Positions 1 to 32,802 of a stretch of DNA of 32,802 bases are shown here, piece by piece. The notes under the pieces are model-generated. The model ran no database searches and had not been told where the DNA came from. It saw nothing but the letters and a program-made list of their open reading frames with translations. Each line of letters begins with the position of its first letter. The first letter of the stretch is position 1. Source of the stretch: a virus; the IMG/VR virus record IMGVR_UViG_3300012936_000079, positions 1-32,802 of that record, one strand, 5' to 3'. The position numbers and the translations under genes are program-made.

Positions 1-1142
1 AAGAGCAAGTAATGAACTTGTGTCATATAGTTGCAGGAATCCCAAAAGACGAATGTAATGCTATGAGAAAGATGATGAAACCTGTTGGTTCTGGAAACGA
101 GAATATTGATAAAGCTAGAGCCCTTAAAGACAAGTTTATAAGCGGTTCTATTGCCAACGGAGTTGATAAACACATTGCCGAAGATCTTTACGAAAAGATT
201 CTATACTTCGCAGGTTACGGCTTTAATAAGTCACATGCTGTCTCTTACGCAATTAACTCTTATTACTGCGCATGGCTAATGACTTATTTTGAAGAAGAGT
301 GGATTACAGCTTATCTCGAAGCTGTCTCTTCTAACCCTAACAAGCTTTCGAAAGCTCTTAGCGAAGTCAAAAAAATGGGTTATACAACTACTAAGATTGA
401 TATAAACAAGGCTGGAAAAAACTGGTCTTCAGTTGGTAATAAAGTTTTGATGCCATCTTTCTTTTCTTGCAAGGGAATAGGCGAAGCAGCTATTGAGGAG
501 ATTTTAAAGTATAGGCCGTACCCTAATATAGACAACTTATTCTGGGATGAAAATGGCAAGTGGAAGCACTCTAAACTAAACAAAAGAACTCTAGAATCTT
601 TGCTAAAGATTAGGGCTTTAGATTCTCTTGATTGGCAAAATTACTTTAGTTCTTATAAGCAATTCTTTGACTGTGCTAGCGAGAATTGGTCTATGCTTAG
701 GAAGAGCACAAAGAAGAACCCTTTTCAAGGTAGAGACAATTTAAAAGAATTAGTCTTAGATTATTCAGGTGATGACTGGAATATTAAAGAAAACATGGGG
801 TTTGAACAATCTTTACTAGGAACAATCAACGTCGGTAATTTAATTCCAGAAAAGCTTCTAAATAAATTTGAGAGTTTGGAAATTGTCCCTATAGAAGATT
901 GGAATTCTAAAAATCTTTATTGGTTAGTCGCTATTAAGGCAAACAAGAAGAAAACTAAAAACGGTAAACCTTACTTTTTGATAGAAGGTATTGGCTCTAA
1001 TGGTGAAAAGCATCGGATATTTTGTTGGGGAACCGGGCATGATGCAGTGCTTCCTGATTACTCTCTATGCGTGGCAGAGTTAGATAAATCCGATTTTGGT
1101 TTTTCAACTAATTGGAGAAAAATTAAGACTTTTGAGGTATAA
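1..1142 (+). CDS. dnaE: DNA polymerase III alpha subunit (DnaE), C-terminal part; 5' end outside window
   Basis: C-terminal part of a bacterial-type (family C) replicative DNA polymerase. The frame is open to the left edge: the three codons before the first ATG (position 12) read Glu-Gln-Val, giving the DnaE signature EQVM, so the ATG is internal and the gene starts upstream. Counting from that Met, residues 66-92 carry the hallmark FAGYGFNKSHA...Y...AWL, 115-131 the segment before DINKAG, 153-165 a helix-hairpin-helix (KGIGEAAIEEIL), and about 295-370 an OB-like domain with TKNGKPYFLIEG. The catalytic aspartates lie further N-terminal and are not visible. T4 itself uses a family B polymerase, so a family C enzyme in a phage with T4-like modification genes is notable. 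It is followed after 6 nt by the dCMP hydroxymethylase-like gene. Confidence 0.95.
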   Translation, partial: EQVMNLCHIVAGIPKDECNAMRKMMKPVGSGNENIDKARALKDKFISGSIANGVDKHIAEDLYEKILYFAGYGFNKSHAVSYAINSYYCAWLMTYFEEEWITAYLEAVSSNPNKLSKALSEVKKMGYTTTKIDINKAGKNWSSVGNKVLMPSFFSCKGIGEAAIEEILKYRPYPNIDNLFWDENGKWKHSKLNKRTLESLLKIRALDSLDWQNYFSSYKQFFDCASENWSMLRKSTKKNPFQGRDNLKELVLDYSGDDWNIKENMGFEQSLLGTINVGNLIPEKLLNKFESLEIVPIEDWNSKNLYWLVAIKANKKKTKNGKPYFLIEGIGSNGEKHRIFCWGTGHDAVLPDYSLCVAELDKSDFGFSTNWRKIKTFEV

Positions 1143-1143
1143 T
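1138..1143 (+). promoter_or_regulatory. Candidate -10 element (TATAAT) just before the gene at 1149
   Basis: A perfect TATAAT overlaps the dnaE stop codon and lies 5 nt before the next ATG, in the context GGTATAATATA. A transcript from it would start at or next to the ATG, giving a leaderless mRNA. A GAGG lies 11 nt upstream of the ATG, rather far for a Shine-Dalgarno. The same GGTATAATATA context precedes the sigma gene. No convincing -35 element is seen. Confidence 0.35.
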
Positions 1144-1148
1144 ATAGT

Positions 1149-1973
1149 ATGCAAAAATTCTCATCACTAAATCAATTACTTAAGCATTATTCTGAAGATT
1201 TATCAAAAGCTCCTGCAGTTAATGCTAGAAATTCAAAACAAAAAGAAAGAATATTTCAAAGCTTTCAAATTGAAGATCCTACCCGGATAAACATCACTAT
1301 TCCAGAAAGAAAATTCAACACATCTTATGGAATTGCCGAATGGCTTTGGTATTTGTCAGCTAACAAGTCTGCAAATAATATTGGAAAATTAGCTAAAATC
1401 TGGGAAATGATATCTGATCAACACGGAGAAGTTGAATCTAACTACGGAACTTATTTGATATCTCAATGGAATTGGATAAAAGAAGAAATTAAAAAAGACA
1501 CAGACACCAGAAGAGCTACTGTAGTCATCAACCAAATTCATCACAAGTATCAAAACTTAAAAGACTATCCATGCACTCACTACATTCAATTCTTTGTCCG
1601 CGATAATAAACTCCATTTAGGGGTAAACATGAGGTCTAATGATTTGATTTTCGGATTGTGCAATGACGTTTTTACTTTCTGCTTATTTCAACAAATGATG
1701 CTAAATGAACTAAATGCTGCAGGATTTGATTTAGAACTAGGAAGTTACTTTCATCATGCCGGCAGCTTGCATGTTTATGAAAGGCATTTTGAAATGATTG
1801 AAAGTATTAAGAACAGCAACTTTCCTGTTGACATTTCAAGCGAAACTTGTAAATTAAATAGTGAAGTATCCTGGGAATTAATGAGCGCAAATTTTCCTTT
1901 TCCAGAAACAGATGTTGAAAAATCAGAAATTTACGATTATGTTAGTAAAGTTTCAAAGGAAATAATGGTTTAA
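1149..1973 (+). CDS. Deoxycytidylate (dCMP) hydroxymethylase-like protein, thymidylate synthase fold (T4 gp42-like)
   Basis: Member of the thymidylate synthase / dCMP hydroxymethylase superfamily, 274 aa. Visible landmarks are the substrate-binding RR pair (DTRRATVV), the catalytic Cys in YPCTHYIQFFV, NMRSNDLIFGLCND and GSLHVYERHF. In thymidylate synthase the last residue of the RS-D...G..-N motif is Asn (N177 in E. coli), which reads uracil. Here it is Asp, the change known in T4 gp42 to give dCMP specificity. As I recall gp42, NMRSND..FG..ND and GSLHVY.RHF are shared almost exactly, unlike ThyA (PFN, DTHLY). The product would be 5-hydroxymethyl-dCMP made with methylene-tetrahydrofolate. The following MazG-like and dUTPase genes and the downstream glucosyltransferase homologue fit this. 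Alternatives are dCMP methylase or an unusual thymidylate synthase. Confidence 0.82.
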   Translation: MQKFSSLNQLLKHYSEDLSKAPAVNARNSKQKERIFQSFQIEDPTRINITIPERKFNTSYGIAEWLWYLSANKSANNIGKLAKIWEMISDQHGEVESNYGTYLISQWNWIKEEIKKDTDTRRATVVINQIHHKYQNLKDYPCTHYIQFFVRDNKLHLGVNMRSNDLIFGLCNDVFTFCLFQQMMLNELNAAGFDLELGSYFHHAGSLHVYERHFEMIESIKNSNFPVDISSETCKLNSEVSWELMSANFPFPETDVEKSEIYDYVSKVSKEIMV

Positions 1974-2249
1974 ATGAGTAAAAATATTTTAGAACAAGCT
2001 AATCAAATTGTCAATCAAAGGTCAGAAGAAAAAGAAAGAGAATACGGACCGTTTAGTGAGGGTATGAAGCGCGCAGCCAGTATCGCTAGCGGCATGTCGG
2101 GAAAGGATATTACAGCTCACGATATGTACATTGCTTTAGTCGCTCTAAAGCTTAGTCGCCAAAGTTACAATTTCAAAGATGACAATTTGTTAGATGCAGT
2201 AGCTTATTTGGGAGCTTGGCATAATTTTATTAACGAGGTTAAAGATTGA
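1974..2249 (+). CDS. MazG-like / DUF6378 small helical protein
   Basis: A 91-aa protein starting directly after the stop of the hydroxymethylase gene. The pattern EKEREYGPFSEGMKR...DITAHDMYIALVALKLSR...DNLLDAVAYLGAW matches, from memory, the phage family DUF6378, which is related to all-alpha MazG-like nucleotide pyrophosphatases: acidic residues in helices and a final D-LLDAVAY helix. Because it sits between a dCMP hydroxymethylase-like gene and dUTPase, a role in hydrolysing a nucleoside triphosphate (as T4 gp56 does for dCTP/dUTP) is attractive. That role is inferred from position and fold class only. The E-x-x-E metal site typical of MazG is not clearly seen. Confidence 0.7.
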   Translation: MSKNILEQANQIVNQRSEEKEREYGPFSEGMKRAASIASGMSGKDITAHDMYIALVALKLSRQSYNFKDDNLLDAVAYLGAWHNFINEVKD

Positions 2250-2683
2250 ATATTTCAAAGATTAGAGAAGTGAAGACGCCAAATAGAGGAACTGATAAAT
2301 CAGCTGGTATTGATTTTTTTGTTCCTAATGATTTTGAAGAGATTACCTTATCTCCTGGAGAAAGTGTCTGCGTACCAAGCGGAATAAAAGCAAATGTTCC
2401 GGAAGGTTTTGCGCTAATCGTCTTTAATAAAAGCGGCGTAGCTTTAAAAAAGAACCTTTCCGTTGGTGCTTGTGTAATTGATGAAGATTACCAGGGAGAG
2501 ATTCACTTACATGTTTATAATTTCGGTAAGGGATTAGAAAACATAAGTCCCGGAGAAAAATTAGTTCAAATGATTCTAGTTCCAGTTTTTTATGACACGA
2601 TTGAAGAAGTAGAATTAAGCTCTTTATTTCCGGAAGAAACTTCTAGAGGTGAAGGCGGTTTTGGAAGTACTGGTGTAATTTAA
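2246..2683 (+). CDS. dut: dUTP diphosphatase (dUTPase), trimeric type
   Basis: Hydrolyses dUTP to dUMP, keeping uracil out of phage DNA. All five motifs of the trimeric family are visible in 145 aa: KSAGIDFF (residues 18-25), NKSGVAL (61-67), VIDEDYQGEI (77-86, with the catalytic Asp), GEKLVQMI (103-110) and the C-terminal arm RGEGGFGSTG (134-143). The length is normal for the family. The start is TTG, overlapping the upstream stop as TTGA, with a GAGG ribosome site shortly before it. It overlaps the next gene by one base (TAATG). Confidence 0.96.
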   Translation: MNISKIREVKTPNRGTDKSAGIDFFVPNDFEEITLSPGESVCVPSGIKANVPEGFALIVFNKSGVALKKNLSVGACVIDEDYQGEIHLHVYNFGKGLENISPGEKLVQMILVPVFYDTIEEVELSSLFPEETSRGEGGFGSTGVI

Positions 2684-3771
2684 TGATAGAGACTAGAACT
2701 TTAGTAGTAGATGTTGATGACACAATATCAACTCATCACAACCGCGATTACGAAAACGCCATTCCCCACACTAAAATCATTAACAAACTTAACAAAATGT
2801 ATGATTCTGGTTGGAAAATAATTTACTTTACAGCTCGTGGTCAAGTTTCTTGTAACGGTGATTTGGATTTAATAAATCAACTGAGGCGACCGGTTTTAGA
2901 ATCTTGGTTAGAAAAACATAACGTTAAATATCATGAGCTCATATTTGGTAAGCCAATTGGCGTTTATTATATTGACGATAAAGCTATGCGCCCTGAAGAA
3001 TTTATGGATCTAGACTACGAAGTTTTAAAGGGAGGCTCCGGAGGTTCTATAGAAAAAGTTGGAGATAGAATCATTAAGAAAGCTAGCAACTCTAAGCAAC
3101 AAGCTCGTTGGTATAATTCCGCAGGTAGTTTGTGTCACGTTCCAAAGATCAACACTTACTACGGTGACACTCTAGATATGGAATTTATTGATGGGCCAAG
3201 CCTTAATGAAGTTTGCAGCAATGAACATATAGATTATTTAGTTGACTTACTGACTAGGTTTAGTGATATAAAAGTCCCAAACAACAATTGGCAGACAATG
3301 GTTGATAGGGTAAAAGATCATATGTCTCTAAACGCAGTCAGGAATGAAAATGAAATTATTAAAATTCTAGAAAGTAAGCAAGTTTCTGATTTCATGGAAG
3401 CGCAAGCTAGCTTTTCTCATGGAGATCTCACTTTCGAGAATTGTATAGTCAGAGACAATAAAGTCTATCTCATAGACCCTAATTGCCCAGACAATGTATA
3501 CAGCTCTTGGATAATGGATGTTGGAAAGATATATCAGTCTCTTCATTATTCTTACGAAGAAAACTTTTCTGGATTTGAAGCTAAAATCGACAAATCAAAA
3601 CTTTTTAATTACCTTGGGGGAAGGTTTAGGGATAACTTTTCAAGATATTTTTTGCTTTGCGAAATGGTACACTATATCAGAATGCTTAAATACAAATCAG
3701 AAGATCAGAAACCCCTTGTGAGAAAGAGAATCCAAGATATCTTTAGGGAAGTAAAAGTTGTTTTTAGATAA
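2683..3771 (+). CDS. Bifunctional HAD phosphatase - APH/choline-kinase-like phosphotransferase
   Basis: Two-domain 362-aa protein. Residues 1-110 are a HAD-superfamily phosphatase: motif I DVDDT (10-14, nucleophile Asp10), motif II FTARG (about 49-53), a Lys in FGKP, and the acidic IDDKAMRP (about 96-103). Residues 115-362 resemble the aminoglycoside/choline kinase fold, with the catalytic loop HGDLTFEN (246-253) and the metal-binding LIDP (263-266). One protein could thus remove a phosphate at one position and add one at another on a small sugar or polyol. It overlaps the nucleotidyltransferase gene, which is followed by a glycosyltransferase, so the three probably make and use an activated sugar or polyol. 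The substrate cannot be told from sequence. Confidence 0.8.
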   Translation: MIETRTLVVDVDDTISTHHNRDYENAIPHTKIINKLNKMYDSGWKIIYFTARGQVSCNGDLDLINQLRRPVLESWLEKHNVKYHELIFGKPIGVYYIDDKAMRPEEFMDLDYEVLKGGSGGSIEKVGDRIIKKASNSKQQARWYNSAGSLCHVPKINTYYGDTLDMEFIDGPSLNEVCSNEHIDYLVDLLTRFSDIKVPNNNWQTMVDRVKDHMSLNAVRNENEIIKILESKQVSDFMEAQASFSHGDLTFENCIVRDNKVYLIDPNCPDNVYSSWIMDVGKIYQSLHYSYEENFSGFEAKIDKSKLFNYLGGRFRDNFSRYFLLCEMVHYIRMLKYKSEDQKPLVRKRIQDIFREVKVVFR

Positions 3772-4213
3772 GAAGAAAATTGCCGAGAGATTAGGAAGGG
3801 AACCAACAATTGGTTTTACGTGTTCGACTTTTGATCTTTTCCACGCTGGCCATGTAGTGATGCTTCAGGAGAGTAAATCACTTTGTGATTACCTAGTTGT
3901 AGGATTGCTAACTGACCCGACTATTGATAGAGCCCAGACTAAGAACAAGCCTGTTCAAAGCGTAATGGAAAGATATCTGCAATTAGCAGCCTGCAAATAT
4001 GTCGATGAAATTATCCCTTTTGAATCTGAAAACGATTTAGTCGATTTAATCTTAACAATTAACCCTGACATAAGAATTGTCGGAGAAGAATACAAAGGAA
4101 CTGATCACACGGGCGTTGGTTTGTGTCCTATTCATTATAATAAACGAAGACACTCATTTTCTACTACACAATTGAGAGAAAGAGTTTTGAAGGCGGGAGG
4201 AAAGCCTAAATGA
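3758..4213 (+). CDS. Cytidylyltransferase-like nucleotidyltransferase (TagD / RfaE-C type)
   Basis: A 151-aa member of the HxGH nucleotidyltransferase superfamily. The site CSTFDLFHAGHVVML contains H29-A-G-H32, and the C-terminal STTQLRER (135-142) corresponds to the ISTT/S..R motif that closes over the triphosphate. Length and motifs resemble glycerol-3-phosphate cytidylyltransferase and the RfaE nucleotidyl domain, which join CMP or AMP to a phosphorylated polyol or sugar. It starts at TTG inside the end of the HAD-kinase gene, with AGGGAAG upstream, and its stop overlaps the next start (ATGA). Likely role: activating the phosphorylated product of the upstream enzyme for the glycosyltransferase downstream (inference). 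Confidence 0.85.
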   Translation: MFLDKKKIAERLGREPTIGFTCSTFDLFHAGHVVMLQESKSLCDYLVVGLLTDPTIDRAQTKNKPVQSVMERYLQLAACKYVDEIIPFESENDLVDLILTINPDIRIVGEEYKGTDHTGVGLCPIHYNKRRHSFSTTQLRERVLKAGGKPK

Positions 4214-5607
4214 AAATTGCAATGATTTTTGGAAAAGGTTTGGACGGGTGCGGAGTCCAAAGAGGGGCAGTTGAAATAGCTACTTGGGCTCAAAGAAACA
4301 ACGTTCAATTTCACATATATTCAATGAAAGGCAGAAGTTTTGCACGTGCTAAAGGTCATTCAATGCCGATTGATCCAGTTGATTTTAAGCACACAGAAAT
4401 TCCCTCTCTGGTCGAAAAACTAAATTCTGAATATGACATTGTAATTTTAAACTCTTACCCTTCTTCTAAACACGATCCGGCTGCTATTATTGCTTTCTAT
4501 GAAAACTTAGTCAAAAAAATTGACAAGCCTGTTTTGGTCGGTATGATGCACGAAATAAAGAAAGCTAATATTGATGCTATACCGATGATATTACCCATCT
4601 TGAATTATTGCGATATCGTATATAATTTTTCTGAGAAGACTTTCTTTTCAAATGAGTTTTCTTCTTATTTTCCATCAAAAAATCTTGGCGAAAGAACCAA
4701 GAGATTTAAAATGTGGATTGATTTGACTGAGTTGAAGAAGAACTATAGAGATGTCTATAGCTTAAAAGATAAAGATAGAAAATTGATGTACGTAGGCCGG
4801 TGGACTTCAATGAAAGATCCTAGAAGGGTTCTTGATCTCTACCCAATTATGCAGCAAAAAGATCCAAGATTCCGACTCGCTTTGCACGGAATCGAAAGAT
4901 CTATAGGCGCTAAGTATGATATCATCGACCATCCAAACTCAGTGTATGATTTGAATTTTAAAGAATATGATTGGAGCGTAGATGGAGTTCCGACATTTGG
5001 TCCATATAACTACGCTGACGGCATGGAGCTAATTTCAACGTCTTTGTTTGCATGCTCTTTTTACCGATTGCCAAAAGAACCTCAAAATTATGGAGACAGG
5101 ATGGAATACACACAGATTGAGATAATCGGTTGTGGAACGATTCCAGTTTTTGATAAACATTACGGTGAAAATAATTTTGATTCTAATGGTGACCGTTATA
5201 TTGATAACGACTACCTCGCTGTTTGGTCTTCTAGGGACGATTTAGAAGAGACCGCTGATAAACTTATCTCAATTGCAGACAATCCATCAGAGCAAAAACT
5301 CTACAGAGATTCAAGTTTCGATTTTATCGATAGAGAGTTTAATGCTGATAATGTTTTACCAGAGATGTTTGATTACATTTTGAAAACTGGAAAAGATCAA
5401 AATAAGTTTGTCAATGATAAATTACTAATGAATCACCTGTTTCAGAGTGATAAGGCATTTACAGATTACTTGGAGATTTTAGAGCAAGGCAAAGTCCCCG
5501 CTGTTGGTATTAAACAAGTTACAAATCAATCATTATGTTTCTTTGAAAAGAAAGCTCGACGAGAGTTCGCTAGTTACAAAGTTAAAAGAGTTAGGAGAAA
5601 AAAGTGA
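4210..5607 (+). CDS. DNA alpha-glucosyltransferase-like glycosyltransferase (T4 AGT homologue)
   Basis: A 465-aa GT-B type glycosyltransferase. The N-terminus MKIAMIFGKGLDGCGVQRGA and following KGRSFAR can be laid over the start of T4 AGT as I remember it (MRI..FMARGLEGCGV and DKSFTR). Residues 299-321, EYTQIEIIGCGTIPVFDK then GEN, match the AGT segment EYTHLELGACGTIPVFWK then GEN. T4 AGT moves glucose from UDP-glucose to hydroxymethylcytosine in DNA, so this is predicted to glycosylate hydroxymethylated bases. The C-terminal 80-odd residues extend past the AGT core and end in a very basic tail (KKARREFASYKVKRVRRKK), suitable for DNA contact. The sugar may not be glucose, given the neighbouring sugar-activation genes. 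Confidence 0.85.
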   Translation: MKIAMIFGKGLDGCGVQRGAVEIATWAQRNNVQFHIYSMKGRSFARAKGHSMPIDPVDFKHTEIPSLVEKLNSEYDIVILNSYPSSKHDPAAIIAFYENLVKKIDKPVLVGMMHEIKKANIDAIPMILPILNYCDIVYNFSEKTFFSNEFSSYFPSKNLGERTKRFKMWIDLTELKKNYRDVYSLKDKDRKLMYVGRWTSMKDPRRVLDLYPIMQQKDPRFRLALHGIERSIGAKYDIIDHPNSVYDLNFKEYDWSVDGVPTFGPYNYADGMELISTSLFACSFYRLPKEPQNYGDRMEYTQIEIIGCGTIPVFDKHYGENNFDSNGDRYIDNDYLAVWSSRDDLEETADKLISIADNPSEQKLYRDSSFDFIDREFNADNVLPEMFDYILKTGKDQNKFVNDKLLMNHLFQSDKAFTDYLEILEQGKVPAVGIKQVTNQSLCFFEKKARREFASYKVKRVRRKK

Positions 5608-6761
5608 GTGATATTTCATGGGCAACTATGATTCCTCTTATTGGAGGTTCCGCAATAGGCTGCAGTCAAGCAACTAAAAATAAACCAAAATTTCACTTAA
5701 GCTTCAAGGCTTTCGAACAAAATGAAAATCACTTAACGAGCTATTGGCCAGAAGTTGAAAGAATTGATTTAGACGAGCAAGCTCTTCCACAAGCTAAGCT
5801 TGATTTCATAAATTCAGTTTGCCCTTGCGCCGGTTTGAGCCAACTAAACACCAGCCAAGACGAAGCAACTAGAAACAGCAAAAATGAATGGATGATGAAA
5901 ACTTCGGATATAGTTCTTAGTAAATTAAAACCAAGGGTTTATTGGGGAGAAAACGCTCCTGCTCTTTTTACTAAATCTGGCGAGGGAGTAAGACAACAAC
6001 TTTCCGAAATAGCTGACAAACATGGTTACTCATTTTCCATTTATAGAACTTCAACTTTTAAGCATGGAATACCACAAAAAAGATTAAGGACATTCTACTT
6101 TTTTTGGGATAGCAGAAATGCTCCCGTTATGAATTTTTATGATAAGCAACACGATAAGTTAATAGATTATCTCAATCTTATTCCAAATTCAGCTTCTCAA
6201 CAAGATTCTTACAATTTAGTAGATATCTTTGAAAAATACCCTTCATACTCTTTTTTGCTTGAAAAATTTAAAACTGATCACGCTGGTTTTATCGATAAGT
6301 TTGGCGCTGGTCCAGCCCATTCTGTACATCAGTTTATCGTTAGGAATGATTTAATTGATGATTGCTTAATGTGGCTTAGAGAGATGAAACCCGAGCATAA
6401 AGAAATCAGAAAATTTGAGCATATAAAATATAAGCTTTCCTTGGGTAAAAGCTTTCTCGATCACTCTCCTGCTTTTTATAACAATTGTACAAATGCTGTA
6501 GTTGGAAGAACTTTGCAAATGTTGATGCATCCTAAAGAGCCAAGGGGGATGAGCCATAGAGAGCTTATGCATCTAATGGGGCTTCCTTTTGATTTTGATT
6601 TGCAAACTAAGAGGCTAAATGACGTTGCTCAAAATGTTCCTACTTGTACAGCTAGAGATATGACTTACGAAGTCATAAAATACATTAAAGGTCAATTAGA
6701 AGACTCTGGTTTTTCTAATTTTAAGCAAGACAATATCAAAAAGACATCGAGCGAATTATGA
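5604..6761 (+). CDS. C5-cytosine DNA methyltransferase-like protein
   Basis: A 385-aa protein with the C5-methyltransferase motif order: a motif I-like SAM loop (PLIGGSAIGCSQA, 11-23), motif IV SVCPCAGLSQ (71-80, catalytic Cys75), motif VI WGENAPAL (114-121, Glu116), motif VIII HGIPQKRLR (154-162), and a motif X-like C-terminus CTARDMTYEVI. The loop I glycines differ from the usual FAGIGG and the target-recognition region is short on obvious features. It starts at GTG overlapping the glycosyltransferase stop (GTGA) and overlaps the epimerase, so it belongs to the modification cassette. It could methylate cytosine, or prepare methylcytosine for hydroxylation by an oxygenase outside the window, as in TET-type phage pathways. 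Which one is open. Confidence 0.85.
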   Translation: MSDISWATMIPLIGGSAIGCSQATKNKPKFHLSFKAFEQNENHLTSYWPEVERIDLDEQALPQAKLDFINSVCPCAGLSQLNTSQDEATRNSKNEWMMKTSDIVLSKLKPRVYWGENAPALFTKSGEGVRQQLSEIADKHGYSFSIYRTSTFKHGIPQKRLRTFYFFWDSRNAPVMNFYDKQHDKLIDYLNLIPNSASQQDSYNLVDIFEKYPSYSFLLEKFKTDHAGFIDKFGAGPAHSVHQFIVRNDLIDDCLMWLREMKPEHKEIRKFEHIKYKLSLGKSFLDHSPAFYNNCTNAVVGRTLQMLMHPKEPRGMSHRELMHLMGLPFDFDLQTKRLNDVAQNVPTCTARDMTYEVIKYIKGQLEDSGFSNFKQDNIKKTSSEL

Positions 6762-7747
6762 AAGCTTTAGTTACCGGGGGTTGTGGCTTTATTGGTTCTA
6801 ATTTGGTAAGAAAATTACTGAAACTAGGATGGGAAGTCGAAGTTGTTGATGATTTATCAAGCGGTGATATTTCCTCTTTAGGAAATATACCCATGAGAGT
6901 CGTAACTGTTGGCTTATTGGCTAATTACGAATCTTTTGAAAGAGAAGAAAAAAAGTCTCTTATCATCACTGGCGATTTTGCTTCTCCCTACATTTTGTCC
7001 AGAATAGCTGATAAAAGATATGATTACGTTTTTCATCTAGCAGCTATGCCTAGGGTTGAGTTCTCTGTCAAGAATCCTATTCTCACAAACGAAAATAATG
7101 TTTCTAAGACAGTTGCTTTAATGTCAGCGTGTTGTGGTAACGTGAAAAGGTTTATATTTTCAAGCTCTTCAGCTATCTACGGAGATGCTGGCGATAATTT
7201 CCCTTCTCGCGAGTGCGGATCAAGTAATCCTCAATCTCCTTACGCTTTGCAGAAAAAGATAATAGAAGATTATTGTTCTCTCTTTTATAATCTCTATAAC
7301 TTAGAGTCGGTATGTTTAAGATATTTCAATGTGTATGGACCTGGACAATTAGGAGACAGCCCTTATTCTACCGCAGTGTCAGCCTGGATGAATTCTATAA
7401 GGAGTGGAAATCCTTTAAGGAGTGACGGGGACGGAGAGCAAACTAGAGACATGGTTTATATAGACGATGTTGTAAGAGCCAATGTTTTAGCTGCTGGATT
7501 GCAAAAAGCTACAAAGGGAGAAATTTGTAATATTGGTTCTGGAAAAAGCTATAGTAACAATGAAATATTAGCAATGATTAAATCAAAAATTTTAAACTTG
7601 TCTATAGTTAACGCTCCTGAACGCGAAGGAGATGTTAAACACACAAGGGCAGATATCAAAAAATCAGAAGATTTTCTAGGTTTTAAAACTGAAAAGAGTT
7701 TTGAAGAAGGTTTAGAAATTACTATGAATTGGTGGGAGATATTTTGA
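6758..7747 (+). CDS. NAD-dependent epimerase/dehydratase (extended SDR, GalE-like)
   Basis: A 329-aa extended short-chain dehydrogenase acting on nucleotide sugars. NAD-binding GGCGFIG is at residues 7-13, the acidic end of beta-2 at DDLSSG (31-36), the Ser-rich active-site strand FSSSSAIYGD (134-143), catalytic Y162 and K166 in SPYALQKK, and RYFNVYGPGQ followed by GDGEQTRDMVYIDDV. This pattern is typical of UDP-sugar 4-epimerases and dTDP-glucose dehydratases, and the substrate cannot be decided by eye. It overlaps the methyltransferase gene (ATGA), suggesting that it supplies or modifies the sugar used by the glycosyltransferase. Confidence 0.92.
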   Translation: MKALVTGGCGFIGSNLVRKLLKLGWEVEVVDDLSSGDISSLGNIPMRVVTVGLLANYESFEREEKKSLIITGDFASPYILSRIADKRYDYVFHLAAMPRVEFSVKNPILTNENNVSKTVALMSACCGNVKRFIFSSSSAIYGDAGDNFPSRECGSSNPQSPYALQKKIIEDYCSLFYNLYNLESVCLRYFNVYGPGQLGDSPYSTAVSAWMNSIRSGNPLRSDGDGEQTRDMVYIDDVVRANVLAAGLQKATKGEICNIGSGKSYSNNEILAMIKSKILNLSIVNAPEREGDVKHTRADIKKSEDFLGFKTEKSFEEGLEITMNWWEIF

Positions 7748-8328
7748 AGATAAATCCTAGATTTGAAGTTTTTACTGGTCCAATGTTTGGTGGAAAAACG
7801 ACAAGACTTTTAGCTGCGTTAGAGAGGTATAGTTACCAAAATAAGAACATAATTCTCTTTAAACCAAAAATAGATGTAAGATATTCTGAAGAATCAGTAG
7901 TAACTCACAGCGGGATAAGGTGGAATTCTCATAGAAAAGTCTTTAATAAAGTTATAAGAGTCCAAACTAGCAAAGAACTTTCTTCTTATTTTAACAGTTT
8001 TAACGAGACGCACGATATAGATATTGTTGCTGTTGATGAAGTCTTTATGATTGAAGGAGCAGCTCAGGCTTTAATAGACATTTATAAAATGGGCAAAACT
8101 GTTTTAGTCTCAAGCTTACAACTTTCTTCTACTGGAGAACCATACCAAGAGATGATAAGGATACTTCCGTGGGCAACTAACGTTCAGATATGCCCAGCAG
8201 TTTGTTCTATTTGCGGAGAAGATGCTTTTTTCACTAAAAAGATTGCTGGAGGAGATGAAAGAAAGATTGAGGTAGGTGGTTCTGAACTTTACCAACCTAG
8301 GTGTTTTTCTCACTATTTTGAAGATTAA
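7744..8328 (+). CDS. tdk: Thymidine kinase (type II)
   Basis: Phosphorylates thymidine for dTTP salvage. The P-loop GPMFGGKT is at residues 12-19 and the catalytic acidic pair at VDEVF. A zinc site is formed by CPAVCSICGED and the late CFSH, and YQPR near the C-terminus fits the thymine-binding lasso. Length (about 194 aa) is normal for the family. I place the start at TTG 7744, overlapping the epimerase stop as TTGA, because GGGAG lies 5-10 nt before it. An in-frame TTG at 7729 would add five residues but has a poorer ribosome site. Confidence 0.93.
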   Translation: MKINPRFEVFTGPMFGGKTTRLLAALERYSYQNKNIILFKPKIDVRYSEESVVTHSGIRWNSHRKVFNKVIRVQTSKELSSYFNSFNETHDIDIVAVDEVFMIEGAAQALIDIYKMGKTVLVSSLQLSSTGEPYQEMIRILPWATNVQICPAVCSICGEDAFFTKKIAGGDERKIEVGGSELYQPRCFSHYFED

Positions 8329-8409
8329 ATTGTAAATAATACAAACAAAGTTCAATAATATATTTAAACGATGATGCAGTTTTACTGCTTGTAAGAAAAG
8401 GATGCGAAA

Positions 8410-9270
8410 ATGGTTGAACCCAGTCAAGTAAATTGTGTGATTTATCACGCAGATTGTACAGACGGTTTTGGCGCTGCTTATTCTGCATGGAAACAATTAG
8501 GAAATAGAGCGGAATACCACGCGTGTAAACACGGTACAACACCCCCAGATGTAGAAGGTAAAGTTGTAGCTATATTAGATTTTTCTTTTAACAACGCAAC
8601 AACTAAGCAAATGATAGAAGACGCTGAAGGCCTGATTGTTATCGATCACCACAAGTCAGCTATGGTTGAATTACACGATATATCAAACACGCATTTTGAT
8701 ATGACAAAGTCAGGAGCTATGTTAGCTTGGGAATTTTTCCACCCTGGAAAAGAACCTCCAAAGTTCATTAAATACATACAAGATCGAGACTTGTGGACTT
8801 GGGAGTTAGAATACTCTAAAGAATTCAGCGCTGCCTTTGATATGGTACCTTTTGAATTTGAAGAGTTTGAGAAGTTTGAAGACGACTCAGTATTCGATGA
8901 TGCCGTCAAGAGAGGAAGTTATATACTAGCTTACTCAAAAACTGTAATTAAGAAAGTTTGTGAGAAAGCGGTTGTCCGTTACTATGGAGATAAAAAAGTC
9001 ATGATAGTAAACGCTTCTCACTGGATGTCAGAGATAGGTTCTAGGCTTTCTCCAGATTGCGATTTTGCGGTGATCTGGTACTTTGACCATGATGATGGAA
9101 TAACAAAGGTTAGTCTAAGATCTTTTCATGACAATGTAGATGTCAGTGAGTTTGCCAAAAAATTTGGAGGTGGAGGACATAAAAAAGCGGCTGGATTTAC
9201 TTTAGGTAAAGATCAACATATAGATGATTTATTCACTTTAGAGCCGATAAAAGAAGAAGAGACTTCATAA
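8410..9270 (+). CDS. DHH/DHHA1 family phosphoesterase
   Basis: A 286-aa metal-dependent phosphoesterase. DHH-domain motifs are HADCTDGFGAA (13-23), AILDFSF (54-60) and IDHHKSA (78-84). The DHHA1 substrate-binding domain ends in FGGGGHKKAAGF (about 252-263). Family members degrade short oligonucleotides (NrnA), cyclic dinucleotides or polyphosphate. In a phage it could recycle nanoRNA from degraded host nucleic acid or destroy a cyclic nucleotide alarm signal, and sequence alone does not decide. It is preceded by an 81-nt gap holding an AT-rich TAATATAT stretch, and has AAAAGGAT before the ATG. Confidence 0.92.
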   Translation: MVEPSQVNCVIYHADCTDGFGAAYSAWKQLGNRAEYHACKHGTTPPDVEGKVVAILDFSFNNATTKQMIEDAEGLIVIDHHKSAMVELHDISNTHFDMTKSGAMLAWEFFHPGKEPPKFIKYIQDRDLWTWELEYSKEFSAAFDMVPFEFEEFEKFEDDSVFDDAVKRGSYILAYSKTVIKKVCEKAVVRYYGDKKVMIVNASHWMSEIGSRLSPDCDFAVIWYFDHDDGITKVSLRSFHDNVDVSEFAKKFGGGGHKKAAGFTLGKDQHIDDLFTLEPIKEEETS

Positions 9271-9284
9271 TTAATGCATGAGAG

Positions 9285-9292
9285 AAGGAGGT
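9285..9292 (+). promoter_or_regulatory. Near-perfect Shine-Dalgarno (AAGGAGGT)
   Basis: AAGGAGGT ends 7 nt before the ATG at 9300. It is the strongest ribosome binding site in the window and suggests that the following protein is made in large amounts, as expected for a virion or internal-head protein. Confidence 0.7.
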
Positions 9293-9299
9293 TCGATTC

Positions 9300-10613
9300 A
9301 TGAAAAGTAATTCAAAAAATCTATATGAAATAGCATTAAAGTTATCTGCAGATCAAATCATTGTTGAGAATGCAATGAATAATCGTAGTTTAAACGGTTT
9401 GGTGGTTGAAGCTTTAGACGATAAAGATATTCAAAAACTTAGAACAGCTGTAAAACAAACCTCAGACAGCGTTGATCAGTCTATTTCGATAGCTAGTGAA
9501 TTTAATTTACCCTCCTTGGAAAATTATTTCAAACCAATAAAAAGTTCTCTAGTAAAAGCTGACCAATTTGTAACTGCGTTAGACATGAAAGATCCTGAGG
9601 GAATAGCTGATAGAATTACTGGATTCTTCGGTAAAAAAATAGATATTTCCTTAGCGCTAAGTTCTGTTATGGACATGCAAAACAAGGTGAATATTGCAAT
9701 TAATTCTGTAGCTGACTCTTTAGATTTAATTGTCACTAACCTGGAGGGAAAAGGCATCGACGAAGAAATGTCTCTTTCTGATTTAGATCAAGACAAGCAT
9801 GGTGTCGGTGCTGATCAAATAAAATCTGGAATAAGTAAAGCTTTCAAAGCCGCTAAACCAAAGGGTTTTATGGCGAAACTAGGAGGTTTGCTGAAGAAAC
9901 AGATGCCTCCAGCTTTTCCAGGGGCAGAACAAATTGGAGATTTACCGCTAGGAGAAATTTCGGACGAAATTCTAAAATTAAATCTTAAGCAATTAAAAGG
10001 CGGAGCTGCTCAAGCAGAAGATTCAGCGGATTCAGCCGAATCGGCCGAAATACCTTCGGATGCTATATCTGATATTACAACTAGCGCTTCTGCTTCTGAA
10101 GCCGAACCTAGCACAAAAGCAGAAAAAGAATCAGATCCTTCGAAGGAAATTGCCGCGGCAGCTTCAGCGGCAGCTTCAACTCCAATGACTCCGAAAGATG
10201 CAGTTTCTAAAGCATTAGATGATTGGGAATCTTCTCTTTCTGACTCTAGCAAAAAATCTTTAAAAGCGAAAAAGAGAAACCAAGCTTTGAAAGACGCAGT
10301 TTTTTCCGGAATAGATAAGGGAAAGAAAGCTGTTGAGAGAGCAGTTGCTAAAGCTGTAAAGAGTTGGAGGTCTGATCATGAGGAGACTTTAATCAAGTCT
10401 AAAAGATTTGCAAAGAAGAATTTTGATTCATTACAAAAAATGATACCTCAACTAGCGGCCCAAGTTTTATCTCAAGCTAACGAATCTAACCAGAGAAAGA
10501 TAACTCAAAAAGAAATCAAAAGAATAGTTTATAAAAATTTAGACAAGAAGTTTGAATCTCCTAACAAACTTTACGAAACTTGGCAAAAAAATGCTGGGTT
10601 ACTAAGAGACTAA
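9300..10613 (+). CDS. Uncharacterised Ala/Ser/Lys-rich probable structural or internal-head protein
   Basis: A 437-aa protein I do not recognise. Residues 1-230 are mostly helical with repeated heptad-like stretches. Residues 235-300 are a low-complexity Ala/Ser/Glu linker (ADSADSAESAE..., AAAASAAAS). The C-terminal 130 residues are highly basic and helical. Near the C-terminus, KITQKEIKRIVYKNLDKKF resembles the leader motif MKITKRQLRRIIRE found on many proteins at the right end of the window, here placed at the other end of the protein. The very strong Shine-Dalgarno suggests abundance. A role as an internal-head or scaffold component is inferred from composition, motif and expression signal. 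Confidence 0.75.
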   Translation: MKSNSKNLYEIALKLSADQIIVENAMNNRSLNGLVVEALDDKDIQKLRTAVKQTSDSVDQSISIASEFNLPSLENYFKPIKSSLVKADQFVTALDMKDPEGIADRITGFFGKKIDISLALSSVMDMQNKVNIAINSVADSLDLIVTNLEGKGIDEEMSLSDLDQDKHGVGADQIKSGISKAFKAAKPKGFMAKLGGLLKKQMPPAFPGAEQIGDLPLGEISDEILKLNLKQLKGGAAQAEDSADSAESAEIPSDAISDITTSASASEAEPSTKAEKESDPSKEIAAAASAAASTPMTPKDAVSKALDDWESSLSDSSKKSLKAKKRNQALKDAVFSGIDKGKKAVERAVAKAVKSWRSDHEETLIKSKRFAKKNFDSLQKMIPQLAAQVLSQANESNQRKITQKEIKRIVYKNLDKKFESPNKLYETWQKNAGLLRD

Positions 10614-10614
10614 T

Positions 10615-11055
10615 ATGCCAAAAAATAAACGCCCATCCTGGGATAGTGTCTGGGCTAACGTAGCCGATTCAATTTCTAAAAGGTCTTACGATCCCAGATA
10701 TCAAGTTGGAGCTATTGTAGTGACTTCAGACAACACTCAGGTTTTGTCAGTTGGATATAATGGAAATTATTCTGGAGGCCCTAACCAAGTCGACTCTGAT
10801 TCTCCGGGTGAATCAGGTTTTATTCATGCAGAAATAAACGCTTTGCTAAAGTTAGATTACAATAATCCGAAAGATAAAGTTATGTATCTGACTTTGAGTC
10901 CATGCAAAATGTGTTCTAAGGCAATTGTAAATTCTGGTATATCTGAAGTTGTTTATCTAGAAGAATATAGAGATTTAACTGGTTTAAAAATTTTAGAAGA
11001 GTCAGGAGTAAAATGCAGGAGATATTTAGAAGATATGGAGGATCTAAATGAATAA
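10615..11055 (+). CDS. dCMP deaminase family protein (cytidine/deoxycytidylate deaminase fold)
   Basis: A 146-aa zinc deaminase. Zinc motif HAEINAL is at residues 71-77 (Glu73 proton shuttle) and SPCKMC at 95-100 supplies the two Cys ligands. YDPRYQVGAIVVTSDNTQVLSVGYNG matches deoxycytidylate deaminases. It would convert dCMP to dUMP for thymidylate supply, as the T4 cd gene does. This fits a phage carrying both a dCMP hydroxymethylase-like enzyme and a dUTPase. No thymidylate synthase is seen here, so dUMP must be methylated by a host enzyme or one encoded elsewhere. It starts one base after the preceding stop. Confidence 0.92.
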   Translation: MPKNKRPSWDSVWANVADSISKRSYDPRYQVGAIVVTSDNTQVLSVGYNGNYSGGPNQVDSDSPGESGFIHAEINALLKLDYNNPKDKVMYLTLSPCKMCSKAIVNSGISEVVYLEEYRDLTGLKILEESGVKCRRYLEDMEDLNE

Positions 11056-11422
11056 ACCAGAATCTTTTTTAAAAGCTTTATTGCTAAAAGAATATGAAGA
11101 TAGGCTAAACACGTTTTATCTTTTGAATGAAACGAAAGTCCACGACAAACATGGCAATGTTGTCTTAGAGCCCGATCTTAAAGTAAGACATAAAAAATCT
11201 GGATTTGAGTATACGATTAAAAGTGTTAAAAAAGACGGCAATGATTTGTTAGTAGTTTTGAGGACTCCAGATTCTCCTAGATTCTCCGACACAGTTTCTA
11301 CTAATAAAGTAATAGCTGGCCAAGAACCGGAGCCAGAAAAATTAGATAGAGAAACTCTTTCAGGCGAAGAAGTGATATCTGTAAAAAGAGATGAATTTGA
11401 AAAAGAATACGAGGTTGATTGA
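11048..11422 (+). CDS. Uncharacterised small phage protein
   Basis: A 124-aa protein overlapping the deaminase stop by 8 nt. The N-terminal ESFLKALLLKEYEDRL is an amphipathic helix that recalls the head-targeting leaders seen elsewhere in the window, including an L-x-K-E step. The middle (about 35-80) looks like a small beta-barrel (VRHKKSGFEYTIKSVKKDGNDLLVVLRTP), and the C-terminal 40 residues are acidic and probably disordered. No enzyme motif is visible. Co-transcribed with the superoxide-dismutase-like gene. Confidence 0.7.
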   Translation: MNKPESFLKALLLKEYEDRLNTFYLLNETKVHDKHGNVVLEPDLKVRHKKSGFEYTIKSVKKDGNDLLVVLRTPDSPRFSDTVSTNKVIAGQEPEPEKLDRETLSGEEVISVKRDEFEKEYEVD

Positions 11423-12099
11423 TGGCTGATTTAATAGAGAACGAAGTTCTAAAAGAAATTAAGAAATCTATAAATGGAAAGTTGGATGAAGCTTATGTGA
11501 CCCAAGCTAAAGTTTATGAATTAAATACAGAGCTTTTAAGTCAGAAGACAAAAGATTCTCATAGGAAAATTTTAGAATCTCACGTTGAGAAGCTAAATGA
11601 AGTTTCTGCTTATCTAGATACTGCTGAGAGAGAGTTAGCCGATATTAACAATTCTAAACTAAGATCTCTTAAAGCTGACGAAGTTTATAACCTTAATGCT
11701 TCTTTTTTGCATGCTTACTATTTCGAAAATATCGGAGATCAAAATTCAGTTATAAACATGGATTCAATCGCTTTTATGAGATTAGAGAGAGATTTCGGGT
11801 CTTTTGATGATTGGCAAAAGGATTTTATAGCTTGTGCCTTGAGTTCTCGTAATGGTTGGGTAGTTACTGTTTATAACTTTTTACTTAAGAGGTATATGAA
11901 CGTAGTGATTGACTTGCACAGTGAGAATGTTCCGATTGGTTGCTTTCCTGTCATCGTGTTAGATTGTTGGGAACACGCATACTACAAAGATTACTTAGAT
12001 AACAAAAAATCTTACGTTTACGCCATGATGAAAGAGCTTAAGTGGTCTAGGGTAGAATCTAGAATTAAAAAAGTCGAAGCTATGGCTAAAGCTGGTTAG
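11422..12099 (+). CDS. Fe/Mn superoxide dismutase-like protein
   Basis: A 225-aa protein whose C-terminal two thirds follow Fe/Mn superoxide dismutase. LNASFLHAYYFEN (91-103) stands for the H81 helix, FGSFDDWQKDF (125-135) for the FGS segment, then RNGWVVTVYN, and VLDCWEHAYYKDY (179-191) for the DxWEHAY signature. The expected ligands align: His47 (TKDSH), His97, Asp181 and His185. The gateway tyrosine and second-shell histidines of the first helix are not conserved, so activity is uncertain. About 35 extra N-terminal residues precede the domain. Start taken at ATG 11422 (GAGG just upstream). Its position among probable head genes suggests a virion-associated or structural reuse of the fold. 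Confidence 0.82.
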   Translation: MADLIENEVLKEIKKSINGKLDEAYVTQAKVYELNTELLSQKTKDSHRKILESHVEKLNEVSAYLDTAERELADINNSKLRSLKADEVYNLNASFLHAYYFENIGDQNSVINMDSIAFMRLERDFGSFDDWQKDFIACALSSRNGWVVTVYNFLLKRYMNVVIDLHSENVPIGCFPVIVLDCWEHAYYKDYLDNKKSYVYAMMKELKWSRVESRIKKVEAMAKAG

Positions 12100-12107
12100 G
12101 AATTTTT

Positions 12108-12752
12108 ATGAATCGCGATGATATAAAAGAATTTTTAGAACTATCTGCTGGATTGAAAAAAAGCAGTAGAATGTTAGTTGAAGAAGAGGAAGACGATCCT
12201 TTAGCTGACGATGCTGGAGAAGAGGAAGAAGATCCTTTAGCTGATGATGCCGGAGGAGATGAAGGCGGAGACGAGGGTGGAGAAGAAGGTGGAGAAGAAG
12301 AGGAAGAGGAAAAAGAAGAGGAAGTCAAAGTCACCAAAGACGATGAGATTGAATTTTCGAAAAGCTTAGATAATTCTTTGAATGCCTTGTTTATAGACAT
12401 CGAATCTGACGCTCTCAAAAGTGCTAAAGTTCAAGAAGAATCTTATTCCCTCAAGAGAGCTTTACTGACAGAAAACGAAATAGACGTAGATCTATTTGCC
12501 GCAGAGACTGCCAGGATAATTAAAAACGCAGACGTTTTATTAGATATAGAACAGATAGTCTTGTCTAAAGCAAGAGATTATTTGCTTTCGAAATACGATG
12601 AAGAAATTGAATCTAAGTTTTTAGAATTGATGAAATCAAGGCACAACATAGACCCTGAAGACAGGGGCGTAACTTCTGACGAGGAAGAAGAAGAAAAAAA
12701 TATTATTGCCCCTATCGCTGTCGGAGCTTCCGGCGGAGGTGCCGGTGCTTGA
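12108..12752 (+). CDS. Very acidic protein with internal repeats; candidate prohead core/scaffold protein
   Basis: A 214-aa protein. It begins MNRDDIKEFLELS, a short helix like the head-targeting leaders (I-x-E at 6-8). Residues 25-70 are a Glu/Asp/Gly tract with two copies of DPLADDAG. Residues 75-185 are helical. A second Glu run and a Gly/Ala tail (GASGGGAGA) end the protein. Strongly acidic, helical proteins of this size are typical of T4-like prohead cores (as gp67/gp68). That assignment is inference and no family was recognised. A long minus-strand reading frame here is only the shadow of the GAA/GAG runs. Confidence 0.75.
   Translation: MNRDDIKEFLELSAGLKKSSRMLVEEEEDDPLADDAGEEEEDPLADDAGGDEGGDEGGEEGGEEEEEEKEEEVKVTKDDEIEFSKSLDNSLNALFIDIESDALKSAKVQEESYSLKRALLTENEIDVDLFAAETARIIKNADVLLDIEQIVLSKARDYLLSKYDEEIESKFLELMKSRHNIDPEDRGVTSDEEEEEKNIIAPIAVGASGGGAGA
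12195..12254 (+). repeat. In-frame direct repeat, 24-nt units 36 nt apart
   Basis: Two 24-nt units (12195-12218 and 12231-12254) differ at 2 positions, both silent, and each encodes DPLADDAG. They lie in the acidic tract of the protein starting at 12108 and reflect a recent in-frame duplication. Confidence 0.85.
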
Positions 12753-13015
12753 ATAGGAAATCTGTTCATATCAATCTTCCCGAAAGCGTTCACACGGAAT
12801 TTAGGATTTTGTCTTTTAAAAGTAAGCTTTCAATGCAAGAGATAATTGCTGGGTTAGTTACTAACTTGGTTGACAAAGATCCCTATCTTGAAAAGCTGAT
12901 TGAAAAAATGAAACAAGACAAAGTCAACAAAGATCTCAAAAAGATTACTAATGTAGAATCTATAGACATTTTTGATCAGATAAAAGATTCATCCCCTTGG
13001 TCTAATAAAGATTAA
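12749..13015 (+). CDS. Ribbon-helix-helix (CopG/Arc-like) DNA-binding protein
   Basis: An 88-aa protein. KSVHINLPESVHTEFRILSF (4-23) is the beta strand and first helix of a ribbon-helix-helix domain, and LSMQEIIAGLVTNLV (27-41) the second. The rest is a charged tail. Such dimers bind operators or centromere-like sites. The start is TTG overlapping the upstream stop (TTGA), with GGAGG just before. It sits between the acidic head protein and the probable lysis genes and may regulate one of them. Confidence 0.8.
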   Translation: MNRKSVHINLPESVHTEFRILSFKSKLSMQEIIAGLVTNLVDKDPYLEKLIEKMKQDKVNKDLKKITNVESIDIFDQIKDSSPWSNKD

Positions 13016-13020
13016 AATTT

Positions 13021-13055
13021 ACCTCTAACGTGATAGTTAATACTGACACGGAGGT
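13021..13055 (+). promoter_or_regulatory. Hairpin that would hide the ribosome site of the holin-like gene
   Basis: ACCTC (13021-13025) can pair with GAGGT (13051-13055), and CGTG (13029-13032) with CACG (13047-13050). That gives nine base pairs with a 3-nt bulge and a 14-nt loop that can add a short AGT/ACT pairing. GAGGT is the Shine-Dalgarno of the gene at 13058, so folding would block its translation. Function is inferred. Confidence 0.4.
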
Positions 13056-13057
13056 GC

Positions 13058-13273
13058 ATGATGACGCAAGCAGCAAAAGCATTCGCGGACAAACATTTAG
13101 AAAGATTTATATCGAGAAAATTTTTAGCTTGGATTACAGCAACTGGGCTTTGTTTTGTTGGTACTGTAACTAGCGGAGATTGGGTAGCAGTGACACTGGC
13201 TTATATCGGATCTCAAGCGCTTGTAGACTTAGCAGTTCAGTGGAAGCATGGAAAACTAGCCGATAAAGGATAG
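13058..13273 (+). CDS. Small membrane protein, holin-like
   Basis: A 71-aa protein with an N-terminal basic/amphipathic stretch (KAFADKHLERFISRKF) and two hydrophobic segments: about 23-40 (AWITATGLCFVGTVTSG) and 43-60 (WVAVTLAYIGSQALVDLAV), ending in a charged tail. Size and topology fit a class II holin. The next two genes look like membrane/spanin partners, so a lysis role is likely but not proven. Start at ATG 13058 or the adjacent ATG 13061. Its ribosome site lies in a possible hairpin. Confidence 0.7.
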   Translation: MMTQAAKAFADKHLERFISRKFLAWITATGLCFVGTVTSGDWVAVTLAYIGSQALVDLAVQWKHGKLADKG

Positions 13274-13280
13274 ATGAGAA

Positions 13281-13655
13281 ATGAAAGTTTTAGAGTTTTT
13301 CAAAAAATCTTGGAAGTTTCTTTTAGGGATAGCAGTCACTATCCTAGGGGGTATGCTACTTTTCCGAAAAGACGAATCTGGGGAGATAATAAAAAAATCG
13401 ACAGAATCTGGAGACAAAGCTTTAAAAGAAGTGATTGAGTCTAACGAAATCAGAGAAAAAGCTGAAGATGAAGCTGAAAAAAAAGCAGCCGCTGAAATAG
13501 AGAGGATAAAATCTCTAGTTGAAAAAAAGGAAAAGGAAATTCCTGAAGCTGTGAGAGTTAAGATTATGAAGAGGTTAGGCAAGAAAAATATCAGCAGAGC
13601 AACTCAAATCTTATCAGAAGAATTAGGCGTCAAAAATTTAGACGACATTACTTAA
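13281..13655 (+). CDS. Single-TM coiled-coil protein, candidate inner-membrane spanin (Rz-like)
   Basis: A 124-aa protein with a transmembrane helix at about 12-28 (FLLGIAVTILGGMLLF). A long charged coiled coil follows at 30-90 (EIREKAEDEAEKKAAAEIERIKSL...) and a short C-terminal helical domain. One N-terminal anchor followed by a periplasmic coiled coil is the layout of i-spanins. It lies between a holin-like and a secreted TM protein. No sequence family was recognised, so the call rests on architecture and context. Confidence 0.65.
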   Translation: MKVLEFFKKSWKFLLGIAVTILGGMLLFRKDESGEIIKKSTESGDKALKEVIESNEIREKAEDEAEKKAAAEIERIKSLVEKKEKEIPEAVRVKIMKRLGKKNISRATQILSEELGVKNLDDIT

Positions 13656-13686
13656 ACTTTTTCCTAAAAAACAATATTATCTTTCC

Positions 13687-14124
13687 ATGAAAAAGTTACT
13701 TTCTATCTACTTATCTTTCTTTCTTATAGCTAGCCCAGTAATGGCTCAAGAAGCAGCTATGAAATCCATCGCGCAAGGAGAAGCTGCTCCATTTGATGGA
13801 ACTCTTTTAAATCAAGCCGCAGTCGCCGAAATGCTCATAAAGCTAAATAAGACTGAAGAGTTTTGCAAATTGAAATTAAAAGAAGAAAGAGAAATACAGA
13901 AAACTAACTGCAACTTAGCAGTTGATAAATTAAAGATAGCTAACGATTTTGAAATTTCGGTCTACAAGTCGCAAAATGATTTCTTAAGGAAACAAATTGA
14001 CTTGTCAGTCAAAAGGCTTGAGAAGAGGTCTGTCGCAACTGAATGGTGGTTTGTCGGTGGTTTTGTTCTAGGAGCTTTAGCAGCCCTAGGTTCTGGTTAT
14101 ATTGCTAGCAAAATTGCAGATTAA
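13687..14124 (+). CDS. Secreted coiled-coil protein with C-terminal TM helix, lysis-cassette candidate
   Basis: A 145-aa protein. It has a clear Sec signal peptide (KKLLSIYLSFFLIASPVMAQ, cleavage after AQ or MA), then a segment APFDGTLLNQAAVAEMLIKL typical of phage proteins of this type. A coiled coil with two Cys follows, and then a C-terminal hydrophobic helix at about 122-140 (FVGGFVLGALAALGSGYIA). There is no lipobox Cys, so it is not a classical o-spanin. It may act with the preceding gene in disrupting the envelope. No Shine-Dalgarno is visible. TATTAT lies 6 nt before the ATG, which could mean a leaderless transcript. Confidence 0.68.
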   Translation: MKKLLSIYLSFFLIASPVMAQEAAMKSIAQGEAAPFDGTLLNQAAVAEMLIKLNKTEEFCKLKLKEEREIQKTNCNLAVDKLKIANDFEISVYKSQNDFLRKQIDLSVKRLEKRSVATEWWFVGGFVLGALAALGSGYIASKIAD

Positions 14125-14170
14125 GGTATCATCTTTGCTATCATTCATAGTTATGATATGAGGTGTTTTT

Positions 14171-15316
14171 ATGAAATACGAAAAAATTAAAAAAGTAGTG
14201 AGTCAAATTCTTTTTGAGAATTCTCTAGAAAGTGAATCCCCGGTAAGCAGCAGTTTTGATTCTACTATCCCAAAAGAACTTCCATTAGATCCTGCAGAAA
14301 CAGCTAGTTTGAATTCTATTGTTTCTCGCCCTCCAGTAGAAGATGAAGATTACGTTCCAAAAACGCCTTCAGAACTCTCTGCAGCTGTAAAAGCTTTAAG
14401 TGAAATGATGTCTTCTGATGACATAGCTTTAGCTTATGCTAAAATTAAAAGTTCTTTAGTTACAAGAAGTGAAAAGAGCCCAGTTTCTGAATCTGTCTAC
14501 GATGATTACGAAGGGTTAGAATTACCAGATGATAGTGACATGCCGGAAGAGTTTAGGGGAGCAGGGTACTCTATAGAAGAGCCAGATGATATCGAAGAAC
14601 CTAAAAATTTTCAAGCTTCAAAATCTTCCGGAGAAGCCAGCTTACAAGATATATTAGATTCCGGAATTTTGCCAGACGATGTCAAGTCGATATCTGGAGC
14701 TAAGTCATTTGAAGGCAGAGCAAAAAGAAACTTAGCTTATAGATCTATTTTCGGAGCTGCCGCTATAGAAAAAGCCATGAGGTATGCTTTAGATATCTGG
14801 GTTGGTGCTCTAAAAGCTGACGACAGAATAACTGACGAACAAGCAAAAGGTTTCTTACAAAACGCTAGAGGCTCTATGGATGCTCCTGGTTTCAAAGCGT
14901 TTTTTGAATTAGGTTTTATGGCTCCAGCGATGAAGCCAATGAGGTTAGCAAGGGATAAAGAAGTCAGAAAGCGAATGTCCGCATTAGATGTTCCACCTCA
15001 ATTGGAAAATATGATATTTAGCCAAGCCGTTGGTCTATCTCCACAGAATCCCAGCAAAATCAGACTTAAACTTAACAGGACTTTTCCTGACATGAAAATG
15101 AGCGAAATGGATGAGATGACACAAAAATTATCCGATTTCGTAAAAAACGGAGCTAAAGAATTCCAGCAAGATTTTTTCAAAAGCATTGATTTAGTAGAAG
15201 CAGTTAGAACTGCTTGGTCTAAAAAATCTACAGACGAAAAGATTGATATAACTTATGCTGCGATGGACGAAGTAATAGATTTTGAAGAAAAGAGTGAAGA
15301 AGCAGGATTAAGATGA
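14171..15316 (+). CDS. Uncharacterised probable internal-head/virion protein
   Basis: A 381-aa protein. The N-terminus MKYEKIKKVVSQILFENS is an amphipathic helix ending in L-F-E (14-16), like the head-targeting leaders further right. Residues 20-160 are acidic and low in predicted structure (EDEDYVP, DDSDMPEE, IEEPDDIEEP). Residues 165-380 are a helical domain with KSFEGRAKRNLAYRSIFGAAAIEKA. I do not recognise the family. GAGGTG precedes the ATG. Predicted to be processed by the prohead protease and kept in the capsid (inference). Confidence 0.72.
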   Translation: MKYEKIKKVVSQILFENSLESESPVSSSFDSTIPKELPLDPAETASLNSIVSRPPVEDEDYVPKTPSELSAAVKALSEMMSSDDIALAYAKIKSSLVTRSEKSPVSESVYDDYEGLELPDDSDMPEEFRGAGYSIEEPDDIEEPKNFQASKSSGEASLQDILDSGILPDDVKSISGAKSFEGRAKRNLAYRSIFGAAAIEKAMRYALDIWVGALKADDRITDEQAKGFLQNARGSMDAPGFKAFFELGFMAPAMKPMRLARDKEVRKRMSALDVPPQLENMIFSQAVGLSPQNPSKIRLKLNRTFPDMKMSEMDEMTQKLSDFVKNGAKEFQQDFFKSIDLVEAVRTAWSKKSTDEKIDITYAAMDEVIDFEEKSEEAGLR

Positions 15317-15696
15317 ACCTAAAGAATCTTATGAAGGAATTTCTAGAAGAAGAAAATCGTAGTTCAAATCATGATTTATTCGGAATGAGAGTCTTAAAAG
15401 AGAGTTTAGATTTTCCTTGCGAAGTTTCTGGGTTTTCTTCTTGGGAAGATATGGGAGATATGTCAGTTAAAAGTTTCCCCTTTTCCTGCAGAAACTCTAT
15501 GAGATCTTTTTGCAGTTATGTTATGGACTTAGAGCAGAATCAGGGAATTCTGATTGCTTTAAGATTCGACTCAAGAGAAAATACAGTTACCATCGAAGTT
15601 CCTCACAAGCTTTTGGGTAGTAATCATTTTGTAAATTTCTTTAGGGAAATTGACAACATACATCAAGATGTCTCTAAGAGCTACACTTATGAGTGA
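15313..15696 (+). CDS. Uncharacterised small protein with leader-like N-terminus
   Basis: A 127-aa protein overlapping the previous stop (ATGA). It starts MNLKNLMKEFLEEEN, a short amphipathic helix containing L-E-E, consistent with the head-targeting leader. The rest is mixed alpha/beta: SGFSSWEDMGDMSVKSFPFSC, then strands LIALRFDSRENTVTIEVPH and a last helix FFREIDNIHQDVSKS. No catalytic motif is evident. It overlaps the next gene by 8 nt. Confidence 0.68.
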   Translation: MNLKNLMKEFLEEENRSSNHDLFGMRVLKESLDFPCEVSGFSSWEDMGDMSVKSFPFSCRNSMRSFCSYVMDLEQNQGILIALRFDSRENTVTIEVPHKLLGSNHFVNFFREIDNIHQDVSKSYTYE

Positions 15697-16069
15697 TTAT
15701 ATTAATCAGGAATTTAACCGTATTTTGAGTAACCCTCAAAATGAAATAATATCTGAATCGCTGAAACAAAAGCTAAAGCCAATTTCTAGCCCCTTTAAGA
15801 TTTATTTAAAGGGAGAAAATTTAAATTACGAATGTCAGTTAGAAAGTTTTACTCTAGGTAGTTCTTTATCTTCGCTAAAAACTATATCTCTTTCATTTGA
15901 TTCAAGTGACTTAAAAACAATACTTTTAGAAAAAGACTTGAATTTAAGTTGCGAAGAGATTAAGATTTTCAATGTTAAGAAAGAACAAATATCAAAAGTC
16001 AATTGTTTTAAGTTCGAAGAAGATACTTATATAATGGAGTTTTCTTTAGAGGAGTGTTTAAATGATTAG
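15689..16069 (+). CDS. Uncharacterised phage protein
   Basis: A 126-aa protein, mostly beta in its second half (FKIYLKGENLNYECQLESF, TISLSFDSSDLKTI, DTYIMEFSLEEC). I take ATG 15689, which overlaps the upstream stop by 8 nt and follows an AAGAG. The frame is open upstream to TTG 15650, but that would overlap the previous gene heavily. Not recognised. It sits in a tight string of probable head genes. Confidence 0.6.
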   Translation: MSDYINQEFNRILSNPQNEIISESLKQKLKPISSPFKIYLKGENLNYECQLESFTLGSSLSSLKTISLSFDSSDLKTILLEKDLNLSCEEIKIFNVKKEQISKVNCFKFEEDTYIMEFSLEECLND

Positions 16070-16886
16070 TGAAGAACTTCTATTATCAGCTGTGAGAGAA
16101 TCGGTAAAAAAAGTTATGGAATCTCTTGAAGCCCCAGCAGATTCTGATCAGAGCGAAAAGCTCAAGCAAGACAGCATTTCTTCAAAGATCGATGACTTGG
16201 GAGCAAGAAAAAGAGAAAATGAGAAATTTGAAGTTGACGAAGAAAAAGAAGAAGATCCTGAAATTGACTTAACTGGCGATAAAAAAGAAAAAGAAGAAGA
16301 AAAATTCTCATACGACGTTCCCGACACTTTTCCCAAGCATGTCAAATTCCAAGATATAGTAGATCAATTAAACTATGTGAGATCTGGGGCTAGCGCTAAA
16401 GACGATGAAGTCAAAAAGGGTTTGATGAAGTACTTCGACAATCTTAAAGATGAAGAAAAAAGAGATTTGTTAGCCATGCTTTCTGGTTTTGCAACTATTA
16501 TGAATAAAGCTGGAGATATAGAAGATGCCCCAACTCCTTCGGAGTTTGAAAATGCAACTAAAAAGAGTGAAAAATCAGAAGAAGAACCATCCAAAGTTCC
16601 TGTTAACAAGCCCGGAATGAAGCCAATTGTAGTGGGTGAAGCAGCAGAAAAGCATGTTGAATATTCCATACTAGTAGAAAACAATTCAGATTCTCACCGG
16701 TGTACTAATGGTCAGATAGTCGGTTTTGGTTCAGAAGAATGCTTAAATGACTTAATAAGAAGAATTGATGATGCAAAAGAATCTAGAGATTCTTGCTCTA
16801 GAGGTTCTGAATCGAGATCTCATTATAACGGACTTTTAAAACACTTGAGAATGCAGCTAAGAGCTGCTCAGAAGCTTAGCAAATAA
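16062..16886 (+). CDS. Uncharacterised conserved-type phage structural-region protein
   Basis: A 274-aa protein in three parts. A leader helix MISEELLLSAVRESVKKVMESLE (1-23) comes first. A charged linker (40-95, EEKEEDPEIDL, KKEKEEEKF) follows. The core at 98-165 reads DTFPKHVKFQDIVDQLNYVRSGASAKDDEVKKGLMKYFDNL...LLAMLSGFATI. A C-terminal Cys-containing helical domain (215-274) begins HRCTNGQIVGFGSEECLNDL. From memory, FP..VKF.D.VD.LN..RSGASLKD is a recurring family in uncultured T4-like phages near head genes, but its function is unknown to me. Probably an internal or scaffold component. Confidence 0.72.
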   Translation: MISEELLLSAVRESVKKVMESLEAPADSDQSEKLKQDSISSKIDDLGARKRENEKFEVDEEKEEDPEIDLTGDKKEKEEEKFSYDVPDTFPKHVKFQDIVDQLNYVRSGASAKDDEVKKGLMKYFDNLKDEEKRDLLAMLSGFATIMNKAGDIEDAPTPSEFENATKKSEKSEEEPSKVPVNKPGMKPIVVGEAAEKHVEYSILVENNSDSHRCTNGQIVGFGSEECLNDLIRRIDDAKESRDSCSRGSESRSHYNGLLKHLRMQLRAAQKLSK

Positions 16887-16901
16887 TTTGAGATAATTAC
16901 C

Positions 16902-17138
16902 ATGGAAAACTATAAAGATTATCTCAATATAGCTTCTCGGGTCTTAGGCGATGACGATAATTGGATGGACTTTAAAAAAATAATGCTGAGAAGTTTACCT
17001 CCTTCAATGAGAAAAAAATTTAGCACCAGGGATCCAAAAACCAAGAAGCAATCTTTGAATGATTTTGAATCTAAAATGATAGAAGCTTACTTCAATAAAA
17101 CGGGTATTTTGCTCAAATTAGAGGGTTATGATGATTAA
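16902..17138 (+). CDS. Uncharacterised small protein
   Basis: A 78-aa charged protein: MENYKDYLNIASRVLGDDDN, then a basic stretch LPPSMRKKFSTRDPKTKKQ, then helix LNDFESKMIEAYFNKTGILL. No Shine-Dalgarno is visible. TGAGATAAT, which resembles an extended -10, ends 4 nt before the ATG and could give a leaderless transcript. Not recognised. Confidence 0.62.
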   Translation: MENYKDYLNIASRVLGDDDNWMDFKKIMLRSLPPSMRKKFSTRDPKTKKQSLNDFESKMIEAYFNKTGILLKLEGYDD

Positions 17139-18342
17139 AGAAAAATATGCTAAAATATTCGTTGAAGAAGCTACTAAAAAATCTCTCATCGAAGGTGCTG
17201 CTTATGGTCAATATCTTTCCGCTGGAGAAGCTTACGAGTATTTTATTCAGCCGCTAAAGGATATTTTAGACGTTGCTAAGATTGCATTAAAAGATATTGG
17301 CTCAGGCGTCTTATACAACATGAGAATACTGTTCACATTCAGCACTACTAAAAAAGCTAGGTTGTTAAGAGCATACGAACAATCAAGAGAAAATTACAAA
17401 AAACAGTATGAGCCAATTATGGACAGGATAGATAAAAACCTTTCGGAAGCAGAGCTTTTATTCTTTTTGGCAAATCCAGTTGGTTACATTGGTAAAGAAG
17501 TAGTTGTAAAAGGCCTCGATGCTGGAAAATTCGTTGCTGATGTTTTTATAGAACAATCTAAAGCTAGGGCTGGAGAAGGGCCTAGCGCCCCCACTAAACC
17601 AGAAGATGGACCGCTTTTAGGCGCGCTAACCGATCTAAAAAGAATATTTTTTGGAGAATCTTTACAGAGAAGAAATTTGTTAGAATCAGAAAGTCAATCT
17701 GGTAATGTTGAATCTCAAGTTGCTGTTTCTATGGAAGCAATCGGCGTCGACCCGGGTATGATAATTTCTGATTTTTCTGAATGGGTTTCTACTAAAGAGG
17801 GTATTCTAAGAGATATTGAAGCAGAAGATATTCCCGCTAGAATATCATCCCTTGTCAAAATGATGCAATCTCAAGATTATCAATCTTTAGAACAAGCAGT
17901 TATGGAAGCTAAATCTGCCGGTATAGATTTAGGAAATTACTTAAAGCAATTTAAATCAGAGTTTGAGAAATCTAAAAGCGAGCTTCTGGCTTCTTTAGAA
18001 GAAAGAAATTCTGATGATTCTAACTCTAAAAAAGAAAATTCTGAAATTTTATCTAAAATTGGCGAGATGCCAAAGATAAAAAAGCTTGGAGATAAAGCTA
18101 CAGAAAAAGATTATGTCGAAGCTTTAGAAGAGTCTCTCTTCATTTCTTTAAAATCTAACCTTCAATCCGACGGAGAAAAGATTCTTAATGATATAAACAG
18201 CGAAGTGACCGAGATATCCGAAGTAATTTTAGGCCCATTCGAATCCTTACAAGAACTAGAAGATTTCAAGGCTATTAGTCCAGATGCTAGCGAGATAGCA
18301 TCCAAAATGGAAAGTGCTTACAAAAAAATTACAGGTACCTAA
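17128..18342 (+). CDS. Uncharacterised probable virion/internal-head protein
   Basis: A 404-aa, mainly helical protein overlapping the previous gene by 11 nt (ATG 17128 or the adjacent ATG 17131). The N-terminus MIKEKYAKIFVEEATKKSLIEG resembles the leader helices and contains L-I-E. Residues 30-150 carry EAYEYFIQPLKDILDVAKIALKD and a moderately hydrophobic helix. Residues 150-200 are a Gly/Pro linker. The C-terminal half is coiled-coil-like with many Glu/Lys/Ser. No enzyme motif is visible. Context suggests a packaged or structural protein. Confidence 0.7.
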   Translation: MMIKEKYAKIFVEEATKKSLIEGAAYGQYLSAGEAYEYFIQPLKDILDVAKIALKDIGSGVLYNMRILFTFSTTKKARLLRAYEQSRENYKKQYEPIMDRIDKNLSEAELLFFLANPVGYIGKEVVVKGLDAGKFVADVFIEQSKARAGEGPSAPTKPEDGPLLGALTDLKRIFFGESLQRRNLLESESQSGNVESQVAVSMEAIGVDPGMIISDFSEWVSTKEGILRDIEAEDIPARISSLVKMMQSQDYQSLEQAVMEAKSAGIDLGNYLKQFKSEFEKSKSELLASLEERNSDDSNSKKENSEILSKIGEMPKIKKLGDKATEKDYVEALEESLFISLKSNLQSDGEKILNDINSEVTEISEVILGPFESLQELEDFKAISPDASEIASKMESAYKKITGT

Positions 18343-18349
18343 ATTCAAT

Positions 18350-18355
18350 TATAAT
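18350..18355 (+). promoter_or_regulatory. Candidate -10 element (TATAAT)
   Basis: A TATAAT followed by ATTTC lies in the 44-nt gap before the gene at 18387, which has AAGGA 9 nt before its ATG. No good -35 is seen at 16-18 nt spacing, and no TGn extension is present. Confidence 0.35.
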
Positions 18356-18386
18356 ATTTCATAATATAAATTCTAAGGAAATTTAG

Positions 18387-18725
18387 ATGAAAAAGTGGAT
18401 ACCAGAAATTTGCTATGAAGAAGACTCTAATGGATTAACTTCTCATATACCCTTTGTTCAAGTTCCGGCTGGGGAACAGATGCCGGCAATACTTTTTATT
18501 TTTGAAAGCCAAGAAACTGGCGAATATGAGCCTGGCGATGATGGTAATCCTTTACCCATATTTGATATGGAGCTACATCAGTACGCCGACATGGCTGTTC
18601 TAAAAAATAAACTAAACTTAAAAGATTTTGACAAAGTAAGGAAAGCTTTAGGTTTAGAACCACTCTCCGAAGCTCAAGTTAAGGGCCAAGAAATATCTAG
18701 AAAAGTCAAACAAAATTTAAATTAA
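18387..18725 (+). CDS. Uncharacterised conserved-type phage protein
   Basis: A 112-aa acidic protein. WIPEICYEEDSNGLTSHIPFVQVPAGEQMPAILFIFESQETGEYEPG is followed by LPIFDMELHQYADMAVLKNKLN and a helical tail. I recall similar short proteins in uncultured marine T4-like phages near structural genes, always without function. It has a good ribosome site (AAGGAA) and a TATAAT in the gap before it. It is the last gene before a possible new transcription unit at 18752. Confidence 0.72.
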   Translation: MKKWIPEICYEEDSNGLTSHIPFVQVPAGEQMPAILFIFESQETGEYEPGDDGNPLPIFDMELHQYADMAVLKNKLNLKDFDKVRKALGLEPLSEAQVKGQEISRKVKQNLN

Positions 18726-18751
18726 TTCGTGTAATTAAAGCCGATTCGGTG

Positions 18752-18757
18752 TATAAT
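18752..18757 (+). promoter_or_regulatory. Candidate -10 element (TATAAT) for a leaderless nuclease gene
   Basis: A perfect TATAAT in the context GGTGTATAATATC lies 6 nt before ATG 18764. A transcript would start at the ATG itself, and no Shine-Dalgarno is present. This matches the arrangement before 1149. No -35 was recognised. Confidence 0.45.
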
Positions 18758-18763
18758 ATCTAT

Positions 18764-19435
18764 ATGAATAGTTCATATATTACAGAAGACATGGCGCATC
18801 GTGCACTTAGCAGGATGTATAACTTTAACCAGAAGCTTTCTGCTCTTTACGAGTCTGAAGGTCTAGACATCAAATCAGATATAGGAAGAAGAAATATCTT
18901 GATGTCGTCTATTCAGGAAAAAGAATTTTCAAAAGAATTATCGAAAGTTTTTTCTGGAGTAGTCAATGATGGCCGCTCAGGTCAGCCTGATATTGTGATT
19001 GGAGAAATCAATACTGAGCTCGAGTGTAAATTGACTTCTCCTCACGGTGGAAAAACGTGGGCTCTTCAATGCGATTACGCTACGCTAGAGAAAAAAGGTT
19101 GCTTAGATTTTCTATACATGCTTGTAGATAAAGATTTTGAAAACGCTGCAGTTTTATATTTCAATAAGCTATCTACGGAAGACTTTCACCCTCCCGCTTC
19201 TGGGTCTAGGGGAAAGTCTAGAATGAAGAAGTCTTCCGCGATGAAAAAGTGCACTGTAATTACCGGCAATGTCGTTGATAAGAATCAGCAAGTCATTAAT
19301 AGAGCTAAAAAAGTTTTAGAAGACAACAATAAACCACCTTACCAAAAAAGAAAAGCCGTAGAAAGAATCATAAACTGGGGCAGAAAAGAAAAACAATACT
19401 CTTTTGAGTTGGAGAAAATAGTTGGAAACGATTGA
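18764..19435 (+). CDS. PD-(D/E)XK-superfamily nuclease (restriction-endonuclease-like)
   Basis: A 223-aa protein. GQPDIVIGEINTELECKLTS carries the PD-(D/E)XK active site: Pro75-Asp76, then Glu87-Cys-Lys89, with Glu81 and Glu85 nearby and a preceding helix (EKEFSKELSKVF) as expected for the fold. Later residues PHGGKTWALQCDYATLEKKG and a basic C-terminus could bind DNA. The family acts on DNA as restriction, repair or homing nucleases. In a phage predicted to have modified cytosines, degrading unmodified host DNA (the job of T4 endonuclease II) is a natural idea, but this is inference. Start taken at ATG 18764. An in-frame GTG at 18749 overlaps the -10 sequence. Confidence 0.78.
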   Translation: MNSSYITEDMAHRALSRMYNFNQKLSALYESEGLDIKSDIGRRNILMSSIQEKEFSKELSKVFSGVVNDGRSGQPDIVIGEINTELECKLTSPHGGKTWALQCDYATLEKKGCLDFLYMLVDKDFENAAVLYFNKLSTEDFHPPASGSRGKSRMKKSSAMKKCTVITGNVVDKNQQVINRAKKVLEDNNKPPYQKRKAVERIINWGRKEKQYSFELEKIVGND

Positions 19436-19751
19436 AGATTTCAAAGTTGGAGATTACGTATTTTTGTTTTTTAATAAGACAGGATCGATATTCTCCGCTA
19501 GGATACTAGAAAAAACAATAAGGGAAACTATATCTGATGGTCCTAAAACTGATTTTGTTATTGAAGCATATCAGCAAGAAGGAGACAGAGTAATACCCAA
19601 AAAAATTAAATTTACCAACGACTGCAAGATGTTTCATTCTATTGAAGAGCTGAGAATTGCTGTTCACGAACACGTAATGACTGCAGTTAATTCTATGATT
19701 GAAGATTGCCAAAATGTTTACAGTGCAATTTCACAAAACCTGGCTGATTAA
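19422..19751 (+). CDS. Uncharacterised protein with SH3/KOW-like N-terminus
   Basis: A 109-aa protein starting at TTG inside the end of the nuclease gene, with GGAG about 8 nt upstream. DFKVGDYVFLFFNKTGSIFSARI (6-28) looks like a small SH3-like barrel of the GD-V type. The remainder has strands and a final helix (HEHVMTAVNSMIEDCQNVYSAI). Function unknown. Possibly a partner of the nuclease. Confidence 0.65.
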   Translation: METIEDFKVGDYVFLFFNKTGSIFSARILEKTIRETISDGPKTDFVIEAYQQEGDRVIPKKIKFTNDCKMFHSIEELRIAVHEHVMTAVNSMIEDCQNVYSAISQNLAD

Positions 19752-19754
19752 AAT

Positions 19755-20582
19755 TTGAAAAAAATACTTCTTTTAGACGCTAATAACTTAATATACAGAG
19801 CAAGATACTCAGCTAAGTTTTCTAGAGAGGGAGATGCGGCAATAGTTTATTCTTTCTTCAGAAGCTTAAGACCTTTAATCGAAAAATTCAACCCTGACAT
19901 TTGTTACTTTGTTCGAGATGGAAGGCCAACTGACAGATTAGAGCTTTTTCCTGATTATAAATCCAACAGAGTAAGGGAAGTTGATGAATCTTTCATGTCT
20001 CAAAAGAGGATGATAGAGAGCATTGTTAATGATCACTTTCCGATAACAGTTTGTAGGAATATGGAAGTTGAAGCTGATGACTTGATAGCTTACCTAGTCC
20101 TTAAGCGCCACAAATTAGATGAATGTGTAGTAATATCCTCAGATACAGACTTTATTCAACTTTTGCAAGAACACAGCAACTGCAGCTTATACAATCCTAT
20201 TTCGAAAAAATTTCGTGAATGTCCAGAATATGATTACTTAACTTGGAAGTCTTTGAGAGGCGACAGTTCTGACAATATTCCAGGAATTCCTAAAGTTGGA
20301 GATAAGACTGCAGCTAAATTAGCAATGAATTCTGATTTACTTAATGAATTCTTTGAAAAAAATTCTAACAACAAAATTATCTATGAGAGAAATAGGGATC
20401 TCATAAGCTTTAGAGAGATAGACAATTTAGATGACACTTTTATCGGAGAGAGTAAATCTAATTTTGAAGAAGTTAGAAATATCTTTGAAAATTTGAAATT
20501 TAATAGTATGATAAAAGAAAAATCATGGAAAAAATATACCGATACTTTTATTGGAGTTAACGATGAAAACTTTGTTGAGTAA
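19755..20582 (+). CDS. 5'-3' exonuclease / flap endonuclease (T4 RNase H-like)
   Basis: A 275-aa FEN/PolA-N-terminal-type nuclease. Acidic metal sites are visible in order: LLLDANNLIYRA (Asp8), FPDYKSNR (66-72), EVEADDLIAY (104-113), VISSDTDFIQLL (127-138), and the helix-hairpin-helix LRGDSSDNIPGIPKVGDKTAAKL (168-190) with Asp170 and Asp173. It removes RNA primers and 5' flaps during lagging-strand synthesis, matching T4 rnh, and pairs logically with the DnaE polymerase. The start is TTG, and no clear ribosome site is seen. Its 3' end overlaps the next gene by 20 nt. Confidence 0.95.
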   Translation: MKKILLLDANNLIYRARYSAKFSREGDAAIVYSFFRSLRPLIEKFNPDICYFVRDGRPTDRLELFPDYKSNRVREVDESFMSQKRMIESIVNDHFPITVCRNMEVEADDLIAYLVLKRHKLDECVVISSDTDFIQLLQEHSNCSLYNPISKKFRECPEYDYLTWKSLRGDSSDNIPGIPKVGDKTAAKLAMNSDLLNEFFEKNSNNKIIYERNRDLISFREIDNLDDTFIGESKSNFEEVRNIFENLKFNSMIKEKSWKKYTDTFIGVNDENFVE

Positions 20583-20757
20583 TGAGTCACAAGCTATTTT
20601 AAGAAGAATTAATTTAATCAATGAACAGGAAGTTGCATACAAGTTTGGAGACTTGTTTATTGCTGAAAATTCTATCACAGGTCAAAAAAGACAGTTAGAA
20701 AATGTTCCATCAAACATTGCTGAAAATTCAAATAAATCTAGTTTGTTAAAGGGATGA
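20563..20757 (+). CDS. Uncharacterised small protein upstream of groEL
   Basis: A 64-aa protein: MKTLLSNESQAILRRINLINE, then EVAYKFGDLFIAENSITGQKRQLENV and a polar tail. The start is ATG 20563 with GGAG 6 nt before, overlapping the exonuclease by 20 nt. Its stop is one base from the groEL start. It is too short and lacks the mobile-loop and roof patterns for a GroES, so it is not a co-chaperonin as far as I can see. Not recognised. Confidence 0.6.
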   Translation: MKTLLSNESQAILRRINLINEQEVAYKFGDLFIAENSITGQKRQLENVPSNIAENSNKSSLLKG

Positions 20758-20758
20758 G

Positions 20759-22351
20759 ATGCAAAAAAGAATTCTAAAATATTCAGAAGAACTTAGGAAT
20801 GATTTGCTTTCTGGGGTGAACAAGCTAGCAGAAGCTGTCAAGATAACGATGGGTCCTCGTGGCCAAAATGTTTTAATAGAACTGGACAACGGCCCTCCTA
20901 TATTAACTAAAGATGGAGTTACAGTTGCTGAAGCTGTTAATCTAACTAATAGGTTTGAAAACTTAGGAGCTCAAGTTGTAAAAGAAGCTGCTCGGCAAAC
21001 AGCAGAAGAAGCTGGAGACGGAACGACTACGTCAACTGTTTTAGCGCAAGCTATATTTCATCAAGGTAGTAAGTATCTATCTTCAGGAGGGAATATCAGG
21101 GATTTAAGAGATTCTCTAAATTTAGCCAAAGAGGAATCAATATCATTCTTGAAAGAAATTTCTTCTGAAGTTTCAGGAAAAAAAGAACTGAAGCATGTTG
21201 CCACTATCTCTGCTAACGGAGAAGAGCAATTAGGTTCTATAATTGCAGACGCTGTTTCGCAAGTTGGCCAGCATGGATATGTTTCTGTAGAAAATTCTAG
21301 AGGATACAAAACTGAATTAAACTTAGTTGACGGTTACCAGATAGATAGAGGTTTTATTTCTCCCTATTTTGTCAACAACCAAGAGAAACAGTCTGTAGAT
21401 TTCAAAAATCCATCTATACTCCTGACTAATCAAAAGATCTCTAGCCTTAAAGACATCATCTTTCTATTAGAAAGCTCAGTCAAATCGAATAAACCTCTTG
21501 TGATAATTGCCGACGACGTAACTGGAGACGCTCTTCAGGGTTTGATATTAAATAAATCTAAAGGAAATTTAGATTGTTGTGTGATTAGGCCTCCAGAGTT
21601 TGGGGTTGCTAGAGAGAATGCTCTAGAGGACTTAGCCGCTGTCTTGGGAGCAGAGGTTGTTCATACACCAATAGCTGATTGGAAAAATGCTGACATTCAA
21701 TCAAGTTTGGGAACTTGCAAAACTTTTAAATCTTACAAAGAGCAAAGCGTTTTCGTTGACTGCCCATCTCATGATGAAGTTATCAATAAGAGGTTGTTGT
21801 CTATATCTACCCGGCTAGAAGAACCAAATGTTCCTCCCGAGGAAAAGAAAGTCTTAGAAAGAAGAAAGAGAAGAATGACGAGCGGAGTTGCTGTCATTTA
21901 TGTTGGGGGTTCAACTGAGAGCGAAGTAAACGAAAGGAGAGATAGGGTCGACGATGCTGTAAACGCTACTAGGGTTGCTTTGATGGATGGAACTATTCCA
22001 GGAGGGGGCTCTTCCCTTTTGAAAGCAGCTAATTTTATTTCTAGCAATAGTAGCACGATAGGTGCTAGCATTTTATCTACAGCTCTAAAAATGCCTATAT
22101 ATCAAATAGCAAAGAACTCTGGAGATGTTCCAGAAGTCATTATAGAAAAACTCAAAAATTCAAAAGAACAAATGGGATACGATGCCAGTACCGGCAAAAT
22201 AGTCAACTTAGCTAAAAGTGGAATTATTGATCCTCTAAAAGTTTCAGTTTCTGCTTTAGAAAATGCTACAAGCGCAGCTTTAAACTTACTTTCGGTTGGA
22301 TGTGCAGCCGTTATTTCCGATCAGGAGAGAACAAATGAACAAGAAAGATAA
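20759..22351 (+). CDS. groL: Chaperonin GroEL (phage-encoded)
   Basis: A 530-aa group I chaperonin, close to the usual 540-550. ATP-site features are present and even keep E. coli numbering: KITMGPRGQNVLIE (28-41), TKDGVTVA (50-57), GDGTTTSTVL (86-95, Asp87) and VDDAVNATRVALMDGTIPGGG with Asp398. It should form a folding chamber, most likely for phage virion proteins. It lacks the GGM-repeat tail and ends in polar residues. No groES follows, so it must use the host's or a distant co-chaperonin, or work alone as reported for some phage chaperonins. It overlaps the next gene by 17 nt. Confidence 0.96.
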   Translation: MQKRILKYSEELRNDLLSGVNKLAEAVKITMGPRGQNVLIELDNGPPILTKDGVTVAEAVNLTNRFENLGAQVVKEAARQTAEEAGDGTTTSTVLAQAIFHQGSKYLSSGGNIRDLRDSLNLAKEESISFLKEISSEVSGKKELKHVATISANGEEQLGSIIADAVSQVGQHGYVSVENSRGYKTELNLVDGYQIDRGFISPYFVNNQEKQSVDFKNPSILLTNQKISSLKDIIFLLESSVKSNKPLVIIADDVTGDALQGLILNKSKGNLDCCVIRPPEFGVARENALEDLAAVLGAEVVHTPIADWKNADIQSSLGTCKTFKSYKEQSVFVDCPSHDEVINKRLLSISTRLEEPNVPPEEKKVLERRKRRMTSGVAVIYVGGSTESEVNERRDRVDDAVNATRVALMDGTIPGGGSSLLKAANFISSNSSTIGASILSTALKMPIYQIAKNSGDVPEVIIEKLKNSKEQMGYDASTGKIVNLAKSGIIDPLKVSVSALENATSAALNLLSVGCAAVISDQERTNEQER

Positions 22352-22601
22352 TAAAAAAAGAGATAACAAGAAGGATTTCCCAATTGTTATTATTAGTGTC
22401 AATCCAGAAGAGCTAAATTACAGAAATGATGACGATATCAGATCTTTGAGCGACAGGCTTAATAAAAATTTAAGATTAGCTAGATCTAGAAGAGATGAAA
22501 AATCTGCTAAGAGTATAGAGAAAGAAATTTGCTATGTTCAGAGAGAGCAGAACATGAGAGAAAATAGGAAAAAAATTCACAATAAAATTAGATCAAAGTA
22601 G
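22335..22601 (+). CDS. Small, highly charged uncharacterised protein
   Basis: An 88-aa protein. A Lys/Asp-rich start (NKKDNKKRDNKKDFP) is followed by one strand (IVIISVNPEEL), then a long basic helix (LSDRLNKNLRLARSRRDEKSAKSIEKEI) and an Arg/Lys-rich end. The start is ATG 22335 with GGAG 8 nt before, inside the 3' end of groEL. Probably nucleic-acid or ribosome-binding from composition, but no family was recognised. Confidence 0.62.
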   Translation: MNKKDNKKRDNKKDFPIVIISVNPEELNYRNDDDIRSLSDRLNKNLRLARSRRDEKSAKSIEKEICYVQREQNMRENRKKIHNKIRSK

Positions 22602-22620
22602 TGCAAATCACAATTTTTTA

Positions 22621-22629
22621 TGGTATAAT
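22621..22629 (+). promoter_or_regulatory. Extended -10 promoter of the sigma-factor gene
   Basis: TGGTATAAT is a textbook extended -10 (TGn-TATAAT), followed by ATAATAAAAAAGGAG. The 48-nt gap here is one of the few in the window. No -35 hexamer is seen at the proper distance. The start would lie near 22636, about 14 nt before the ATG at 22650, with AAAAGGAG between. Confidence 0.6.
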
Positions 22630-22649
22630 ATAATAAAAAAGGAGAAAAG

Positions 22650-23417
22650 ATGTCAGAAGCATTACAAGCTTATTTTATAACCGTGGGTAGATATCCACTT
22701 CTTTCTAGAGAGGAAGAAGTTGAGCTAGCTAAAAAGATTGAATCTGGAGATAGGAGAGCTAAAGATAAAATGATTCAATCTAATCTTAGGCTAGCTATAT
22801 CTGTGGCTAAAAAGTATCAAACTAAAGGTTGCTCTTTAGAGGACTTAATCCAAGAATCTAATATGGGATTAATCAAAGCTGTCGATCGTTTTGATTGGCG
22901 TAAAGGATTCAAATTTAGTACGTATGCTTATTGGTGGATCAAACAATCAGTTCGAACTCATATCGCTAGTCAAGCTTCTGACATAAAGTTGCCAGCTCAT
23001 ACTCGTAACTTACTTTATAAGATGAACGTCATGATTAAAGAGTATGAGGATGAGTTTGACCAGAAACCTTCGTATGACGAAGTTTCAACATCTTTAGGAA
23101 TCCCAACTTCTACTTTGATGTCTATGATTAAATGCTCTTCTCAAACTAGTTTAGACTCTAGCATAAAGGATAAAGCTGGTGGGATGGGTAGAAAAATTGC
23201 AGAAGTTGTAGCTGATAACAGGAATCCTAACGTTGAAGACTTATTAGATTCTGTTAAGATTAAGGGAGTCATGAGAAAAGCTCTTTCGAGTTTGACAAGC
23301 CGAGAAGAAAACATTATCAGGCTAAGGTTTGGTATTGGCGAAAGCGAACCTGAAAATACTGATAATTTCAAAATTTCAAAGTCTGAACTAAATAAAATTC
23401 AGGAGGTTTCTAAATGA
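22650..23417 (+). CDS. Sigma-70 family RNA polymerase sigma factor lacking region 4.2
   Basis: A 255-aa sigma factor. Region 1.2 is at about 1-32 (AYFITVGRYPLLSREEEVELAKKI) and region 2 at 35-112, including NLRLAISVAKKY, the core-binding DLIQESNMGLIKAVDRFD, and the -10-reading FSTYAYWWIKQSVR. Region 3 is at 115-200 and region 4.1 at 208-231 (ALSSLTSREENIIRLRFGIG). Where region 4.2 should follow (TLEEVG...RERIRQIEAKALRKL in RpoD) there are only 24 unrelated residues, so the -35-reading helix-turn-helix is missing. It should direct host polymerase to phage promoters, probably extended -10 types. The next overlapping gene encodes a separate helix-turn-helix that may supply the missing part. Confidence 0.93.
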   Translation: MSEALQAYFITVGRYPLLSREEEVELAKKIESGDRRAKDKMIQSNLRLAISVAKKYQTKGCSLEDLIQESNMGLIKAVDRFDWRKGFKFSTYAYWWIKQSVRTHIASQASDIKLPAHTRNLLYKMNVMIKEYEDEFDQKPSYDEVSTSLGIPTSTLMSMIKCSSQTSLDSSIKDKAGGMGRKIAEVVADNRNPNVEDLLDSVKIKGVMRKALSSLTSREENIIRLRFGIGESEPENTDNFKISKSELNKIQEVSK

Positions 23418-23692
23418 GTATGCCTAAAGGTTACAAATCGGAAAACGGTTATTCCACAGTTGTCAAAGCGGGAGGCAGAAGCTATAAAGAAATTGCAGAA
23501 GAAATGACTTCTATGGGTTTCAAAATGAAGCACTCAGCTGCTAGGAATATCTTGATTGAAGCTATGAAGAAATTTGCTGTTGGAGTTTGCGAGCTTTATG
23601 ACATGGATAATGAAGATATAAGCCGAATCGCTGCTGATCCTAGGTTTCAAGATTGCATTGCTTCCTATTTAGAAGAAGAGTCTATGATTTAG
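23414..23692 (+). CDS. Small helix-turn-helix protein, candidate separate sigma region-4.2 subunit
   Basis: A 92-aa protein that overlaps the sigma gene (ATGA), with AGGAGG just upstream, so the two are translationally coupled. Residues 22-54, RSYKEIAEEMTSMGF then KMKHSAARNILIEAMKKF, follow the sigma region 4.2 pattern (S/L-x-EIA--LG...R--I--A--KL). A helical acidic C-terminus follows, ending in a loop (LYDMDNEDISRIAADPRFQDCIAS). T4 gp33/gp55 and SPO1 gp33/gp34 are precedents for two-part phage sigma systems. The subunit role is inferred from position and motif. Confidence 0.72.
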   Translation: MSMPKGYKSENGYSTVVKAGGRSYKEIAEEMTSMGFKMKHSAARNILIEAMKKFAVGVCELYDMDNEDISRIAADPRFQDCIASYLEEESMI

Positions 23693-23700
23693 GAGAAATT

Positions 23701-24045
23701 ATGATAACTTTTGAATGGTACATTGCTAGAGCGAAAATTGATTTAAGCATTTTCTTTGAAAACAGAAATATAACTTCTGACGAGCAGCTTAAGCTTTACT
23801 GCGAGTCTAAGAATATAGCTCCTCCAGAGCAGAAATACTTCGAAGATCCCGTGGTAGAAGAAACCGTAGTAGAAGAACCAAAGCCTTTAGTTGAAGAACC
23901 AGCTCTAGTTGAAAAGAAGCCAACGCCCCGACCTAAAACGACTAGAAAGAGGACAACTAGAAAAAAGCCTCCAGCTAAAACTGAGACAGTAGAAGCTAAA
24001 CCTAAAACGACTAGAAAGAGAAGTACGAGAACGAGAAAGAAGTGA
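23701..24045 (+). CDS. Protein with basic TTRKR-repeat tail, probable DNA-binding
   Basis: A 114-aa protein. A helical N-terminal domain (MITFEWYIARAKIDLS...SDEQLKLYCESKNI) is followed by an acidic Pro/Glu/Val linker (VVEETVVEEPKPLVEEPALVEKK). A Lys/Arg tail has two copies of PKTTRKR[T/S]TR. The tail looks like histone H1 or HU-type DNA-binding extensions. The start is ATG 23701 with AGGAG 6 nt before. The frame continues upstream over the previous gene but that is unlikely to be used. Function unknown, perhaps DNA compaction or transcription. Confidence 0.7.
   Translation: MITFEWYIARAKIDLSIFFENRNITSDEQLKLYCESKNIAPPEQKYFEDPVVEETVVEEPKPLVEEPALVEKKPTPRPKTTRKRTTRKKPPAKTETVEAKPKTTRKRSTRTRKK
23932..24020 (+). 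repeat. 20-nt perfect direct repeat within the basic-tail gene
   Basis: The same 20 nt occur at 23932-23951 and 24001-24020, encoding PKTTRKR in both copies, 69 nt apart. They show that the basic tail grew by duplication. Confidence 0.85.
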
Positions 24046-24206
24046 ACTTAATTCAAAAATCTATGCTTCCCCTTTCTTTTTTCAACATCATCATATGCGT
24101 TGTTAGTTACGAATTAATTGATGGGAAGCTAGCTTTTCTAAACTTTCTCACAGCTTGCGTTTGTTACTTATCTTACATTTCTTCAAAAAGACTAAACGAG
24201 AAGTAA
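24042..24206 (+). CDS. Small membrane protein (54 aa)
   Basis: A short gene between the basic-tail protein and the deformylase-like gene. It starts at GTG overlapping the upstream stop (GTGA) and its stop overlaps the next ATG (TAATG). The translation MNLIQKSMLPLSFFNIIICV, then VSYELIDGKLAFLNFLTACV and CYLSYISSKRLNEK, has two hydrophobic segments (about 9-25 and 31-46), probably a two-TM hairpin. No family was recognised. The exact overlaps on both sides are the main support. Confidence 0.6.
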   Translation: MNLIQKSMLPLSFFNIIICVVSYELIDGKLAFLNFLTACVCYLSYISSKRLNEK

Positions 24207-24796
24207 TGGTTTATAGAAAAACTTTAAAGTGGAATAAAATTGATTTAAATAAAAAAATATCTAAAGTTCAAATTAAAGATAGGGAATCTTTAAAAATTGA
24301 TCTCTTTGATACTTTAAAGATAGAGAACAGAAAGGTAGTTTCGGCCCCTGAAGTCGGTTTACCTTTTGACGCAATAGCTTTTTGCGGATCAATACTTCAT
24401 GAAAAAGATAATCTCGTCTGTCTTTTTAATCCAAAGTTTTCCTTCTCTGATGAACAAGAAGATTTTTCTCAAACTTGCCATACTCTTCCAGGTTTTAGAG
24501 CTATTGTAAAGAGATATTCTAAAGTCTTCATAGATTCCGAATCAAGCGAAGGCGTTAAAAAAATTCAATTGAGTGGTAAAACAGCAGCTGAGTTTCAAAA
24601 ATCCATGGATTTTATCTATGGAAAAAACTTACTCTCGAAAGTTTCTAATCTAAAAAGAAAGATGTACTTAGATAAATTCAGGAAGAAGATTCTAAAAGAA
24701 AGCAAACTAGGAAGAGACAAAGAGAGAGAAAGCGAAATAAAGTCTCTTAAAAAGAGAAAAATCAACAGGATTAAAAGGAAAGCAAAGAAAAAATGA
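24206..24796 (+). CDS. Peptide deformylase-like protein, active site lost
   Basis: A 196-aa protein. The order of motifs follows peptide deformylase. VVSAPEVGLPFDAIAF (44-59) stands for GxGLAApQvG and VCLFNPKFSF (71-80) for the vliNP strand. FSQTCHTLPGFRAIVKRYSKV (88-107) replaces EGCLSxPG and keeps Cys91. However, QHEIDHLxG is replaced by QKSMDFIYG (131-139), so both metal-binding His and the catalytic Glu are gone. It is therefore probably not a deformylase and may have become a ribosome- or peptide-binding protein. A 50-residue very basic tail (KKRKINRIKRKAKKK) supports RNA binding. Start at ATG 24206. An upstream in-frame extension overlaps the small membrane gene. Confidence 0.75.
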   Translation: MVYRKTLKWNKIDLNKKISKVQIKDRESLKIDLFDTLKIENRKVVSAPEVGLPFDAIAFCGSILHEKDNLVCLFNPKFSFSDEQEDFSQTCHTLPGFRAIVKRYSKVFIDSESSEGVKKIQLSGKTAAEFQKSMDFIYGKNLLSKVSNLKRKMYLDKFRKKILKESKLGRDKERESEIKSLKKRKINRIKRKAKKK

Positions 24797-25080
24797 GTGA
24801 TTATTATTTAGAGTCATGGAAGAGAAATGTACTAATAGTGTCGGGAAAGTGCCCAGTTGATTTAACTGGTTCTTCTTTTGAAGAAGTTGAAGAGTGGATT
24901 TTAGCTCTTGAAAAGAAGAAAGGCCAAGGGACTGAATACAAGCCAACAGTGTATCGATACTGGGCGCGCCGCTTCTTCGGGGATGATAAAGAAAAATTAG
25001 AAGAAATCAATGACAATATCACAGCGGTAACCGGAGAGTCTGCTAGGATATTCGATTATATGACAGGGTACAAAGATTGA
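24793..25080 (+). CDS. Uncharacterised small protein
   Basis: A 95-aa protein overlapping the previous stop (ATGA) and the next TTG start (TTGA). It has an aromatic start (MSDYYLESWKRNVLIVSGKC), a helix SSFEEVEEWILALEKKK, a basic patch YRYWARRFFGDDKEKLEEI and a helical end (TAVTGESARIFDYMTGYKD). Not recognised. Mixed charged and aromatic residues suggest a folded soluble domain. Confidence 0.65.
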   Translation: MSDYYLESWKRNVLIVSGKCPVDLTGSSFEEVEEWILALEKKKGQGTEYKPTVYRYWARRFFGDDKEKLEEINDNITAVTGESARIFDYMTGYKD

Positions 25081-25352
25081 AAAAAGGAGACTTAGTAAAA
25101 AGGATAAAAATATCCTCAGAGTCTTTTTACGATGAGTTACCTGTAGGTTCTTGTGGCGTGATTTTAAGAGGTCCATACGAAAAAAATATAACTGACATTC
25201 TTTACAATCACAAACCATGGCTAAGAGATGGAAGCGCTAAGTACGTCGTCCTTAAAAGGGTTATAGATATAATCTTCGAAAATAACGTTTATAAATACTG
25301 CATAGCGGAAGATTACGAGAGGATGAAAATTGAGAAAAACAATCACATTTGA
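25077..25352 (+). CDS. Small SH3/KOW-like protein
   Basis: A 91-aa protein starting MKKGDLVKRIKISSESFYDE and continuing LPVGSCGVILRGPY, the pattern of a small beta-barrel (GD-V...G--G-I) used in ribosomal or hypothetical SH3-like proteins. The rest is strand-rich (AKYVVLKRVIDIIFENNVYKYCI). TTG start (TTGA overlap). Another short protein with the same kind of start (KRGDLV) lies just after the next gene, so the two flank the IMP dehydrogenase-like gene. Confidence 0.65.
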   Translation: MKKGDLVKRIKISSESFYDELPVGSCGVILRGPYEKNITDILYNHKPWLRDGSAKYVVLKRVIDIIFENNVYKYCIAEDYERMKIEKNNHI

Positions 25353-26340
25353 TGATGTACTACTAGTTCCAAAATATTCTGAGATTTTATCTAGAAAGCA
25401 AATCGATCTTTCAGTCGACTCTAAGGACGGTTTTCTGAATTTAAGTTGCCCGTTTGTTTCTAGTCCGATGGATACAGTAACTGAATCTGAAATGGCCGTA
25501 GCGATAGCTAACTCCGGAGGAATTGGAATACTGCATCGATACAACACTATAGAAGAGCAAGTAAGAATGTTGAAAAAATCTTCAAGTGTACTAGCAGGTG
25601 CAGCTATCGGAGTTTCTGGAGATTATCTAGATAGAGCCGAAGCTTTATATTCTGCTGGTGCTAGGGTTCTATGCGTTGACGTTGCTCATGGACACCACGT
25701 CCTAATGAAAAAAGCTTTGTCTGAGTTAAGAACAGTTTTCGGAAATACAGTTCACATCATGGCTGGAAACGTTGCGACTCTTCAGGGGTTTAATGACTTA
25801 TCAGACTGGGGAGCTGACAGTATCAGAATTGGCATTGGGGGAGGTTCTATTTGTTCTACTAGGATTCAAACAGGACACGGCGTACCAACCCTGCAGAGCG
25901 TCTTAGATTGTGCTAAGTCTGACAGGGATACTCTCTTAATAGCGGATGGTGGAATGAGAAGCACGGGAGATGTTGCGAAAGCTATAGCTGCTGGAGCACA
26001 TTTAGTAATGTGCGGTTCCATGTTCGCAGGAACTGAAGAATCTCCGGGAGAAGTATTCTCTGCTCCGGATAGCAAAAAATATAAAGTTTATAGAGGGATG
26101 GCTTCAGTAGAAGCGCAAAGAGATTGGAAAGGTAGTCATAATTCAGTTGAGGGTATTTCAACGACTATACCTTTCAAAGGTTCTGTAGTTGATATTATAA
26201 ATTTAATGAAGAAACAACTTTCTAGCGCTTGTTCTTACTCTGGCGCTTTTAATTTGAGAGAGTTCTATGAAAATTCTGAGATCATAATACAGTCTAGCTC
26301 TTCCCAGCTAGAGAGTTCAACTCACATTTTAAGAAATTGA
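25330..26340 (+). CDS. IMP dehydrogenase / GMP reductase family enzyme, no CBS domains
   Basis: A 336-aa TIM-barrel enzyme of purine nucleotide metabolism. Visible are [14 protein letters not shown] (6-19), [13 protein letters not shown] (44-56), GGIGILHR (63-70), GNVAT (146-150), and the catalytic loop [13 protein letters not shown] with Cys175 (usual GIGPGSICTTR). [21 protein letters not shown] and [13 protein letters not shown] are also present. IMP dehydrogenases usually carry two CBS domains, and this one has none, making it GMP-reductase sized. The flap and C-terminus ([16 protein letters not shown]) do not settle which reaction. It likely adjusts guanine nucleotide supply in infected cells. 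TTG start overlapping the previous gene by 23 nt. Confidence 0.92.
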
Positions 26341-26501
26341 AACCAAAATTCAAAAGAGGAGATTTAGTTCTAGACAACCGAAATGTTTGCGGCTTAGTTT
26401 TAGATTCTATAGCGACTGAATTTGGAATTTTTTACAATGTGCTAATGAGCGGTAAAATCTTATCTTTTGTTGAAGAAGATTTAGTGAAGAAAGAAAAATG
26501 A
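26337..26501 (+). CDS. Small SH3/KOW-like protein (54 aa)
   Basis: A short gene that fills the gap exactly. It starts at TTG overlapping the IMP dehydrogenase-like stop (TTGA) and ends overlapping the next ATG (ATGA). The translation [20 protein letters not shown], then VLDSIATEFGIFYNVLMSGK and ILSFVEEDLVKKEK, is strand-rich with GDLV...G-V, ending in VEEDLV, a typical small SH3-like barrel. It resembles the protein at 25077 in its start. Function unknown. Confidence 0.65.
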   Translation: MKPKFKRGDLVLDNRNVCGLVLDSIATEFGIFYNVLMSGKILSFVEEDLVKKEK

Positions 26502-26836
26502 ATCTAATTTACGGCGTTTGCTTAATGCTGGTACTGCAAGTTCTTGTGTGGGTTAGCGCTAATGGACAATTCTCTGAATACTTTAAAAACTACAACACTC
26601 TTTTCTTATGCATGGCTTTAGCTTTACCCGTCTCTGTTTGCGGTTATTATGGCTCTAAATTTTTATATGCAAGTTCAGAATCAGTTTGGTCAATCAGATT
26701 TATAGGCTTTGGAATTTCTTATTTGGTTTTTCCTTTTATGACTTGGTATCTTCTTGGAGAATCAATGTTCACGGTTAAAACCTTATTGTGTATATTTTTG
26801 TCTCTCTGCATAATACTTATTCAAGTATTCATGTAG
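26498..26836 (+). CDS. Four-TM small membrane protein, SMR/DMT-like
   Basis: A 112-aa protein with four hydrophobic segments: about 3-20 (LIYGVCLMLVLQVLVWVS), 34-50 (TLFLCMALALPVSVCGYYG), 65-82 (IRFIGFGISYLVFPFMTW) and 92-111 (TLLCIFLSLCIILIQVF). Segment 3-4 with FMTWYLLGESMFTVKTLLCI resembles the end of small multidrug-resistance / DMT half-transporters (LGE before the last helix). The conserved SMR Glu of helix 1 is absent, so transport is uncertain. It could also act at lysis or in superinfection control. Confidence 0.72.
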   Translation: MNLIYGVCLMLVLQVLVWVSANGQFSEYFKNYNTLFLCMALALPVSVCGYYGSKFLYASSESVWSIRFIGFGISYLVFPFMTWYLLGESMFTVKTLLCIFLSLCIILIQVFM

Positions 26837-26847
26837 GAAGGTGAGCT

Positions 26848-27087
26848 TTGCGAAAATACATTTTTGCGCTAACATTTTTTTCTTTTGTTTTAATGGGCGC
26901 AGATCCTAAACCTACGAAGACAAAGTTTTATAATTTTGATGATTTACTTATAAACGGCGAGTATAAAAAACCTCAAGTTCTTTATACTGACGCACGCCAA
27001 AAAGTAAGATTTGACAGGCTTTTGAAGTTGAAAAAAGACTTTTTGCCAAAGTTGAAAGATACTGAAAAAGATCCATCGTTAAGGTAG
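26848..27087 (+). CDS. Small secreted protein with signal peptide
   Basis: A 79-aa protein with a Sec signal peptide (MRKYIFALTFFSFVLMGADP, cleavage near MGA). A mature part follows: KFYNFDDLLINGEYKKPQVL, then YTDARQKVRFDRLLKLKKDF and LPKL. From memory, the pattern of an E-x-x-x-P-Q-V strand followed by ARQK-RF-RLL-LK--F-P resembles short proteins of Bdellovibrio and myxobacteria, which would hint at the host, but I cannot verify this. TTG start with AGGAAGG 6 nt before. Confidence 0.68.
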   Translation: MRKYIFALTFFSFVLMGADPKPTKTKFYNFDDLLINGEYKKPQVLYTDARQKVRFDRLLKLKKDFLPKLKDTEKDPSLR

Positions 27088-27094
27088 AAGAAGT

Positions 27095-28405
27095 ATGAAA
27101 GTGACAGAAAAAGAACTAAGAGATTATATTAGCGAAACCGTCAGAGACGAACTGATAAGTAATGATGTTTTTTCTAAAAAGATATTTGAACATTCTTACG
27201 TCACCGGTGTCCTTGGTATCCCAGTTCCCCTAAACGAATCTTACCCATATTCAGAATCTTTTAGAGATCAAATTATTCAAGAACAAATTTTGTTAGAGGG
27301 TTTTTTCTCTGATTTTAAGAAGCTAGCAGGAGATATGAAAAACGCTGCTTTAGCTTTAAGGTACATTGTCGCTGACCCCGGAAGGATCAAAGACTATGTT
27401 GGCATTTTACTCAAAACGATAAAAGATCAATACCAGAAAGCCATTGATTGGATTAAGCAAGTAACTGATTCTTGCGAGCTGCTTGTTGAATTTGCAAACG
27501 CTATAGCGGATTTCGCTCAGAAAATCACTAAGTACATCACTTCTTTAGTTGAAAAAGTTAAAGCGATTGTTGAGTCTATCAAGACAAGAGTAACTGCAGC
27601 TATTAAAAAAGTTCAAGGAATGGCCGGCTGGAAGCAAGCTTTGATAGGCTCGGCGGTCACTGTCGGTATTGCTTTTGTTTGGCAAAAACTTCAAGAACAA
27701 AACGCGATACAAGATGGCTTGAAAGAAGTTGGAGCAAAAGTAAAAGAAGCCGCCCCAGTTATAGAGAAAGCTAAAAAATTCTTTTCTAATAATCCTGAAA
27801 AAGTTAAAGCTTTGAAATTTGAAGGCTTAGATGAGAGTGAATTACCAGCTTTGGCCGAAGTCATTTACGGTGACGCTGAAAGAATTGACGAATTTTTTGG
27901 TAACATTTTTGGTAAAAAGAAAAAGAAAGATGATGAAGAATCTGAAGAGAAATCTGGAGATTCTGAGAAAGGTGAAGAGGGCGACAAAGAAGAAGGCGGC
28001 ATATTAGGTCAGATAAAAGGAGTTTTGAAATCTCTTTTTGACTTAGCTAAAGAAAAGATTATGGGATGGGTTAATGAGCAGCTTGACGTAATCAAAGATT
28101 TTATGAAATCTGTGGCAATTGATGCTATAACGACAGTCGTCGGTGGCGGAGTGATGAAGCTGTTTAGCTGGATGGGTAAAGCTTTTAACGGACTCAAATT
28201 CGTCTTTGAATACTTAGGACCACCGCTAAAGAAATTTGCCGGAATGATGAAAGGCGATAAAGATCAAGATTTAGAAGGGGAAGCTCAAGAAGCTATGGCT
28301 GGAGAAGATGATCCAACAGAAAGTTTCAGAAAAGATTTACCTCTCTTGAGAACTTACATTAGGCAGAAACTAATTGTTTCTCAAAATAGTAACTTATCAT
28401 TTTAA
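27095..28405 (+). CDS. Probable head-packaged protein with leader peptide and long helical body
   Basis: A 436-aa protein. The N-terminus MKVTEKELRDYISE matches the MKITKRQ-type leader with I-S-E at 12-14. Residues 70-265 are long amphipathic helices (KDYVGILLKTIKDQYQKAI, VEKVKAIVESIKTR) with one hydrophobic helix near 184-197 (LIGSAVTVGIAFVW). Residues 275-305 are a charged tract (KKKKKDDEESEEKSGDSEKG). Residues 305-400 contain a second amphipathic/hydrophobic set (AIDAITTVVGGGVMKLFSWM). The C-terminus has LLRTYIRQKL, resembling the second leader type (LLREYIRQLL). Leader and context suggest capsid packaging. The amphipathic helices could interact with membranes after injection (inference). 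Confidence 0.75.
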   Translation: MKVTEKELRDYISETVRDELISNDVFSKKIFEHSYVTGVLGIPVPLNESYPYSESFRDQIIQEQILLEGFFSDFKKLAGDMKNAALALRYIVADPGRIKDYVGILLKTIKDQYQKAIDWIKQVTDSCELLVEFANAIADFAQKITKYITSLVEKVKAIVESIKTRVTAAIKKVQGMAGWKQALIGSAVTVGIAFVWQKLQEQNAIQDGLKEVGAKVKEAAPVIEKAKKFFSNNPEKVKALKFEGLDESELPALAEVIYGDAERIDEFFGNIFGKKKKKDDEESEEKSGDSEKGEEGDKEEGGILGQIKGVLKSLFDLAKEKIMGWVNEQLDVIKDFMKSVAIDAITTVVGGGVMKLFSWMGKAFNGLKFVFEYLGPPLKKFAGMMKGDKDQDLEGEAQEAMAGEDDPTESFRKDLPLLRTYIRQKLIVSQNSNLSF

Positions 28406-28419
28406 GTTTTAATAATTTG

Positions 28420-28439
28420 AGCTTTAGTTCTATAAAGCT
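28420..28439 (+). other. Short perfect hairpin (7 bp stem, 6 nt loop)
   Basis: AGCTTTA (28420-28426) and TAAAGCT (28433-28439) are perfect inverted repeats in the 52-nt gap before the PAP2 gene. No U-run follows, so it is not a standard intrinsic terminator. It may be a processing or mRNA-stability hairpin. Confidence 0.4.
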
Positions 28440-28457
28440 AACTGGGGAAAAGGGAAG

Positions 28458-29213
28458 ATGGAAATCTTACGTGAATACATCGCTTCAATTTTAAAATCTT
28501 CTAGCATCTTAGTACCCCCTCCCCCACCCATAGAAGAAAGATTAAAAGAATTAGATTATATCCAATCGCAAAGGATTGAACCGTTTAATGAGAAAGAACT
28601 TCAGGAAAGTTTAGACAATGATATAGGTGGGCTTTTCAACTACGTTACCGAAAAATACGAAGGTAAAAATTGCTTAGGCTATGTAAATGAGTTGAAAAAG
28701 AAGATTGAGCCTGTAATTCTTTATCACAAAATGTATTTCAATTCACCCCGGCCTAATCAATTAGCCGCTGCTTACGGTATTCCTTTTGACTACGACAAAT
28801 TAAGTTCAGCTCAAACTCCTTCATACCCCTCTGGTCACGCTGCTCAAGCTTATTATATAGCTGAAAAACTCTCTGAAATTTTTCCAAATTCTAGTGGAAA
28901 ATTTTCTCTTGTTGCTGAAATGATAGCACAATCTAGAATCGATAGAGGAGTTCATTTTCCATCTGATATAATTTCCGGAAAAATTTTAGCTGAGAAAATG
29001 TTGTTGGTTGATTTAGAGAATATTAAAGAAGCCGCTGTAGTTCGTATTGACCCAAAAGCAGATAGAATGCTGAAAGGTGTACGTTCCGCATTAGGGGAAA
29101 AAGAATTTATCGCAAGCTTACTTGCAAAGATTGATTCTCGAGATTTAAAAAGAATGCTTCGGTCAATTGCACATGACAAAAATTTAGAAATTGATGGAAT
29201 TCAATATACATAA
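28458..29213 (+). CDS. PAP2-superfamily acid phosphatase with head-targeting-like leader
   Basis: A 251-aa protein. It opens MEILREYIASILK, the LLREYI-type leader, then a Pro run (PPPPPIEE). The phosphatase domain has all three PAP2 motifs: K91...SPRPN (97-100), YPSGH (123-127, His127) and SRIDRGVHFPSD (159-170, nucleophile His166 and Asp170). It resembles soluble class A acid phosphatases and has neither a signal peptide nor clear TM helices. Leader and neighbours suggest that it is packaged in the virion and delivered into the cell. I-E-E near residue 27 is a possible protease site. The substrate could be a nucleotide or lipid phosphate and is unknown. Confidence 0.85.
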   Translation: MEILREYIASILKSSSILVPPPPPIEERLKELDYIQSQRIEPFNEKELQESLDNDIGGLFNYVTEKYEGKNCLGYVNELKKKIEPVILYHKMYFNSPRPNQLAAAYGIPFDYDKLSSAQTPSYPSGHAAQAYYIAEKLSEIFPNSSGKFSLVAEMIAQSRIDRGVHFPSDIISGKILAEKMLLVDLENIKEAAVVRIDPKADRMLKGVRSALGEKEFIASLLAKIDSRDLKRMLRSIAHDKNLEIDGIQYT

Positions 29214-29223
29214 AGAGGTTAAG

Positions 29224-29901
29224 ATGAAAATCACTAAAAGACAGATTAGAAGAATTATTCAAGAAGAATTTAGAGACATTTCAGAAAAGAAAGATCAAAA
29301 CGATGATGGCAAGAACGATTTTTCCGATGTCAAAATCGCTAGGATGAAAGCTTCTGGTATGTCCGATGATGAAATTAAAAAGAAGCATCCAGAACTATTT
29401 GAGTCAGACGTTTCTCACCCGAAAGTTTATGGTGCTCCTCAAGGAAGTAAACGCGATAAACAGCTTGATGCGACAAAAGCAGATCTCAAAAGTGGAGACC
29501 CTGAGAGAGTTGCAAGAGCTTACCGCAGGAGAGAACGTATGGAGAAAAAAGAGAGAGGTAAAAAAGGTTTCAAAAATAAGCCTAGGCATGATACAAAAAA
29601 AGAATCTTACTTGAGAGTTACAGAATCTGAACTAAGGGAATCTATTCGCACAATATTGCAAGAAAAACTTAGTAAAGCGACGAAAGCTACTCTAAAAAAG
29701 AAAGCTGAAAAGAGAGGTTTGACTCCTGGTTCTGTTTATGCCGAATTTAGGAAAGGTTTAGCAGCTTGGGCTTCTTCTGGTTCGAGAAAAGGGATGAGCC
29801 AACATCAGTGGGCTCACGCTCGAGTAAATTCAGCGACTCCTTCAAAACCGTGGGCTGTGGTTAAAAAATCAAAAGCCAAAAAGAAGAAGAAAAAGAAATG
29901 A
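29224..29901 (+). CDS. Two-leader protein: MKITKRQ leader, Ca-loop-like segment, second leader, DUF5824-like domain
   Basis: A 225-aa, very basic protein. Leader MKITKRQIRRIIQE (1-14) ends I-Q-E. DQNDDGKNDFSDVKIARMKASG (about 23-44) contains a DxNxDGxxDF loop like EF-hand or dockerin calcium loops. A basic linker follows. A second leader-like helix, RVTESELRESIRTILQE, ends L-Q-E near residue 144. The C-terminal domain GSVYAEFRKGLAAWASSGSR and MSQHQWAHARVNSA resembles what I recall as DUF5824, then a poly-Lys tail. Two leaders in one chain suggest a polyprotein cut twice by the prohead protease. Start at ATG 29224 (GAGG 6 nt before). The earlier in-frame start overlaps the phosphatase gene. 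Confidence 0.78.
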   Translation: MKITKRQIRRIIQEEFRDISEKKDQNDDGKNDFSDVKIARMKASGMSDDEIKKKHPELFESDVSHPKVYGAPQGSKRDKQLDATKADLKSGDPERVARAYRRRERMEKKERGKKGFKNKPRHDTKKESYLRVTESELRESIRTILQEKLSKATKATLKKKAEKRGLTPGSVYAEFRKGLAAWASSGSRKGMSQHQWAHARVNSATPSKPWAVVKKSKAKKKKKKK

Positions 29902-30641
29902 GAATTACCGAAAATCAACTTCGAGGCTTAATTCGAAAAAAACTTCAAGAAAAAAAGAAGGGCTTGTGGGCAAACATTCACGCGAAGAAAAAGCGCGGTG
30001 AGAAGTCTAATCCCAGAAGTAAATCGTATAAAGCTGCTAAAAAAGCTGGCGAAAAGATACATCGCGATGCTAAAAAAGAAGTTGATGAAATCTCCGAAGC
30101 CTTATTATATCATACAGAAAATGGCGTCGGAGTTGATCAAAATATATTTCGTCCTGGATCAACTGCGTTTTTTGCTTTATTTAGAGAAGCTAGACGTCAA
30201 TATTTTGAGGGTACTTATTCACCAAACTCCAGCGAGGTAGAGTTACTTCATGATCTAGATATCGGTGAGTTTGCAATGTATGAAGGTCGCTTAGTACCTT
30301 TAGATTATCCAATACTCGAAGGTAACGAAGAACATTTGTTCGAAGCTGAATACAAGGGCAAAAAAGTTGAACTCAACAAACCAAAGCGCGGTGGAGGTGG
30401 CAAAGCTTATGTTTATGTCAATTCAGGTAAGAAAACTAAAGACGGAAAAATAAGAGTTAAAAAAGTCTCTTTTGGTTCTTCTATGCCTGACGCTATGGGA
30501 GATAATCCAAAACATAAAAAGAGAAGAAAGAGTTTTGGAGACCGGCACAACTGTTCCGATAAAGATGACAAAACTAAACCAGGCTACTGGTCGTGCCGGT
30601 TAACTAAATTTTTTGGTAGAAATATTTCAGGGTGGTGGTAA
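29898..30641 (+). CDS. Leader-bearing basic protein with inserted middle domain; probable head cargo
   Basis: A 247-aa protein. Leader MRITENQLRGLIRKKLQE ends L-Q-E at 16-18. A basic segment KGLWANIHAKKKRGEKSNPR (20-39) follows. A middle domain (about 66-146) contains ALLYHTENGVGV, FRPGSTAFFALFREARR and DLDIGEFAMYEGRLVPLDYP. The C-terminus KAYVYVNSGKKTKDGKIRVK...KHKKRRKSFGDRHNCSDK...KPGYWSCRLTKFF has two Cys and several His and looks like a small metal or nucleic-acid-binding unit. From memory, the first and last parts recur together in uncultured phage proteins, so the acidic middle domain looks like an insertion. Function unknown. Overlaps the previous stop (ATGA). Confidence 0.75.
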   Translation: MRITENQLRGLIRKKLQEKKKGLWANIHAKKKRGEKSNPRSKSYKAAKKAGEKIHRDAKKEVDEISEALLYHTENGVGVDQNIFRPGSTAFFALFREARRQYFEGTYSPNSSEVELLHDLDIGEFAMYEGRLVPLDYPILEGNEEHLFEAEYKGKKVELNKPKRGGGGKAYVYVNSGKKTKDGKIRVKKVSFGSSMPDAMGDNPKHKKRRKSFGDRHNCSDKDDKTKPGYWSCRLTKFFGRNISGWW

Positions 30642-30643
30642 AA

Positions 30644-30901
30644 ATGGAATTTGAACTCTTAAGAGAATTTATTAGAGAAGCTTTATCTGAAGATGTGAGA
30701 AAACGTGGTAACCAATATTGCGCTTATGTTGACGATAAGTTAACTAAGAAAGAAAAAGAAAATAACCCTAAAAAATATAAGGGAAAGAAAGTCGGTTCTG
30801 TGCAACGGACAAAATCTGGAAAAATAAGAATGAAAGCTCGAGCTTGTTACGCCTCTAAAAAGAAAGCTAATAACGCTATGGCTGCAGCGATGATGGGATA
30901 A
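30644..30901 (+). CDS. Small leader-bearing basic protein; probable head cargo
   Basis: An 85-aa protein. Leader MEFELLREFIREALSED has two possible protease sites, I-R-E (10-12) and L-S-E (14-16). The remaining 69 residues are strongly basic with two Cys: NQYCAYVDDKLTKKEKENNP, GKKVGSVQRTKSGKIRMKAR, ACYASKKKANNAMAAAMMG. Size and charge recall T4 internal proteins and DNA-associated virion peptides. Start at ATG 30644 with GGTGG upstream. It begins two bases after the previous stop. Confidence 0.72.
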   Translation: MEFELLREFIREALSEDVRKRGNQYCAYVDDKLTKKEKENNPKKYKGKKVGSVQRTKSGKIRMKARACYASKKKANNAMAAAMMG

Positions 30902-30908
30902 TTTAGTG

Positions 30909-31814
30909 ATGAAAAATTTTCCATTTAAGCAAAGAAAAGAGGGCTCTTTACTAATCAGAGAATTTAGCAAGGACGTTGAAACTAGCGAGCTAGCTTGGCA
31001 TCGAGATAAATGCGATAGAAGCGTTTGCGTGAAAAAAGGTAAGGGGTGGATGCTGCAAATGGAAAACAAACTTCCGGTTTACCTTAGCCCTGGTCGTTCT
31101 TATTTCATACCAAAAAATACATATCACAGGCTTCTGAAGGGAAGTAGTGACCTTATTGTTGAGATATCAGAGAGGAAAACAATGAAAATCACCAAACGAC
31201 AACTCAGAAGAATCATTAGAGAATCTGTCAGCTCACAGCTGAATGAAGATTACGGCGATCCCATAGGTTCAGGCGATCCTGTATCGGAAATCTTACAGTG
31301 GGCAGAAGAAGGCGGTCGAGTCAGGGTCGCCGGCAAAAATATCTGGCCAGGTATGGGAAACAGGTCTGGCTTACACTCTTATGCAGATGAAATGATCCGA
31401 AAAAAGTGGGATAGGTCGGGTGATCGATTTACTAAGAAAGTAGAAGCGCTTCCAGCTGGAACCGAGGTTGAACTGCAGCGGTACAAGAATATAAGTCGTG
31501 ATAGAGGCAAATTCGTAACAGCTGGAACAGTGACAATTGTAAACGCTCCAACTGCAGCACCTCAAGGACCACAGCCCAGCAAAAAAGTTAGGAAGCGGAT
31601 GAACGATATTCTACAGTTCGTCTTCGGTAATTCCGAAAGAATTGTATCAGTTTCGCTTTACACTGGCAGCGATAATCCGTTTGGGAGAGGAAAGTTGTGG
31701 CTAGGTACCGACACTGACGGAGACACTTATCTTTTTCAAGACGATCCCAGCGCCACTGAGTTTGTAAGATCTGAAAAAGACGACGAAGGTTATTGGGACT
31801 ATTTGGGGTACTAG
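30909..31814 (+). CDS. Fusion: cupin-like domain + internal MKITKRQ leader + uncharacterised domain
   Basis: A 301-aa open frame made of two modules. Residues 1-90 are a small cupin-like barrel: EGSLLIREFSKDV, then AWHRDKCDRSVCVKKGKGWM and LSPGRSYFIPKNTYHRLLKG, with His and Glu residues placed as in simple cupins. At residue 92, MKITKRQLRRIIRES begins, a complete head-targeting leader with its own ATG (31182) and AGAGG 6 nt before it. A 200-residue domain of unknown kind follows (RVRVAGKNIWPGMGNRSGLH, acidic C-terminus). The second module may be made separately from 31182, or the chain cut at I-R-E. Base composition rises to about 50 percent G+C just after this join. Confidence 0.75.
   Translation: MKNFPFKQRKEGSLLIREFSKDVETSELAWHRDKCDRSVCVKKGKGWMLQMENKLPVYLSPGRSYFIPKNTYHRLLKGSSDLIVEISERKTMKITKRQLRRIIRESVSSQLNEDYGDPIGSGDPVSEILQWAEEGGRVRVAGKNIWPGMGNRSGLHSYADEMIRKKWDRSGDRFTKKVEALPAGTEVELQRYKNISRDRGKFVTAGTVTIVNAPTAAPQGPQPSKKVRKRMNDILQFVFGNSERIVSVSLYTGSDNPFGRGKLWLGTDTDGDTYLFQDDPSATEFVRSEKDDEGYWDYLGY
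31171..31184 (+). promoter_or_regulatory. Internal ribosome site and start codon within the cupin fusion
   Basis: AGAGG followed by AAAACA and ATG (31182-31184) is a good translation start located exactly at the head-targeting leader inside the larger frame. It would give a 210-aa second product. Confidence 0.5.
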
Positions 31815-31824
31815 GGTTTGACAG

Positions 31825-32415
31825 GTGAACTTACTGCGCGAATACATAAGGCAACTGCTAACTGAATCTACTATCGACCCTAAGATCATGAGAATGATCG
31901 ACAAGGCAGAGGACTATGGTTTTTTTGTAGACATCACGTCTAATAGTGTAATTGTATATGACGGCCACGACACCGATAATCCCCGCGCTAAAGTTAACTT
32001 TGAAAGAGATACATCTTTTGGCCCTTGCAGGAGTGGGGCTTATGTGACTTATGCAAAAGCGGAAGGTGGTTTTGGTCCGCTGGCTTATGATGTTGCCATT
32101 GAGGCTACAGGCGGTCTGATGTCAGATCGAACTGAAGTTTCCCACGAAGCGATGGTTGTTTGGGATTACTACACGAACAACCGACCCGATGTCAAAGTAG
32201 ACCAGCTGGACATAATGAAGGACTATGGAGAAGAACAGTTAACTCCTGATGACAAGTCCGACGATTGTGATCAAGTACCGGCGTACGACAGGTACAAGTC
32301 AGACTGGCACAAGTCAGGACTGTCAAAGAAGATAAGCAAGTCGGGTACTCCAGTCATAGATGAACTCAAAGCGCGCGGCATGCTTTACGACGATAGGGAA
32401 GACCACCTATTATGA
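31825..32415 (+). CDS. Leader-bearing uncharacterised protein; probable head cargo
   Basis: A 196-aa protein with GTG start. Leader MNLLREYIRQLLTES has L-T-E at 12-14. The body is acidic, with DYGFFVDITSNSVIVYDGHD, FGPLAYDVAIEATGGLMSDR, VSHEAMVVWDYYTNNRPDV and a Cys/Asp segment DDKSDDCDQVP. I recall similar GPL-YD-AME...GGGL-SDR...VWDYY proteins with the same leader in uncultured phages, all without assigned function. Codon use is markedly more G+C-rich than in the left part of the window. Confidence 0.75.
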   Translation: MNLLREYIRQLLTESTIDPKIMRMIDKAEDYGFFVDITSNSVIVYDGHDTDNPRAKVNFERDTSFGPCRSGAYVTYAKAEGGFGPLAYDVAIEATGGLMSDRTEVSHEAMVVWDYYTNNRPDVKVDQLDIMKDYGEEQLTPDDKSDDCDQVPAYDRYKSDWHKSGLSKKISKSGTPVIDELKARGMLYDDREDHLL

Positions 32416-32802
32416 AACTACTTCGCGAGTACATAAGAGAGTTGTTGAAAGAGAAGGGTGAGCTTGGTAAAAAAGTGTTCGCTCAATCTGCGCCTGAAGG
32501 TTCTCGTCACGCTGGGGACGAGCCAGACACTGAGCTGGAGACCAGCTTGAAGCGTGCGATTGCGAACCACCTATTCGCCGGCGGTATATCTTCAAAGGAA
32601 CTGGGAGAACTCGGGCCTTATATATTGCGATTCATGGATGACCCGGATTATAATGACGTCTTTATCAGGTATCCCGCGGGTGAAGTCTGCAGAGGAACTC
32701 GCCTTTCTCTACTAGAAGCTAAGAAGCTTATCCCGGGATTTAAAGATATGCCGCTAGAAAGTGCAACCGGACGTACACATGCGTTTCAGAAGTTTGAGGC
32801 TT
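32412..32802 (+). CDS. Leader-bearing protein, possible mono-ADP-ribosyltransferase; 3' end outside window
   Basis: The frame starts at ATG 32412 overlapping the previous stop (ATGA) and is still open at the right edge (130 codons seen). Leader MKLLREYIRELLKEK has I-R-E (8-10) and L-K-E (12-14). A helical segment with SLKRAIANHLFAGGISSKEL and GPYILRFMDDPDYNDVFIRY follows, and then PAGEVCRGTRLSLLEAKKL. A strand with an Arg-Gly pair after a D-VF-RY stretch is how the first motif (R of R-S-E) of arginine-type ADP-ribosyltransferases often looks. T4 Alt is a packaged ADP-ribosyltransferase, which makes the idea attractive. The S-x-S and ExE motifs would be beyond the window, so this is tentative. 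Confidence 0.6.
   Translation, partial: MKLLREYIRELLKEKGELGKKVFAQSAPEGSRHAGDEPDTELETSLKRAIANHLFAGGISSKELGELGPYILRFMDDPDYNDVFIRYPAGEVCRGTRLSLLEAKKLIPGFKDMPLESATGRTHAFQKFEA

Follow-up and report, generated by a model that had tools for sequence, protein, structure and literature searches.

The end of the window, by which we mean the whole 32,802-nucleotide IMG/VR fragment (32.8 kb) that was analysed, carries a cassette of genes whose otherwise unrelated products begin with the same kind of short helix. The source is a large marine virus infecting bacteria. It is very probable, in our judgement, that these leaders make up a capsid-targeting system, T4-like but expanded, with a tag common to a protein of the prohead core. 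At the level of sequence, the shared module, its [L/I]-x-E ending, the interchange of leaders, the protease, the helix of the core genes, the diversity of the cargo and the hypervariability of the cassette can all be read directly; binding to the core, cleavage, loading into the virion and injection are inferred. An earlier note on the same DNA had proposed an expanded T4-like system from the window alone. The present analysis supports that proposal within the same limits, and its strongest new support is that prohead-core genes beside the protease share the helix.

Leader genes of the window

The leader cassette spans positions 27095-32802 and contains eight leader genes, all on the + strand; the helices that the earlier note had described at these eight gene starts are all present. 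The leaders are of two types, type A (LLREYIRELLxE), which has little net charge, and type B (e.g. MKITKRQLRRIIRE, in general form MKITKRQLRRII[KR]E), which is basic and amphipathic. The first gene of this hypervariable cassette (27095..28405, 436 aa) opens with MKVTEKELRDYISE at 27095-27136, with I-S-E at residues 12-14, and continues into a helical cargo of tape-measure-like composition; towards its C-terminus lies an extra leader-like helix, LPLLRTYIRQKL (about 28337-28372), which had been overlooked. The second gene (28458..29213, 251 aa) has the leader MEILREYIASIL at 28458-28493 and a PAP2-superfamily phosphatase domain (PF01569, 5e-13); the acid phosphatase of the earlier note is thus to be assigned to the PAP2 family. 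It is without an [L/I]-x-E near the end of the helix, the motif being found only at residue 6 and then at residue 27. The third gene (29224..29901, 225 aa) starts with MKITKRQIRRIIQE at 29224-29265, matches DUF5824 in its C-terminal half (PF19141, 2.7e-6), and holds a second, internal leader-like helix, LRVTESELRESIRTILQE (29611-29664), that had also escaped notice. It is followed by a 247-aa gene (29898..30641; leader MRITENQLRGLIRKKLQE at 29898-29951), the cargo of which matches PHROGs without known function, and by an 85-aa gene (30644..30901; leader MEFELLREFIREALSE at 30644-30691).

The 210-aa leader gene at 31182..31814 (leader MKITKRQLRRIIRE at 31182-31223) begins at an internal, in-frame ATG inside the ORF 30906-31814, preceded by its own ribosome-binding-type AGAGAGG; contig L015 has a homologue that likewise bears a leader. 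The next gene (31825..32415, 196 aa; leader (V/M)NLLREYIRQLLTE at 31825-31866) belongs to a cargo family of ~20 members with a type A leader on every one. The last gene (32412..32801; leader MKLLREYIRELLKE at 32412-32453), a predicted ADP-ribosyltransferase, is truncated by the window end. As reported earlier, the Glu of [L/I]-x-E is residue 14 in 27095, 29224, 31182, 31825 and 32412. The positions 12, 16 and 18 given for the remaining genes were recovered in 30644 (12 and 16) and 29898 (18), but not in 28458. The gene at 26848, which had been included in the stretch assigned to the family, was ruled out as a leader gene; it is signal-peptide-like and 80% identical in the syntenic relative G001.

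In the window ORF 30906-31814, an upstream cupin-like stretch and a leader, or two leaders, lie in one open frame. Similar one-frame arrangements were seen in G013 (153296 and 153980), G002 (49106 and 49508), G009 (180594 and 180435) and G001 (145944 and 146436). Such frames would be fused genes or polyproteins, which the protease might separate.

G001 (188 kb), the closest relative, was reached via a protein from the middle of the window. From 6758 to 27087 every window gene has a G001 homologue in conserved order (33 syntenic genes, 34-92% identity), and the synteny ends precisely at 27095, the first leader gene. Only three of the leader genes have a homologue in G001, namely 31825 (93% identical), 32412 (92% identical to a full-length copy) and 28458 (39%, at another position of the cassette and with a leader that is merely degenerate). 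The leader cassette is hypervariable; that of G001 comprises about 15 leader genes at 144.9-156.6 kb. Just upstream of the cassette, in the conserved region, the window encodes GroEL (20759-22351) and a sigma factor (22650-23417), which are 71% and 78% identical, respectively, in G001.

Anatomy and exchange of the leaders

A T4-type capsid-targeting sequence (CTS) is a short N-terminal peptide common to unrelated proteins and closed by [L/I]-x-E, and the leaders have both properties, with 28458 as the exception for the second. The motif is found just past the helix in 95-98% of leader genes; for cargo windows the figure is 6-13%, and for other N-termini 19%. Type A leaders were gathered without any requirement for Glu14; residue 14 is Glu in 74% of them, the [L/I]-x-E ends there in 73%, and the information falls from 2.4 bits at residue 14 to 0.6 at residue 15. 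The search pattern for type B demanded Glu14, which means that its motif rate is partly built in. In a subset of 38 type B leaders whose contigs had been obtained by other routes, Glu14 was present in 97% and [L/I]-x-E at 14 in 95%. When type B has Glu at residue 15, the helix often runs on to an LLxE at residue 22.

Either type of leader can head homologous cargo. The products of L019 4545 and L121 4513 begin with MRLLREYIRVLLECGEETAMQPIMDPLFNM and MKITKSHLRRIIREAMQPLMDPLFNM, respectively (the pair was also given as MRLLREYIRVLLECGEETAMQPIMDPLFNM versus MKITKSHLRRIIRE-AMQPLMDPLFNM), and are 75% identical past the junction, which in the type B protein lies directly behind Glu14. The leader is therefore a separate module. 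The earlier note would have been refuted had the helix proved to be a normal part of a single conserved fold. This did not hold, since the helix heads hundreds of unrelated proteins, swaps type on homologous cargo and, in an AlphaFold model, forms a low-confidence helix ahead of the enzyme domain.

The synonymous codons of Gln7 and of the Leu positions vary near background entropy while the residue is fixed, from which it follows that the peptide is under selection. Some neighbouring codons behave differently: Ile8 is ATA in 93% and Arg9/Arg10 are mostly AGA, with a codon entropy well under background next to free Leu codons, at codons 8-9 in type A and 9-10 in type B across all loci. This fixation goes beyond the amino-acid need and is not explained by cargo targeting. 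It could be argued from these codons, as well as from the hypervariable cassette and the swapped leaders, that the segment is kept as DNA, as a recombination handle or a translation or regulatory element that shuffles cargo, and that the peptide is unimportant. Yet the free variation of Leu and Gln codons behind fixed residues speaks for selection on the peptide, and the core-operon homologues described below are alike in protein and not just in DNA. We give this idea hardly any credence; a purely nucleotide-level element was rejected in view of the protein-level selection, even though some codons are unusually fixed.

The type A sequence MKLLREYIRE resembles the T4 CTS, MKTYQEFIAE, and only 3 of 508 other N-termini score as high. 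The mean type A score against the T4 CTS was 19 (null -1.7 +/- 6.1), and 8 of 3001 permuted CTSs scored as high; the similarity is short and could be convergent. In the T4 CTS, residues 4 and 7 serve in targeting and residues 8 and 10 in processing (PMC9026906). The leader positions aligned to T4 residues 4, 7 and 8 are among the most conserved, with an exception at T4 residue 10, where type A has Glu10 in 55%. Judging from the aligned residues, Glu14 seems to have taken over from Glu10 in type A. Since Glu10 of type A and Glu14 of type B fall on the same position in the T4 alignment, the shared residue 14 is partly coincidence, and the single position "exactly at 14" of the earlier note mixes two non-homologous positions.

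Abundance of the leaders and diversity of the cargo

DNA-pattern scans of viral contigs (1.46 Mb) returned at least 547 unique leader starts, and the matches sit nearly always on a start codon. With the leader profile, 24-40 type B copies per genome were counted in five large genomes, while T4, RM378, XacN1, S-SSM4 and phiKZ gave zero matches, and immuto and Mel-JY01 weak ones only. The exact type B pattern had at least 120 matches in IMG/VR, whereas 257 Gb of bacterial and archaeal genomes yielded 8 stretches, spread over five contigs, so that chance does not account for the repeats. The five contigs, which include one of 306 kb with a leader-gene array and one of 101,404 bases, appear to be of phage origin and to have ended up in MAGs through binning. 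A tblastn search of INPHARED with 21-22 aa leaders and one core protein produced no match; hence, no cultured phage emerged that combines a clear leader with published virion proteomics. Likewise, we found no virion proteomics on these uncultured phages, and a literature search met the leader sequences in none of the papers it covered.

After removal of the leader, about 531 leader ORFs fell into ~280-288 cargo groups. These counts are rough, as one group has 69 members, probably chained through low-complexity sequence, and the contigs are partly redundant. With ~288 groups and with leader swaps on homologous cargo, the claim that the helices precede completely different domains holds. Many of the leader proteins are small (median 122 aa). 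Domains recognized in the cargo are a RelA/SpoT-type HD domain (2e-16), an RNase_T/DnaQ exonuclease and an SLT lysozyme, in addition to the PAP2 phosphatase, an AAA_33 kinase, a zeta-type kinase and an RNA 2'-phosphotransferase-like protein.

The family of the gene at 32412 is predicted to be an ADP-ribosyltransferase on the basis of an AlphaFold model built on an 8-sequence alignment (pLDDT 75, pTM 0.72). Nearly all top VIA structure matches of the model were ADP-ribosyltransferases, the best with a middling Z of 6.8-6.9; Foldseek alone gave no significant match of the model to the PDB. An Arg-Gly (R94-G95) is invariant in the family; the other two motifs, Ser and E-x-E, were assigned by eye only. 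The modelled fold is in this way joined to an active-site motif of the R-S-E type; the truncated window copy reaches neither the Ser nor the Glu motif. The leader is modelled with low confidence, as a helix of residues 4-14 that stands clear of the domain. Alt, which T4 packages, is also an ADP-ribosyltransferase.

Leader helices and the protease in the head operon

No head genes, a Peptidase_S77 included, were found in the 32.8-kb window. The earlier note had called for a gp21-like protease elsewhere in the genome, and one was found in G001 (Peptidase_S77, the T4 gp21 type, E 3.7e-26) and in every one of the 19 tested leader contigs that measure 102 kb or more, versus 2 of 8 large control contigs (Fisher p about 1e-4). 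A T4-type CTS also calls for such a protease in the phage, and this is met via G001 and the large leader contigs, not via the window. The eight controls, selected for carrying GroEL, measure about 99 kb or more, and none of them (0/8) has the leader; in a PHROG search the protease matched "head maturation protease" (E 1e-48). The association partly reflects the common ancestry of one phage group.

In 20 genomes the head block runs from the protease, often followed by a decoration-like gene, through coreA (the first core protein next to the protease), coreB, one to three further genes and the scaffold to the gp23-type major capsid protein (MCP). Wherever the MCP was identified (20 of 20 head operons), a small gene between the protease and the MCP opens with the leader helix in the same register; the coreA N-terminus MAKISRNALKGLVKECLVEILAE|G, for example, aligns without gaps with the type B leader MKITKRQLRRIIKEEKARLLKE. 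Single-sequence HMMs of core proteins matched the leader only weakly (E 4e-5 to 5), and we therefore used a fixed-register profile test. The coreA proteins scored a mean of +13 bits, compared with a mean of -46 and a maximum of -12.6 for 534 other N-termini, the top one of which itself looks to be the coreA homologue of L211. The coreA set was selected partly by motif; its genomic position is identical in every operon. PHROG searches with coreA and scaffold found no family. The gp23-like MCP has an L-[RK]-E near its N-terminus in 23 of 23 copies, where T4 gp23 reads FLTE|A.

A basic, amphipathic type B helix might instead be a DNA-, nucleoid- or membrane-binding element of many early proteins with no role in the head, and the first 24 residues of 29224 do match DEK_C weakly (2e-4, below the cut-off). 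We consider this very unlikely, because type A, with its low charge, substitutes for type B on the same cargo and because the helix is common to genes within the protease-scaffold-MCP block. The DEK_C DNA-binding domain itself was rejected, the match in 29224 being partial and the only one (0/73 other leader proteins).

An uncut tag would account equally well for the sharing with core proteins. Here the leader would target proteins to the core without being cut, [L/I]-x-E would be a helix cap, and the tagged proteins would act as structural or scaffold helpers and not as injected effectors; 28458, which is without the motif, and the many small proteins with no enzyme matches are in keeping with this. 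Nevertheless, we regard it as unlikely, given the sharp drop of conservation past Glu14, the near-universal occurrence of the motif in leader genes, its recurrence in the MCPs and core proteins of S77-encoding phages, and the catalytic domains in the cargo.

In the preferred reading, that of a capsid-targeting system, the N-terminal amphipathic helix would draw the tagged protein into the assembling prohead core late in infection, by a contact of the same kind as phage core proteins may make via their near-identical N-terminal helix. That core-operon proteins open with the leader helix is only an indirect sign of affinity for the scaffolding core, and there are no binding data. The gp21-type (S77) protease would then cut behind [L/I]-x-E, at Glu14 in LLREYIRELLxE and at Glu14 and/or Glu22 in MKITKRQLRRIIKEE...LLxE, and free the cargo inside the head, where it would be packed alongside the DNA and later ejected into the next host. 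The enzymes and small proteins that the cassette encodes would serve in early takeover or in defence. Counterpoints to this reading are that some leader-like helices are internal or C-terminal and that 28458 is without the motif, its G001 homologue having a merely degenerate leader.

The T4 proteins IPI, IPII, IPIII and Alt are alike in that a short N-terminal CTS ending in [L/I]-x-E heads unrelated, hypervariable cargo, an ADP-ribosyltransferase included, in a phage group with S77 protease, scaffold and gp23-type capsid. In T4, however, about four proteins are tagged, compared with 24-40 type B tagged genes in each of the five leader genomes, and the leader system has two interchangeable types, a possible second site at residue 22 and a tag shared with a core-operon protein, which was not seen for T4 gp67/gp68; packaging has not been demonstrated in the leader phages. 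Two interchangeable leaders on dozens of genes would extend the system known from T4, an extension inferred from sequence alone. The giant phages phiKZ, SPN3US and 201phi2-1 pack many inner-body or ejection proteins into the head, and a prohead protease removes their N-terminal propeptides by cuts behind Glu (PMC5694885, PMC9026906), but these propeptides are mostly long and have no common short helix, and phiKZ had no leader-profile match. The first 30 residues of DarB of phage P1 suffice to send a reporter into the capsid (PMC9024508); this N-terminal packaging signal is part of the Dar system and not a leader on many genes.

We also lean, with some reserve, towards a general delivery code, in which dozens of proteins are injected per virion, the leader derives from the N-terminus of a core protein and each particle has two interchangeable addresses. 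If this is true, ADP-ribosyltransferases, RelA/SpoT-type hydrolases, nucleases and cell-wall enzymes would be injected, and the sequence of an uncultured phage could tell which proteins it injects. T4 has a handful of packaged internal proteins, and the injected sets of other large phages are mostly undetermined without virion proteomics. A leader on dozens of genes per genome could draw attention to proteins of host takeover and counter-defence that have not yet been studied, and leaders, as short tags, could be used to load phage heads with proteins of choice; a tag common to a core protein suggests an origin of capsid-targeting sequences.

Three further features were observed. A C-terminal W-x-x-x-N-A-G-L-L-x-D or similar (TWQKNAGLLRD, RWRKNAGLLND), possibly another head-targeting signal, ends window gene 9300 (10570-10613), its G001 homologue and a P-loop protein right after the MCP (L006, about 19600-19647); it resembles RWAxLAGI at the scaffold end and NWAxLAF at the coreA end (L006, L192-L210). 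In the head operons of L197, L200, L204 and L205, a basic ORF of 72-75 aa before the scaffold resembles phage-encoded ribosomal protein bS21, and Microcystis phage Mel-JY01 has an RpsU annotation at a comparable position. Finally, the gp23-like major capsid gene is present as two tandem copies in L192, L202 and L210.
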